The notes below the pieces were generated by a model. That model had not been told where the DNA came from, made no database searches, and saw only the letters and a program-made list of their open reading frames with translations. From assembly GCA_018061005.1 (NCBI GenBank), contig JAGOVA010000013.1:1-55731 (forward strand): a stretch of DNA of 55,731 nucleotides, given 5' to 3'. Origin of the DNA: Sterolibacterium sp. Lineage in GTDB: Bacteria; Pseudomonadota; Gammaproteobacteria; Burkholderiales; Rhodocyclaceae. Positions 1-55,731 of the stretch are shown here, in pieces. Numbering within the stretch: position 1 is the first letter of the stretch; every line of letters starts with the position of its first letter. Position numbers and translations under genes: made by a program.

Positions 1-2
1 GC

Positions 3-197
3 GAGATCATTGTCTATCACGCCTGGGAACCCTATCAGTTCAAGAACTGGAGAGGCCAGCAGGAACCGGCAGAAGCGCCGTGGAAGGCACTGCATCTGGC
101 CGGCGGCTACCACCAGATTCACTATCGCATGTACTACGGCGCACCCAGTCACGCCCCGCGTGGCGCGCCGGTAGATGTTGAAAAGGCCAAGGCTTGA
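3..197 (+). CDS. C-terminus of a type II DMSO-reductase-family molybdoenzyme alpha subunit (partial)
   Basis: The reading frame is open from the left edge and stops with TGA at 195-197, giving the last 64 residues of a larger protein. The tail contains YHAWEPYQFKNW, then HLAGGYHQIHYR and APSHAPRGAPVDV. I recognise this pattern from the C-termini of type II DMSO-reductase-family molybdopterin subunits (ethylbenzene dehydrogenase, steroid C25 dehydrogenase and relatives), which hydroxylate hydrocarbons or sterols without oxygen in the periplasm. No beta or gamma subunit gene follows; a terminator comes directly after, so this is the last gene of its transcript. The family call rests on recall of a short tail and needs the upstream sequence. 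Confidence 0.55.
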   Translation, partial: EIIVYHAWEPYQFKNWRGQQEPAEAPWKALHLAGGYHQIHYRMYYGAPSHAPRGAPVDVEKAKA

Positions 198-234
198 TGC
201 GGGTCTGAGCATTTCAAAAGGTTCTCTCCTCCTC

Positions 235-270
235 CCCCCGATCCGGCGTGGCCGTTTCGGGGGTTTTTTT
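235..270 (+). terminator. Rho-independent terminator after the molybdoenzyme gene
   Basis: The stem CCCCCG (235-240) pairs with CGGGGG (258-263) across a 17-base loop that can itself pair partly, and a run of seven T follows at 264-270. It lies 38 bases after the molybdoenzyme stop codon and just before the HD-GYP gene, so it separates the two transcripts. Confidence 0.8.
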
Positions 271-299
271 ATGCTATTTTGCAGGAGGAGGAAACTGAA

Positions 300-1466
300 A
301 TGACAGATGGAACCCTGGGTCACAAGATTGCGGGTATACATGAGCGGATCAAAGACCATATCGGCAATGTCGGTCGGGTCGGTATCGCCTTGTACAACCA
401 GGAAACTGATCAGCTCAGTACGTTCGTGCACAGCACCGACGGCCTCACGCCGCTTGAGCACTATCGGGCGCACCTGGCAGAAGTGCAGTCGCTGAAGGAA
501 CTGCATGAGCACCGGCAGAGCCGGATCATCGACGATCTGGCGGCACTGTCTGGCTCACCCAGTGAGCATACCCGCCGCATCCTCGCCGCAGGTTACAAAT
601 CCAGCTACACCAGCCCGTTGTATGCGGGTGATCAACTGCTGGGCTTCCTGTTTTTTGATTCTCAGGAAGCGGCCTATTTTCGGCAGAATGTCACGATGCA
701 GCTGGATACCTATGCCCAGCTGATTGCCGCGTTGATCTCCTGTGACCTCTCTTCAGCGCGCGCCCTGCACGGCGTGATTGCCACGGCGCATGAGTTCAGC
801 CGTCATCGGGATAACGAAACCAGCAAGCATGTACAGCGTGTGGCTTGGTTTGCCCGCTGTGTGGCCAGTGAGCTGGCGCAAAGCCACGGTCTGACGGATG
901 AGGACGTCGAATTCATCTTTCAGTTTGCCGGGCTGCATGACATCGGCAAAATCGCCGTGCCGGATTCGATACTGCTCAAGCCCGGCAAACTGACCGCCGA
1001 GGAGTATCTCATCGCCCAGGGGCATGTGGCGAAAGGGCTGGAGATGGTCGAGGTGATGGTGCGGGAATTCGGCTTGTCCAGCGAATACCACATCAAGATG
1101 CTGCGTAGCGTGGTGGCCGCACATCATGAGCGGATCGATGGCCAGGGCTACCCGGCGGGTTTGCGTGGTGACGATATCCCGCTGGTGGGTCGTATCCTGG
1201 CGGTTGCGGATGTCTTTGACGCGCTGACCAATCCGCGCCCTTACAAGAGCGCGTGGTCGCTGAATGACGCGCTCCAGTATTTGCGTGACCACGCAGGCAA
1301 ACAGTTTGATAGCGATTGCGTGCGGGCACTCGTCACACGGTTTGATGAAGTTTGCGAGATTCATGCCCGGCTGCATGAAAACGAGGGCGAGGTGTTATCT
1401 ACACCGCAGCCCTCGAATTCATTTTCATCTTCATCGACGCCCATGCCTGCGCCACCGGCTTTGTAA
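300..1466 (+). CDS. GAF-like/HD-GYP c-di-GMP phosphodiesterase
   Basis: The product has 388 residues. Residues about 8-145 look like a GAF-type sensory domain, and the rest is an HD-GYP domain with the HD pair at 213-214 in LHDIGK and the HHERIDGQGYP signature ending at about 285. Such domains hydrolyse c-di-GMP to pGpG or GMP at a binuclear metal site. There is no signal peptide or membrane segment, so it should be a cytosolic soluble sensor-phosphodiesterase. I chose ATG 300 because a strong AGGAGGAGG lies at 283-291; the frame also opens at a TTG at 279, which would overlap that ribosome site. The GAF ligand is unknown. It is the first of five c-di-GMP-related proteins in the left half of the window. 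Confidence 0.88.
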   Translation: MTDGTLGHKIAGIHERIKDHIGNVGRVGIALYNQETDQLSTFVHSTDGLTPLEHYRAHLAEVQSLKELHEHRQSRIIDDLAALSGSPSEHTRRILAAGYKSSYTSPLYAGDQLLGFLFFDSQEAAYFRQNVTMQLDTYAQLIAALISCDLSSARALHGVIATAHEFSRHRDNETSKHVQRVAWFARCVASELAQSHGLTDEDVEFIFQFAGLHDIGKIAVPDSILLKPGKLTAEEYLIAQGHVAKGLEMVEVMVREFGLSSEYHIKMLRSVVAAHHERIDGQGYPAGLRGDDIPLVGRILAVADVFDALTNPRPYKSAWSLNDALQYLRDHAGKQFDSDCVRALVTRFDEVCEIHARLHENEGEVLSTPQPSNSFSSSSTPMPAPPAL

Positions 1467-1488
1467 CGGCTGCGTAACAGCCCGCACT

Positions 1489-2733
1489 TCAGCCGAGCAT
1501 GTGCGACACCAGACCATCGGCCAGTTTAGGCTCGAACCAGGTTGATTTCGGCGGCATGACTTCACCAGCGTCGGCCACTGCCATCAGGTCGGTCATCTGC
1601 GTCGGGAACAGTGCGAAGGCCACGGCCATTTCGCCACTGTTCACGCGTTTTTCCAGTTCGTTCAGGCCACGGATGCCGCCGACGAAATCTATGCGTTTGT
1701 CGCGGCGCAGGTCGGCAATGCCCAGCACCGGCCCTAGCAGGTGATCCGAAAGCAGGCTCACGTCGAGGCGTGCGACCGGGTCTGCTGTCGGGATCAGTTC
1801 TGGACGGATGGTCAGACGCAACCAGCGGCCTTGCAAGTACATGCCGAATTCGCCGGGCTTGGTCGGGCGCATCTGGCCGTCGCTCGGTACGACCGTGAAT
1901 TTCTCGGCGATGCGCGCCAGCAGCGCGTCTTCGGATAGCCCGTTGAGATCCTTCACCACCCGGTTGTAATCCATGATCCGCATCTCGTGGTGCGGGAAGA
2001 CAACCGCGAGGAAATACGCCGCCTCACGCGGGTTATTCCCGTCCCCATCCCCCTGCGTCTTGCGTGCAGCGGCAATGCGTGAAGCGGCCGCAGAACGGTG
2101 ATGGCCATCGGCAATGTAGAGCGCGGGCATGACATCGAAGGCCGCAGAAATCTTTTCGACCAGTGTGGCATCGCGCACGACCCAGATCGTATGCCGGATG
2201 CCGTCATCGGCCGTCACATCGGCATCCGCTGCGCCACTGCTGGCGGTGGCCAGCAAGGCATCGGCTGTACTGGAAGACGGATAGGCGAGCAACACCGGGC
2301 CGGTCTGCCCGTTTAGTGCGTCGATCTGGCGCACGCGGTCATCTTCCTTGTCGGGGCGTGTGAATTCGTGTTTGCGAATCCGGTTGGTGTCGTAATCCGC
2401 CACCGCAGCGGCAACCACCAGCCCGGTCTGCACATGCTCACCCATCTGCAGGCGATAGGCGTAATAGCAGTCCTGATCGTCCTGCTTGAGGATGCCTGCA
2501 TCAATCATCTTTTGCAGATTTTCGACGGCCTTGGCATACACAGCGGGCGCGTAAGGATCGGTGTTGGCAGGCAGGTCGATTTCCGGCTTGGAAATGTGCA
2601 GGAAGCTCCACGGCTTGCCCGCCGCACGCTGGCGCGCCTCCTCCGATGAAAGCACGTCGTAAGGCGGCGCAGCAACGGCGGCAGCCTGGCCAGCAGCCGG
2701 ACGCAGACCGGCGAAGGGTTTGATCAGGGGCAT
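1489..2733 (-). CDS. DUF1015 family protein
   Basis: This 414-residue protein matches the DUF1015 pattern: an N-terminal PFAGLRP segment, APPYDV soon after, then IADGHHRSAAA near the middle, where DUF1015 proteins carry their invariant GHHR motif. There is no signal peptide or membrane segment. Function is unestablished; family members often lie near serine biosynthesis genes or stand alone. It follows the DAHP synthase gene by 55 bases on the same strand, so it may be read from the mfd-aroG transcript. The gene is full length. Confidence 0.85.
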   Translation of the reverse strand: MPLIKPFAGLRPAAGQAAAVAAPPYDVLSSEEARQRAAGKPWSFLHISKPEIDLPANTDPYAPAVYAKAVENLQKMIDAGILKQDDQDCYYAYRLQMGEHVQTGLVVAAAVADYDTNRIRKHEFTRPDKEDDRVRQIDALNGQTGPVLLAYPSSSTADALLATASSGAADADVTADDGIRHTIWVVRDATLVEKISAAFDVMPALYIADGHHRSAAASRIAAARKTQGDGDGNNPREAAYFLAVVFPHHEMRIMDYNRVVKDLNGLSEDALLARIAEKFTVVPSDGQMRPTKPGEFGMYLQGRWLRLTIRPELIPTADPVARLDVSLLSDHLLGPVLGIADLRRDKRIDFVGGIRGLNELEKRVNSGEMAVAFALFPTQMTDLMAVADAGEVMPPKSTWFEPKLADGLVSHMLG

Positions 2734-2788
2734 GAGATTCTCCGTGCAGGATGTCAGGTGCTGGGGTGTTGATGTGCTGAGGTGTTGA

Positions 2789-3877
2789 TCAGGCTGACTT
2801 GTGGCGTCCGGGCAGCGCGTTCTTCAGTTGCTGGTGCATGGCACGCAGGGCGGTTTCGGTGGTGTTCCAGTCGATGCAGGCATCGGTCACCGAACAGCCG
2901 TATTTGAGCTGCGAGAGATCGGCGGGGATGGGCTGGTTGCCGGATTCTAGGTTGCTTTCGATCATCACGCCGACGATGGAGTGGTTGCCGTTGATGATCT
3001 GCTGCGCGCAGTCCGCCAGCACCAGTGGCTGCATTTCCGGTTTTTTGTAGCTGTTGGCGTGTGAGCAATCGACTACCAGATTTTGTGCGAGCTTGGCTTT
3101 TGCGAGCGCTTGCTCGGCCAGCGAAATGCTGACGGAATCGTAGTTGGGACGGCCACCGCCGCCACGCAACACCACATGGCCGTAGCGGTTGCCACGGGTG
3201 CGGACGACGGAGGTTTTGCCCTGGGCGTTGATGCCGAGGAAACTGTGCGGATTGGCCGCCGAGATGATGGCGTTGATGGCCACGTCCAGATCGCCGTCGG
3301 TGGCATTCTTGAAGCCGACCGGGGTCGATAGGCCGGAGGACATTTCACGATGGGTCTGCGATTCGCTGGTGCGCGCGCCGATCGCCGTCCACGCGATGAG
3401 ATCACCCAGATATTGCGGCGAGATCGGGTCAAGGGCTTCGGTGCCGGCGGGCAGCCCCAGTTCATTGACGGCCAGCAGGAATTCACGCGCTTTCTTCATG
3501 CCTTCTTCGATATGGAAGGAATCATCCATGCGCGGGTCGTTGATGTACCCCTTCCAGCCGGTCGAAGTGCGCGGCTTTTCGAAATACACGCGCATGACGA
3601 TCAGCAGGGTCTCGCTGACTTCATCGGCGAGTTTTTTCAGACGTTTGGCATAGTCCATGCCCGCGACCGGGTCGTGGATCGAGCAGGGGCCGACGACCAC
3701 GAACAGGCGCGGGTCTTGCCGGTCGAGGATGCGTTGCAGCGTGTCACGGCCTTGCGCCACGGTACGGGCGGCGTTGTCGGACAAGGGCAGCAGCGCGTGG
3801 ATTTCTTTCGGCGTGGGCATGCTGGTGAGCGATTCGACGTTGAGATTTTCAAGTTTTGGCGTGTTCATTTGGGTCAT
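2789..3877 (-). CDS. aroG: 3-deoxy-7-phosphoheptulonate synthase (class I)
   Basis: The enzyme (362 residues) condenses phosphoenolpyruvate with erythrose 4-phosphate, the first step of the shikimate pathway. Class I AroFGH hallmarks are visible: VVGPCSIHDP near residue 62, MRVYFEKPRTSTGWKG, the GARTSESQTHREM segment, GHVVLRGGGGRPNYD, and DCSHANS with a metal-binding Cys and His. Length and N-terminal extension match feedback-regulated type I-alpha enzymes; which amino acid inhibits it cannot be read from sequence alone. Its ATG overlaps the mfd stop as ATGA (3874-3877), so the two are translationally coupled. Confidence 0.93.
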   Translation of the reverse strand: MTQMNTPKLENLNVESLTSMPTPKEIHALLPLSDNAARTVAQGRDTLQRILDRQDPRLFVVVGPCSIHDPVAGMDYAKRLKKLADEVSETLLIVMRVYFEKPRTSTGWKGYINDPRMDDSFHIEEGMKKAREFLLAVNELGLPAGTEALDPISPQYLGDLIAWTAIGARTSESQTHREMSSGLSTPVGFKNATDGDLDVAINAIISAANPHSFLGINAQGKTSVVRTRGNRYGHVVLRGGGGRPNYDSVSISLAEQALAKAKLAQNLVVDCSHANSYKKPEMQPLVLADCAQQIINGNHSIVGVMIESNLESGNQPIPADLSQLKYGCSVTDACIDWNTTETALRAMHQQLKNALPGRHKSA

Positions 3878-6800
3878 TTTGTTGGGCTTTGCAGTTTCTT
3901 CAAAAGTTCGCGAACCGCCCCCACGCGCTCGCGCAGCGTCGGGCTTTCGCGCTTCCAGTGGAGTTTCTCCGGTCCGGCAAACTTCAGGTGGCGATCCTGC
4001 TGGATCAGCTTGATGAGGTGTACCGGGTCGATGGGCGCGTGGGCGGAAAAATGTAATTGTATCGCGTGCAGCCCCGCCTCGACCTTGAGGATGCCCAAAG
4101 GACGCGCAGCAATTCGCAAGCGGTGGGTTTCCAGCAACGCCTGCGCTTGCGGTGGCAGCTCGCCAAAACGATCGATCAGCTCTTCCTGCAGGGCTTGCAC
4201 GTCGTCGAGATTCTCGGCATTGGCCAGGCGTTTGTAGAGTGTCAGCCGCTCATGCACGTCGGGCGCGTAGGCATCGGGCAGCAATGCGGGCGCGTTCAGG
4301 TCGATGGTCGATACCACGCCCAGCGGCTGCGTCAGATCCGGCTCCTGGCCTTCCTTCAGCGACTTGACGGCGGCATTGAGCATGGTGGTGTAGAGCGCGA
4401 AGCCGATTTCGTGGATGTCGCCACTCTGGCTCTCGCCCAGCACCTCGCCCGCGCCGCGAATTTCGAGATCGTGCATGGCGAGGAAAAAGCCCGAGCCGAG
4501 TTCTTCCATCATCTGGATGGCTTCCAGCCGTTTCTCCGCCTGTTTCGACGGCTTGGCCTCTTCGTGCGTCAGCAGGTAGGCGTAGGCCTGATGGTGCGAG
4601 CGACCGACGCGACCACGCAACTGGTGCAACTGGGCGAGACCGAATTTATCCGCGCGGTTGATGATGATGGTATTGGCATGGGGATTGTCGATGCCGGTTT
4701 CGATGATGGTCGAGCACAACAGCAGGTTGTGTTTCTGCTGGGTGAACTCGCGCATCACCCGCTCCAGTTCGCGTTCGGGCAACTGGCCGTGACCCACCAC
4801 AATGCGCGCTTCGGGCAGCAGTTTTTCCAGCCGTTCCTGCATGTTGTGAATGGTGTCCACTTCATTGTGGAGGAAGTACACCTGCCCGCCGCGCTTGAAT
4901 TCACGCAGCACGGCCTCGCGCACCTGGCCGTTCGACCAGCGCGTCACAAAGGTCTTGATCGCCAGGCGGCGTTGTGGCGCAGTGGCAATCACCGAAAAAT
5001 CGCGCAGCCCTTCCAGCGACAGCCCCAGCGTGCGCGGGATGGGCGTGGCGGTCAGGGTCAGCACATCGACTTCGGCTCGCAGTGCTTTTAACGCCTCTTT
5101 CTGGCGCACGCCGAAGCGGTGTTCTTCATCGAGCACCACCAGCCCCAGTCGGGTGAATTGCACATCCTTCGAAAGCAGGCGGTGCGTACCGACCAGAATG
5201 TCGATCTTGCCTGCGGCCAGATCGGCAATCGCCTGCGTCTGCTCCTTCTCGCTGCGAAAGCGCGAAAGCTCGGCGACCTTCACCGGCCAGTCGGCAAAGC
5301 GGTCAGCGAAGGTATGGTAATGCTGCTCGGCCAGCAGTGTGGTTGGGCACAGCACGGCGACCTGTTTGCCGCCCGCCACGGCGACAAACGCGGCTCGCAG
5401 TGCGACTTCCGTCTTGCCAAAGCCGACATCGCCGCAAACCAGCCGATCCATCGGCTTGCCCGAGCGCATGTCGGCCACCACCGCGTCAATGGCGGCTTTC
5501 TGGTCGGGGGTTTCCTCGAAACCGAAGCCGTCGGCAAAGGCTTCCAGATCGTGCTGTTTGAAGTCGAAGGCATGGCCTTGCCGCGCCGCGCGCTGGGCGT
5601 AAAGATGCAGCAGTTCGGCGGCGGTGTCGCGCACCTGCTCGGCGGCTTTCTTCTTCGCCTTTTCCCACTGGCCGCTGCCCAGCTTGTGCAGTTGCACAGC
5701 CTCCGGGTCAGCACCACTGTAGCGGCTGATGAGATGCAGTTGCGCGACCGGCACATACAGCGTGTCGCCACCGGCATATTCCAGATGCAGGAACTCGCTT
5801 TTTTCCTGTCCTGTGCCCATGTCCAGCAAGGCCAGCCCGAGATAGCGGCCGATACCGTGTTGCTCATGCACCACCGGATCGCCGATTTTCAGTTCGGAAA
5901 GATCGCGCAGCCAGCCTTCGAGGTTACTCCGCCGCGCGCCACGCTTGCTCGTGCTGCGCGGGCGTGCGGTGGCGGCGTAAAGCTCGTTTTCGGTGATGAT
6001 GGTGAATGCCGCACGACCGGTATCAGTCGTGGCGGCGGGGGCGACCCGGAAGCCACCCGAGAGCGGGGCAACCCCCAGCATGAATGGCTCCGGGCTATTG
6101 AGAAATGTCTGGAAATCGGCGCAGGGCGAGGGTTTCAGGCCATATTCGACGAGATATTCCTGGATGGTTTCGCGTCGCCCGGGCGACTCAGCCAGCAGCA
6201 GCGTGCGCCCGCCGTGAGTGGCCTGGCCTGCCAGATGGGCGCGCAGCAGGGAAAGCGGATCGTCCGCCCGACGATCGACGGCCACGCGGGGCGGCGGTGG
6301 CACGGCGGCCTCCTGCAAGGCCGCACCAAAGGCGGTGGGCAGCACCAGCCGTGGGAATGCGGCGGCTTGCGTGAAGAACTGCTCGTCGGTCAGATAGATT
6401 TCTTCCGGCTGCAGGAGGGGGCGCGCCTTTTCGCCACACATCATGCGGTGTCGCTCGCGCGTGTCACGCCAGAACTCGCTGATGGCGCCAGGCACGTCGT
6501 GATGCTGGAACAGGAGGGTGTCGGTCGGCAGATAGTCGAACAGCGTCGCCATCGCACCTTCGTCGAAGAACAGCGGCAGGTAATACTCGATGCCGCCGGG
6601 CGCGATGCCGTTGGAGACATCCTTGTAGATCGCCACGCGTGAAGCATCGCCTTCAAACAGTTCGCGGAAACGTGCGCGGAAACGGCTGCGCCCGCCCCCG
6701 GGAGCATCGTCGATGGGGAACTCACGCGCAGGCAGCATGCGGATTTCCGGCACAGGGTAGAGCGTGCGCTGGGTGTCGGCATCGAAGGTGCGGATGCTCT

Positions 6801-7392
6801 CGATGTCTGCGTCGAACAGGTCGATGCGGAAGGGTAGCACCGCGCCCATCGGGAACAGATCGATCAAGCCGCCGCGCACACTGTATTCACCCGGGGCGAC
6901 CACCTGAGTGACATGCTGATAGCCCGCCAGGGTGAGCTGGGCGCGCAGCTTGTCGAGCGCCAGCGTCTCCCCTTTTTTCAGGAAGAAGGTGTGGGCGGCA
7001 AGGAAAGCAGGCGGTGCCAGCCGGGTGATGGCGGTGCTGGCGGCGGTGATCAGCACATCACACGCGCCTTGCGAAATGGCATACAGCGTGGCGAGCCGCT
7101 CGGAGATCAAGTCCTGGTGCGGCGAGAAGCTGTCGTAAGGCAGGGTTTCCCAGTCGGGCAGCAAATGGACGCGCAGCAGGGGCGCGAACCACTGCACTTC
7201 CTCATGCAGCCGCTGGGCATCGAGCGGGCTGGCCGCAACCACCAGCAGCAAACGCCCCGGCAGGCTGGCGGCAATCTGGCGGATGCAAAGGGCATCGGCC
7301 GAACCGGCAAGCATGGGCAGGTCTAGACGTTGTCCAGGGGCAAAAGCCTTCAGGGAAGGGAGTGCCGGAAGCAAGGCGGGCAGGGCAGGCAT
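3874..7392 (-). CDS. mfd: Transcription-repair coupling factor Mfd
   Basis: Mfd is a DNA translocase that removes RNA polymerase stalled at lesions and recruits UvrA. In order the protein shows the UvrB-homology region (LLPDWETLPYDSFSPHQD near residue 75), the RNA-polymerase interaction domain (IGDPVVHEQHGIGRYLGL), the RecG-like helicase with Walker A GDVGFGKT at 654-661 and DEEH at 755-758, the helicase C motif QLRGRVGRS, and the C-terminal TRCF domain. I start it at ATG 7392, where homology to E. coli Mfd begins, giving 1172 residues. The frame stays open to 7539, with another ATG at 7461, and neither start has a clear ribosome site. It couples to aroG by a 4-base overlap. Confidence 0.93.
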   Translation of the reverse strand: MPALPALLPALPSLKAFAPGQRLDLPMLAGSADALCIRQIAASLPGRLLLVVAASPLDAQRLHEEVQWFAPLLRVHLLPDWETLPYDSFSPHQDLISERLATLYAISQGACDVLITAASTAITRLAPPAFLAAHTFFLKKGETLALDKLRAQLTLAGYQHVTQVVAPGEYSVRGGLIDLFPMGAVLPFRIDLFDADIESIRTFDADTQRTLYPVPEIRMLPAREFPIDDAPGGGRSRFRARFRELFEGDASRVAIYKDVSNGIAPGGIEYYLPLFFDEGAMATLFDYLPTDTLLFQHHDVPGAISEFWRDTRERHRMMCGEKARPLLQPEEIYLTDEQFFTQAAAFPRLVLPTAFGAALQEAAVPPPPRVAVDRRADDPLSLLRAHLAGQATHGGRTLLLAESPGRRETIQEYLVEYGLKPSPCADFQTFLNSPEPFMLGVAPLSGGFRVAPAATTDTGRAAFTIITENELYAATARPRSTSKRGARRSNLEGWLRDLSELKIGDPVVHEQHGIGRYLGLALLDMGTGQEKSEFLHLEYAGGDTLYVPVAQLHLISRYSGADPEAVQLHKLGSGQWEKAKKKAAEQVRDTAAELLHLYAQRAARQGHAFDFKQHDLEAFADGFGFEETPDQKAAIDAVVADMRSGKPMDRLVCGDVGFGKTEVALRAAFVAVAGGKQVAVLCPTTLLAEQHYHTFADRFADWPVKVAELSRFRSEKEQTQAIADLAAGKIDILVGTHRLLSKDVQFTRLGLVVLDEEHRFGVRQKEALKALRAEVDVLTLTATPIPRTLGLSLEGLRDFSVIATAPQRRLAIKTFVTRWSNGQVREAVLREFKRGGQVYFLHNEVDTIHNMQERLEKLLPEARIVVGHGQLPERELERVMREFTQQKHNLLLCSTIIETGIDNPHANTIIINRADKFGLAQLHQLRGRVGRSHHQAYAYLLTHEEAKPSKQAEKRLEAIQMMEELGSGFFLAMHDLEIRGAGEVLGESQSGDIHEIGFALYTTMLNAAVKSLKEGQEPDLTQPLGVVSTIDLNAPALLPDAYAPDVHERLTLYKRLANAENLDDVQALQEELIDRFGELPPQAQALLETHRLRIAARPLGILKVEAGLHAIQLHFSAHAPIDPVHLIKLIQQDRHLKFAGPEKLHWKRESPTLRERVGAVRELLKKLQSPTK

Positions 7393-7822
7393 GGGGAGAA
7401 TGCGATCAGGCAGGGGCAGGGGAAGAAACAGGGCAGGGGCGTGCAAAATGCAGCCCGACATTATCCTGGAAACCGCCACCGCGCGACACACTTCCGCGTG
7501 GCTGCCAGGGCGAGCGCATGTATGCCCATCGAACCGCATCCTCCGCTTTCAAGGGTTATCGTATGTACACAGGTATCAATGTTCATTTTATTCAGCAACA
7601 TGACGTGCGCCTGTCGAACGACCGCCGTCATCCCCGCGCAGGCGGGGATCCAGTGCCGATCCGAGGTGCTCGTAATTTCTGGATTCCCGCCTGCGCGGGA
7701 ATGATGTGACATTTGTAGTGTGTGCATGCGATTCCCTTGAAGGAGCTGGCGTGTCATTCGTGTGCTTGCCTTGTTATTGGCGGTTGTATGCGGCACAAAA
7801 AGCATTTTATGATGTAGCGCAT
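7393..7822. other. Intergenic region between divergent mfd and the MASE1-GGDEF-EAL-CZB gene
   Basis: These 430 bases separate two divergently transcribed genes. The left part could encode a longer N-terminus of Mfd, but I see no family similarity there. The middle holds the inverted-repeat element at 7627-7710. The right part is AT-richer and may carry the promoter of the signalling gene. No RNA gene is visible. Confidence 0.5.
7627..7710. repeat. Dispersed inverted-repeat element (REP/dRS3-like)
   Basis: Two arms of roughly 25 bases in opposite orientation flank a 25-base core. Each arm contains the near-palindrome CCCGCGCAGGCGGG: the left arm runs GTCAT to ATCCAG at 7627-7653 and the right arm CTGGAT to GAC at 7679-7710, with a few mismatches. 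The arm motif resembles the short CCCGCGCAGGCGGG repeats scattered through many beta- and gammaproteobacterial genomes. It carries no gene. Confidence 0.75.
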
Positions 7823-10800
7823 ATGAAAGCCCCTTCTTCGCCCCCTTCGTTCTGGCGTGAGCCATTGCGTGTCGCCGGTTTCGGTCTGCTCTATGCCGCG
7901 CTGGGCTGGTTGATGTTGACCTATCTGACAGCACCCGGGTTTCTTTCCTTGTTCTGGCCCAATGCGGGGCTGGCCTTGGCGGTGCTGTTGCGTGGCGGGC
8001 GACATTACTGGCCGGGCGTGTTTTTCGGCGTGTTTGGCGTGTTTCTGGGTACTCATCACCCCTTTCTGATGGTGCTGATCATTGCCTTGGGCACGACCCT
8101 CGGCGCATTGACGGCGCATGCGTGGCTGACCCGGCAGGTGGGGTTTTCAGACGAGATGAAATCCAGTCAGGATTTTCGCCGTCTGCTGGAGGCCGCCGCA
8201 CTGGGCGCGTTCGTCAAGGCCTTGATTGGTACTGTGGCACTGCTGATCGGCGGCATGACGGCGCTGGCGGCGGTTCCCGTGCATGCCATGCAATGGTGGC
8301 AGACGGAATTCCTCGGCATGATGCTGGGCGCGCCGCTCTTTTTGTTCTGGCATCGCGGGCCGGGGTCGCAGGAGTTACGCAGCGGGCGCGGGGTGGAGTC
8401 CGTGTTGTGCCTGATCATGGCCTTCATGGCGGGGGAGATTATTTTTCTGGGGGTGGAACACGACATCTTCGGCTGGCTGGGGCATGCTTACTGGATGTTC
8501 CTGTTCGTTACCTGGGCGGCCATTCGTCTGGGGCGGCATGCCCTGTCGTTGCTGCTGATGATGGTTGCGCTGCAAGGCATCATGGGGGCGGTGCATGGGG
8601 TCGGCTATTTTTCGGATGACTTTGCCCGCACCGGGCTGAACAATTACTGGTGTTTCACAATGGTGCTGGGCAGCGTCGGTTATGCCCTGCTGTTCCTGAT
8701 GGCAGCGTCGCGCAACAGCGCGCGGCAGATGCAGCGTGAGATGAAGTTTGCTGAAGACATCGTGGCCAGCTTGCCGGGGGCTTTTTTCATGCTCGACAGC
8801 GCGGCGCGGCTGGTGCGCTGGAACGAACAACTGCAGGCGGCAACGGGCTATAGCGAGGAAGAGCTGCAGGGCAAGCCGGTGCTGGAACTGGTGCGGGAGG
8901 CCGATCGCCCCCTGCTGGCCGGGCAGATTGCACAGGCGCTGCAGGACGGCGAGGGGCGTGCCGAGGCGTTCATGCGCGACAAGAAAGGGGCGAGCTGGCC
9001 TTGCCAGTTCAACGGGCGGCGCACAGAGCTGGATGGGCAGACCTACATTGTGGGCATGGGGGAATCCGTCTATGAGCGCAAGCAGGCGGAAGCGGCCTTG
9101 CGCGAGAGTGAAACACGCTACCGGCAGTTGTTTGAAAACATCAATGCCAGCGTGACCATTTTTGATCTGAGCTTCACCATCGTGATGGTCAATGAGTGCA
9201 ATGCGCGCATGCTCAAGCGCACGCCGGATCAAATGGTGGGCGAAACCATCCACACGCTTTACCCGGAGCGGGCGGCGTTCTTTGAGCAGCGTTACCGCGA
9301 GATCATTGCCACCCGGCAGGGCGGGATTTTTGAAGATGAATTTCCGCTGCTCGACGGCCTGCACTGTTTCTCGTCCTATGTGCACCCGATGTGTGATGTG
9401 ACCGGCACGCCGATCGGCTTGCAGGTGATCGCCTTTGACATCAGTGACCGCAAGAATGCGGAGCGGGCGTTGCGCCAGAGCGAGGAGCTGCTGAGCCTGG
9501 CACTGGAGAGTACGGGCGATGATGTCTGGGACTGGAATATTGAAAACAATCATATCCAGCACACCGAACGCTGGACGCAGATCATGGGCTATCCGGCCAG
9601 CAAGGATCTGCCCTGCTGGGAGGGGATCGTGCACCCGGATGACGCGCAGCGCGCCCAGGTGTGCCGCCAGCAGTTGTTTGACTCGGCGTTCGGCAAGACC
9701 ACTTTTGAGCTGCGTCTGAAAAACAGCCAGGGCGAGTGGAAGTGGCTGCTCGGACATGGCCTGGTGGTCAGACGTGACGAAAATGGCCGGGCGCTGCGTG
9801 CGGTGGGGACGCTGGCCGACATCACTACCCGCAAACTGATGGAGGAAGAACTCCGCAAGAGCGAGCAGATGTGGCGTTTTGCGCTGGAGGGCTCGGGCGA
9901 TGCCGTGTGGGATTGGAACGTGAAGACCAACGAGATCGTTTCTTCGCCGAATTACAGGGTGTCGCTGGGGTATGCGCCGGATGATGACGAATGGGATGAC
10001 TGGGCGTCGCGCGTGCATCCGGATGACCGGGAGCTGGCCTGGGAAAATACCAGTGCCTTGCAGGAAGGGCGCATCGCACAAAGCTGCATCGAGTTGCGCG
10101 TGCGCTGCAAGGATGGCAGCTACAAATATATGCAGTCGCGCAGCATGGTGGTGGATCGGGATGAACAAGGCCAGGTCTTGCGGGTGGTGGGCACCACCAC
10201 CGATATCACGCACATCAAGGAACATCAGCAGCAGCTCGAACGCATTGCCCATTTCGATGCGCTGACCGGGCTGCCCAACCGGCTGATGCTGGCCAATCGT
10301 TTGCAGCAGGCACTGGCGCAAAGCCAGCGGCGCGGCCAGTGGCTGGCGGTGGTTTATCTTGATCTGGACGGCTTCAAGGCGGTGAATGACCATCATGGCC
10401 ACAATGTCGGCGATGAGCTGCTGGTGACGGTTTCCCAGCGCATGAAGGTGGCGCTGCGCGAGGGCGACACGCTGGCGCGGATCGGTGGCGATGAATTCAT
10501 CGCTGTGCTGGTGGATTTCACCCAGCCTGGAGACTGCAAGCCGGTGCTGGATCGTCTGCTCGAAGCCGCCGCGCAGCCGGTGGAGGTTCATCAGCTGACA
10601 TTGCATGTTTCGGCCAGCCTTGGGGTGTCCTTGTTCCCCGGCGACGGCGGGGATGCCGACGAGCTGATTCGTCATGCCGATCAGGCCATGTACCAGGCCA
10701 AGGCCTCGGGCAAAAACCGCTATCACATGTTCGATGCCGAACAGGATGCGGCGGTCAGGCTGAAACACGAAAGCCTTGCGAACATCAGCCGTGGCCTGAA

Positions 10801-11923
10801 ACGTGGTGAATTCGTGCTCTATTACCAGCCCAAGGTGAATATGCGGAGTGGCGCGCTGATCGGGGCGGAAGCCCTGATCCGCTGGCAACATCCGGAACAC
10901 GGCCTGATGTCACCGGCGCACTTCCTGCCGGTGATTGCAGGGCAGTCCGTCGATATCGAGCTGGGTGAATGGGTGATCGACACGGCCCTGCGGCAGATGG
11001 AACTCTGGCGTGCCGAGGGGCTGGTGGTGGCGGTCAGCGTGAATATTTCGACTTACCACCTACAGCAGGAAAATTTTGTAACGCGTCTGAGCGAACTGAT
11101 GGCCGCACACCCGGAGATCGAGCCTTACCAGCTTGAGCTGGAAATCCTCGAAAGCGGGGCGTTTGACGACATCACTCGGGTGTCTGCGGTGATCCGCGCC
11201 TGTCAGGCGATGGGGATGCGTTTTGCACTGGATGATTTTGGCACGGGCTATTCCTCGCTCTCGTACCTCAAGCGGCTGTCGGCCAGTGTGCTGAAGATCG
11301 ACCAAAGTTTTGTGCGCGACATCCTCGACGACCCGGACGACCTGACGCTCGTCGATGGCATCGTCAGCCTGGCGCAATCCTTCCACCGTGAAGTGATCGC
11401 CGAAGGGGTCGAAAGCCTGGCGCATGGCGAGCTGCTGTTGCGTCTGGGCTGCGAGCAGGCACAAGGCTATGGCATCGCCATGCCGATGGCCGCCGCACAA
11501 CTACCCGGCTGGGTCGCCCATTGGCACAAAAACGGGATCTGGCAGCGCTGGCAGGGGGTGGTAACGAATAAAAACAGCCGTGTGCCGCTGTTTGCTGAAG
11601 TGCGCCACCGTCAATGGGTGCGCGACATCGAACGCTTGCTGGCGGGCGATGAGGTGCTCCGTCTGCCCGAGCACGGCGGGCATTGCCAGCTTTCCATCTG
11701 GCTGGATGAAGCGGGGGCGGGGGCTGGGCAGTCCGGGAACGGCGTGGATTATTCTCGCGCAACGGCGGTGCATGAGCGGCTGCATGCGTTGGGCAATGCG
11801 CTGATGGCCGCCCATGCCGCCGGGCGCATCGCCGAAGCCCGCGAGCAACAAACCGAGCTGCTGGGCCTGCATGACGAACTGGTCGGTCTGCTACGCCGGA
11901 TGACCCAGCATCCGGCAGCGTGA
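7823..11923 (+). CDS. MASE1-PAS(4)-GGDEF-EAL protein with C-terminal CZB domain
   Basis: The product has 1366 residues. An N-terminal MASE1 membrane sensor (about eight hydrophobic segments, residues 10-300) is followed by four PAS/PAC repeats (about 310-820), GGDEF at 888-892 preceded by an RxxD inhibitory site (REGD), and an EAL domain with EAL at 1016-1018 and DDFGTGYSS. Both catalytic motifs look intact, so it could make or degrade c-di-GMP. After EAL lies a region I read as a CZB zinc-binding domain: His1262, Cys1288, His1317 and His1321 reproduce the H...C...HxxxH pattern of E. coli DgcZ. I start at ATG 7823, just before the hydrophobic region; the frame also opens at GTG 7706 inside the repeat element. 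A close paralog follows in tandem. Confidence 0.85.
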   Translation: MKAPSSPPSFWREPLRVAGFGLLYAALGWLMLTYLTAPGFLSLFWPNAGLALAVLLRGGRHYWPGVFFGVFGVFLGTHHPFLMVLIIALGTTLGALTAHAWLTRQVGFSDEMKSSQDFRRLLEAAALGAFVKALIGTVALLIGGMTALAAVPVHAMQWWQTEFLGMMLGAPLFLFWHRGPGSQELRSGRGVESVLCLIMAFMAGEIIFLGVEHDIFGWLGHAYWMFLFVTWAAIRLGRHALSLLLMMVALQGIMGAVHGVGYFSDDFARTGLNNYWCFTMVLGSVGYALLFLMAASRNSARQMQREMKFAEDIVASLPGAFFMLDSAARLVRWNEQLQAATGYSEEELQGKPVLELVREADRPLLAGQIAQALQDGEGRAEAFMRDKKGASWPCQFNGRRTELDGQTYIVGMGESVYERKQAEAALRESETRYRQLFENINASVTIFDLSFTIVMVNECNARMLKRTPDQMVGETIHTLYPERAAFFEQRYREIIATRQGGIFEDEFPLLDGLHCFSSYVHPMCDVTGTPIGLQVIAFDISDRKNAERALRQSEELLSLALESTGDDVWDWNIENNHIQHTERWTQIMGYPASKDLPCWEGIVHPDDAQRAQVCRQQLFDSAFGKTTFELRLKNSQGEWKWLLGHGLVVRRDENGRALRAVGTLADITTRKLMEEELRKSEQMWRFALEGSGDAVWDWNVKTNEIVSSPNYRVSLGYAPDDDEWDDWASRVHPDDRELAWENTSALQEGRIAQSCIELRVRCKDGSYKYMQSRSMVVDRDEQGQVLRVVGTTTDITHIKEHQQQLERIAHFDALTGLPNRLMLANRLQQALAQSQRRGQWLAVVYLDLDGFKAVNDHHGHNVGDELLVTVSQRMKVALREGDTLARIGGDEFIAVLVDFTQPGDCKPVLDRLLEAAAQPVEVHQLTLHVSASLGVSLFPGDGGDADELIRHADQAMYQAKASGKNRYHMFDAEQDAAVRLKHESLANISRGLKRGEFVLYYQPKVNMRSGALIGAEALIRWQHPEHGLMSPAHFLPVIAGQSVDIELGEWVIDTALRQMELWRAEGLVVAVSVNISTYHLQQENFVTRLSELMAAHPEIEPYQLELEILESGAFDDITRVSAVIRACQAMGMRFALDDFGTGYSSLSYLKRLSASVLKIDQSFVRDILDDPDDLTLVDGIVSLAQSFHREVIAEGVESLAHGELLLRLGCEQAQGYGIAMPMAAAQLPGWVAHWHKNGIWQRWQGVVTNKNSRVPLFAEVRHRQWVRDIERLLAGDEVLRLPEHGGHCQLSIWLDEAGAGAGQSGNGVDYSRATAVHERLHALGNALMAAHAAGRIAEAREQQTELLGLHDELVGLLRRMTQHPAA

Positions 11924-12034
11924 TGTGTGATGTCAGCGTGAAATACGGAACCTCACGGAACCCTCGCCCGTGCGGGGTTGTCAATGGCCGGGTGTAAACT
12001 CCGTCCGTGAACTTTCGTTGCTGGAGACGGTTGC

Positions 12035-15022
12035 GTGCCCCCTTTAGTTTCTTCCTGGCGTTTCCTTCTGCTCGGCAATCTGTTGCTGGCTGCGGGGTAT
12101 GCGTGTCTGGCCAAACTGGTGATGATGTTGCTGGGGGGGCACAGTTCGGTTGCGCTGGTCTGGCCTTCCAGTGGCGTGGCACTGGCGGTGTTGCTGCTGG
12201 GCGGGCGCAGGTATGCTCCCGGCGTGTTTCTGGGGGCTTGGCTGGCCTGTGGGTGGACCAGCCAGAATTCGTTGTGGGTTTGTCTGCTGATTTCCCTCGG
12301 GGCGTTGCTCGAGGTGCTGGCCATCCATGAATGGCTGCTGACGCGCCCGGATTTTTCGCTGAAGTTTGACCGTTTGCGGCATTTTCGCCTGCTGATTCAG
12401 GCGGCTATTCCCGCTGCGGCGGTGGCGGCCTTTATCGGGGCGACCAGTCTGTTGCTGGGGGGAGCCCTGCCCGTGCAGGATTACGGGCTCAAGCTGTTGC
12501 ACTGGTGGCAGGGTGATTGGCTGGGCTTGTTGCTGGCCACGCCGATGCTGCTGGTCTGGCGTCGCCCGCCCTGGCGGCGCTGGTTACGGGCGGGTGGCTG
12601 GCATGTGGCGGAGTTTGTGGCTTTTGTTATTTTTCTGGTACTCATCGGCCAGATTGTCTACGTCGGCTGGTGGAGCGAGACTTTCGGTCTGGTGGCGCAG
12701 TCGTACTGGACCTTGTTGCTGCTGATCTGGGGGGCGACGCGCTTCGGACGGCATGGGGTTTTGCTGATGCTGCTGGTCAGCGCCATTCAGGGCTTGCTGG
12801 GCGTGGGGTTGGGGCAGGGGTTTTTTGCGGCTGACCTGGAGCGTACCGGGCTGGAAAACCTGTGGCTCTCTTTTGCTTTGGCAAACTGCGTGGGGGTCGC
12901 GCTCAGCCTGGCGATGCATGAGCGGGAGGGCGTCGAACGAGCTTTGCGTGCAGAGGCCGAGTTTACCGAGAGCATCATCCATAGCCTGCCGGGCTTGTTT
13001 TATCTGCTCGATGAGCACGGTTGCCTGATTCGTTCGAACCAGCATCTGCAGGAAGATTGTGGCTGTCCGGCCGAGCGGCTGGTTGGCTTGCCGGTGCTGG
13101 AGCTGGTGATCCCCGAGGATCGCGGCACGGATGCGGTGGGCATCCATCAGGCGTTTGAAACCGGCGAGGGGCAGGGCGAGGGGCGTGTGCAGCGACCCGA
13201 TGGGCGGCTGGTTCCTTATTCGTTTTACAGTCGGCGTTGCGTGCTGGGTGGAGAAACCCGCGTGCTGGGCGTGGCGCATGATGTTTCCGAGCGCAAGCGC
13301 ATGGAAGATGCCTTGCGCGCCAATGAGCAGCTGCTCAAGCTGGCGATCGAGGGCAGTGGTGATGCGGTGTGGGACTGGGATGTGACCAACCGCAAGGTGA
13401 CGCACAATTCACGCTGGAACACGCTGCTGGGCTATGACATTGACGAGGGCGATGCGGCCATCGGCACCTGGCAGGCGCTGACGCATCCGGATGATCTGGG
13501 TATCCACTACGCCAACCGGGACGCGCTGTTTGACGGCAGCACCCAGTCCACCGCGATAGAAACCCGGATGCGCTGCAAGGATGGCAGCTGGAAGTGGTTT
13601 TTGACGCGGGGCATGGTGGTCAGCCGCGATAAATCGGGTCGTCCTGCGCGGATCGTGGGCACCAATGCCGACATTACTTCGTTCAAAGAGCATCAGCGGC
13701 AACTGGAACATATCGCCCATTACGATGCGCTGACCGGTATGCCCAACCGCCTGCTGCTTGGCGCGCGTCTGCAGCAGGCGATGCAGGACAGCCAGCGGCG
13801 GGGCACGTCGATTGCCGTGGCGTATCTTGATCTCGACGGCTTCAAGGCGGTGAATGACCAGAATGGCCATGATGCCGGGGATACCTTGCTGGTTCAGTTG
13901 GCCCAGCGCATCAAATCGGCCTTGCGCGACTGCGACACGCTGGCGCGCATCGGCGGCGATGAGTTTGTCGCTGTGGTGGCGGATCTTGAGCGACCCGAAG
14001 CCTGCGAGGTGCTGCTGGAGCGTCTGCTGGTGGCGGCTGCAGCGCCGGTCTGGGTGGCGGGGCGCGAGCTGAAGGTATCGGCTAGCGTGGGGGTGAGTTT
14101 TTATCCCCGGGATGGCGATGAGGCCGATTTGTTATTGCGTCAGGCCGATCAGGCCATGTATCAGGCCAAGCAGTCCGGGCGTAATCGTTTCCACCTCTTT
14201 GATAGCGCGCAGGATGCGGCGGTGCGGATCCGTCATGAGTCGGTTCAGCATATCCGCCAGGCACTTAACCGGCATGAGTTTGAACTGTACTATCAGCCCA
14301 AGGTGCATATGCGTAGCGGTAAACTGGTCGGGGTGGAGGCGTTGATCCGCTGGCATCATCCTGAACGGGGCTTGTTGTCACCGGCGGCATTTCTGCCGCT
14401 GATCGAGGAGCAGGCGATTGCGGTCGAGCTGGGGGTGTGGGTGATCGAAGCCGCGCTCGGGCAGATGGAACGCTGGCTCGATCAGGGGCTGGAAATTGCC
14501 GTCAGTGTGAATGTCGGCGCGCAGCATTTGCAGCAAAAGGATTTTGTCGCCAGTCTGGGGCAGTTTCTGGCCGCCCATCCCCGGGTGTCACCGTCCAGCC
14601 TGGAACTGGAGGTGCTCGAAACCAGTGCATTTGAAGATGTGGCGCGGGTTTCCGAGGTGATCCGGGTTTGTCAGGCGCTGGGCGTGCGGTTTGCGCTGGA
14701 TGACTTCGGGACGGGCTATTCGTCGCTGACCTATCTCCGACGACTGCCCGCCGAAACCTTGAAAATCGATCAGAGCTTTGTGCGCGACATGCTGGAAGAT
14801 CCGGACGACATGGCGATCGTCGAAGGGGTGATCGGGCTGGGTAACGCCTTTCATCGCACCCTGGTGGCCGAGGGCGTTGAGACGGTGGCACAGGGCGTGG
14901 CGTTACTGCGGCTGGGCTGTGAAGTGGCGCAAGGCTATGCGATTGCTCGGCCGATGCCAGCGGCTGCGCTGGTCGCCTGGTTGCCCGTCTGGCGGCCAGA
15001 TGCCCGCTGGAGCGCGGGATAA
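12035..15022 (+). CDS. MASE1-PAS(2)-GGDEF-EAL protein
   Basis: This 995-residue paralog of the preceding gene keeps the same order: MASE1 membrane sensor (about residues 10-290), two PAS repeats, GGDEF at 640-644 with an RDCD inhibitory site five residues before it, and EAL at 768-770 with DDFGTGYSS. It lacks two of the four PAS repeats and the CZB tail, ending soon after EAL. Translation appears to start at GTG 12035, which has GGAG about ten bases upstream. It should be an inner-membrane protein of c-di-GMP turnover. The 111-base gap shows no terminator, so the pair may be cotranscribed. Similarity across both proteins suggests a tandem duplication followed by domain gain or loss. Confidence 0.85.
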   Translation: MPPLVSSWRFLLLGNLLLAAGYACLAKLVMMLLGGHSSVALVWPSSGVALAVLLLGGRRYAPGVFLGAWLACGWTSQNSLWVCLLISLGALLEVLAIHEWLLTRPDFSLKFDRLRHFRLLIQAAIPAAAVAAFIGATSLLLGGALPVQDYGLKLLHWWQGDWLGLLLATPMLLVWRRPPWRRWLRAGGWHVAEFVAFVIFLVLIGQIVYVGWWSETFGLVAQSYWTLLLLIWGATRFGRHGVLLMLLVSAIQGLLGVGLGQGFFAADLERTGLENLWLSFALANCVGVALSLAMHEREGVERALRAEAEFTESIIHSLPGLFYLLDEHGCLIRSNQHLQEDCGCPAERLVGLPVLELVIPEDRGTDAVGIHQAFETGEGQGEGRVQRPDGRLVPYSFYSRRCVLGGETRVLGVAHDVSERKRMEDALRANEQLLKLAIEGSGDAVWDWDVTNRKVTHNSRWNTLLGYDIDEGDAAIGTWQALTHPDDLGIHYANRDALFDGSTQSTAIETRMRCKDGSWKWFLTRGMVVSRDKSGRPARIVGTNADITSFKEHQRQLEHIAHYDALTGMPNRLLLGARLQQAMQDSQRRGTSIAVAYLDLDGFKAVNDQNGHDAGDTLLVQLAQRIKSALRDCDTLARIGGDEFVAVVADLERPEACEVLLERLLVAAAAPVWVAGRELKVSASVGVSFYPRDGDEADLLLRQADQAMYQAKQSGRNRFHLFDSAQDAAVRIRHESVQHIRQALNRHEFELYYQPKVHMRSGKLVGVEALIRWHHPERGLLSPAAFLPLIEEQAIAVELGVWVIEAALGQMERWLDQGLEIAVSVNVGAQHLQQKDFVASLGQFLAAHPRVSPSSLELEVLETSAFEDVARVSEVIRVCQALGVRFALDDFGTGYSSLTYLRRLPAETLKIDQSFVRDMLEDPDDMAIVEGVIGLGNAFHRTLVAEGVETVAQGVALLRLGCEVAQGYAIARPMPAAALVAWLPVWRPDARWSAG

Positions 15023-15111
15023 ATCCCTGGCTCCGGCGGTCGTAATGGCATCATTCCGTCATCCCGTGTTACGGTTTTGCGATAGACGGGGGTGCTGCAG
15101 TTGGTGGCTGT

Positions 15112-15363
15112 TTACTTCTTCGCTGCGGCAGCCTTGGCCTTGGCGGCATCGGATTCTGCCTTGTGCTGGGCGATGATTTCTTTCATGGCGGCCTTGTCGT
15201 TTTGCGGCGTGACGGCTTCACCGACAGCCGGCGCTTTGACGGCGGCAGGTGCAGCAGCAGGAGCAGCAGCAGGAGCAGCAGCCGCAGCAGGCTTGGCTGC
15301 ATCGGCAGCAAAGGCGGGGGTGGTCAGGGCGGCAGCGAGAAGCAGGGTGAGCAGCTTGTTCAT
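15112..15363 (-). CDS. Small exported Ala/Pro/Lys-rich protein
   Basis: This 83-residue protein has a clear Sec signal peptide (MNKLLTLLLAAALTTPAFA, cut before ADAAKP). The mature part is a low-complexity stretch of Ala and Pro with short AAPA repeats, then a charged Ala/Lys-rich C-terminus likely to be helical. I do not recognise a family. AGGAA lies just before the ATG, and the minus strand carries TATAAT about 70 bases upstream (plus-strand 15434-15439), a good -10 box without an obvious -35. Similar Ala/Lys-rich periplasmic proteins are common in betaproteobacteria and lack an assigned role. Confidence 0.6.
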   Translation of the reverse strand: MNKLLTLLLAAALTTPAFAADAAKPAAAAAPAAAPAAAPAAVKAPAVGEAVTPQNDKAAMKEIIAQHKAESDAAKAKAAAAKK

Positions 15364-15487
15364 GAGGATTCCTGTTTTTGTAGGAGGAAAAACCGGCGTT
15401 TGAGCCCGGCGGGAAAAGACCAGTGAAGCCGGGCGATTATAAAACCCGCTGCGCTGATGGTGTGCGGTGTCGTTGATATTTCCTGCT

Positions 15488-16189
15488 TCAGACGCTCTCG
15501 CGCAGTTCCAGAAATCGTTCGCCGGTGACGTGGATGAAAATGCCTTCGCAGCTGGCGGTCAGTACGCCATTGGCGCGGATTTCTCCGACCATGACGTTGC
15601 GCCGACCGCGTACTTCCTTGACCCGGCCGGTCAGTTCCAGCGCGGTGTTGAGCGGGGTGGGCAGGTGGAAGCGCACGTTGATGGCGCCGGTGACCCCCGG
15701 CTGGCCGGTCATGATCTGGGCGATGCCGAGAAAGTGGTCGAACAGGGCGCAGACAAAGCCGCCATGCACCGTGCCGGGCGGGCCTTCGTAGGCCCAGCCG
15801 AGGTTGGCGTGGCCGTGGCCGGTTTCGCCATCCACCCAGACCACGAAGGGCGGGGCGAGCGGGTTGCTTTTGCCGTCCAGCGGGCTGAGTTCATAGCTGA
15901 GGCTGCCCCAGGTGCCGTAGCGGCCACGGCCCTGGTCGGCCTGTTCGTAGGCTTTGCGCCCCATCAGCCGGGGTGTCTGGTTGAGGCGGTCTGTCTGCTG
16001 ACGCAGGGCGGCAGCGGCGGCGCGCAGGGTGGCTGCGTCGCTGGTGGTGGTGACCAGGCTGGCCGTGAGTTGCCGGATTGCTTCGGCCAGTTCGCGCCGG
16101 GCGGCCCATTCGTCATTGAGCGGGGTTTTGATTTCGGCGGAGCGGAAGGGGTTCAGGATGCTGTTTTCTTCGGGGAGCGGGGTCGTCAT
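15488..16189 (-). CDS. PaaI-type hotdog-fold thioesterase
   Basis: The 233-residue protein has an N-terminal helical stretch (about residues 1-85) followed by a hotdog domain. The segment YEGPPGTVHGGFVCALFDHFLG is the HGG-and-helix signature of PaaI-like acyl-CoA thioesterases, and INVRFHLPTPLNTALELTGRVKEVRGRR matches the following strands. It probably hydrolyses a CoA thioester in the cytosol; the substrate is unknown. The extra N-terminal region makes it longer than minimal PaaI proteins (about 140 residues). It lies on the strand opposite the SUMF-like gene, with a gap under 100 bases. Confidence 0.75.
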   Translation of the reverse strand: MTTPLPEENSILNPFRSAEIKTPLNDEWAARRELAEAIRQLTASLVTTTSDAATLRAAAAALRQQTDRLNQTPRLMGRKAYEQADQGRGRYGTWGSLSYELSPLDGKSNPLAPPFVVWVDGETGHGHANLGWAYEGPPGTVHGGFVCALFDHFLGIAQIMTGQPGVTGAINVRFHLPTPLNTALELTGRVKEVRGRRNVMVGEIRANGVLTASCEGIFIHVTGERFLELRESV

Positions 16190-16283
16190 GCGGTCATTCC
16201 TGCGGCAGCAAAGCCGCTATTTTTGCATGCGGGTCTGCACCCTGACGAACTGAAATAAAATCGCGTTTTCTGTGGCGGGTGGC

Positions 16284-17165
16284 ATGAAGATGAATTTATC
16301 CATGAGCAAGCGGTGGGTGCTGGCGCGCGCGCTGGTTGCGGGCGGGGCGGCTTTTTTGCTGCAAGCCGCGTGGGCGGGGGAATCTGTCCATCATCTGGGC
16401 ATGCGTTTCGTCGATATCCCGGCGGGACGGTTTGACATGGGGGCGTGCAAGTTCGCGCCGGGGCAGGCAGCTTGTTCGTCGGGAGCGGCCACCGATCCGG
16501 ATGCTTACGCCGATGAAACGCCGCAGCATCCGGTGACGCTGAAGGCGTTTCAGATGGGGCGCACCGAGGTGACGCTCGGGCAGTTCCGGCGGTTTGCCGA
16601 GGAAAGCGGTCAGGCGGCTTTGCTTGATGCGAAGTTTCGTCGCGCGAACGAAGGGCAGGGCGATAGCACCCCCGTGGTGCAGGTAAGCTGGGAAGATGCA
16701 CAGGCGTTCATGGCCTGGCTCAATCGCAGCAAGCCTGCACAGGATCGGGCGGTGTACCGTTTGCCCAGCGAGGCGGAATGGGAATACGCCGCACGCGGCG
16801 GCACGAAGGCGCGATATTACTTTGGTGATGCGGTGAATAAAGGATTCGGGCAGTTTGCCTGGTATGACAAGAACGCCGGCAACCGTCAGCGGGTGGTGGG
16901 CGGCAAGAAGCCGAATGGCTATGGCCTCTATGACATGCTCGGCAATGTCTGGGAATGGACGGAAGACTGCTGGAACGCGGGGTATGCCGCTGCGCCCGCC
17001 GATGGCCGTGCCTGGCTGCAAGGCGATTGTGCACGGCGTGTGGTGCGCGGTGGTTCGTGGTTTGATGTGCCGCCGTATTTGCGGGTGACGGTGCGCTTTG
17101 GCGATCGCGCCACACGGCGCATCAATTATGTCGGCTTCCGGGTGGTGCGCGTGCCCTTGCCGTGA
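16284..17165 (+). CDS. Exported SUMF1/FGE-sulfatase-domain protein without catalytic Cys
   Basis: The product (293 residues from ATG 16284) has a signal peptide ending near LLQAAWA, then a formylglycine-generating-enzyme fold: IPAGRFDMG, MGRTEVTLGQF, LPSEAEWEYAARGG, GLYDMLGNVWEWTED and RVVRGGSWFD to VGFRVVR. True formylglycine-generating enzymes use a Cys pair in the last block; here that block contains no Cys. It therefore looks like one of the many exported SUMF-domain proteins of unknown role, possibly carbohydrate- or envelope-related. Several in-frame starts (GTG 16272, ATG 16284, 16290, 16302) leave the N-terminus uncertain. It converges on the NosR-like gene with a 14-base gap. Confidence 0.75.
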   Translation: MKMNLSMSKRWVLARALVAGGAAFLLQAAWAGESVHHLGMRFVDIPAGRFDMGACKFAPGQAACSSGAATDPDAYADETPQHPVTLKAFQMGRTEVTLGQFRRFAEESGQAALLDAKFRRANEGQGDSTPVVQVSWEDAQAFMAWLNRSKPAQDRAVYRLPSEAEWEYAARGGTKARYYFGDAVNKGFGQFAWYDKNAGNRQRVVGGKKPNGYGLYDMLGNVWEWTEDCWNAGYAAAPADGRAWLQGDCARRVVRGGSWFDVPPYLRVTVRFGDRATRRINYVGFRVVRVPLP

Positions 17166-17179
17166 GGCGTCGCGGTGGC

Positions 17180-19873
17180 TCAGTTGGGTATGCTGGGCGG
17201 TGCCGGTTCCAGCCAGCTCATCCCCGGCAAATGCTGCAGCCATTGCCCCAGGCCGGTGTCGTGAGCCATGACAAAGAACAGCAGTGAGGCGAGCAGGAGG
17301 TTTTTGATGCCCACATAGGCGGCCATGTCGGCCCATTGGGCGGGGCGGAAGTGGCGCGCCCACCAAGCGCCTTCGCGCACCACAGGTTTGACTTTCATGC
17401 GGACGGCGACTTCGTAAAGGCTCCAGGCCAGCCACCAGCCGAGGATCGGTGGATGATCGAGCCGACCGGCCGCCCCCAGGAGCCAGGCCCAGGTGGTGAG
17501 TGCGGCCAGCAGCAGACCGATGAGGTTGTAGAGGAGGTCTTCCTTGACGACGCTGCCGCGCCACGGGAAGAGATCGATCAGCTCCGCGCCCATCCAGGCG
17601 GCGACACTCAGGCGTACCACAGGTATAGCTGGCGTCGGCGGTGTTGGCAGCGTGTGGTTAGCCTGAGCCAGCGGCAGGATGGGGATGAAATAGCCATTCG
17701 CGCCGGTGGGCGTGAGCGGTTGCCCGGTTTTGCCCCGTTGCTTGCGCTCTTTGGCGAGTGGCGGGCAGGCGTGGTCGTCGTAGTAGAGAATCATGCAGTC
17801 CAGACACAGCAGACATTCGCGCGGATCGATTTGCCCGCTCTTGCGGTCGATGGCTTGTGATTCACAGCCCACCGCGCAGGCTTTGCAGGGGCCACATTCA
17901 TTCTTGCGCTTGAGCCCCCACCAGCGGAAGGTGGAGGGAATCGCGAGGCTTGCCCCCAGCGGGCAGAGGTATTTGCAGAAGGGGCGTTCGGTGAAGAGCG
18001 AGGCCAGGATCAGCAGCGTCCAGAGCAGGACGTAAGGCCAGCTCCGGTTCCAGACACCGACGAGGAAGGTGGTTTTGAAAGGTTCGATTTCAGCGAGTTG
18101 TTCGGCCAGTTCCAGCGAGTGGAAGGAGGCGGCGAACAGGCCGAGGAATACGGCGTATTTAAGCCACTTCAGCGCGTCATGCAGGGCAACGGGCAATTCC
18201 TTCTGCCAGCGTTTGAGCCCGAGTTTGCCGGCGATCTTGTAGAGCAGTTCGGTCATCGTGCCGTAGGGACACATCCAGCCGCAGAACATGCCGCGCCCCC
18301 AGAAAAACACGGTGATGATGATGAACCACCAGAACAGGAAAATGAACGGGTCGGAAAGGAATAGCGGCCATTCCCATTTGAACAGCAGGGCGTGGAGCAG
18401 GGTCAGCACCTGGGTGATCGAGGGTTGCGCCATCAGGAAGAATCCTGCGTAACCGATGGCGATCAGCCACAGGGTGTATTTGGGGAGGTTTACCCAGCGG
18501 CTGTCCTTGTGTGAGGCGCGGCGGATCAGCGGATCGCGCAGGGCGTAGAGCGTGCCGCCGCCGAGCAGGAACAGCAGGAAGCCTGCGATTTCCAGCGGGC
18601 GGCTTTTCCAGATACGCAGCCAGGTTGGGTCGGGCGGCGTGTAGCTGGGGCGGCCGCCTTGCAGGTAGTGGCCGGGTAGCCAGTAGGTCTTTTCAAAGTT
18701 GGTGAATATGGGTTGCCGGGTTTTGGGGTCGGGCTTGCTGCCGCGAAAGATCAGCCGCCAGGGGTAGGCGGCTGAAAAGTTGGGGCTACGCAGAATGAAA
18801 ATGGCGGCTTCGGAGTAGGGCGGGGCATGGGGCGCATGAAGGCTGTCGAGCACCAGTGAGTCGATGTCGCGGAAGGTGAAGGAGTCCATGTCCTGACCGA
18901 TGAGGATGCGGTCGAAAATGCCGCCATGTACGAAGCCCACGCCCTTGAAGGATTCCGTGCCGTTGCCGATCACGGCAATGGCGTGTTCGTCTGGCTTGAG
19001 GCGCGCCATGAGGTTTTCGTAACCTTCTTCGCCGAGCAGGCTGCGGCCGATGTCCGGGGTGTTCAGGTCGCCGAAATACAGGTCCATGTAGGGTCGCCCC
19101 GTGCTGGGCAGCCCCACGGCAGCCGGTTCCACGGTCAGCCGCTGGAGGCTGCCTTCGGCAACCAGGGTAGGCCAGTCTTTGAGTTGAGACGTGGCGGGAG
19201 CCAGGCGGGCGGGTGGCCGTTCCAGGCTTTTGAGGATGCCGACTTGTTTGGCAATGGCGATGCCGGAATGCAGTACCACCTGATTTTCGGCGATCACGGT
19301 GACGGTTGCGCCGCTGATGGCATCGAGGCCGATGACGCCTTCGTTCGGGCGGGATTCACCGATTTCAATCTTGTCGCCGACGTATTTGCCGACGTACTGG
19401 TTGATGAAGTGGATCAGCACGCTTTCGGGGATGCCCGAGAGCAGCAGTGGCTCGGCGTGCTTGAGGATGCGGATGCCGGTGAGGTTGCCTTGCAGATTCA
19501 TGCCGATCAGCGTGATCAGCGGTTTGCCGGAATAGCCGGGGATATCGACGATGTCGGTGGAGAGAAAAACGTAGCCGATCAGCTGGCGTTGCGCGCTGCT
19601 GGGCGGGCTGCCGGGGAGGGTGCCAGGAGGGCTGCTGTAGGCCTCGACATAAGGTGGCTTGCCCATGCGCGGGGAGAATTGCTGGGCGCCAGGCATGACC
19701 TCCGCGCAGGGGGCGTGGGCGCAGAGGTCCGGGTCGCTGAAGAGCTGTTCCGGCAGGGCGCGATCAAAACTGCTGGCGTGAGCCGGCAGGCCTGCAAGGA
19801 GCAGGATGGACAGCAGGCACAGCATGTATATGGCCATTGCGTTGCCAGGCGTGCCGTGGCCGGTGAGCTTCAT
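17180..19873 (-). CDS. NosR/NirI-like membrane flavo-iron-sulfur protein
   Basis: The 897-residue protein has a signal peptide (to about residue 33) and a periplasmic FMN-binding domain with SGAT at 187-190, whose Thr is the usual covalent flavin site. Membrane segments start at about 428, followed by CGWMCP (531-536) and CKYLCP (633-638), then Cys 660/663/666/670 and 687/690/693/703, suited to two [4Fe-4S] clusters. This is the NosR/NirI layout; NosR passes electrons to periplasmic nitrous-oxide reductase. As I recall the family, members end soon after the ferredoxin part at roughly 700-760 residues; here about 185 more residues add two or three hydrophobic segments. No nosZ, nosD or nir genes are nearby. 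It is the last gene of a co-oriented group with MoxR, GGDEF and VWA genes. The substrate protein is unknown. Confidence 0.82.
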   Translation of the reverse strand: MKLTGHGTPGNAMAIYMLCLLSILLLAGLPAHASSFDRALPEQLFSDPDLCAHAPCAEVMPGAQQFSPRMGKPPYVEAYSSPPGTLPGSPPSSAQRQLIGYVFLSTDIVDIPGYSGKPLITLIGMNLQGNLTGIRILKHAEPLLLSGIPESVLIHFINQYVGKYVGDKIEIGESRPNEGVIGLDAISGATVTVIAENQVVLHSGIAIAKQVGILKSLERPPARLAPATSQLKDWPTLVAEGSLQRLTVEPAAVGLPSTGRPYMDLYFGDLNTPDIGRSLLGEEGYENLMARLKPDEHAIAVIGNGTESFKGVGFVHGGIFDRILIGQDMDSFTFRDIDSLVLDSLHAPHAPPYSEAAIFILRSPNFSAAYPWRLIFRGSKPDPKTRQPIFTNFEKTYWLPGHYLQGGRPSYTPPDPTWLRIWKSRPLEIAGFLLFLLGGGTLYALRDPLIRRASHKDSRWVNLPKYTLWLIAIGYAGFFLMAQPSITQVLTLLHALLFKWEWPLFLSDPFIFLFWWFIIITVFFWGRGMFCGWMCPYGTMTELLYKIAGKLGLKRWQKELPVALHDALKWLKYAVFLGLFAASFHSLELAEQLAEIEPFKTTFLVGVWNRSWPYVLLWTLLILASLFTERPFCKYLCPLGASLAIPSTFRWWGLKRKNECGPCKACAVGCESQAIDRKSGQIDPRECLLCLDCMILYYDDHACPPLAKERKQRGKTGQPLTPTGANGYFIPILPLAQANHTLPTPPTPAIPVVRLSVAAWMGAELIDLFPWRGSVVKEDLLYNLIGLLLAALTTWAWLLGAAGRLDHPPILGWWLAWSLYEVAVRMKVKPVVREGAWWARHFRPAQWADMAAYVGIKNLLLASLLFFVMAHDTGLGQWLQHLPGMSWLEPAPPSIPN

Positions 19874-19921
19874 GGGGATGGACGGTGGGAGTTCAGCCGA
19901 CGCGCATTGCGGATCAAGCGG

Positions 19922-21094
19922 TTATTTGTTGAGCTGGCGCATGGCCTGTTCGAGGCCGTCGAGGGTGAGCGGAAACATGCGCCCGCCCATCAGGTTGTGG
20001 ATGAGCTGGATGGAGTGGCGGTAGTCCCAGAGTCGTTGTGGCTCCGGGTTGAGCCAGGCGGCATGCGGATAACGCTCCAGCAAGCGTCCCAGCCAGACAG
20101 CCCCCGGCTCTTCGTTCATGTATTCGATGTTGCCCCCCGGCTGGACGATTTCGTAGGGGCTCATCGTGGCATCACCAACGAGGATCAGTTTGTAGTCGTC
20201 GCCATATTTGTGCAGCACATCGAGCAGCGGGTAACGCTCGGTCTTGCGTCGCTGGTTGTCTTTCCAGACGTAATCGTAGATGCAGTTGTGGAAGTAGTAA
20301 TATTCCAGGTGCTTGAATTCGCTGCGCGCGGCGGAGAACAGTTCTTCGCACAAACGGATGTGGTCATCCATCGAGCCGCCGACATCAAGGAATAACAGGA
20401 CTTTGACCTTGTTGTGCCGTTCTGGGCGCATTTTCAGGTCGAGCCAGCCAGCATTCTGCGCCGTGCCCCGGATGGTGCCGTCCAGATCGAGTTCTTCGGC
20501 GGCTCCTTCGCGGGCAAAGCGGCGCAGGCGGCGCAGGGCGACCTTGATGTTGCGTGTGCCCAGGTCGACAGAATCGTCGAGGTTACGGTAGCTGCGTTCT
20601 TCCCAGACCTTGATGGCGGTGCGGTTGCCCGCCGAGGGGCCGCCGATGCGGATCCCTTCGGGGTGGTAGCCGCCATGCCCAAAGGGCGAACTGCCGCCGG
20701 TGCCGATCCATTTGTTGCCGCCTTCGTGACGTTCCTTCTGCTCGGCCAGCCGCTCCTTGAACTGCTCCATGAGCTTGTCCCAGCCGAGTTTTTCGAGCTG
20801 TGCTTTTTCTTCAGGCGTGAGATGCTTTTGCATCATCTGGCGCAGCCAGTCTTCAGGAATGTCGGCTTCAAGGCCGGGGATTTCCGTCACACCATGAAAA
20901 TAACTGCCAAAGGCGCGGTCGAACTTGTCGTAGTTCGACTCGTCCTTGATGAGGCAGGTGCGCGCGAGCACATAGAAATCGTCGAGGCTGTGCCCGGCCA
21001 GACGTTGCTGGAGGGCTTCGAGCAGGGTCAGAAATTCGCGCGTCGATACAGGTAGCCGGGCCGCTTTGAGGTGCAGGAAAAAATCGATCAGCAT
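19922..21094 (-). CDS. VWA-domain (CoxE-like) protein
   Basis: In this 390-residue soluble protein the first 220 residues are charged and helical, with a Gly-rich patch near 125-155. A von Willebrand A domain starts at about 228, with the metal-site loop DVGGSMD at 237-243. This replaces the canonical DxSxS with DxGGS, as I recall from this bacterial VWA family. Such proteins pair with MoxR AAA+ ATPases, as in NorD/NorQ, CbbO/CbbQ and CoxE/CoxD, to activate metalloenzymes. The cognate MoxR gene lies two genes upstream on the same strand. The start lies 30 bases after the GGDEF-protein stop, and its end is 48 bases from the NosR-like gene. Confidence 0.85.
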   Translation of the reverse strand: MLIDFFLHLKAARLPVSTREFLTLLEALQQRLAGHSLDDFYVLARTCLIKDESNYDKFDRAFGSYFHGVTEIPGLEADIPEDWLRQMMQKHLTPEEKAQLEKLGWDKLMEQFKERLAEQKERHEGGNKWIGTGGSSPFGHGGYHPEGIRIGGPSAGNRTAIKVWEERSYRNLDDSVDLGTRNIKVALRRLRRFAREGAAEELDLDGTIRGTAQNAGWLDLKMRPERHNKVKVLLFLDVGGSMDDHIRLCEELFSAARSEFKHLEYYYFHNCIYDYVWKDNQRRKTERYPLLDVLHKYGDDYKLILVGDATMSPYEIVQPGGNIEYMNEEPGAVWLGRLLERYPHAAWLNPEPQRLWDYRHSIQLIHNLMGGRMFPLTLDGLEQAMRQLNK

Positions 21095-21124
21095 GTTTCG
21101 TGACAGGGAGGCACTGCCGCTTGG

Positions 21125-23371
21125 TCAGTCGGGCAAACGGGGCAGTGGGGTGGCTTCGTGTGTGTCGTGAGCATCTGCATGAGACGTGTCCGGCGATGCC
21201 GTGGGTTCGGCTGCGTCGGGGTGTTCAGGTGCGCTGACAGGTGCGTTGGCAGGTGACATTTCGGCGTTGATTTCAGGAGCCAGCGTCGCCGGGTTGGCGG
21301 ACGAGCCGGGTTGATCTTCCGTCGCGTAGAGGATGGCGCGGTTGCGGCCTTCGTGTTTGGCAATGTAGAGTGCCTTGTCGGCATTGTTGGTGAGTTCGTC
21401 CGTGGTGGCGCCGTGCATCGGGTAGATGGCAATGCCGATCGAGAGGGTCGTGCCGATCATCGAGTCGCCAAACGGGATTTTGGTCGCGGCAAATTTTTCG
21501 CGCAGCGTGTTGGCGCGGTCGATGGCCGTGGCGGTCGGCATCTTGGGCAGCATCAGCATGAATTCTTCACCGCCGTAACGGCAGGCGACGTCACCTTCGC
21601 GGGCATGATCCTGCATGATTTTGGCGAAGGTCTTGAGGACTTCGTCACCGGCCAGATGGCCGTAGGTGTCGTTGATTTTCTTGAAGAAGTCCAGGTCGAG
21701 CAGGATCACGCAGAGCTGATAGCTTTCACGCTTGGCGCGTGACAGTTCGCGCTTCAGGGTTTCGTCGAGATAACGGCGGTTATGCAGCCCCGTCAGCGGG
21801 TCACGCACGGCCTGTTCCTGCAGTTTTTCCTGGAGTTTCTTGATTTCATCGAATTGTTCACGCAGGTCGGTATTGGCCTTGGTGAGGGCAATTTCCATTT
21901 GTTTGCGTTCGGTGATTTCCTGGGTGACCACCGCAAACTTGCCCGGCGCGGGGCTGTAGGCATCGGTGGCAAACCAACGGCAGGTTTTTTGCGAGAACTT
22001 TTCAAAACGCTGGGGCTGGCCGCTCTTGGCGACTGCGCCGAATTGTTCGAGCCAGCCGTCGTCGCTATCCTGCAGCACTTCCTTGGCGCGTTTGCCGAGC
22101 AGCTTTTCACGTGGCATGCCGGAAACTTTTTCAAAGGCAGGGTTCACTTCGAGGAAGCGGTAATCGATCGGCGTGCCGTCGGTGTCGCAGACGATCTCGT
22201 TGAGTGCGAAACCATTGTCCATCGAGGTGAACAGGCCACGGTAACGCTCTTCGTTGGCGCGAAGCTGTTCTTGCAGGGCGGTCTGGCGTTGACGTTCGAT
22301 GCGAAGTGCGTACTGGGTGCGCGCCAGACGCCAGGAAACGAAGATAAACAGGAGGACGAGTAACGCGCCAACGCCGCCGATGAGCCCCATGATCTTGTAA
22401 TCAAATGCAGGGGTTTCTTTCTTGGGGGGTGGGGGTGCCGGGTTGAAGAGGAAGGTATTGAGTTCCGGGGTTTTGTCGATTTTGCCGAGGCTGGTGTAGG
22501 TCGCGCCGATCTTCTGCCAGCGATCGGGGGTCTGGGTGCCGATGCTGATGTAGTCGACGCCGATGAGTTTGGCGATCTGGCTGGCCTGATGCATCAGAAA
22601 CTCGCGGTCGCGACGTTGCGAGTATTTGCTGCGGATGAGCTCGGCGATTTCTTCCTGGTGCGCCAGGGCATATTTCCAGCCACGCAGGCTGGCTTCGCGG
22701 AAGGCGCGCACCCGGTCGCCTTGCTCGTTGACCATGTTTTCCGAGGTGAACAGGTTGTCACCATAAAAATCAATGCCGTCTTTTTCAGGGGCATCGGTCT
22801 GGTAGGCGAAACCGGCTTGATCCAGTAACCGGGTTTCGTTCAGCAGGGAGCCTGACATGGCTTCGACCTTGCCTTTGATGAGATCTTGCGGGTCGTAGCT
22901 GGGTTCGACGCGGGTGATGCGGTTCAGCAAGTTTTGTTTTTTCAGCAGCGCCGCAATTTCTTCGGCTTGCATGTCCAGCATGACGCGTTTGCCGGCTAGT
23001 CCCTGTATGTTCTGGTTTTTGCCACGCGCCCGGCTGATGAGTACCATCGGCGAGTGCTGGAAAATCGTGGCCAGTGAAACGACGGGGCGACCCGCCGCGC
23101 GGGCGAGCAGCAGGTTGCTGTCGGAAATGCCGAATTCGGCTTTGCCGGAGATGACATCAATGACGGGATCCACCCCGATGCGGGATTCGACGAGGCTGAC
23201 ATCCAGCCCGGCCTGCTTGTAATAGCCCTGCGCGATGGCCGCGTAGTAGCCGGCAAAGCCGAACTGGTGATAGGAATTGAGCTGCAGGGTGACCTTGTCC
23301 AGCGCGCTGGCCGGCAGGGCAATCAGCGCAGTGAGCAGCAGCAGGAGTTTGGTCAGGGTGGACGTTTTCAT
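21125..23371 (-). CDS. Substrate-binding-protein/PAS/GGDEF fusion (ligand-sensing diguanylate cyclase)
   Basis: The 748-residue protein begins with a signal peptide (to about 24). A periplasmic NMT1/THI5-like solute-binding domain (about 26-310; YHQFGFAGYYAAIAQGYYKQAGLDV) follows, then one membrane span at 327-348, a PAS domain (375-490), a short coiled coil and a GGDEF-type domain with GGEEF at 600-604. An RxxD inhibitory site (REGD) lies five residues before GGEEF, so it should be an active, product-inhibited diguanylate cyclase. The C-terminal 45 residues are Ala/Pro-rich and disordered. The ligand is unknown; NMT1 relatives bind thiamine precursors, taurine or nitrate-like solutes. Its ATG shares one base with the MoxR stop (TAATG at 23369-23373), so translation is coupled. 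Confidence 0.88.
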   Translation of the reverse strand: MKTSTLTKLLLLLTALIALPASALDKVTLQLNSYHQFGFAGYYAAIAQGYYKQAGLDVSLVESRIGVDPVIDVISGKAEFGISDSNLLLARAAGRPVVSLATIFQHSPMVLISRARGKNQNIQGLAGKRVMLDMQAEEIAALLKKQNLLNRITRVEPSYDPQDLIKGKVEAMSGSLLNETRLLDQAGFAYQTDAPEKDGIDFYGDNLFTSENMVNEQGDRVRAFREASLRGWKYALAHQEEIAELIRSKYSQRRDREFLMHQASQIAKLIGVDYISIGTQTPDRWQKIGATYTSLGKIDKTPELNTFLFNPAPPPPKKETPAFDYKIMGLIGGVGALLVLLFIFVSWRLARTQYALRIERQRQTALQEQLRANEERYRGLFTSMDNGFALNEIVCDTDGTPIDYRFLEVNPAFEKVSGMPREKLLGKRAKEVLQDSDDGWLEQFGAVAKSGQPQRFEKFSQKTCRWFATDAYSPAPGKFAVVTQEITERKQMEIALTKANTDLREQFDEIKKLQEKLQEQAVRDPLTGLHNRRYLDETLKRELSRAKRESYQLCVILLDLDFFKKINDTYGHLAGDEVLKTFAKIMQDHAREGDVACRYGGEEFMLMLPKMPTATAIDRANTLREKFAATKIPFGDSMIGTTLSIGIAIYPMHGATTDELTNNADKALYIAKHEGRNRAILYATEDQPGSSANPATLAPEINAEMSPANAPVSAPEHPDAAEPTASPDTSHADAHDTHEATPLPRLPD

Positions 23372-24222
23372 TATCTGTGGTTCCTCGCCATGAAGAGCAG
23401 ACGTTCAAACAGATGGACATCCTGCTCGTTTTTGAGCAGGGCGCCGTGGAGTGGAGGGACAGCTGTTTTTTGATCTTTGCTACGCAGTGCCTCGGGGGGG
23501 ATGTCTTCGGCCAGCAGCAGTTTGAGCCAGTCGATCAGCTCGGAGGTCGAGGGTTTTTTCTTGAGGCCGGGGATCTCGCGCAACTCGAAGAAGACTTCCA
23601 GTGCCTCGCGCAGCAACGCCTGTTTGATGCCGGGAAAGTGCACATCGACGATGCTCTGCATGGTTTCTTTGTCGGGAAACTTGATGTAGTGGAAGAAACA
23701 GCGGCGCAGGAAGGCATCGGGCAATTCCTTCTCGTTGTTCGAGGTGATGAAGATCAGGGGGCGCTGGCGTGCCTTGATCAGCTGGCGTGTTTCGTAGACA
23801 TGGAATTCCATGCGGTCCAGCTCGCGCAGGAGGTCGTTGGGGAATTCAATGTCGGCCTTGTCGATTTCGTCGATCAGGATGATGCAGGGACGCTCTGCCT
23901 CGAAGGCCTGCCACAGCACGCCTTTGACGATGTAGTTGCCGATGTCATGCACTCGCGCGCCGGCATCGCCGCCCAGCTGCGAGTCGCGCAGGCGTGAGAC
24001 GGCATCGTATTCGTACAGACCCTGCTGTGCCTTGGTCGTGGATTTGATGTGCCATTGCAGGAGCGGCATGTCGAGCGCGGCGGCGACTTCTTCGGCCAGC
24101 ATGGTTTTGCCGGTGCCGGGTTCGCCCTTGATCAGCAGGGGGCGTTGCAGGGCGATGGCCGCATTGACGGCGAGTTTGAGGTCGGGGGTGGCGATGTAGT
24201 TGGAGCTGCCGGTGAAACGCAT
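23371..24222 (-). CDS. MoxR-family AAA+ ATPase
   Basis: The 283-residue ATPase has Walker A GEPGTGKT at 33-40, Walker B with the DE pair at 118-119 (IILIDEID), sensor TSNNEKELPDAF, and the arginine finger in FLRRCFFHYI. MoxR proteins act as chaperone-like ATPases with a VWA partner to insert cofactors into, or activate, metalloenzymes. The partner is probably the VWA protein two genes downstream. This subgroup is close to CoxD-like ATPases by its N-terminal GSSNYIATPDLKLAVN. The start lies 60 bases after the DUF1841 gene on the same strand. Confidence 0.9.
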   Translation of the reverse strand: MRFTGSSNYIATPDLKLAVNAAIALQRPLLIKGEPGTGKTMLAEEVAAALDMPLLQWHIKSTTKAQQGLYEYDAVSRLRDSQLGGDAGARVHDIGNYIVKGVLWQAFEAERPCIILIDEIDKADIEFPNDLLRELDRMEFHVYETRQLIKARQRPLIFITSNNEKELPDAFLRRCFFHYIKFPDKETMQSIVDVHFPGIKQALLREALEVFFELREIPGLKKKPSTSELIDWLKLLLAEDIPPEALRSKDQKTAVPPLHGALLKNEQDVHLFERLLFMARNHR

Positions 24223-24282
24223 GGACTAGTACCCTGAATATCAATGGAAAAAATAAGAATCGTCCATTCTACCTGTTGCTTT

Positions 24283-24720
24283 CTAGATTTTGCGGCGCAT
24301 ACATTCCAGGTAGGCCGCGCCATCGGGCGGCTGCGCTTCACGCTGGGCACGCCAGAGGGTTTCGCCCAGGCATTCGAGAATCTCGTGCAATGCGGCGTGG
24401 CGTTCGCCGTGGCGTTGTTGCAGGCGCTCGGCCATGGCGCGGATGCCGGGGGGCTGGTCGATGGAGAGTTGTTCTTCGATGGCCAGATGCAGCGAGAGGT
24501 GCAGGAAAGGGTTGCTTTCGCCCTGTTCGGGTGTCCATTCGCGTGCCAGAAGTTCATCCAGGTCATCGCCGGGTGCGCCGAGCAGGCTGTGATACTCCGG
24601 GTGCAGGCGAACGAGGTCGGTGGCGATGATTTCCATCGGTGTCATGGGACGGTTTTGTAGCTGTTTGTGCCAGGCGTCGACAAAGAAGCGGCGCGCCTGG
24701 TCACGCGAGGGATTGAACAT
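24283..24720 (-). CDS. DUF1841 family protein
   Basis: This 145-residue cytosolic protein begins MFNPSRDQARRFFVDAW and contains HPEYH and NPFLHLSLHLAIEEQLSIDQPPGI, the pattern of the DUF1841 family of beta- and gammaproteobacteria. It is His-rich in the middle, but no metal site is established. Function is unknown. It lies 11 bases downstream of nth on the same strand, so the two are very likely cotranscribed. Confidence 0.85.
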   Translation of the reverse strand: MFNPSRDQARRFFVDAWHKQLQNRPMTPMEIIATDLVRLHPEYHSLLGAPGDDLDELLAREWTPEQGESNPFLHLSLHLAIEEQLSIDQPPGIRAMAERLQQRHGERHAALHEILECLGETLWRAQREAQPPDGAAYLECMRRKI

Positions 24721-24731
24721 GGCGGGAGCCT

Positions 24732-25388
24732 TTAGAGCAGTTTGTCGGGGTAGTCACACAGGTCGTTGATGAGGCAGCGTCCACATTCAGGCTTGCGTGC
24801 CTTGCAGCAGTAGCGGCCATGCAGGATCAGCCAGTGGTGGGCATCCAGCAGAAATTCGGGCGGGACGGATTCTAGCAGCCCGGCTTCCACGGCTTTCACG
24901 TCCTTGCCGCGCGCCAGCCCTGTGCGGTTGGCGACGCGGAAAATGTGGGTATCGACGGCGATCACTGGCTCGCGAAAGATTGTGTTGAGAATGACATTGG
25001 CAGTTTTGTGGCCAACGCCGGGCAGCGCTTCGAGCGCGGCGCCATCATGGGGGACTTCACCCTGATGGCGTTCGAGGAGCAGGCGGGACAGGCCGATGAC
25101 GTTTTTGGCTTTGGTTTTATAGAGGCCAATCGTGGAGAGCGCCTCGCGTAGCCGCTCTTCACCGAGTGCCAGCATGGCGGACGGGCTGGCTGCCTGTTTG
25201 AAAAGTGGGCGTGTGACCAGGTTGACGCTTTTGTCGGTGGCTTGTGCCGAAAGTACCACGGCGACCAGGAGCTGGTAGGGCGTGGCGTATTCCAGTTCGG
25301 TTTGCGGCTGTGGGTTGGCTGCACGCAAGCGGGTGAATATCTCGGCGCGGTGCAAGCGGGTGGCTGGGGCGGCGGATTTTCGCTTCAT
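24732..25388 (-). CDS. nth: Endonuclease III
   Basis: Endonuclease III is a DNA glycosylase/AP lyase for oxidised pyrimidines. Visible features are the [10 protein letters not shown] helix-hairpin-helix with catalytic Lys128, catalytic Asp146 in AVDTHIFRV, and the [4Fe-4S] ligands Cys 195, 202, 205 and 211 in the C-x6-C-x2-C-x5-C spacing. I start at ATG 25388, giving 218 residues, closer to E. coli Nth (211); an in-frame ATG at 25409 would add seven residues. In E. coli nth ends the rsxABCDGE-nth operon; here it lies on the same strand downstream of rsxE, but a chemoreceptor gene on the opposite strand separates them. Confidence 0.95.
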
Positions 25389-25429
25389 GGGTCGAGTATA
25401 CTTTTCCATACCCTGTTTGTAAGGACGTC

Positions 25430-27079
25430 ATGATGGATTGGTTCAGAAACCTGAGTATCCGCTGGAAGTTTCAGCTGGCTTTCTTTGTGGTGACGATGGT
25501 GACGACCATCTTCAATCGCTGGCTGGGCTCTTATGAGCTGGAAAAAATGATCGACATCGCGCGGGTAGGCGGTGCGTCTGCGGAGGTCATCACGCGGCTG
25601 GCGGAAGACCGGATGGCGTATATCTACAACTCTTTCTGGGAATCCGGGCTTGAGTTTGCCGTGCAGTTTGTGGTGATCGGCCTGATTGCGAATGTGTTCG
25701 TGCGGCCGATCCAGGAGCTTTGCAACGCGCTGGAAGCGGTTGAAAAGGGCGATCTGACCAAGGGAGTGGTGCATACGCAGCGCGATGAGATCGGCGTGTT
25801 GCAGCGTGTTTTCAACGATGTGCTGGGCAAGCTCAACCGTATCCTGGGTGAGGTGGATCAGAGCAGCAAACAGATGGGGCAGTCGGCTTTCCAGATTGCG
25901 ACCATCGCCAAGAGTATTGCCGAGGTCAGCCGTCAGGAAGAAAGTCGTTCCGAAGAGGTGGTGCGGGCGACCGAGGAGCTCAATGCGATTGCGGTTGAGG
26001 CGCGCGATCTGGCGCAAAGCGCGGCGGAGCAAACGCGAAATGCGGAGCAGGAAGGCCGGGGGGCGATCGGGACGGTGCGGCGTAACATCGAGGAGATGGA
26101 TGCGACGGTCACCGAGGTGAATCGTGTTTCCGACGAGATTTTTCAACTGGCGGAAGTGGCCGGGCAGATTACCAGCATCATCGATTCGATCAAGGAAATT
26201 TCGGCGCAGACCAATCTGCTGGCGCTCAATGCCGCTATCGAGGCCGCGCGGGCGGGCGAGCAGGGGCGCGGGTTTGCGGTGGTCGCCGATGAGGTTCGCA
26301 AGCTGGCGGATCGAACCACGCAATCCGCTTCGGGTGTGACCGTGATCGTCGATACCCTGGCCGGCCGTGTTGATGCGGTGCGTTCAGCGATCGGCGCGGT
26401 GATCGACAAGGTGCATGCAGGGCAGCGCGTGGCCGCAGAATCCGCACGGGTGATCGAATCCATGGCGCATGAGGTGAGCGAAGCGGCTTTGGCGAATGAC
26501 CAGATTGCCGATGCCAGCCGTCGCCAGCTCGATCAGTTCAGCCAGATGCAGGGTTCGCTGGAGCGGCTGTTTGCCACGCTGGCCGAGAGTTCCACCAAGG
26601 TGGAAACCACCGCGCATATTGGCGATGATTTGCACCGGGTGACCGGCCGCATGACCGACCTGATGTCCGGCTTTGTCATCCAGGAGGAGTTGGTTCGTAC
26701 CTTCTACAAGACTTCAAACGATAAGCGTGAGCATCCGCGCCTTGAATACGGCATGCTCACGGAGGTGATGCAGGGGGATGGGAGCGGTGGCCAGGAGGCA
26801 CTGGCGGTGGATTTCAGCCTGACGGGGGTGCGCCTGTCGCTGGCGCATGCGCTCAAGCCTGATGCGGCGTTGAGCCTGCGCCTGTGGCCGCCTGCTGCGG
26901 ATATTCAGGTTTATCAGCAGCAAAAGCCGATCGAAATCGCGGCGCGTATTGCCTGGCAGCGGGTTGAAAACGGCAAGCCCATGGCGGGTTTGGCGTTTAT
27001 CAATGTGACGGATGCCCAGCGCAATCGTTTGCGCGAGTGTTTCGATTACTTCAGCAAGTCGGCGGAGTATGTTCGCTGA
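25430..27079 (+). CDS. Methyl-accepting chemotaxis protein with C-terminal PilZ domain
   Basis: The 549-residue chemoreceptor has membrane segments at about 14-28 and 74-91 around a periplasmic loop of only about 45 residues, so it probably senses something in or near the membrane. A HAMP region (92-145) and a methyl-accepting signalling domain follow, with the conserved hairpin tip ([27 protein letters not shown]). After this lies a PilZ domain: REHPR at 433-437 and DFSLTG at 461-466 match the RxxxR and D/NxSxxG c-di-GMP-binding motifs. The receptor could thus tie taxis to c-di-GMP level. AAGGA lies before ATG 25430. No che genes are in the window. It lies between rsxE and nth on the opposite strand. 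Confidence 0.87.
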
Positions 27080-27094
27080 GGCTTCACTGCGGTT

Positions 27095-27787
27095 TCAGGC
27101 GGTTGCCCCGGTGGTGGGCGTGGCGGCGATGATGGCCTGCTGGCGCGCTTTTTCCGCTTTTTCTTGTGTACGGGCATCTGACCAGTTGCGTGCGGCAATC
27201 AGAAAGGCCAGTGTGAAGAAGGCTCCTGGCGGCAGGATGGCGACCAGAAAGCCCGGGTAGTCGGCAGGGAGGGCCTGAATGCCGTGCGCGCCGGGGATGA
27301 CCATTTCGATCCCCGCGAATAGCGTGCCGCTGCCCACCAGTTCGCGGATTGCCCCGAGTGCCAGCAGAACCAGGGTTAGCCCCAGTCCCATCATGGCACC
27401 ATCCAGCGTGGAGGCCAGCGGCGGATTTTTTGCGGCATAGGCTTCAACGCGTGCCAGTACGATGCAGTTGGTGACAATCAGCGGGATGAAAATGCCCAGT
27501 ACCTGATACAGGCTGTGCAGCCAGGCATTCATCGCCAGATCGACACCGGTGACCAGCGCGGCAATCACCAGGATGAACACCGGGATGCGGATTTCGTAGG
27601 GGATGAAGCCGCGCAACAGCGAGACGACGCCGCTGGATAGAGCCATCACGAGGATGGTGGCTATCCCCAGCCCCAGGGCATTGACCACGCTGTTGCTCAT
27701 GGCCAGCAGCGGGCACATTCCCAGTAACTGGATGAGGCCGGGGTTTTGCTTCCACAGGGCGTTGAAGGTGATGTCGCGGTAGCTCAT
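27095..27787 (-). CDS. rsxE: Rnf electron transport complex subunit E
   Basis: The 230-residue integral membrane protein (about six spans) is of the RnfA/RnfE/NqrDE family: NPGLIQLLGMCPLLAMSNSVVNALGLG and TNCIVLARVEAYA are typical. With RnfA it forms the membrane core that binds an iron-sulfur cluster between the two subunits. It is the last gene of the rnf operon; its start overlaps rsxG by 4 bases (ATGA, 27784-27787). The C-terminus after residue 200 is Ala/Thr-rich and probably soluble. Confidence 0.94.
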   Translation of the reverse strand: MSYRDITFNALWKQNPGLIQLLGMCPLLAMSNSVVNALGLGIATILVMALSSGVVSLLRGFIPYEIRIPVFILVIAALVTGVDLAMNAWLHSLYQVLGIFIPLIVTNCIVLARVEAYAAKNPPLASTLDGAMMGLGLTLVLLALGAIRELVGSGTLFAGIEMVIPGAHGIQALPADYPGFLVAILPPGAFFTLAFLIAARNWSDARTQEKAEKARQQAIIAATPTTGATA

Positions 27788-28473
27788 GAGGCTTTTTCCG
27801 GTGCGGCGAGGATCGAAGGGGCATCAAATAGCCGCTGCTGCGGCTGACCCACCCATTGCACGGCACGCGCTACTGCCTGTGTGACTGCGCGGGCACTGAT
27901 GGTTGCACCGCTGCGCTGCGCGAAATGGCCGCCATCTTTTTTGACCCGCCACTGTTCGGCGGGCAGGCGGGCGTAGCTTTGGCCGTCAAACTGGTGGATC
28001 CACGGTTGTTCCTTGTTCTTGTCCTTGCGTGGGTCGATGTAGTCCCCCAGCCCCGGCGTTTCTTTGTGTTCGGTGACGCGCACGGCGATGAGTTCGCCAT
28101 GTGGCTGGCCGGCGCGTACCGCCAGCAGCAAGCCGATATGACCGCTGTAACCATCGGCGGCGGCGGCTTCAAAAACCAGGGCGACGGGGGTGCCTGACTT
28201 GCGCGCGCGATAGAGCCGGGTTGGGTGATCGAGCCCAAGTGCTGGCGTGGCGGGTAATTCGATGACATCCTTCATCAGGTCGTTATCGTAGGTCTCCGGG
28301 GGCAGGACTTCGCTGATCAGGCGCAGTTTTTCAGCTTGCGCGCTGGCGGCAATGGGTGCTTCGGTGGTGGTATGAACCACGGCCATCAGTGTGGTGAAGG
28401 CCAGCGTGAATAACAGCAGCACGATGGCTGTGCGTAGTGAAATAGCCAGTGCGCCGTGTTTGGGAAGGTTCAT
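27784..28473 (-). CDS. rsxG: Rnf electron transport complex subunit G
   Basis: RnfG (229 residues) has one N-terminal membrane anchor (about 13-33) and a periplasmic FMN-binding domain. The flavin attachment motif SGATISARAVTQAV near residue 189 carries the Thr that binds FMN covalently. It passes electrons between RnfD and the membrane core. It overlaps rsxE by 4 bases and lies 2 bases after rsxD. Confidence 0.94.
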   Translation of the reverse strand: MNLPKHGALAISLRTAIVLLLFTLAFTTLMAVVHTTTEAPIAASAQAEKLRLISEVLPPETYDNDLMKDVIELPATPALGLDHPTRLYRARKSGTPVALVFEAAAADGYSGHIGLLLAVRAGQPHGELIAVRVTEHKETPGLGDYIDPRKDKNKEQPWIHQFDGQSYARLPAEQWRVKKDGGHFAQRSGATISARAVTQAVARAVQWVGQPQQRLFDAPSILAAPEKAS

Positions 28474-28475
28474 GG

Positions 28476-29507
28476 TCAGGATTTCTTGTGGCCAAACACT
28501 GGCGGCTGGGTGTAGCGGTCGATCAGCGGGGCGAGGATATTCAGCAGCATCGTGGCAAAGGCCACGCCATCAGGATACGCGCCGAAACTGCGGATCACCC
28601 AGGTCATCAATGCAATGCCTGCGGCATAGATGAGTTTGCCGCGCGGGGTGGTCGCACCCGAAACCGGGTCGGTGGCGATGAAGAATGCGCCCAGCATGGC
28701 TGCGCCACTGAACAGGTGGAACATTGCGCCGGCCTGCTGGGTGGGTGAAACCAGATGCGCCAGTGCGGCGATTCCGGCCAGTGTGGCGATGAAGGCGGTC
28801 GGGATGTGCCAGGTGATGATGCGTTGCTGGATCAGCCAGAGCCCGCCCAGCAGATAGCCTGCGGCCACCCACTCCCAGCCCTTGCCACCGAAGTGGCCAA
28901 AGGTGGCGGGGTTGCTGCTGCTGAGGCTGGCGACCGTGGCGCTGGCGGGGGTGCTGTGCAGGGCGGTACGCAGGGTGTCGAGCGAGGTGGCGGCGGTGAC
29001 GGCATCGAGTGCGCGGCTGGCCGTGTTGCCGAAGATCAGGGCGAGTGTTTCGTGGATTTGGCTGAATCCGCCCATGACATCGGCGGTCGGCCATTGCGAC
29101 ATCAGTTGCGGGAAGGCCACGATCATCACGCAGAAGGCCACCATGGCCGGATTGAACGGATTCTGGCCGAGCCCGCCGTAGAGATGCTTGACGATGACGA
29201 TCCCGAACAAGGTGGCGGCCACTACCAGCCACCAGGGCGCGATGGGCGGGAAAGTCAGCGCGATCAGCCAGGCGGTGACCAGTGCGGAGCCGTCACTGAG
29301 AAATGGTTTCAGGGGCTTTTGACGCAGTGCGAGCATCGCCGCTTCACCGGCCAGTGCCGCGATGGAGGCCAGTGTCAGTTGAATCAGGATGCCGATGCCG
29401 AACAGCCAGACATAAGCGGCAATACCGGGCAGCAGCGCGGCCAGTACGCGCAGCATGACGCTTTGCACGCTGGCGGGCTGGCGGAAATAGGGGGAGTTAT
29501 TGAGCAT
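28476..29507 (-). CDS. rsxD: Rnf electron transport complex subunit D
   Basis: RnfD (343 residues) is a multi-span membrane protein related to NqrB. It shows SDGSALVTAWLIALTFPP, YGGLGQNPFNPAM and the covalent FMN motif ATDPVSGATTPRGK near residue 280. It carries one covalent flavin and is part of the ion-pumping core. It lies 21 bases after rsxC and 2 bases before rsxG. Confidence 0.95.
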   Translation of the reverse strand: MLNNSPYFRQPASVQSVMLRVLAALLPGIAAYVWLFGIGILIQLTLASIAALAGEAAMLALRQKPLKPFLSDGSALVTAWLIALTFPPIAPWWLVVAATLFGIVIVKHLYGGLGQNPFNPAMVAFCVMIVAFPQLMSQWPTADVMGGFSQIHETLALIFGNTASRALDAVTAATSLDTLRTALHSTPASATVASLSSSNPATFGHFGGKGWEWVAAGYLLGGLWLIQQRIITWHIPTAFIATLAGIAALAHLVSPTQQAGAMFHLFSGAAMLGAFFIATDPVSGATTPRGKLIYAAGIALMTWVIRSFGAYPDGVAFATMLLNILAPLIDRYTQPPVFGHKKS

Positions 29508-29528
29508 GTCCGTCAGTCGGTCAGTCGG

Positions 29529-31235
29529 TCAGTCGTTTTGGGGCGTAACCGTTTTGGCCATTTCGCGCACCTGGGCGCGGCGTGCCTCGATTTCGGTGAT
29601 TTGCGCCTGCTGCGCGGACGTCAGGGCTTCAGTGTTTTGCGGTGTGGCTTTCTGTTGCTGGGCACGCGCGAGCGCGGCGGCGATGAGTTCCTGTTTCAGG
29701 GCAGCATCGGTGCTGGCCGCTGGGGTTTCTGCTGAGGTACTGCCACTACCACTAGTGTTGCCTTCTGCCGCCTGTTGCGCCAGTTTTTCCCGCGTGGCGG
29801 CGGCTTTGGCCGCGAGCTTGGCGGCTTTTTCCTGTTTTTCGCGCTCGTCGCGTTCGAGGCGGAATTCGTAACGCTCGCGTGCTTCATCGGCGGAGGTTTT
29901 GTCGCGCTCCCGTGCCCAGATTTCGCTCTTGGCAAAACGGTAATAATCGACCAGCGGAATCCGCGACGGGCAGACGTAGGCGCAACAGCCACATTCGATG
30001 CAGTCGAACAGGTGGTATTCCTGCGCTTTGCCGAAGAGCTTGGCGCGTGAATGCCAGTACATCTCGAAAGGTTGCAGATCGCTCGGGCAGACCTGGGCAC
30101 ATTCACCGCAGCGGATGCAGGGCATTTCCGGTGGCGGTGGTGGAAACAGCGTGGGTGAGCCGACCAGTACGCAGTTGGTGGCCTTGATGACCGGGACTTC
30201 GTCGCCCGGCATGGTCACCCCCATCATCGGCCCGCCCATGATGAGCCGGTCGCTGTCTGCGCCAGGCTGGCACAGGGCGACGAGTTCGCGCATCGGGGTA
30301 CCGATGGCGACGTCGAAATTGCGCGGGGTGGCGACATTTCCCGCCACCGTGACGATGCGCGAGATCAGGGGTTGCCCCAGGGTGATGGCTTCGAAGATGG
30401 CGTAGGCCGTGCCGGTGTTGAAACATTGCACGCCGTAATCTGTGGAACGCTTTCCGTGCGGTACTTCAATGCCGGTGAGCACACGGATCAGCTGCTTCGC
30501 GCCACCGGCCGGATAGCGGGTGGGGATGGCCACGATCTGGATGTCTGGTGTGTTGTTTTGCGCGAGGGCGGCCTGCATGGCCGCAATGGCTGCGGGCTTG
30601 TTGTCTTCGATGCCGATCAGTGCCCGCGCTGCCTGCAGTACCTCACGCATGAGGGCAACGCCCTGGAGGATGCCGGCGGCGCGTTCACGCATCTGCAGGT
30701 CGTCACAGGTGATGTAGGGTTCGCATTCCGCGCCGTTGATGACCAGCGTATCGAGCTGCCCGGATTTGCCCGGGCTCATCTTGAGATGACTGGGGAATAC
30801 CGCGCCACCGAGCCCGACCACACCGGCATCGCGCAGGTAGTCGCGCGTGGCTTCGGGCGTGGCGTTACGGTAGTCAAACGGCGTGCGTTCGATCCAGCGG
30901 TCTTCGCCGTCGGGGGCGATGACCACGCACAATGCAGACAGCCCGGAAGGGTGCGCCATGCGGCGCATTTCAACCGCAGTCACCGTGCCGGATGTGGCGG
31001 CATGGACTGCGGAAGAAAGATTGCCGTCAGCCGCTCCGATGCGCTGGCCTTTCAGGACGGTATCGCCTGCGGCGACCAGCGGGCGAGGCATGCCACCGAT
31101 GCTCTGGTGCAGCGGAATGACCAGTTCCCGGGGCAGCGGGGCGGGGGTGATGGGCAGGCCGTTGGAGGCTTCTTTGTGGTAATCCGGCTTCACGCCGCCG
31201 TTGAAGCGGAACAGTTTTTGTAACAGGCCAGACAT
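29529..31235 (-). CDS. rsxC: Rnf electron transport complex subunit C
   Basis: RnfC (568 residues from ATG 31235) is the peripheral NADH-binding subunit. It contains an NqrA/Complex I 51-kDa-like region, the FMN/NADH-binding GAVFPSHLKMS and INGAECEPYITCDD segments, then two [4Fe-4S] motifs, CIRCGECAQVCP and CIECGCCAYVCP. The last 130 residues are a Lys/Ala/Glu-rich, partly coiled-coil tail, as in many proteobacterial RnfC. ATG 31235 shares one base with the rsxB stop (TGATG), which decides this start over the longer frame to 31274. Confidence 0.94.
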   Translation of the reverse strand: MSGLLQKLFRFNGGVKPDYHKEASNGLPITPAPLPRELVIPLHQSIGGMPRPLVAAGDTVLKGQRIGAADGNLSSAVHAATSGTVTAVEMRRMAHPSGLSALCVVIAPDGEDRWIERTPFDYRNATPEATRDYLRDAGVVGLGGAVFPSHLKMSPGKSGQLDTLVINGAECEPYITCDDLQMRERAAGILQGVALMREVLQAARALIGIEDNKPAAIAAMQAALAQNNTPDIQIVAIPTRYPAGGAKQLIRVLTGIEVPHGKRSTDYGVQCFNTGTAYAIFEAITLGQPLISRIVTVAGNVATPRNFDVAIGTPMRELVALCQPGADSDRLIMGGPMMGVTMPGDEVPVIKATNCVLVGSPTLFPPPPPEMPCIRCGECAQVCPSDLQPFEMYWHSRAKLFGKAQEYHLFDCIECGCCAYVCPSRIPLVDYYRFAKSEIWARERDKTSADEARERYEFRLERDEREKQEKAAKLAAKAAATREKLAQQAAEGNTSGSGSTSAETPAASTDAALKQELIAAALARAQQQKATPQNTEALTSAQQAQITEIEARRAQVREMAKTVTPQND

Positions 31236-31786
31236 CACGCGACTTTCCTGATTTCTATCACCGGATATTTCCATTTCCAGGTTTCGACCGTTTCATGGAT
31301 CGGTTCCATGCGGATGCAATCGACTGGACAGGGCGGAATACACAGTTCGCAACCGGTACATTGATCGGCCACGATGGTGTGCATCTGTTTGGCCGCGCCG
31401 ACGATGGCATCGACCGGGCAAGCCTGCAGACACAGCGTGCAGCCGATGCAGGTGCTTTCGTCGATGATGGCCACGCTCTTCGGCTTTTCTTCGCCATGCT
31501 CGGCGGAAAGGGACTTGAATTCGCGTCCCAGCAGATCGGCCAGCTTGCGGATGCCCTCCTCACCACCGGGGGGGCACTGGTTGATTTCGGCTTCCCCGGC
31601 GGCGATGGCTTGCGCGTAGGGTTTGCAGCCGGGAAAGCCGCACTGACCGCATTGGGTTTGCGGCAGGATGGCGTCGATCTTGTCGACCAGCGGGTCGCCC
31701 TCGACCTTGAATTTGATCGAGGCGTAGCCCAGTGCCGCGCCGAGGATAACGGCGCCCAGCGCCATGACGAGGATGGCGGCCAGCAT
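31235..31786 (-). CDS. rsxB: Rnf electron transport complex subunit B
   Basis: RnfB (183 residues) has an N-terminal membrane anchor (about 3-25), a Fe-S domain with [16 protein letters not shown] and a later Cys (NQCPPGG), and two ferredoxin motifs, [16 protein letters not shown] and [16 protein letters not shown]. It is the entry or exit point for ferredoxin electrons. Both ends overlap its neighbours by one base, so rsxA, B and C are translationally coupled. Confidence 0.95.
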
Positions 31787-32370
31787 CAGCGGAACTTGTC
31801 CAGACCGGCAAAACCCATGAAGGCCAGGCTCATTAGTCCTGCGGTGACGAGGGCGATCGGGTTGCCGCGAAAATAGACAGGGATGTCGGCCGCTTCGAGG
31901 CGTTCGCGGATACCGGCAAACATGATCAGCACCAGCGAGAAACCCACGGAGCTGCCAAAGCCGAACAGCAGGGACTCAAGGAAATCGTAGCCCAGCGCGA
32001 TGTTCAGCAGGGGGATCCCCAGTACCGCACAGTTGGTGGTGATCAGCGGCAGATAAATGCCCAGCACCTGATGCAGTAGCGGGCTGGTTTTCTGGATCAC
32101 CAGTTCGGTGAGCTGGACAATGGCGGCGATGGTGATGATGAACGATAGCGTCCGCAGGTACTCGAGGTGGTAAGGAACCAGCAGCCAGTGGTCGATGATG
32201 TAACTGGTGCCGCAGCCGACGGTCAGGACAAAGGTGGTGGCAGCCCCCATGCCCAGGGCAGTTTCCAGTTTTTTGGAAACCCCGAGAAATGGGCACAGGC
32301 CAAGGATGCGGACGAGGACGACGTTATTGACGAAAACGGCGCCCAGCAGGATGAAAAGGTAGCTGGTCAT
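31786..32370 (-). CDS. rsxA: Rnf electron transport complex subunit A
   Basis: RnfA (194 residues) is a six-span membrane protein; [30 protein letters not shown] and [14 protein letters not shown] carry the Cys residues that hold the membrane iron-sulfur cluster with RnfE. It is the first gene of the complete rsxABCDGE operon, which runs on the minus strand. The upstream region contains a 13-base direct repeat that could be an operator. Confidence 0.95.
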
Positions 32371-32375
32371 GATGG

Positions 32376-32424
32376 ATGATCGGGCAAGCCGCGAATTATC
32401 GCCTGAGCCTCATGATCGGGCAAG
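32376..32424. promoter_or_regulatory. 13-base direct repeat upstream of rsxA (candidate operator)
   Basis: ATGATCGGGCAAG occurs at 32376-32388 and exactly again at 32412-32424, 36 bases apart (about three and a half helical turns). The first copy lies six bases upstream of the rsxA start codon. Two exact copies so close to the operon start suggest a regulator site, though a local duplication is equally possible. Confidence 0.35.
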
Positions 32425-32650
32425 TCTTTGAGTAATATCGGATATGCGGGAACGGATGCAATTTTTTCGTGGCGAAACAAAATCACTATAGAATCCACTG
32501 ATGTTCCTGGTGGGAGTGTATCGTCAGCCGCTAGCCAGTTTCTTCGCCACGCAGGCGAAAGTTCCCCGGGGAGTGTGGGGTGTGGAGTGTGGTGGGCGGG
32601 CATGTGCATCAGGCAAGTGTTTCTGGCAGATGCTGATTGATCAAATCGTT

Positions 32651-32677
32651 CCATCCATCCCATCTATCCCATCCATC
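32651..32677. repeat. 9-base tandem repeat, three copies
   Basis: CCATCCATC, CCATCTATC and CCATCCATC follow each other without a gap, about 24 bases before the ATG of the hypothetical gene. Slippage could change its length and so the promoter or leader spacing. Confidence 0.8.
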
Positions 32678-32700
32678 GCTGCTTTCATGTGCTGAATTCC

Positions 32701-33729
32701 ATGCAGACAGAGACTGACTTCACCGAATTTGATTTTGTGTCGCAACCGTCCTTTCCCGAGGCGGTGCTTCCTGATGCGGCCGCCTTGCAGGCTTTGCGCG
32801 ACTTCGAGCAGGAAATGCCGCGTGTCGCGTGTGCATTGCCTGAGTCGGCGGCCAGTGATTTTCCGGCGCCGATGATGACGGTTGTCTATTCGGCACCCAA
32901 AATTTCACTGGCGGCGGCGCGGGCGGCGGCTGCCAGCGAATTGGCGCAGGCCATGCAAACACTGCCGCGTGGTGCCAAACCCGAACGCGTCGCGGAAACC
33001 TTGCGCCCGGTTTTTGTGCCGCGCTGGTTTCTCAAAGGTCAAATCAGCAGTCACTGGCGTGCGAGTGGTATCGTGACTGAAACTTGGGAGTCGGATTGTC
33101 CGCAATGCTTTGGCAGCGGGCGGATGGGGGTGGGAACCAATCAGCGTGAGTGCGAAGGTTGCTGGGGGGGCGGTAAACAGAAGCAGACCCGCAAGGATAA
33201 GCACGACGAGCAGGGCGATGTAGCGTATACCCTGCTGGATTCCCTGGATAATAATGGCACGGGGGTGGCACTTGAACTGTCGCCCGTGCATGCAGAGGTT
33301 CCCTGGCTGTTGCCCGATGAGGAACGCTCGCGCTTGCATTGTTTGCGGCCGGCCGGGGTGTATTCTTCGACCGCGCTGGATGTGTTGAAAAATCGTCTGG
33401 CGGCGCGGATGGAAGCGCAGGTACGCGATAGACTGAAGCAGTATTCGCGCATAGAAAGCTTCATGTTTGAACCTGAATCAGTGTGTAGCCAGAGTGCGGT
33501 GGCGGCCTGGCTTTATCCTGCTTATCTGGGGTTGTTCCCGGTGCCGGGTGCGACGGGTTATGTGGTGTGCGATGGTTTGAGTGGCAAGGCCAACTGGGCG
33601 TTGGGTTTGGCGACGGAGTCTGATCAGGTTGCGACCAACGCAACGCGCGTGCCTATCATTGCAGGTGGCCTGGCGGCCGCCGCAACCGCAGGCGCGCTGG
33701 CTTGGTATTTCTTTGCACAGCGCGGCTAA
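32701..33729 (+). CDS. Tail-anchored hypothetical protein with DnaJ-type CxxCxGxG motifs
   Basis: I do not recognise a named family. The 342-residue protein has an acidic N-terminus, an Ala-rich helix near 65-85, and then CPQCFGSG (133-140) and CEGCWGGG (151-158), which look like two half-sites of a DnaJ-type zinc finger. A basic linker (KQKQTRKDKHDE) follows, then a region with YSSTALDVLKNRLAARMEAQVRDRLKQ, and one hydrophobic span at about 318-338 followed by AQRG. There is no signal peptide, so most of the protein should be cytosolic and tail-anchored. The frame opens at 32689, but ATG 32701 is the likely start. It lies between the rnf operon and pntA and points towards pntA. Confidence 0.6.
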   Translation: MQTETDFTEFDFVSQPSFPEAVLPDAAALQALRDFEQEMPRVACALPESAASDFPAPMMTVVYSAPKISLAAARAAAASELAQAMQTLPRGAKPERVAETLRPVFVPRWFLKGQISSHWRASGIVTETWESDCPQCFGSGRMGVGTNQRECEGCWGGGKQKQTRKDKHDEQGDVAYTLLDSLDNNGTGVALELSPVHAEVPWLLPDEERSRLHCLRPAGVYSSTALDVLKNRLAARMEAQVRDRLKQYSRIESFMFEPESVCSQSAVAAWLYPAYLGLFPVPGATGYVVCDGLSGKANWALGLATESDQVATNATRVPIIAGGLAAAATAGALAWYFFAQRG

Positions 33730-33792
33730 AGCTAATGTCGGCGGACATTGACGAACATCAGTGAATATTGAACATTGAGAAACGCGGTACAA

Positions 33793-33804
33793 TTTAAGCT
33801 TAAA
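33793..33804. promoter_or_regulatory. Perfect 12-base palindrome upstream of pntA
   Basis: TTTAAGCTTAAA lies 45 bases before the pntA ATG, just after a TACAAT box (33787-33792) that could be the -10. In that position it would lie at or near the transcription start, suited to a repressor. No matching site was noticed elsewhere in the window. Confidence 0.35.
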
Positions 33805-33848
33805 TCAATACGCATTTTCAACTCGTAATTTTTGCAAAAGGAAGTGGC

Positions 33849-35441
33849 ATGGCACTCAGGATAGGGGTTCCACGGGAAATATTCCCGGGCGAAAAGCGTG
33901 TGGCTACCGTACCCGAAGTGGTCGAAAAGCTGATCAAGCTTGGTTTTACTGTGGCGGTCGAAACCGGCGCAGGTGTCGGCGCGAACTGTGATGACGAGTC
34001 TTACCGCGCGGTCGGGGCGGAAGTGGTCGATAGTGCCGCCAAACTCTGGGCGAGCGCCGATATCGTCTTCAAGGTGGCGGTGCCGACGGCGGAAGAAGTC
34101 GGCCTGATGCGTGAAGGCGGTGTGCTGATCGGTTATGTCTGGCCCGCGCAGAATCCCGAACTGATGCAACAACTGGCTGCGAAAAAAGCCACGGTACTGG
34201 CGATTGATGCCCTGCCGCGCCAGCTTTCGCGCGCACAGAAAATGGATGCGCTGACCTCGCAGGCCGGGGTGGCGGGTTATCGTGCTGTGATCGAAGCGGC
34301 CAATGCGTTTGGTCGTTTCTTCAATGGTCAGGTGACAGCGGCTGGCAAGGTGCCGCCCGCCAAGGTGTTCATTGCCGGTGCAGGGGTCGCGGGGCTGGCC
34401 GCCATCGGCACGGCAGCGGGTCTGGGTGCCATCGTGCGTGCCAATGACACCCGCGCCGAGGTGGCCGATCAGGTGGTCTCGCTGGGCGGTGAGTTCGTCA
34501 AGGTGGATTACGAGGAGGAAGGTTCGGGCGGCGGTGGTTACGCCAAGGTCATGTCGGAAGGCTTTCTGGCGGCACAACGCGAGATGTACGCCAAACAGGC
34601 GCGTGAAGTCGATATCATCATCACCACTGCGCTGATTCCGGGCAAGCCTGCACCGCGTCTCATCACTGCCGAGATGGTGCAGTCGATGCGCCCGGGCAGC
34701 GTGATTGTCGACATGGCCGCCGAACGAGGCGGTAACTGCGAGCTGACCGAGCCGGGCAAAACGGTGGTCAAGCATGGCGTGACCATCGTCGGTTATACCG
34801 ATCTGAATTCGCGTCTGGCCAAGCAGTCGTCGACGCTGTATGCGACCAATCTGTTCCGTCTGGCTGAAGAGCTCTGCAAGACCAAGGATGGCCAGATCAA
34901 CGTCAATTTTGAAGATGATGCGATACGCGGCCTGACCGTCATCAAGGCCGGTGAAATCACCTGGCCGGCACCGCCGATCAAAATGCCCGCCGCACCACCC
35001 GCCAAACCGGCCGCAGCCATGCCGGAGAAAAAGTCGGGAGGGCATGGGCATGGCGCGAGCGCACCGATGGCCGCTAACAAACTGGCCATCATGTTTGGTG
35101 TGGCTGCGGCACTGTTCTGGTTTATCGGGGCGAATGCGCCGACGGCCTTCCTCGGGCACTTCACGGTGTTCGTGCTGGCCTGTTTTGTGGGTTACATGGT
35201 GGTGTGGAATGTCACACCCGCCCTGCATACGCCCTTGATGAGCGTGACCAACGCGATTTCCAGCATCATCGCGATTGGCGCATTGGTGCAGATTGCACCG
35301 CCGCTGCTCGGTGCCGCGCCGCTCGACCGGCCGGACGAGGTGATCCGCTGGCTGGCCGTGGTGGGCATCGTGCTTACTGCCGTAAATATGTTTGGTGGTT
35401 TCGCCGTGACTCATCGCATGCTGGCGATGTTCCGCAAGTAA
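33849..35441 (+). CDS. pntA: NAD(P) transhydrogenase subunit alpha
   Basis: PntA (530 residues) binds NAD(H) and contributes membrane spans to the proton-translocating transhydrogenase, which makes NADPH from NADH using the proton gradient. The N-terminal alanine-dehydrogenase-like part begins MALRIGVPREIFPGEKRVA; the dinucleotide loop GAGVAG lies at 177-182, followed by TALIPGKPAPRLI and a mobile-loop-like GSVIVDMAAERGGNCE. After a Pro/Ala-rich linker with a His-rich patch (about 380-410) come four membrane spans. Both parts are in one chain, as in E. coli. GGAAGT precedes the ATG. pntB follows after 15 bases. Confidence 0.95.
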   Translation: MALRIGVPREIFPGEKRVATVPEVVEKLIKLGFTVAVETGAGVGANCDDESYRAVGAEVVDSAAKLWASADIVFKVAVPTAEEVGLMREGGVLIGYVWPAQNPELMQQLAAKKATVLAIDALPRQLSRAQKMDALTSQAGVAGYRAVIEAANAFGRFFNGQVTAAGKVPPAKVFIAGAGVAGLAAIGTAAGLGAIVRANDTRAEVADQVVSLGGEFVKVDYEEEGSGGGGYAKVMSEGFLAAQREMYAKQAREVDIIITTALIPGKPAPRLITAEMVQSMRPGSVIVDMAAERGGNCELTEPGKTVVKHGVTIVGYTDLNSRLAKQSSTLYATNLFRLAEELCKTKDGQINVNFEDDAIRGLTVIKAGEITWPAPPIKMPAAPPAKPAAAMPEKKSGGHGHGASAPMAANKLAIMFGVAAALFWFIGANAPTAFLGHFTVFVLACFVGYMVVWNVTPALHTPLMSVTNAISSIIAIGALVQIAPPLLGAAPLDRPDEVIRWLAVVGIVLTAVNMFGGFAVTHRMLAMFRK

Positions 35442-35456
35442 TTGGAGACGAATGCA

Positions 35457-36881
35457 ATGACCAGTATTTTCAACGACGGCCTCGCAACCGTTTCTTATAT
35501 CGGCGCCATCATTCTCTTCATTCTGAGTCTCGGTGGCTTGTCGAACCCTGAATCTTCCCGGCGTGGCAATCTCTACGGCATCATCGGCATGGCGATTGCG
35601 GTGATTGCCACGGTATTTGGCCCGCGCGTCAGTGCGGCCGGTATTCCGTGGATCATCGGTGCGATGGTTGTAGGGGGCGGGATCGGCATGTACGCGGCGC
35701 GTACCGTGCAGATGACGCAAATGCCCGAACTCGTCGCCCTGATGCATAGTCTGGTCGGCCTGGCTGCTGTGCTGGTGGGCTTTGCCAGTTATATCGATAC
35801 TTCAACGGTATTGACCGGCGCCGAGAAGGCCATCCATGAAGTTGAAGTCTATGTTGGCATTCTGATCGGCGCGGTGACCTTCTCCGGTTCGCTGATTGCC
35901 TTTGGCAAGCTTTCCGGCAAGATTGGTGGCAAGCCGCTGTTGCTGCCGGCTCGCCACTGGATGAATCTGGTTTTGTTGCTGGTGGTGATCTGGTATGGTC
36001 GCGAGTTCGTCAATGCGCACGACATCAAGGACGGCATGTTGCCACTGATCGTGATGACCGTGCTGGCACTGCTGTTCGGTATCCACATGGTGATGGCGAT
36101 TGGTGGTGCCGACATGCCGGTGGTGGTTTCCATGCTCAACAGTTATTCTGGCTGGGCGGCTGCGGCCACGGGCTTCATGCTTTCCAACGACTTGCTGATT
36201 GTCGTCGGAGCCTTGGTGGGTTCTTCGGGCGCGATTCTCTCGTACATCATGTGTAACGCCATGAATCGCAACTTCATCAGCGTGATCGCCGGGGGCTTCG
36301 GCAGCGGTGCCCCGGTTGCGGCGGCAGCGTCAGGTTCGACGGAACCAGCTGGTGAAGCCATCCCGGTTTCCGCCATTGAAACCGCCGAGATGCTGAAGGA
36401 AGCCAAGAGTGTCATCATCGTTCCCGGTTATGGCATGGCCGTGGCACAGGCGCAACACACCGTGTTCGAGATCACCCGTCATCTGCGCGAAAAAGGGGTC
36501 AATGTGCGCTTTGGTATCCACCCGGTGGCCGGTCGCATGCCAGGGCACATGAACGTGCTGCTGGCCGAAGCCCGGGTGCCTTACGATATCGTGATGGAAA
36601 TGGATGAGATCAACGAAGACTTCCCGGCCACCGATGTGGTGATGGTGATCGGTGCCAATGACATCGTGAATCCGGCCGCACAAGACGATCCGGGCAGCCC
36701 CATTGCAGGCATGCCGGTGCTGGAGGTCTGGAAGGCCCAAACCTCCATTGTCATGAAGCGCAGCATGGCTTCGGGTTATGCCGGGGTTGATAATCCGCTG
36801 TTCTACAAGGATAACAACCGCATGTTGTTTGGCGATGCGAAGAAAATGCTGGATGAAGTGCTGGCAGCACTCAAGACCTGA
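35457..36881 (+). CDS. pntB: NAD(P) transhydrogenase subunit beta
   Basis: PntB (474 residues from ATG 35457) has about eight or nine membrane spans and a C-terminal NADP(H) domain with [10 protein letters not shown] at 324-333, [30 protein letters not shown] and [16 protein letters not shown]. It forms the proton channel with PntA. GGAG at 35444-35447 supports this start over the longer frame at 35442. A strong terminator follows 34 bases after the stop. Confidence 0.95.
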
Positions 36882-36914
36882 TCTACAGCGGGTCAAGCTG
36901 GCTTGGAGTCCGTT

Positions 36915-36939
36915 AAAACGCCCGCATTGCGGGCGTTTT
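36915..36939 (+). terminator. Rho-independent terminator of pntAB
   Basis: An 11-base perfect stem (AAAACGCCCGC / GCGGGCGTTTT) closes a 3-base loop at 36926-36928, with A-run and T-run flanks that make it work in either direction. It lies just after pntB. Confidence 0.9.
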
Positions 36940-36972
36940 AACTGGGAATCGGGTACTATAACTTTCTGCGTA

Positions 36973-36987
36973 TTTACAATTTGTAAA
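36973..36987. promoter_or_regulatory. 15-base palindrome upstream of XRE-like gene (candidate operator)
   Basis: TTTACAATTTGTAAA is a perfect 7+1+7 inverted repeat centred about 80 bases before the ATG of the small HTH gene, in an AT-rich promoter-like stretch. Position and symmetry suit a dimeric HTH regulator, most simply the downstream gene's own product. This is inference from position only. Confidence 0.45.
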
Positions 36988-37058
36988 ACCTTCGTCTACA
37001 CCTTTTTCACAAATGGAATTAGACTAAACATTCGCAATATCTAATGGAGAAAACCATC

Positions 37059-37319
37059 ATGGCTAAAACCAAGAAAATCGATCTGGGCAATCTTGCTGAT
37101 CTGCGTCGCTCGTATGGCGAGAACCAAGAGACTTTTTGGCGGCGTTTCGGTGTCACCCAAAGTGGCGGTTCGCGTTATGAATCGGGGCGCAATATCCCGA
37201 CGCCGATTGCCATGCTGGTCGCCTTGTGGGCAGCGGGCAAGATCAACGATGACGACCTGACACAAACCCGTAAAGCCATCGGCCGTCCGGCGGTGATCAA
37301 AACGGTTGAGTTCTTCTAA
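37059..37319 (+). CDS. Small XRE-like helix-turn-helix protein
   Basis: The 86-residue protein carries one helix-turn-helix-like domain: LADLRRSYGENQETFWRRFGVTQSGGSRYESG, then PTPIAMLVALWAAGKI, in the layout of XRE/Cro proteins. I start at ATG 37059 because GGAGAA lies 8 bases before it; the frame also opens at ATG 37044. It probably binds DNA as a dimer. Its promoter region contains a perfect palindrome. The next gene, for a small exported protein, starts 14 bases later, so the two may form one unit. Confidence 0.75.
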   Translation: MAKTKKIDLGNLADLRRSYGENQETFWRRFGVTQSGGSRYESGRNIPTPIAMLVALWAAGKINDDDLTQTRKAIGRPAVIKTVEFF

Positions 37320-37333
37320 TAGCGGAGGGCATC

Positions 37334-37795
37334 ATGAAATGGCATGGTGTCAGCGTGGTGTGCGGTGTGCTGGCGTGCTTCTTTAGTGCGGCCGTGCAGT
37401 CGATGCCTGTTGTTTCTGGCGGCGATCTGGGGGGGTTGTCGGCGACCGAGCCGTTGGCGTGTCTGGTGTTTGATGCCGGGATGCCACATCAGCTCGGCTT
37501 GCAGAAAGCGCAGGTGGCCGAATGGCAGCAGCTGGAAAGTCAGCATGCCGCGCTGTTCGGTGACCGATGCTCGAACACATTGCCTCAGTCTGCTGTGCAG
37601 GTCGCGCGGCTGGCCGGGGAGTCTGGGGAGGCCGGAAGGATTGTCTCCTTGCAGGTTTACCAGAAGGATTTGTACGATTTTGTGAGCGGTTTGTCTGACG
37701 CACAGCGTGCGCGGCTGGGCGAGATTGCCCAGGCGCACCATGACAGCCGTGCAGCGCTTGAAGAAAAACTCATCCGTCACCGTTTGATGCTTTGA
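37334..37795 (+). CDS. Exported hypothetical protein
   Basis: The 153-residue protein has a signal peptide (cut near AAVQSMP) and two Cys residues in the mature part (PLACLVFD and DRCSNT) that could form a disulfide. Its C-terminal half is helical and charged, with LSDAQRARLGEIAQAHHDSRAALEEKL. That stretch loosely recalls the LTxxQ repeats of Spy/CpxP periplasmic chaperones, but one such segment is not enough to assign the family. GGAGG precedes the ATG. The 3' end overlaps the convergent flavoprotein gene by 19 bases. Confidence 0.65.
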   Translation: MKWHGVSVVCGVLACFFSAAVQSMPVVSGGDLGGLSATEPLACLVFDAGMPHQLGLQKAQVAEWQQLESQHAALFGDRCSNTLPQSAVQVARLAGESGEAGRIVSLQVYQKDLYDFVSGLSDAQRARLGEIAQAHHDSRAALEEKLIRHRLML

Positions 37796-39075
37796 GCCAG
37801 GAGCCAGTGAAGCACGCCCATGGCGGCTGCGTGGCCTGTGGAAAAGCAGGCGGTTAGCAGATAGCCCCCGGTCGGTGCTTCCCAGTCGAGCATTTCACCG
37901 GCACAGAAGATGCCGGGCTGGCCGCGCAGCATCAGCTGTTCGTTCAGCGCATCGAAACACACGCCACCTGCGCTGCTGATGGCTTCATCCAGCGGGCGTG
38001 GGGTGGATAAGCGGAGAGGCAGTGCCTTGATGGCCGTGGCCAGGCGCTGAGGGTCATTCCAGGCTTCTGCCGTCAGGCATTCTCGCAATAATCCGGTTTT
38101 GACCCCCTTGAGCCCCAGTCGGCTTTGCAGGTGGCTGGACAGCGAACGCGCACCGCGTGGCCGGGTAACTTCAGTGCGCACACGTTCTGCGCTGTGGTCG
38201 GGCAGCAGGTCGATGCAGAGCGTGACTTCGCCACGCCGGGTCAGCGCATCGCGCAGCCCTGCCGAGAGGGCGTAAATCAGGCTGCCCTCGATCCCATGGG
38301 TCGTGATGGTGAATTCCCCCCGTTTACCTTGAATACTGTCTGTGTTTACCGGGTCGTGCAGCGCGACGGATTTGATGGGGCTGCCGGCATGGCGTTCGCA
38401 AAAATGCGTGCTCCAGCCCCCTTCAACCGCAAAGCCGCAATTTGCCGGGCGCAGGGGGGCGACGGCAATCTTGCGTGCTTCCAGCAGCGGAACCCAACGG
38501 CCATCCGAGCCGAGTTTCGCCCAGCTACCGCCGCCCAGCGCCAGAATGACGGCATCGGCCTGAATGAGGCGTGTTCCTTGTGCGGTTTCAAAACGCAGGT
38601 TGTGGCATGGCGGGGCATCTACGCTCCCGGGATCAGCCCAGCCTGTCCAGCGATGGCGCACATGAAATCGCACCCCGGCATGCCGCAGTCGCTGCTGCCA
38701 TGCACGCAGGAGGGGGGCGGCTTTCATTTCCTTCGGAAAGACGCGCCCCGAGCTGCCGACAAAGGTGTCGATGCCCAGCCCATGCGCCCAGTCGCGCAGC
38801 TGGGCGGGGCCGAAGGCCGTCAGCAGGGGGGCGAGATGCTCCCGCGCCGTATCGTAACGCTGAAGGAAGGTGTCGAAAGGCTCGCTGTGGGTGAGGTTCA
38901 ACCCGCCTTTGCCCGCCAGCAGAAACTTGCGGGCGATGGATGGCATGGCATCGAAAAGATCGATGGTCATCCCCGGATGGTTTGCGCGTGCCAGTGTTTC
39001 GGCCGCCATCAGCCCTGCCGGGCCGCCACCGATGATGGCAATGCGACAAGGGGCGGTTTTATGAGCGTGGTTCAT
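37777..39075 (-). CDS. HI0933-family (TIGR03862-type) FAD-dependent flavoprotein
   Basis: The 432-residue protein begins with a Rossmann FAD site, GGGPAG at 16-21 in IAIIGGGPAGLMAAETLA. It continues with the family signature RKFLLAGKGGLNLTHSE, VFPKEMKAAPLLRAW, a GGGSWAKLGSDG segment and a C-terminal GGVCFDALNEQL...GIFCAGEMLDWEAPTGGYLL block. These match the HI0933/YhiN-like flavoproteins, whose reaction is not known. It is probably soluble. It is divergent from icmF with an 87-base gap and converges on the exported hypothetical gene. Confidence 0.88.
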   Translation of the reverse strand: MNHAHKTAPCRIAIIGGGPAGLMAAETLARANHPGMTIDLFDAMPSIARKFLLAGKGGLNLTHSEPFDTFLQRYDTAREHLAPLLTAFGPAQLRDWAHGLGIDTFVGSSGRVFPKEMKAAPLLRAWQQRLRHAGVRFHVRHRWTGWADPGSVDAPPCHNLRFETAQGTRLIQADAVILALGGGSWAKLGSDGRWVPLLEARKIAVAPLRPANCGFAVEGGWSTHFCERHAGSPIKSVALHDPVNTDSIQGKRGEFTITTHGIEGSLIYALSAGLRDALTRRGEVTLCIDLLPDHSAERVRTEVTRPRGARSLSSHLQSRLGLKGVKTGLLRECLTAEAWNDPQRLATAIKALPLRLSTPRPLDEAISSAGGVCFDALNEQLMLRGQPGIFCAGEMLDWEAPTGGYLLTACFSTGHAAAMGVLHWLLAQSIKR

Positions 39076-39162
39076 CGCGGCATTATCGCCTGCCGAGGAT
39101 TGCGTTGCATACGCTGCGCCCTACAATGAGAGCGGTCGAGTGTGTTCAGGAGTCGAGTCGTC

Positions 39163-42100
39163 ATGCGTGCCTATCCCCCCGCACCCCCGTTGCCGCGTCG
39201 CATTCGTTTCATCACCGCGACCGCCTTGTTTGATGGCCATGATGCGGCAATCAACATCATCCGGCGAATATTGCAGGATAGTGGGGTCGAGGTCATTCAT
39301 CTGGGGCATCACCGCGCGGTGGAAGACATCGTCGAGGCGGCCTTGCAGGAAGACGTGCAGGGGATCGCGGTGTCGTCCTATCAGGGCGGGCATGTCGAGT
39401 TTTTCAAATACATGATCGATCTGCTGCGTGCACGCGGCGGGGCGGATATCCAGGTGTTTGGCGGTGGCGGCGGGGTCATCGTGCCGCACGAAATCGCGGA
39501 GCTGCAGGCCTATGGGGTGGCACATCTGTATTCGGTTGAGGATGGCCAGCATCTGGGCTTGCAGGGCATGATCGATGACATGCTGGCGCGCCTGCAGCAG
39601 CGACCTGTTTCGACGATCCCGCCTGATCGCCTGCTGGCGGATGTTGCCGCGGGCGACCGGCGGGCATGGGCAAGGCTCGTGAGTGCCGTTGAGGATGACG
39701 CTGCTGAAGGTGCGGATGCGCTGAAAGCCTTGTTGCAACAGCAGCCCGCCACACGCTGCGTACCGGTGGTCGGCATCACGGGGACGGGCGGGGCGGGCAA
39801 GTCTTCACTGACCGATGAATTGCTGCGCCGTTTCCGTCTGGATCAGGCGGATCGCTTCAAGGTGGCCATCCTTTCCATCGACCCGTCGCGACGGCGCAGT
39901 GGCGGGGCGTTGCTGGGCGACCGTATCCGGATGAACGCCATCGCGCATCCGAATATCGTCATGCGTTCTCTGGCGACGCGTGAGTCGGGCAATGAAATCT
40001 GTGCGGCACTGCCGCAAGTCATCCAGGCCTGCAAGTGGGCGGGTTTTGATCTGGTGATCGTCGAGACGGCCGGCATCGGGCAAGGCGATGCGGCGATTGT
40101 CGCGCAGGTCGATGTGACGCTGTATGTCATGACACCTGAATTCGGTGCGGCCAGCCAGCTGGAAAAGATCGACATGCTGGATTTTGCCGATTTTGTGGTC
40201 ATCAACAAATTTGATCGCAAGGGCGCTGAAGATGCCTTGCGTGATGTGCGGAAGCAGTATCAGCGCAATCATCAGCGTTTCAGCGAGCGAGCGGAGGCCA
40301 TGCCGGTATTTGGCACGGTGGCATCGCACTTCAATGATGAGGGCGTGACGGCGCTGTATCAGGCCTTGCTTCCCCGTCTGAGCGCGCTGGGGCTGGCCGC
40401 GTTGCCGGGGCGTCTGGCCACAGTGAATGTACGCCATAGCTCGCCTCGGCAGGCCGCACTGCCGGCCGAGCGGGTGCGTTATCTGGCCGACATCGCCCGC
40501 ACGGTGCGAGCTTATCACCAGCGCATCCGGGCGCAGAGCCGCATCGCCCGTGAACGCCAGGCGCTGCAGATCACGCAGGGCTTGCTGGTGCAGGCGGGAC
40601 ATTCCGACACCGAGGTTGCCGCACTGGCGGCGGCGACTACGACGCGGCTGGATGTGGATGCGCGGCGTTTGCTGGAAGACTGGCCGCAGGTGCGCGCTGC
40701 GAGCCGTGATACCGTTGAAACGCTGTCTGGCACCGCAGTCCCCAAAGTGGCGTTGCCCGCGTTCGAGGATGCGGGCGAATTGCTGCGCTTCCTGATGCAG
40801 GAAAATCTGCCGGGGCGTTATCCCTATACCGCCGGGGTGTTCGCTTTCAAACGTGAGCATGAAGACCCGACACGGATGTTTGCCGGTGAGGGTGATGCCT
40901 TTCGCACCAACCGCCGTTTTCACACGCTGTCGGCGGGATTGGCGGCGAAACGTTTGTCCACCGCGTTCGATTCGGTGACGCTCTATGGCGAGGATCCCGC
41001 GGAGCGGCCGGATATTTACGGCAAGATCGGCAATGCGGGCGTTTCGATTGCCACGCTCGATGATCTCAAGGTGCTGTATTCCGGCTTTGACCTGTGCGAT
41101 CCGGCGACGTCTGTCTCCATGACCATCAATGGCCCAGCGCCGATTCTGCTGGCGATGTTCTTCAATGTCGCCATCGATCAGCAGGTTGAACTGTTTCATC
41201 ACACCCAGGGACGCGTACCCACGGAGGCCGAATCGGCGGAAATCCGCCAGCGTGTGCTGAGCACGCTGCGTGGCACGGTGCAGGCCGACATACTGAAGGA
41301 AGACCAGGGGCAGAACACCTGCATCTTCTCGACCGAGTTTGCGCTGAAGTTGATGAGCGATATCCAGCGATATTTCATCTGTCATCAGGTCAGGAATTTT
41401 TATTCGGTTTCGATTTCCGGCTATCACATCGCCGAAGCGGGAGCGAATCCGATCACCCAGCTGGCATTCACGCTGGCCAACGGGCTGACCTATGTGGAGT
41501 CGTGGCTGGCACGGGGGATGGCGATCGACGCGTTTGCGCCCAATCTGTCCTTCTTTTTCAGCAATGGCATGGATGCGGAATACAGCGTCATTGGCCGTGT
41601 GGCGCGGCGCATCTGGGCGGTGGCGATGAAGGAATTTTATGGTGCCAACGAGCGTAGCCAGAAACTCAAGTATCACATTCAGACCTCGGGACGCAGCCTG
41701 CACGCGCAGGAGATGGCGTTCAATGACATCCGCACCACCTTGCAGGCCTTGATTGCCAGCGATGACCACTGCAATTCGCTGCACACCAATGCCTATGACG
41801 AAGCCATCACCACGCCGACGGAAGAATCGGTGCGGCGAGCGTTGGCCATCCAGCTCATCATCAATCGTGAATGGGGGCTGTCGAAAAACCAGAACCCGAA
41901 TCAGGGTTCATTCATCATCGAGGAGCTGACCGATCTCGTGGAAGAGGCGGTGCTCAGGGAGTTCGATGCCATCGCCGCACGGGGCGGGGTGTTTGGTGCG
42001 ATGGAAACCGGCTATCAGCGCGGGCGGATACAGGATGAATCGCTGTTGTATGAACAGCGCAAGCACGAGGGCAGCTATCCCATTGTGGGCGTGAATACTT

Positions 42101-42375
42101 TTCTCCCTCCCCAGGGCGCGCGGGTGCCAGAGGCTGTTTTGCTGGCGCGCTCCACCGAGGCCGAGAAGCAGTCGCAGCTGCAACGTCTGCGGGAATTCCA
42201 GACGCGACACCGGGATGATGCAGCGTGCTGGTTGTCGCGCCTGAAGCAGGCCGCATTAAGTGATGCCGATGCCAATCTCTTTGAGGTGCTGATGGAGGCC
42301 GTGCGTTATTGTTCGCTGGGCCAGATCACGGCGGCACTGTTCGAAGTGGGCGGGCAGTACCGGCGGAATATGTAA
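39163..42375 (+). CDS. icmF: Fused isobutyryl-CoA mutase IcmF (B12 domain, MeaI-type GTPase, mutase domain)
   Basis: The 1070-residue enzyme interconverts isobutyryl-CoA and n-butyryl-CoA using adenosylcobalamin. The cobalamin domain comes first (DGHD at 24-27 with His26 as lower ligand), then the G-protein chaperone domain with Walker [10 protein letters not shown] at 207-215, a linker, and the mutase barrel from about 545 with SISGYH (His755). By alignment to methylmalonyl-CoA mutase, the substrate-pocket residues are Phe573 (RMFAGEG) and Gln717 (DQGQNT), 144 residues apart as in characterised IcmF, where methylmalonyl-CoA mutase has Tyr and Arg. AGGAG at 39148-39152 fixes the start at ATG 39163. 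Confidence 0.94.
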
Positions 42376-42394
42376 GTGTGGCCAGTGTGGCTGT

Positions 42395-43795
42395 TCAGAA
42401 ATTGATGGCAATGCCCGGCCAGGCAGCGCGGAGTGCTTGACGGAATTCGGTCTGGATGCGTTTGAGTGCCGCTGCGCTATCCGCTTCGAAACGCAGCACG
42501 ACGACCGGCGTGGTATTCGAGGCACGCACCAGGCCAAAGCCATCGGCATACTCGGCACGCACACCGTCGATGCAGTGATGTTCGAGCGCCTTGGGGAAGT
42601 GTTTGCGGCAGTTGTGAATCAACCGTTCGACCAGCGCATGCGGCTCGCCTTCTTGCATCTTGATGTTGAGTTCTGGCGTCGATAGTGCGTCGGGCAGGTG
42701 CTTGAGCGGCCAGTTGGCATCCGGCCAGCGCGAGATGATTTCGAGCAGGCGCGCCCCGGCGTAGAGGCCGTCATCAAAGCCGTACCAGCGTTCCTTGAAG
42801 AAAACGTGGCCGCTCATTTCGCCCGCCAGTGGTGCGCCGGTTTCCTTGAGCTTGGCCTTGATGATGGCGTGCCCTGTTTGCCACATCAGCGGCTGGCCGC
42901 CTTGATGTCGCACGGAGCGTGCGACATTGCGTGAGCATTTCACGTCATAGATGATTTGCGCGCCGGGGTTACGCGTCAGGATGTCGGCCGCGAACAGCAT
43001 CAACTGGCGATCGGGGAAAATGATTTCGCCATCCTTGGTGACTACGCCCAGACGGTCGCCATCGCCATCAAAGGCCAGCCCCAGTTCGGCATCGGTTTCC
43101 TTGAGTGCGCGGATCACGTCACGCAGGTTTTCCGGCTTGGAAGGGTCGGGGTGATGGTTGGGGAAATTGCCGTCGATTTCGCAATACAACGGAACCACTT
43201 CGCAGCCCATGCGGCGGAAGAGTTCGGGCGCGAGTTCTCCCGCTACGCCATTGCCGCAGTCGACGACAATTTTCATGGGGCGCGCCAGTTTTACGTCGCG
43301 GGTGATGCGTTGCAGATAATCCTCGCGCACATCGGCGCGTTTGATCTTGCCGGGTTTTTTAGCCTTGACCAGATCGCCCTGTTCGATGCGCTGTCGCAAT
43401 GCCTGGATTTGCTCGCCGTAGAGCGTTTCGCCGCCCAGCACCATTTTCAGGCCGTTGTAGTCAGGCGGGTTGTGGCTGCCCGTGACGGAAACCGCGCTGT
43501 GGGTGCCCAGTTGATACGCCGCGAAATAGGCCAGCGGTGTGGGCACGCAGCCGATATCGAGCACGTTGATTCCGGCCAGATTCAGGCCTTCGGCCAGCAC
43601 TGCGGCCAGTGCCGGGCCAGAGAGTCTGCCATCGCGGCCGATGGCGATGGTTTTTTGTCCGCGTGCGACGGCTTCAGAGCCGAGTGCCTGGCCGATGGCG
43701 CGTACTGCGGCTGGGGTCAGTGATTTGTCGACGATGCCGCGGATGTCATAGGCTTTGAAGATTTCCGGAGCAGGCGAGAAAGCTGGGGCGGGCAT
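42395..43795 (-). CDS. Phosphomannomutase/phosphoglucomutase
   Basis: The 466-residue AlgC/ManB-type enzyme interconverts 1- and 6-phosphates of mannose and glucose for polysaccharide and LPS sugars. Catalytic Ser107 lies in TGSHNP (105-110), the metal loop DGDGDR at 243-248, and the sugar-binding GEMSGHVFFKE and the C-terminal RASNTTPVVVLRFE phosphate loop are present. Length matches Pseudomonas AlgC (463). It fits with the LPS gene waaF just upstream on the same strand. It converges on icmF with a 19-base gap. Confidence 0.9.
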   Translation of the reverse strand: MPAPAFSPAPEIFKAYDIRGIVDKSLTPAAVRAIGQALGSEAVARGQKTIAIGRDGRLSGPALAAVLAEGLNLAGINVLDIGCVPTPLAYFAAYQLGTHSAVSVTGSHNPPDYNGLKMVLGGETLYGEQIQALRQRIEQGDLVKAKKPGKIKRADVREDYLQRITRDVKLARPMKIVVDCGNGVAGELAPELFRRMGCEVVPLYCEIDGNFPNHHPDPSKPENLRDVIRALKETDAELGLAFDGDGDRLGVVTKDGEIIFPDRQLMLFAADILTRNPGAQIIYDVKCSRNVARSVRHQGGQPLMWQTGHAIIKAKLKETGAPLAGEMSGHVFFKERWYGFDDGLYAGARLLEIISRWPDANWPLKHLPDALSTPELNIKMQEGEPHALVERLIHNCRKHFPKALEHHCIDGVRAEYADGFGLVRASNTTPVVVLRFEADSAAALKRIQTEFRQALRAAWPGIAINF

Positions 43796-43818
43796 GAGGG
43801 ATCCTGTGAATGTAATGG

Positions 43819-44268
43819 TCAGTGCAGTGTTTGCGTGGTTTCGGTGTCGTTGCCGGAGGAGGTCAGCGAGGCGTGATGCGCCTGTAACCGCCAGCCGGTG
43901 GCACTTCGGATGTAAATGTTGGTGGCGAGGATGGGGGTGCTTTGTCCGCCGCCTTGCCCTGGCTCCTGGGGCGCGTCAAGCATGCAGATGGTTTCCAGTA
44001 CGTTGTGCACGGTGACCAGCATGCTGGGCATGACGAGCCGGTTGGAAACTTCCATGGAAAAGCGTCGTCCGCTGTTGAAAATGCGCCGCCAGGCTTCACG
44101 GATGTTGCTATAGCCCGAGAAACGCGGGCCATTGGGGAGTATGCAGATGATTTCTTCATCTTCAGCCCAGACGTTCATGAACGCATCCAGGTCAGCGCGG
44201 CGTATCGCTTCGTAGAAGGCGTTCTCGGTATCCTGCGGCGTGGTGTAGATGGGTTTCTGGAGCGGCAT
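43819..44268 (-). CDS. NTF2-like (SnoaL-type) protein
   Basis: From ATG 44268 the product has 149 residues. The pattern (DTENAFYEAIRRADLDAFMNVWAEDEEIICILPNGPRFSGYSNIREAWRRIF, then a beta-rich half ending TGWRLQAHHAS) is that of the nuclear-transport-factor-2-like fold used by small enzymes and binding proteins. No catalytic residues can be assigned. The longer frame to 44316 would run over the end of waaF, so I use the internal ATG. It lies between waaF and the phosphomannomutase gene on the same strand. Confidence 0.75.
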   Translation of the reverse strand: MPLQKPIYTTPQDTENAFYEAIRRADLDAFMNVWAEDEEIICILPNGPRFSGYSNIREAWRRIFNSGRRFSMEVSNRLVMPSMLVTVHNVLETICMLDAPQEPGQGGGQSTPILATNIYIRSATGWRLQAHHASLTSSGNDTETTQTLH

Positions 44269-44279
44269 GGGTGCTTGCC

Positions 44280-45332
44280 TCAGGCGTGGCGCAGGGGGGC
44301 GAGGGTGTCCTCGCATGTGTTTATTTCGTTTATTTCTGTGATTGCGTTCATCACCGTTTCAGCCTTCAGTTCTTCCATACATTTGAAGTGACCGAGCGGG
44401 CAGGCGCGTTTGAAGCAGGGGCTGCAATCTGCGTGGAGCGAAATGATTTTGGCGTGCCGGGAGAGTGGCGGCGTGTAGTCCGGGCTGGATGAGCCGTAAA
44501 GGGCAAACAGCGGCCGGTCAAGTGCGGCGGCTACATGCATCAGCCCCGAGTCGTTACTGACGACCAGGCGGGCACTGGCGATGAGATCAATGGCCTGTTC
44601 CAGCGTGGTGCGGCCACACAGATTGAGCGCGTGGCCTTGCGACATCTGCAGGATGCCATCGCCCAGTTCGATGTCCTTGGCGGAGCCCAGTAGCCAGACG
44701 GGGATGTTTTTGTCTGCCAGTTGTCGCGCCAGCGCAGCGAAGTGACGGGAAGGCCAGCGTTTGGCAGGGCCGAATTCAGCACCCGGGCAGAAGATGGCCG
44801 GATGGGCATCGGCGGGTAAATTCAGCGCGGCGCGCACAGCCTGTTGTTGCGCCGGGGTGGAGCTCAGGCGGGTTTCCGGCAGAGGGCGGGCGATGGCCGG
44901 GGTTTCCGGAGCTTCGGCCAGTTGCAGGTAGCGTTGTGCCAGTTGCGGCAGAACGGTGGCTTCGAGGGTGTGGCGGCGATTGAGCAGACCAACGCGGGCT
45001 TCGCCGCGATAGCCGGTACGCAGCGGGATGCCGGCAAAAAAGGGCGAGAGGGCAGACTTCCAGGAGTTGGGCAGGACGATGACTTCGTCGTAACGCCCAT
45101 CGCGTAGCTGCCGACCGAGCCGCCAGCGTGCGCCCAGGTTGAACTCACCGTGAGCGAAGGGATTGTCGAACACCTGATGCACTTGCGGCATGCGCGCCAG
45201 CAGGGGCGATGTCCAGGCCGGAGCGAGGGCATCGAGCACAAGCTGGGGGTGTTTTTCGTGCAGCCGCGCGAACAGCGGCTGCGCCAGGAGGGTGTCGCCG
45301 ATCCAGGAGGGCGCCACGATCAGGATACGCAC
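44280..45332 (-). CDS. waaF: Lipopolysaccharide heptosyltransferase II
   Basis: WaaF (350 residues) adds the second heptose to the LPS inner core at the cytosolic face of the inner membrane. MRILIVAPSWIGDTLLAQPLFARL at the N-terminus, FCPGAEFGPAKRWPSRHFAALA and VSNDSGLMHVAAALDRPLFALYGSSSPDYTPPL are family hallmarks, and the C-terminus has the CSPCFKRACPLGHFKC segment common in WaaF. It follows the CHCC zinc-finger gene and ilvE on the same strand, a common betaproteobacterial order. Confidence 0.93.
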   Translation of the reverse strand: MRILIVAPSWIGDTLLAQPLFARLHEKHPQLVLDALAPAWTSPLLARMPQVHQVFDNPFAHGEFNLGARWRLGRQLRDGRYDEVIVLPNSWKSALSPFFAGIPLRTGYRGEARVGLLNRRHTLEATVLPQLAQRYLQLAEAPETPAIARPLPETRLSSTPAQQQAVRAALNLPADAHPAIFCPGAEFGPAKRWPSRHFAALARQLADKNIPVWLLGSAKDIELGDGILQMSQGHALNLCGRTTLEQAIDLIASARLVVSNDSGLMHVAAALDRPLFALYGSSSPDYTPPLSRHAKIISLHADCSPCFKRACPLGHFKCMEELKAETVMNAITEINEINTCEDTLAPLRHA

Positions 45333-45365
45333 TGGGGTGGGGCTCCGTGCCGGTGGCTCAGTGAT

Positions 45366-45566
45366 TTAGTGGTGGCCTCGGGGTTTTTCACCGCTGTAGC
45401 GATACTGCGTGCTGCAATAGGGGCAGGTCGCTACACCGGTGTTCAGCACATCGAGAAAGACGCGCGGATGCCGCGCCCACAGGGGGCTGTCGGCACGCGG
45501 GCAATGCAGGGGCAGGTCGGCCATCGTCACGGTGACGTTGCGTTCGGTATCCTTGATTTCACTCAT
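45366..45566 (-). CDS. CHCC zinc-finger domain protein
   Basis: The 66-residue protein contains LPLHCP, HPRVFLDV and ATCPYCSTQYRY, the Cys-His-Cys-Cys zinc ligands of the family that includes the complex I NDUFS6 zinc-binding segment. The role in bacteria is unknown. It lies 12 bases downstream of ilvE and is probably cotranscribed with it and waaF. Confidence 0.88.
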   Translation of the reverse strand: MSEIKDTERNVTVTMADLPLHCPRADSPLWARHPRVFLDVLNTGVATCPYCSTQYRYSGEKPRGHH

Positions 45567-45578
45567 GATGATTATTCC

Positions 45579-46502
45579 TCAGGCCACAGGGGTCAGCCAG
45601 TCGGCGTGCGCGGGCACCTTGCCATTGACGACATCGAAGAACAGGCTTTGCAGTTTTTCGGTGATCGGCCCCCGCTTGCCTGCACCGATCTGCCGCCGGT
45701 CGAGTTCGCGGATCGGCGTGACTTCAGCGGCCGTGCCGGTGAAGAAGGCTTCGTCGGCGATGTAGATGTCGTCGCGCGTGAGACGCTTGGAGACGACGGT
45801 CAGGCCGAGATCCTTGGCCAGCGCGATGATGGTTGCACGGGTGATGCCGGAAAGTGCGGAGGCAATTTCCGGCTCGTAAATCACGCCATCTTTGATGATG
45901 AACAGGTTTTCGCCCGCACCTTCAGCAACGAAACCTTCGCAGTCGAGCAGCAGGGCTTCGTCGTAGCCGTCATCGGTGGCTTCCATGTTGGCCAGAATCG
46001 AGTTGGCATAGGTGGCGGCCAGTTTGGCGCGCGGCATGGTGGCGTTGATGTGGTGGCGGGTGTAGGAGGAGGTGCGGATGCGGATACCCTTTTCCAGGCC
46101 GTCAGCACCCAGATACGCGCCCCACGGCCAGGCGGCGATGGCGACATGTACCTTCAGGCCGCGCGGCGAAATACCCATTTTTTCCGAGCCGTAAAAGGCA
46201 ATCGGCCGCAGGTAGCAGGACTCGAGGTTGTTGGCACGCACGACTTCTCTTTGTGCTTCCATCAGCGTGGCGCGATCCCAGGGCATCGCCATGCGGTAGA
46301 TGTGTGCCGAGGTAAACAGTCGGTCGGTGTGCTCTTTGAGGCGGAAGATGGCCGTGCCATTGACGGTCTTGTAAGCGCGCACGCCTTCAAAGACGGAAAG
46401 GCCATAGTGCAGGGAATGAGTCAGCACATGAATATTGGCTTCGCGCCAGGGCACGAGTTTGCCGTCAAACCAGATGAGGCCGTCGCGATCGGACATGGAC
46501 AT
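45579..46502 (-). CDS. ilvE: Branched-chain amino acid aminotransferase
   Basis: IlvE (307 residues) transfers the amino group in the last step of Leu, Ile and Val synthesis and the first step of their breakdown. It is a fold-type IV PLP enzyme: LHYGLSVFEGVRAY near 31-45, PLP Lys160 in MPRAKLAATYANS, EGFVAEGAGENLFIIKDG and ALSGITRATIIALAKDLG are all present. A GGAG-containing leader precedes the ATG. Its product keto acids feed isobutyryl-CoA from valine, so it sits one pathway away from icmF. Confidence 0.95.
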   Translation of the reverse strand: MSMSDRDGLIWFDGKLVPWREANIHVLTHSLHYGLSVFEGVRAYKTVNGTAIFRLKEHTDRLFTSAHIYRMAMPWDRATLMEAQREVVRANNLESCYLRPIAFYGSEKMGISPRGLKVHVAIAAWPWGAYLGADGLEKGIRIRTSSYTRHHINATMPRAKLAATYANSILANMEATDDGYDEALLLDCEGFVAEGAGENLFIIKDGVIYEPEIASALSGITRATIIALAKDLGLTVVSKRLTRDDIYIADEAFFTGTAAEVTPIRELDRRQIGAGKRGPITEKLQSLFFDVVNGKVPAHADWLTPVA

Positions 46503-46600
46503 GGTGGGGTCTCCGAGAGAGCTATCCTGAAAGGCGGAATTCTAGCCGATTTGTCATCACTCACGCAGCGCATGGGGATGGGGCGCGTTAAAATGTAAAG

Positions 46601-47080
46601 ATGAACATGACGACAAATGCAATCTGGAAGCCCCATGTCACCGTGGCGGCCATCATTGAGCGGGAGGGTCGCTTTCTGCTGGTGGAAGAAGAAGTCAGCG
46701 ATGGCGCGCAAGGGACGCTCATCCGTTACAACCAGCCGGCAGGCCATCTCGACGAGAACGAATCCTTGCTGCATGCCTGCAGCCGCGAGGCGCTGGAAGA
46801 AACCGCCTGGCATTTCACGCCGCAGCATCTGGTTGGGGTGTACCAATGGCAACGCCCGGCGCGCGATGTCACCTATCTGCGTTTTGCGTACTGTGGGCAG
46901 TTGGGTGAGCACGAAGCCGCGCGTGCACTCGATGACGGCATCCTGCGCGCGCTCTGGCTGACCCCGGCTGAAATCGAATCCCGGCGCGAGCAACACCGCA
47001 GCCCGCTGGTAATGCAGTGTGTGCGGGATTATCTGGCAGGGCGGCGTTTTCCTCTTGATCTGGTGAAACACTATGGCTGA
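46601..47080 (+). CDS. nudJ: NUDIX hydrolase NudJ
   Basis: The 159-residue protein has the Nudix box at 48-70 ([20 protein letters not shown]), ending in TAW where the consensus has a Gly followed by a hydrophobic residue. NudJ hydrolyses nucleoside di- and triphosphates and HMP-pyrophosphate. The call is strengthened by its position directly before mnmA, as in E. coli (ymfB-mnmA); the two genes overlap by 8 bases. No strong ribosome site precedes the ATG. Confidence 0.88.
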
Positions 47081-48179
47081 ACAAACAGGTAAGGGCACGG
47101 TCATCGTCGGCATGTCCGGTGGCGTGGATTCTTCGGTGGCGGCTCTGTTGCTGAAGCAGCAAGGCTGGAAGGTGATCGGCCTGTTCATGAAGAACTGGGA
47201 AGATGACGACGATGAGGATTACTGTTCGTCACGTCAGGATCTGATCGACGCGGCTTCAGCCTGCGATGTCATCGGCATCGATCTGGAAGTGGTGAATTTT
47301 TCTGCCGAATACAAGGATCGGGTGTTCAGCGAGTTCCTGCGTGAATATCAGGCGGGTCGCACGCCCAATCCGGATGTGCTGTGCAATGCTGAAATCAAGT
47401 TCAAGGCCTTTCTCGATCATGCGCTCAAGCTGGGGGCAGACAAAATTGCCACGGGTCACTATGCCCAGGTGCGCGAGTTTCTCGGCGACTGGCAGCTGCT
47501 CAAGGCCGAGGATGGCAGCAAGGATCAGAGCTATTTCCTGCATCGCCTGAACCAGCAGCAACTGGCCAAAACGTTGTTTCCGGTCGGGCATCTCTACAAG
47601 CGCGAGGTGCGCCGCGTGGCGGAAGCGGCGGGGCTGCACAATCATGCCAAAAAGGACTCGACGGGTATCTGCTTTATTGGCGAGCGGCCGTTTCGCGAGT
47701 TTCTCGGTCGTTATCTGCCCGGGCAGACGGGTGAGATTCGCACACTCGACGGCGACAAGGTGATCGGCCAGCATGACGGGCTGATCTATCACACCATCGG
47801 TCAGCGCAAGGGCTTGCACATCGGTGGGGTGAAAGGCAATGCGGATGAGGCGGGCGACCATGAAGCCTGGTATGTCGCCGCCAAGGACATGCAGCGCAAT
47901 GTGCTGCAGGTGGTGCAGGGGCACGACCACCCCGCCTTGTTCAGTGAGCGGTTGCGGGCGCTGGATCTGTCCTGGGTCAGCGGCCATGCGCCACACACGC
48001 ACTGGGTGTATACCGGCAAAACCCGCTACCGTCAGCCAGATGCCGCCTGCGAGGTGGAGTCGGTGGATGCGGATTCCTGCGAAATCGCCTTTGCCGCAGC
48101 GCAATGGGCGGTCACGCCGGGGCAGAGTGTGGTACTTTATGAATCGAAAGTTTGCCTGGGGGGCGGGGTGATTGTTTGA
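47073..48179 (+). CDS. mnmA: tRNA-specific 2-thiouridylase MnmA
   Basis: MnmA (368 residues) puts sulfur on U34 of tRNAs for Lys, Glu and Gln. The ATP-pyrophosphatase P-loop SGGVDSS lies at 15-21, catalytic Cys104 in [12 protein letters not shown] and the second active Cys200 in [12 protein letters not shown], followed by [17 protein letters not shown]. It overlaps nudJ by 8 bases. A terminator follows. Confidence 0.96.
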
Positions 48180-48196
48180 TATGTGAGCGGGCGGGT

Positions 48197-48231
48197 TGAG
48201 GGGGAGGGATACAAACAGCCCCTCACTTTTT
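48197..48231 (+). terminator. Rho-independent terminator after mnmA
   Basis: TGAGGGG (48197-48203) pairs with CCCCTCA (48219-48225) across a 15-base loop, followed by C and five T at 48227-48231. It lies 18 bases after the mnmA stop. Confidence 0.7.
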
Positions 48232-48265
48232 GCGCGTGTTTTTGCCCTACCCTGCCTTGCGCCGT

Positions 48266-48874
48266 TCAGTCGTGTGGCACGGTTTCGGCGAACGAGGCAC
48301 GCTGCATCAGGTGCGCATAAAGGCGGGCGAGGTTGGGGTGCGCTACCGGCCAGAGGATGTCCGGGTGGCGGAAGCTGACATAGCCCAACGCGCTGCCAAC
48401 AGCGATGTCTGCCAGTGACAACGCCGTGCCGTGACACCATTCGTTGTCCCCAAGTTCAGCGGACATGGCGTGCAAGCCGGCCAGTATCTTGTCGTTCTGG
48501 CGGGCAATCCACGAAGGGCTTTTTTCCCCAACGGGACGACGTGATTCGAGCAGGGCGGTGGCGGCTGCATCACTGATGCCATCGGCCAGTGCTTCCCAGC
48601 GTTTGATGCTGATACGGTCGCGGCCGCTGGCAGGGATCAGGTGCTTGTTGGGCGAGAGGCTGTCGAGATATTCGACGATGACGCGGGAGTCGTACAGCGT
48701 ACTGTCATCATCCAGCAACAGCACGGGGACTTTGCCCAGTGGATTGTGCTTTGCGATGCTGTTGCCTTCGACCCACGGCGATTCGAGCAGGAATTCGTAG
48801 TCGATTTTCTTTTCGATGAAAACGGCGCGAACCTTGCGAACGTAGGGACTGGTGAGGGAGCCGATTAGTTTCAT
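48266..48874 (-). CDS. Glutathione S-transferase family protein
   Basis: The 202-residue protein has a thioredoxin-fold N-terminus (MKLIGSLTSPYVRKVRAVFIEKKIDYEF) with the GSH-binding GKVPVLLLDDDSTLYDSRVIVEYLD, and an all-helical C-terminal half with LSLADIAVGSALGYV. The substrate is unknown; it belongs with small YibF-like bacterial GSTs. I start at ATG 48874, where homology begins; ATG 48889 is a close alternative and neither has a good ribosome site. Confidence 0.9.
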   Translation of the reverse strand: MKLIGSLTSPYVRKVRAVFIEKKIDYEFLLESPWVEGNSIAKHNPLGKVPVLLLDDDSTLYDSRVIVEYLDSLSPNKHLIPASGRDRISIKRWEALADGISDAAATALLESRRPVGEKSPSWIARQNDKILAGLHAMSAELGDNEWCHGTALSLADIAVGSALGYVSFRHPDILWPVAHPNLARLYAHLMQRASFAETVPHD

Positions 48875-49015
48875 GGGAGGCGTGCTCATGATGCAAGCAA
48901 AAAATTCGGGGAAGAAATTATCGCTGATTGATGGGTGGACTTCAACAAATCTGGCCGGGTGGATCGCTGGCAGCACAAGGAACCCGAATCAAATATTCAA
49001 TGACAGGAAATGCAC

Positions 49016-49594
49016 ATGGAATCACTGGTCGTATCAACGGGCGTGGTTGCCCTGGCGGAAATCGGCGACAAGACGCAGTTGCTAGCCTTCATTCTGGCGG
49101 CGCGTTTCAAGAAACCGCTGCCGATCATACTTGGCATCCTGTTGGCTACCCTCGTCAATCATGGGCTGGCGGGGCTGCTGGGCGCATGGATTGCGACGAG
49201 TCTGCGGCCGGACATCCTGCGCTGGTTGCTGGGGGTCTCGTTCATCGGCATGGCGTTATGGACGATGATCCCGGACAAGATCGAAGAGGATGAAACGCAG
49301 ATCGCCCGCAAGCTGGGGGTTTTTGGGGTTACCCTGCTGACTTTTTTTCTGGCGGAAATGGGTGACAAGACCCAGATCGCCACGGTCGCACTGGCCGCAC
49401 ATTATGGCGCGCCCTGGCTGGTGGTGGCGGGGACTACGCTGGGCATGCTGGTTGCCGATGTGCCGGCAGTCTTTGTGGGCGACCGGCTGGCAGCGAAAAT
49501 TCCGATGCGGCTGGTTCATCTGGTGGCCGCAGCGATTTTTGCGGCGTTGGGCGTGGCCACCCTGCTGGGTGCGGGAGCAGGGCTGGGCTTGTGA
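49016..49594 (+). CDS. GDT1/UPF0016 (TMEM165-type) cation transporter
   Basis: The 192-residue membrane protein has six predicted spans in two repeats, each with an E-x-G-D-K-T motif (EIGDKT at 15-20, EMGDKT at 114-119), the hallmark of the GDT1 family. Relatives move Mn2+ or Ca2+ in exchange for protons; bacterial members are mostly linked to Mn2+ export. I start at ATG 49016 because AGGA lies 7 bases upstream; ATG 49010 lies too close to that site. I looked for a manganese riboswitch upstream and did not see one. Confidence 0.88.
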   Translation: MESLVVSTGVVALAEIGDKTQLLAFILAARFKKPLPIILGILLATLVNHGLAGLLGAWIATSLRPDILRWLLGVSFIGMALWTMIPDKIEEDETQIARKLGVFGVTLLTFFLAEMGDKTQIATVALAAHYGAPWLVVAGTTLGMLVADVPAVFVGDRLAAKIPMRLVHLVAAAIFAALGVATLLGAGAGLGL

Positions 49595-49645
49595 TGCGGC
49601 TGGTCTGTGCTTTTTTGTATATACTAATTTGTGATATAAATAAGT

Positions 49646-49930
49646 ATGGAAAGATTCATCGAGTGGGACACTGTCATGGCCGAGGTGAACTACCGCAAGC
49701 ACGGTATACGCTTTGAAGACGCTGCCCTGGTGTTTGACGATCCGCTGGCTGTCTCCGTGCAAGATCGTAGCGAGAACGGCGAGCAACGCTGGCGGACAAT
49801 CGGTCAGGCAGGGGGATGCCTGGTGCTGTTGGTCGCTCATACGGTGAAAATCGACGACGCGGAAGTTCTCCGTATCATTTCCGCTCGTCGTGTCGACCGT
49901 AAGGAAAGGAAACGTTATGAACATGGTTAG
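49646..49930 (+). CDS. brnT: BrnT-family ribonuclease toxin
   Basis: The 94-residue protein has the BrnT pattern: FIEWDTVMAEVNYRKHGIRFEDAALVFDDPLAVSVQD, RWRTIG, and RIISARRVDRKERKRYEHG at the C-terminus. BrnT is an RNase toxin of a type II system, neutralised by BrnA. The 51 bases upstream are AT-rich with TATAAA at 49635-49640, a probable -10 and the likely site of autoregulation. The antitoxin gene overlaps its end by 14 bases. Confidence 0.9.
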   Translation: MERFIEWDTVMAEVNYRKHGIRFEDAALVFDDPLAVSVQDRSENGEQRWRTIGQAGGCLVLLVAHTVKIDDAEVLRIISARRVDRKERKRYEHG

Positions 49931-50219
49931 ACATAAGCAAGGCGATCTGCCACCGCTCACCGAAGCGCGCAAGGCGGAACTCAAGGCGCTGGAGGCGCGG
50001 CCTGATGGCGAGATCGACTATAGCGACATCCCACCGTTGGGCGATCAGTTCTGGGCGCGCGCCGTAGCCAATCCGTTCTACAAGCCGGTGAAGCAGCACG
50101 CCTCCGTGCGGATTGATGCCGATGTGCTGGTCTGGCTCAAATCCCAAGGCAAGGGCTATCAAACCCGGCTGAACGCCATCCTACGTCGCGCCATGCTCGA
50201 CGACGTGCACAAGGCATGA
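49917..50219 (+). CDS. brnA: BrnA-family antitoxin
   Basis: From ATG 49917 the product has 100 residues. It contains DGEIDYSDIPPLGDQFWARAVANPFYKPVKQHASVRIDADVLVWLKSQGKGYQTRLNAILRRAM, the DUF4415/BrnA pattern with a ribbon-helix-helix end that binds both BrnT and the promoter. AAGGAAAGGA at 49901-49910 is a strong ribosome site inside brnT and decides this start. Toxin-first order with overlap is usual for brnTA. Confidence 0.9.
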   Translation: MNMVRHKQGDLPPLTEARKAELKALEARPDGEIDYSDIPPLGDQFWARAVANPFYKPVKQHASVRIDADVLVWLKSQGKGYQTRLNAILRRAMLDDVHKA

Positions 50220-50270
50220 ATGGTGTCGTCATCGCCGGTGATCTGCGATAGGCCGCGTGATAAAATTTGC

Positions 50271-50300
50271 GGTTGCTTTCGGTTGCTTTCGGTTACTTTT
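50271..50300. repeat. 10-base tandem repeat, three copies, before purB
   Basis: GGTTGCTTTC occurs twice in a row (50271-50290), followed by a degenerate third copy GGTTACTTTT. It lies 66 bases before purB, in the leader. TAAAAT at 50261-50266 just upstream could be the purB -10 box, placing the repeats in the 5' untranslated region. Confidence 0.7.
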
Positions 50301-50338
50301 GCCCTGCCGATTTTTGACCCGCCGCTGCGGCTCCCTAA

Positions 50339-51733
<1,395 letters not shown>

Positions 51734-51744
51734 GGGCGGCGAAC

Positions 51745-52068
51745 ATGGCTTTTGCCGATAATCTCAAGCAATTACCGAAAGTCTCTCACCTGGCCGCGTT
51801 GCAACTGCTGGATGCCGAAGGGCAGGTGCTGGCAACCATCGAGAACAAGCCGGGTCAGACGGGTTCGCTTGTGGTGTATAACCATCTGGGGCAGATTTTT
51901 GGTGCCATCACTGTAGATGCCGCGAAGAAGGGCGTGGAACTGTACGCCGAGCACAGCGAGGATGCCCGTATCAATCCGGGCAAACATCCGAATATCGATC
52001 GTTTGTTCCACTTGATCGAACAGCCGCAGACCTTGCGGGTAAAGCATGTGTTTGCGCTGGGAGATTGA
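51745..52068 (+). CDS. DUF2322 family protein
   Basis: The 107-residue cytosolic protein begins MAFADNLKQLPKVSHLAALQLLD and contains ENKPGQTGSLVVYNHL, AEHSEDARINPGKHPNIDRL and TLRVKH. I recognise this as the DUF2322 pattern from betaproteobacteria; function is unknown. It follows purB by 11 bases and is probably cotranscribed. It is the last chromosomal-type gene before the conjugative element. Confidence 0.72.
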   Translation: MAFADNLKQLPKVSHLAALQLLDAEGQVLATIENKPGQTGSLVVYNHLGQIFGAITVDAAKKGVELYAEHSEDARINPGKHPNIDRLFHLIEQPQTLRVKHVFALGD

Positions 52069-52175
52069 AGTGGCCAGGCCGGATGCAGTTGCGCCACCTG
52101 CTCGATGGATGTGAATACCGGCGGGGAACCACAACCGCTGGACGCTCGTCTGTACGGGAATGCTGGAAATCAGGC

Positions 52176-52183
52176 ATAAAAAA
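52176..52183 (-). other. Candidate Tn4371-family attachment site
   Basis: The plus strand reads ATAAAAAA, so the minus strand reads TTTTTTAT, which fits the TTTTTYAT core I recall for Tn4371-type elements. It lies between chromosomal purB/DUF2322 and the trb genes, the expected place for one end. A T-rich 8-mer can occur by chance, so the other end is needed to confirm it. Confidence 0.4.
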
Positions 52184-52399
52184 TGTCCGCTGTCAAGCAC
52201 CTCTTGATGGCGGGCATAGTGTTAAAAGTCTGTATACAGCAACAGTTTAGGGGATTTTCCGGTGACTTCGGCCCACTACTGATTTGCGGGCTGGGAGCCA
52301 CATAGGAGCATCGCGGTAGCAAACCCAGGAGCGCCACAGCGAATAGATTGTGCACGGCAAGAGTTCGCTCGCCGATCACCATCTCTGCAAAGATCCCAC

Positions 52400-52445
52400 C
52401 CCAAACAAGAACGCGCAGCTCGTGAGCTGCGCGTTCTTGTTTGGG
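52400..52445. repeat. 22-base perfect inverted repeat with 2-base loop
   Basis: Arms 52400-52421 and 52424-52445 are exactly complementary, beginning CCCAAACAAGAACG, with loop GT at 52422-52423. It lies 35 bases beyond the stop of the 39-residue peptide gene, so it could be the bidirectional terminator of the trb operon. There is no T-run beyond GTTTGGG, so a protein- or recombinase-binding role is also possible. Confidence 0.85.
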
Positions 52446-52480
52446 CCGGATGCCTAGTACGCGGCCTTGGCTCCTACGCA

Positions 52481-52600
52481 TCAACTCGAAGAAGCATTGG
52501 ATCGAGCACAGATGTACTGTGCACCTCCAGCGCCAACGAAGACCGACAGCGCCACAGCCCAACTTGCCACGAAATTAAGTTTGAAGGTTGTTTTCTTCAT
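52481..52600 (-). CDS. Small hydrophobic peptide with strong ribosome site
   Basis: The 39-residue product starts MKKTTFKLNFVASWAVALSV and continues FVGAGGAQYICARSNASSS. A basic N-terminus and one hydrophobic stretch look like a signal peptide or a single membrane span. AAGGAGGTAG lies 3 bases before the ATG on the minus strand (52603-52612), one of the best ribosome sites in the window, which argues that it is translated. It is not a family I recognise. It lies downstream of the trb genes inside the element, before the large hairpin. Confidence 0.55.
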   Translation of the reverse strand: MKKTTFKLNFVASWAVALSVFVGAGGAQYICARSNASSS

Positions 52601-52775
52601 AGCTACCTCCTTGGTTTGTTGTGCGTTGGTGAGGGTACGGTGCTTGTTGTTAGTGGGAATCTCACCCAGCAATCGGACGGTTCGCTCTGTCTTCTGAATC
52701 TGTTGATACGTCAGGCTGATTGAACTATCGGTCTTCTCGCTCCAATGCTTCCTCTTTGTGACTGGTATGCACAGT

Positions 52776-53027
52776 TTACCGTGGGGCGGCACCAGTTGCT
52801 TGACTACTTGCACGGCCCCCTTTCCTGAATCCCCGATCCCCAGCCATGAAAGCCTCCAGCATGTAAGGGATCAGCGCCATCGCATCGACCGTCCCGCCAT
52901 AGGTCTGCGCATGCAGCGTGGCGTAGCGATCGAGGTCGGCCTTGAGGCTGGTCGGGCACGTAAAGGTCAGCTTGATGCTCTCAGTCTTGGGCAGCGGCCC
53001 CAGCCGTAGCTTGCGCGCAGTGCTCAT
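52776..53027 (-). CDS. DUF2274 protein of conjugative element
   Basis: The 83-residue protein reads MSTARKLRLGPLPKTESIKL and then TFTCPTSLKADLDRYATLHAQTYG, the DUF2274 pattern found directly after trbI in Tn4371-type and related elements. The function is unknown; the shape recalls ribbon-helix-helix proteins. Its ATG overlaps the trbI stop as ATGA (53024-53027). Confidence 0.85.
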   Translation of the reverse strand: MSTARKLRLGPLPKTESIKLTFTCPTSLKADLDRYATLHAQTYGGTVDAMALIPYMLEAFMAGDRGFRKGGRASSQATGAAPR

Positions 53028-54313
53028 CGTGAAGTCCCCCGATTGAAGAACAGCGGCTGATAGGGGCGCAGTACCAGATCCCGATTGACGATGATGCGTA
53101 CCGGCAGGCCCGGCCGCTCGGTCAAGGTGGGCTGGATGTTGAGGTTGCGCCGGGTCATCTCTTGGCCAACCTGATTCACGCTGTCCTGCAAGCTGTTGCG
53201 CCCGGCGTTGATGACGCGATCGCCGTTCTGGCGGTTCTCCGGCGCGGCCAGTTCGGCACCGACGCCCAGCAGCGTCGTCAGCGCAGCACCGGCGAAGATG
53301 CGATCCCAATGCCAATCGACACCATCCTCCAGTCCGGAGTTGCCGGCCGGGTCGGTGCCAGCCAGGTTGTCCAGCGTCAGCGAGGACGTATCGGGCAGGA
53401 TGATCCGGTTCCATACCACCTGTACCCTGCTTTGCCCGTAGCTCACCTGGCTGTTGTAGCGGCCGAGGATGCGTGAACCCTGCGGGATCAGTACAAACTC
53501 CCCCGTAGCCGTGTCGTAGACCGGCTCCGTCACCGTGGCGATCACGTCGCCGGGCAGATCGGACTTGATGCCCGTGACCAGGGCACCGGCGATCACGGTG
53601 CCGGCCATGACCTGGTACGGCGAAGTCGGCGTTTTTAGATTCCCGGAATTACGGGTTTCCGTAGTTCCTGCTTTCAGGAACGCCTCTTTCTGGTCCTGCC
53701 GGTTTTGCACGGCAGTCGGATCGGCAGGCTGTGCTGCCGTCGAGGCTGGTCCTGCAGCCATCGGATCGAAGCTCGCAAGGCCAGACGCAGGACTGACCGC
53801 GGCCACCTGCGTCGGCGCGGCAGCGGCGCGCTGGGTGCTGGAACGAAAGAATACCGATGCCCCCGCTGCCGCTTCCGCTTCCTTGCGCTGGGTGTCGTGC
53901 TCGCCGTTCACGGGAGCGTGGCCCGGCGGTGTGTAGGTGGGTGTCACCGGCTGCTGCGATTTCACGATGGCCGGTCCCAAGTCCCCCGGCAGCGGCGGCC
54001 CCAGCTCGGGTACTTGGGGAGGCAAAGCCCGTGGCAGCTTGGAGTAATCGGTCGGAAGCTGGTCCAGTCCTTCAGAGCGTGAAACGCGATCCACGTTGTA
54101 AAGCTCAGCCTGTTCGCCTGCACTGCGCTTGCGCGGTTGCAGCGACCACATGGTCGCGCCCAACACGGCTACGGCAAGGCCTCCGGCTAGGATCGCCAAT
54201 GTGCGCCGGTTCAAGCGCGTTACCGGGCGCGGCTGCGCGCGCAGCGCCACCGCCTCGGGAGCTACCTTGCCAGCCTGGGGGGAGGCAAGGTCGGGAGTGT
54301 CGTCCTGGCTCAT
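53024..54313 (-). CDS. trbI: Conjugal transfer protein TrbI (VirB10-like)
   Basis: TrbI (429 residues) spans inner and outer membranes in the type IV mating-pair channel. It has a cytosolic start, one span (about 36-57), a long Pro/Ala-rich periplasmic linker, and the VirB10 core from about 232: YQVMAGTVIAGALVTGIKSDLPGDVIATVTEPVYDTATGE, IPQGSRILGRYNSQVSYGQSRVQVVWNRI and the LGVGAELA region, ending RIIVNRDLVLRPY. It starts 2 bases after the trbG stop and overlaps DUF2274. Confidence 0.93.
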   Translation of the reverse strand: MSQDDTPDLASPQAGKVAPEAVALRAQPRPVTRLNRRTLAILAGGLAVAVLGATMWSLQPRKRSAGEQAELYNVDRVSRSEGLDQLPTDYSKLPRALPPQVPELGPPLPGDLGPAIVKSQQPVTPTYTPPGHAPVNGEHDTQRKEAEAAAGASVFFRSSTQRAAAAPTQVAAVSPASGLASFDPMAAGPASTAAQPADPTAVQNRQDQKEAFLKAGTTETRNSGNLKTPTSPYQVMAGTVIAGALVTGIKSDLPGDVIATVTEPVYDTATGEFVLIPQGSRILGRYNSQVSYGQSRVQVVWNRIILPDTSSLTLDNLAGTDPAGNSGLEDGVDWHWDRIFAGAALTTLLGVGAELAAPENRQNGDRVINAGRNSLQDSVNQVGQEMTRRNLNIQPTLTERPGLPVRIIVNRDLVLRPYQPLFFNRGTSR

Positions 54314-54315
54314 GG

Positions 54316-55320
54316 TCAGTTCCTCCGCGCCACACCGTCCGTGCGCTCGATACGCACTACTTCGCCCTTGTCACCGCCCAGGCGCAGTTCGGCCGCGCCG
54401 AACAGCCGATCCACGACGTAGTACGGCGAGCGGAAACGGTAGTTCACCAGTTGCCCATCGCCCTGAGCACCAATCACGAACAGCGGCGGCAGTTCTCCCT
54501 GGGCGATGCCCGCCGGGAACTGGATATAGACCTTCTCGCCGTCATCGAAGGCGCGCAGCGGCTTCCACGGCGGCGTGCTGCCGCTGATGGCGTAGCGGAA
54601 GCGGATCTTCTCCAGCGACAGGCCGCTATCGACCGGGGCGGTCGCCTGCGCGGCCTGTGCCTGCCGTTGTAGGGCCAGCATCCTATCTTTCGGGTATTCC
54701 CACGACACCGAGGCCATCCAGGCGCGTTCGGTCGAGGTCAGCTCGATCAGGTAGGTGCGCCGACTGGTGGTGATGACCAAATTGGTCTTGAGGCCTGAAC
54801 GGATCGGCTTGACCAACACGCTGACGCGCAGCGCATCGCCTATGCCGCTGGAGGTGTCACCGACGATCCAGCGCACGGTATCGCCGGCGGCGACCGTCAC
54901 CAGCTCCTCGCCCGGTTGGAGGGAAATCACCGTTACCCGTCCCAGCGCCGCATAGACCTGATACAGCGCACCATCCGTGAAGGGCCAGACCTGGATGGCG
55001 TTGACGTAGCCCTCGCGCGTGGGCGCAATGCGCGCCTCGGCATTGGCACGCGATACCCGCAGCTTCTCATCGGCGGGCTCAGGTGCCGTCTTGGCCTCGA
55101 TGCTGTCGGGCAGAGGTTTCATCTGTGCCGGCATCGGCAGCACCTTCGGCACCTCCACCACCTCAACCGGCTTGGGCGGTTCGGGCAATGGCTGTGCCTG
55201 TACCGGCTCATCAAGCGAAATGATCGGTGGCGGTGTGCCCTTCGTGGCGCAACCCTGCAACGACAGGGCTGACGCAGCAAGCGTCAACACGAAAGCGTAA
55301 ATGCGGAAAGGCAGGTTCAT
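54316..55320 (-). CDS. trbG: Conjugal transfer lipoprotein TrbG (VirB9-like)
   Basis: TrbG (334 residues from ATG 55320) has a lipoprotein signal with lipobox LQGC (Cys23), a Pro-rich linker, then the VirB9/CagX fold: VWPFTDGALYQVYAALGRVTVISLQPGEELVTVAAGDTVRW, LVITTSRRTYLIELTSTE and FRYAISG. It forms the outer-membrane ring with TrbI. The ATG overlaps the trbF stop as ATGA, which supports this start over the longer frame. Confidence 0.93.
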   Translation of the reverse strand: MNLPFRIYAFVLTLAASALSLQGCATKGTPPPIISLDEPVQAQPLPEPPKPVEVVEVPKVLPMPAQMKPLPDSIEAKTAPEPADEKLRVSRANAEARIAPTREGYVNAIQVWPFTDGALYQVYAALGRVTVISLQPGEELVTVAAGDTVRWIVGDTSSGIGDALRVSVLVKPIRSGLKTNLVITTSRRTYLIELTSTERAWMASVSWEYPKDRMLALQRQAQAAQATAPVDSGLSLEKIRFRYAISGSTPPWKPLRAFDDGEKVYIQFPAGIAQGELPPLFVIGAQGDGQLVNYRFRSPYYVVDRLFGAAELRLGGDKGEVVRIERTDGVARRN

Positions 55321-55604
55321 GGCTTGGCTCCTTCGGTGGCATCGAGTTCGCGGCTCCACGACAGTCCGTTGACGTAGATGCCCAATGGGTTCTTGCGCAA
55401 CCGTTGCTCGGTGCGCGGGGTTTGCAGTACGGTGGAAATCACGGCGTTCCAGCGTTCAGTGCCGGCCGGCGCGCCATTGACGAAGCGCTGCTCGGTCCAG
55501 CGCACGTTGAAAGACGCATCGCTGGCGCGCACAACGCTGGTGATCTGCACCGTCACCGATTCCTTGCCGACGCGAATGAACGGGTCATGGGAGCGTGCGT
55601 ACAC
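55317..55604 (-). CDS. trbF: Conjugal transfer protein TrbF, C-terminal part (5' end missing or broken)
   Basis: About 95 residues match the end of TrbF (VirB8-like, inner-membrane channel part): YARSHDPFIRVGKESVTVQ, TSVVRASD, RTEQRLRKNPLGIYVNGLSWSRELD. The frame stays open to the window edge, but upstream of YARSHDPF it no longer resembles TrbF (VQRSQFDEGRCSAADYG instead of the expected sequence). No membrane span or start region is present. Either an insertion or a deletion has joined foreign DNA here, or the window edge hides a rearrangement. Confidence 0.7.
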   Translation of the reverse strand: MYARSHDPFIRVGKESVTVQITSVVRASDASFNVRWTEQRFVNGAPAGTERWNAVISTVLQTPRTEQRLRKNPLGIYVNGLSWSRELDATEGAKP

Positions 55605-55731
55605 AACGACAGCAAAAGTGGCGAAGCCGTAGTCAGCCGCCGAGCACCTGCCTTCGTCGAACTGGGACCGCTGAACACGACCGCCCCCCAGCGAGCGCGG
55701 ATCGAACTCAAGCTCGACCTCGGCGACGGCC
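55605..55731 (+). mobile_element. Possible transposase-accessory gene fragment joined to trbF
   Basis: The plus strand is open in one frame from 55605 to the edge, reading APAFVELGPLNTTAPQRARI and then ELKLDLGDG. That FVEL...IELKLDLGDG pattern reminds me of the C-terminal half of IS66-type TnpA accessory proteins, but recall is weak. It starts exactly where TrbF similarity ends. No terminal inverted repeat could be recognised. Confidence 0.25.

Follow-up and report, generated by a model that had tools for sequence, protein, structure and literature searches.

The window analysed here, a stretch of 55,731 nucleotides from Sterolibacterium sp., carries a compact run of four minus-strand genes for a MoxR-type ATPase, a diguanylate cyclase (DGC), a VWA protein and a NosR-like protein. 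The first-pass annotation took these for one compact operon, which raises the question of whether the four belong together, and in particular what a cyclase is doing between a MoxR gene and its VWA partner.

Organization of the operon

The run opens with the gene for a MoxR-type AAA+ ATPase (23371–24222, minus strand, 283 aa), followed by the DGC gene (21125–23371, minus, 748 aa) and the gene for a CoxE-type VWA protein (19922–21094, minus, 390 aa), all three assigned from open reading frames (ORFs) and Pfam matches. The fourth is a second NosR gene, nosR2 (17180–19873, minus, 897 aa), identified by its ORF, Pfam and NCBIfam matches, cysteines and position in a tree. The ORFs and domains thus bear out the earlier description of four co-oriented genes encoding MoxR, SBP(NMT1)-PAS-GGDEF, VWA_CoxE and NosR proteins, and its account of the junctions is exact: the MoxR stop and cyclase start share one base in the sequence TAATG (position 23371, minus), and the following gaps are 30 and 48 bases. 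The co-directional run is nevertheless one of six genes rather than four, since MoxR is preceded by a DUF1841 gene (24283–24720, minus; ORF and Pfam) 60 bases upstream and, a further 11 bases upstream of that, by nth, encoding endonuclease III (24732–25409, minus; ORF and NCBIfam, with 261.4 bits to TIGR01083 against a cut-off of 211.7). The DUF1841 gene lies upstream of MoxR in many relatives too.

No terminator-like site was found in any of the minus-strand gaps between the operon genes. Predicted promoters (2, against 1.9 in shuffled sequence) and terminators (13, against 10.0 with a standard deviation of 2.4) are near the shuffle level. Nine window genes were profiled with Pfam and NCBIfam, namely nth, DUF1841, MoxR, DGC, VWA and NosR together with FGE-like, thioesterase-like and MCP genes.

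The MoxR and VWA genes

The ATPase matches the Pfam families AAA_5 (54.3 bits) and AAA (52.5 bits); the name MoxR was given by the first-pass annotation and by us, and no profile library assigned it. Its top NCBIfam match is to MadB (NF047784), and at 114.7 bits it falls far short of the 475 required for the MadB family. The VWA protein exceeds the Pfam cut-off for VWA_CoxE (36.5 bits against 26.4) and has helices at its N-terminus, a poorly modelled middle and a C-terminal VWA domain, for which the structure model gives a VWA-like fold at residues 227–390. Its MIDAS motif reads DVGGS, and the canonical DxSxS is absent. In an alignment of 32 rows D237, G239 and G240 are invariant, and S241 is present in at least 90%.

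MoxR lies upstream of VWA and in the same orientation at 34 of 36 loci in a first set, and at 117 of the 120 loci of a census drawn from one Betaproteobacteria family. In two of the three exceptions the contig runs out 352 and 1511 bases upstream, and in the third 4.5 kb of upstream sequence carries no MoxR. The pair is the old layer of the unit and is CoxD/CoxE-like. We know of no client or trigger for many MoxR–VWA pairs, and a search of the nine profiled window genes (Pfam, NCBIfam) found none of the cox, nor or cbb clients, that is CO dehydrogenase, NO reductase or rubisco.

The cyclase

By Pfam, the window cyclase consists of an NMT1/THI5-type solute-binding (SBP) domain at residues 37–241, with PDB relatives 4nmy and 3ix1, then a hydrophobic stretch, a PAS domain at about 375–490 and a GGDEF domain at 521–678 (176.3 bits). 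The active site is GGEEF with an RxxD motif, within the sequence AREGDVACRYGGEEF, and judged from these residues the protein probably makes c-di-GMP. Gating by a ligand would agree with the SBP domain.

Occupants of the slot between MoxR and VWA

Both genes were seen at 117 of the census loci, and we scored what lies between them, calling the slot empty where the gap is under 250 bases. It is empty at 62 loci. A DGC sits there in 23, so the arrangement that the first-pass annotation had picked out recurs across the family; 15 of these cyclases are of the SBP type and 8 lack an SBP, their sensors being MASE2 in two and PAS in six. All 23 keep GGEEF and RxxD, and all end between -11 and 47 bases from the VWA start. 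HDOD proteins occupy the slot at 18 loci and other genes at 12; at 2 it holds a PilZ protein that resembles YcgR and carries the RxxxR and DxSxxG motifs. TIR, GNAT, Rce1-like and GxxExxY genes are also found there, from which it follows that the slot tolerates insertions in general.

This census bears on two readings of the cyclase. The slot may simply accept insertions, with the cyclase riding along and kept for a use of its own, such as periplasmic sensing for control of biofilm or motility. The many empty slots speak for this, as do the six gene kinds besides DGC and PilZ that occupy it, and we put its chances only a little short of even; it sits less easily with a cyclase that keeps to this one place over the family though its sensor differs, or with the PilZ gene of two further genomes, which brings the plainly c-di-GMP-related kinds to two of the eight in the slot. 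HDOD, if presumed to be a c-di-GMP gene as well, would make this three of eight.

Alternatively, the slot protein could supply MoxR–VWA with a local c-di-GMP signal or be its client, in either of which cases remodelling of a client would answer to an outside ligand. The chaperone pair would then work with a c-di-GMP module held between its genes, the core being kept and the sensor exchanged. The recurrence of slot occupancy, the tight spacing to VWA, and the alternation of a cyclase and a PilZ receptor in one slot all point this way. The phyletic coupling is loose, however, both in the number of empty slots and in one genome described below, and we think such a second-messenger-run chaperone unlikely, whether stated as signal, as client or as the general scheme.

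The TIR genes suggest a further comparison, with the MoxR–vWA ternary conflict systems described in PMC7159879, in which the third component would likewise be exchangeable. TIR genes occupy the slot at six loci, one (L228) recognized by a TIR_2 domain and five by similarity to the L228 protein. They group in a single region of the MoxR–VWA tree and are loosely spaced from VWA, by 63 to 348 bases in five loci, with a 242-base overlap of ORF calls in the other. PADLOC gave no match for the window VWA, cyclase or NosR, and weak AAA-type matches for MoxR (best 38 bits). Kinship with these systems is, we judge, very improbable.

Descent of the slot cyclases

We compared the slot cyclases in a GGDEF tree of 47 rows that did not take in the remaining GGDEF genes of the slot-bearing genomes. 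On this tree 3 changes of the slot label suffice, where shuffled labels need 16.0 on average (none of 500 shuffles was as low). The slot cyclases thus cluster but do not form one proven clade: they fall on one side of a branch in 0% of 200 bootstrap trees, in a bootstrap that has not settled, and 19 of 44 inner branches are open. Supported clades mix SBP and non-SBP rows; one joins the window genus with two MASE2 rows (support 91/92), and another joins three SBP with two PAS rows (99/97).

Distances among slot GGDEF domains track those of the MoxR–VWA genes (Mantel r 0.47, p 0.0001, n=23), also with the window genus removed (r 0.41, n=19), and the SBP domain gives a similar picture (r 0.50, n=15). 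We infer mostly vertical descent of the slot cyclase in the family, with many losses. GGDEF genes are common in these bacteria: of 25 family genomes searched, 24 gave from 10 to at least 54 matches. The background density in arbitrary regions is 3 genes in 400 kb.

In one genome (G019) such a cyclase stays between DUF1841 and a conserved downstream gene although neither MoxR nor VWA is left at the site. A search of this genome, which is 79% complete, found no VWA, and the absence of MoxR refers to this site only. Cyclase and chaperone therefore need not work together, which favors the insertion-tolerant slot.

NosR2 and the nosZ of the same genome

The nosR2 product has an FMN-binding domain with SGAT, a membrane part with CxxxCP motifs, ferredoxin-type cysteines and a C-terminal extension. 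Pfam finds Fer4_5 in two stretches and a borderline FMN_bind (21.4 against a cut-off of 22), and twelve cysteines between residues 531 and 703 are identical in 39 of 39 alignment rows. Against the NCBIfam NosR model NF046105 it scores 569 bits, below the cut-off of 1000; the NosR encoded beside nosZ in this genome falls short as well, at 620 bits, so that this cut-off is unfit for the clade.

This other NosR is encoded on contig C106 next to a clade I nosZ, and NosR2 is 61.9% identical to it over residues 21–856 of the nosZ-linked protein. The earlier remark that no target reductase is nearby accordingly holds for the window, in which no NosZ match was found and nosR2 does not adjoin nosZ, but not for the genome. 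In the NosR tree the nearest kin of NosR2 are in three genomes (G007, G177 and G195), where all adjoin nosZ. With such kin, and with a clade I nosZ in the genome, the unidentified periplasmic redox enzyme suggested by the first-pass annotation becomes unnecessary. NosR2, an intact spare NosR, is most likely a partner of the N2O reductase that this genome encodes at another site, as its sequence kinship suggests.

In the family census NosR follows VWA at 3 of 120 loci, all in the window genus, and in two of the three a DUF4197 gene intervenes; in the fourth genome of the genus the contig continues for 2.3 kb past VWA without a NosR. Across 61 genomes MoxR–VWA and NosZ showed no co-occurrence (Fisher p 0.22 with NosZ above its cut-off, 1.0 with any NosZ of at least 360 bits). 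The proposal of a dedicated four-gene system, whose NosR-like protein would serve to mature or power an unidentified periplasmic reductase, draws on the compact co-directional order in the window genome. Against it stand the rarity and interruption of the NosR adjacency, the nosZ and other nosR elsewhere in the genome and the lack of co-occurrence, and we hold it to be quite improbable. NosR2 is instead a late neighbor of MoxR–VWA.

A probable layered operon

The reading we favor, with a probability of about two in three, is a layered operon: an old MoxR–VWA core, a slot cyclase whose sensors have been replaced, and a NosR added downstream in one genus only. Under this model, MoxR would form an AAA+ ring that, together with VWA as its adaptor, remodels a client protein. 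A membrane DGC would have been kept in the slot by mostly vertical descent over the family and lost many times, its N-terminal sensor being replaced by SBP-PAS, MASE2 or PAS. For the window cyclase we picture a small ligand bound by the THI5-like domain in the periplasm, and GGDEF domains in the cytoplasm that dimerize to produce c-di-GMP. Co-translation with MoxR and VWA may link the level of the cyclase to that of the chaperone, although any functional tie between the two, including direct action of the cyclase on the chaperone, is conjectural. NosR would have joined downstream in the window genus and would partner a NosZ encoded elsewhere. We note that the insertion-tolerant slot is compatible with the gene history of the layered operon and differs from it in function only.

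A c-di-GMP synthase between MoxR and VWA, present across the family with differing sensors, is a candidate trigger for the chaperone pair; if the pair is indeed run by the second messenger, each lineage would couple a different outside signal to the same chaperone. The slot cyclase resembles a naturally occurring sensor swap in a gene that kept its place in the genome. NosR, for its part, illustrates how an operon that seems designed for one task can have accreted from components of different ages.

Comparison with known systems

The ternary conflict systems share with this locus MoxR, VWA and a variable third gene, whereas their core, as described in PMC7159879, includes VMAP, iSTAND, FtsH or a beta-propeller, none of which is among the Pfam-scanned window genes. 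Relative to the NosR of clade I nosZ clusters, NosR2 has the same cysteines and SGAT, and differs as a second copy that lies away from nosZ and downstream of VWA. Compared with CoxD/CoxE, NorQ/NorD, CbbQ/CbbO and RavA/ViaA, the window VWA has D-x-G-G-S in place of DxSxS, and a cyclase gene separates it from MoxR. A literature search found no account of a DGC placed between MoxR and VWA. The cyclase itself resembles NMT1/THI5-type sensor DGCs in its NMT1, PAS and GGDEF domains and in its GGEEF and RxxD motifs, but differs in its recurring site within a chaperone gene pair and in the variation of sensors among related slot cyclases.

Organization of the block

All four genes of the block lie on the minus strand, as the first-pass annotation had them: a MoxR gene (23371–24222; Pfam AAA_5/AAA), a diguanylate cyclase (DGC) gene (21125–23371; NMT1, PAS and GGDEF), a VWA gene (19922–21094; VWA_CoxE) and a NosR gene (17180–19873; Fer4_5 in two stretches and a borderline FMN_bind). 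The successive junctions are likewise confirmed, with TAATG, then 30 bases and then 48 bases. The genes with their positions, domains and junctions thus stand, but the proposal that the four form one system serving a periplasmic redox enzyme does not; they are not supported as a conserved unit, in that NosR follows VWA at 3 of 120 loci, closely in the window and with a DUF4197 gene intervening in the relatives G002 and G003. What deserves attention is a cyclase lodged between MoxR and VWA, with sensors that differ between loci.

DUF1841 (24283–24720) and nth (24732–25409) belong to the same co-directional run. Promoter- and terminator-like sites occur in numbers close to those in shuffled sequence, and so neither support nor refute a single transcript.

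Adjoining the block, at 25430–27079 (plus strand), is a gene for a chemotaxis receptor with HAMP, MCPsignal and C-terminal PilZ domains; it also follows nth in the relative G001 (68% identity) and is absent from the examined stretches of G002 and G003. On the other side, 12035–15022 (plus strand) encodes a 995-residue protein that is PAS-GGDEF-EAL-like by sequence, without a family call, such that three c-di-GMP-related genes fall within about 15 kb. An FGE/SUMF1-like gene (16272–17165, plus strand) is convergent with NosR, and this pair is also present in G002 and G003.

Contents of the MoxR–VWA slot

The VWA protein is present in 37 of 61 genomes (the window's own and 60 relatives) and is preceded by an upstream MoxR in 34 of 36 fetched loci. 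Beyond MoxR there are often DUF1841, nth and rnf genes. We then searched 199 Rhodocyclaceae genomes, 123 of which gave a VWA match. The resulting census of 120 loci (the window and 119 fetched) excludes two partial matches, G212 and G061, as well as G103, in which the contig begins 301 bases upstream of VWA and the end of a GGDEF gene immediately precedes it. MoxR was seen at 117 loci, and the slot between the two genes, counted as empty when the gap is below 250 bases, is empty at 62 of these. It holds a DGC with an NMT1-type solute-binding (SBP) sensor at 15 and a non-SBP DGC at eight. Similarity to one member assigned an HDOD protein at 18 loci (Pfam scan of three), TIR at six (Pfam scan of one), PilZ at two (Pfam scan of both), GxxExxY at two and GNAT at one, the last two names being ones that we presume without a family call. 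Rce1-like proteins (Pfam scan of both) occupy two slots and a short ORF of 75 aa one. Both PilZ proteins have YcgR-type PilZNR and PilZ domains and carry RxxxR and DxSxxG motifs. The TIR loci are L228, where the call is Pfam-based, and by similarity L250, L253, L254, L258 and L287; the L228 gene has a weak ThsB-type PADLOC match (31 bits).

Other genes recur beside the pair. Four of the 13 order-level loci from outside the family and one from inside it (L054, L055, L058, L060 and L039) have a GGDEF gene on the opposite strand just after VWA and convergent to it, 1.1–1.4 kb from where VWA starts; this gives the MoxR–VWA pair a second kind of c-di-GMP neighbour. At 23 of the 120 family loci, L036 among them, VWA is followed by a conserved protein of ∼213–238 aa with a signal-like N-terminus; two that were scanned gave no Pfam match, and none was seen in the window genus.

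Relationships of the slot cyclases

GGEEF and RxxD are intact in all 23 slot cyclases, and the distance from cyclase end to VWA start is −11 to 47 bases throughout. Among the eight non-SBP forms, two have MASE2 and six have PAS domains. Since the background is low (3 GGDEF genes per 400 kb in 20 arbitrary 20-kb regions of relatives), a random slot gene would seldom be a DGC. Because the slot cyclases appear related, their 23 loci do not amount to as many separate events. On a GGDEF tree of 47 rows (23 slot and 24 others, these being other relatives' best match plus one further hit, with the remaining GGDEF genes of slot-bearing genomes omitted), the slot label changes three times against a shuffled mean of 16.0, and none of 500 shuffles was as low. 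Supported clades combine SBP with non-SBP forms. This tree has many open forks and its bootstrap had not converged; 0% of the 200 replicate trees unite all slot rows in a single clade.

One non-slot row, from G019, groups with a slot row (support 91/92), and its cyclase sits at the usual site downstream of nth and DUF1841, with MoxR and VWA absent there; the order at L331 (2664–6228) is DUF1841, the PAS-GGDEF gene, then a conserved downstream gene. The non-slot row of G006 has no resolved place, and its gene shows no nth/DUF1841-type context within its 10 kb.

Slot GGDEF distances track MoxR–VWA distances (Mantel r 0.47, p 0.0001; 0.41 minus the window genus), as do SBP-domain distances (r 0.50; 0.65 minus the window genus), and on the MoxR–VWA tree the DGC loci are dispersed among empty-slot loci. 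We read these sequence relationships as pointing to an old insertion, with many losses and several sensor replacements; the cyclase may also have been transferred from slot to slot. We note that in L181 (1–850), from a betaproteobacterial MAG whose VWA shares just 64% identity, a reading frame with GGDEF stands immediately upstream of VWA, a hint that the slot cyclase extends outside the family.

Origin of the NosR gene

The window NosR has 12 cysteines that recur in every row of a 39-row alignment, and an SGAT site (the ApbE target motif is described in PMC8238504). In a 38-row FastTree phylogeny it forms one clade with the G002 and G003 copies, which groups (support 96) with the NosRs of G007, G177 and G195, whereas the nosZ-linked NosRs of the window genus form a separate clade (support 99). 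Since all three of those relatives' NosRs adjoin nosZ, the window NosR seems, from tree kinship, to derive from a nos-type lineage, via transfer or old duplication. Another NosR of the same genome, on contig C106, immediately adjoins a clade I NosZ, near ORFs that we take, from their sequence and without a family call, to be nosD, nosF, nosY, nosL and heme d1 genes. G001 has one NosR only in its genome (88% complete), and none within the 2.3 kb by which its contig extends beyond VWA.

Co-occurrence of MoxR–VWA with NosZ is not above chance among the 61 genomes: VWA is present in 10 of 13 genomes with NosZ over the cut-off versus 27 of 48 others (p 0.22), and in 14 of 23 with NosZ of at least 360 bits versus 23 of 38 others (p 1.0).

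Relationship to MoxR–VWA systems

Two of the eight kinds of slot gene (DGC and PilZ) are c-di-GMP genes, and HDOD, presumably also one, would make three. This share is suggestive, albeit not proof, of a functional tie to the MoxR–VWA pair; any function of the cyclase-in-pair arrangement is one that we infer. Literature searches listed no paper that, going by its title or the opening of its abstract, deals with a c-di-GMP gene together with such a pair. The function of MoxR–VWA pairs themselves is described in PMC9976466, with NorQD as the example, and in PMC7159879, for ternary systems and CoxD–CoxE.
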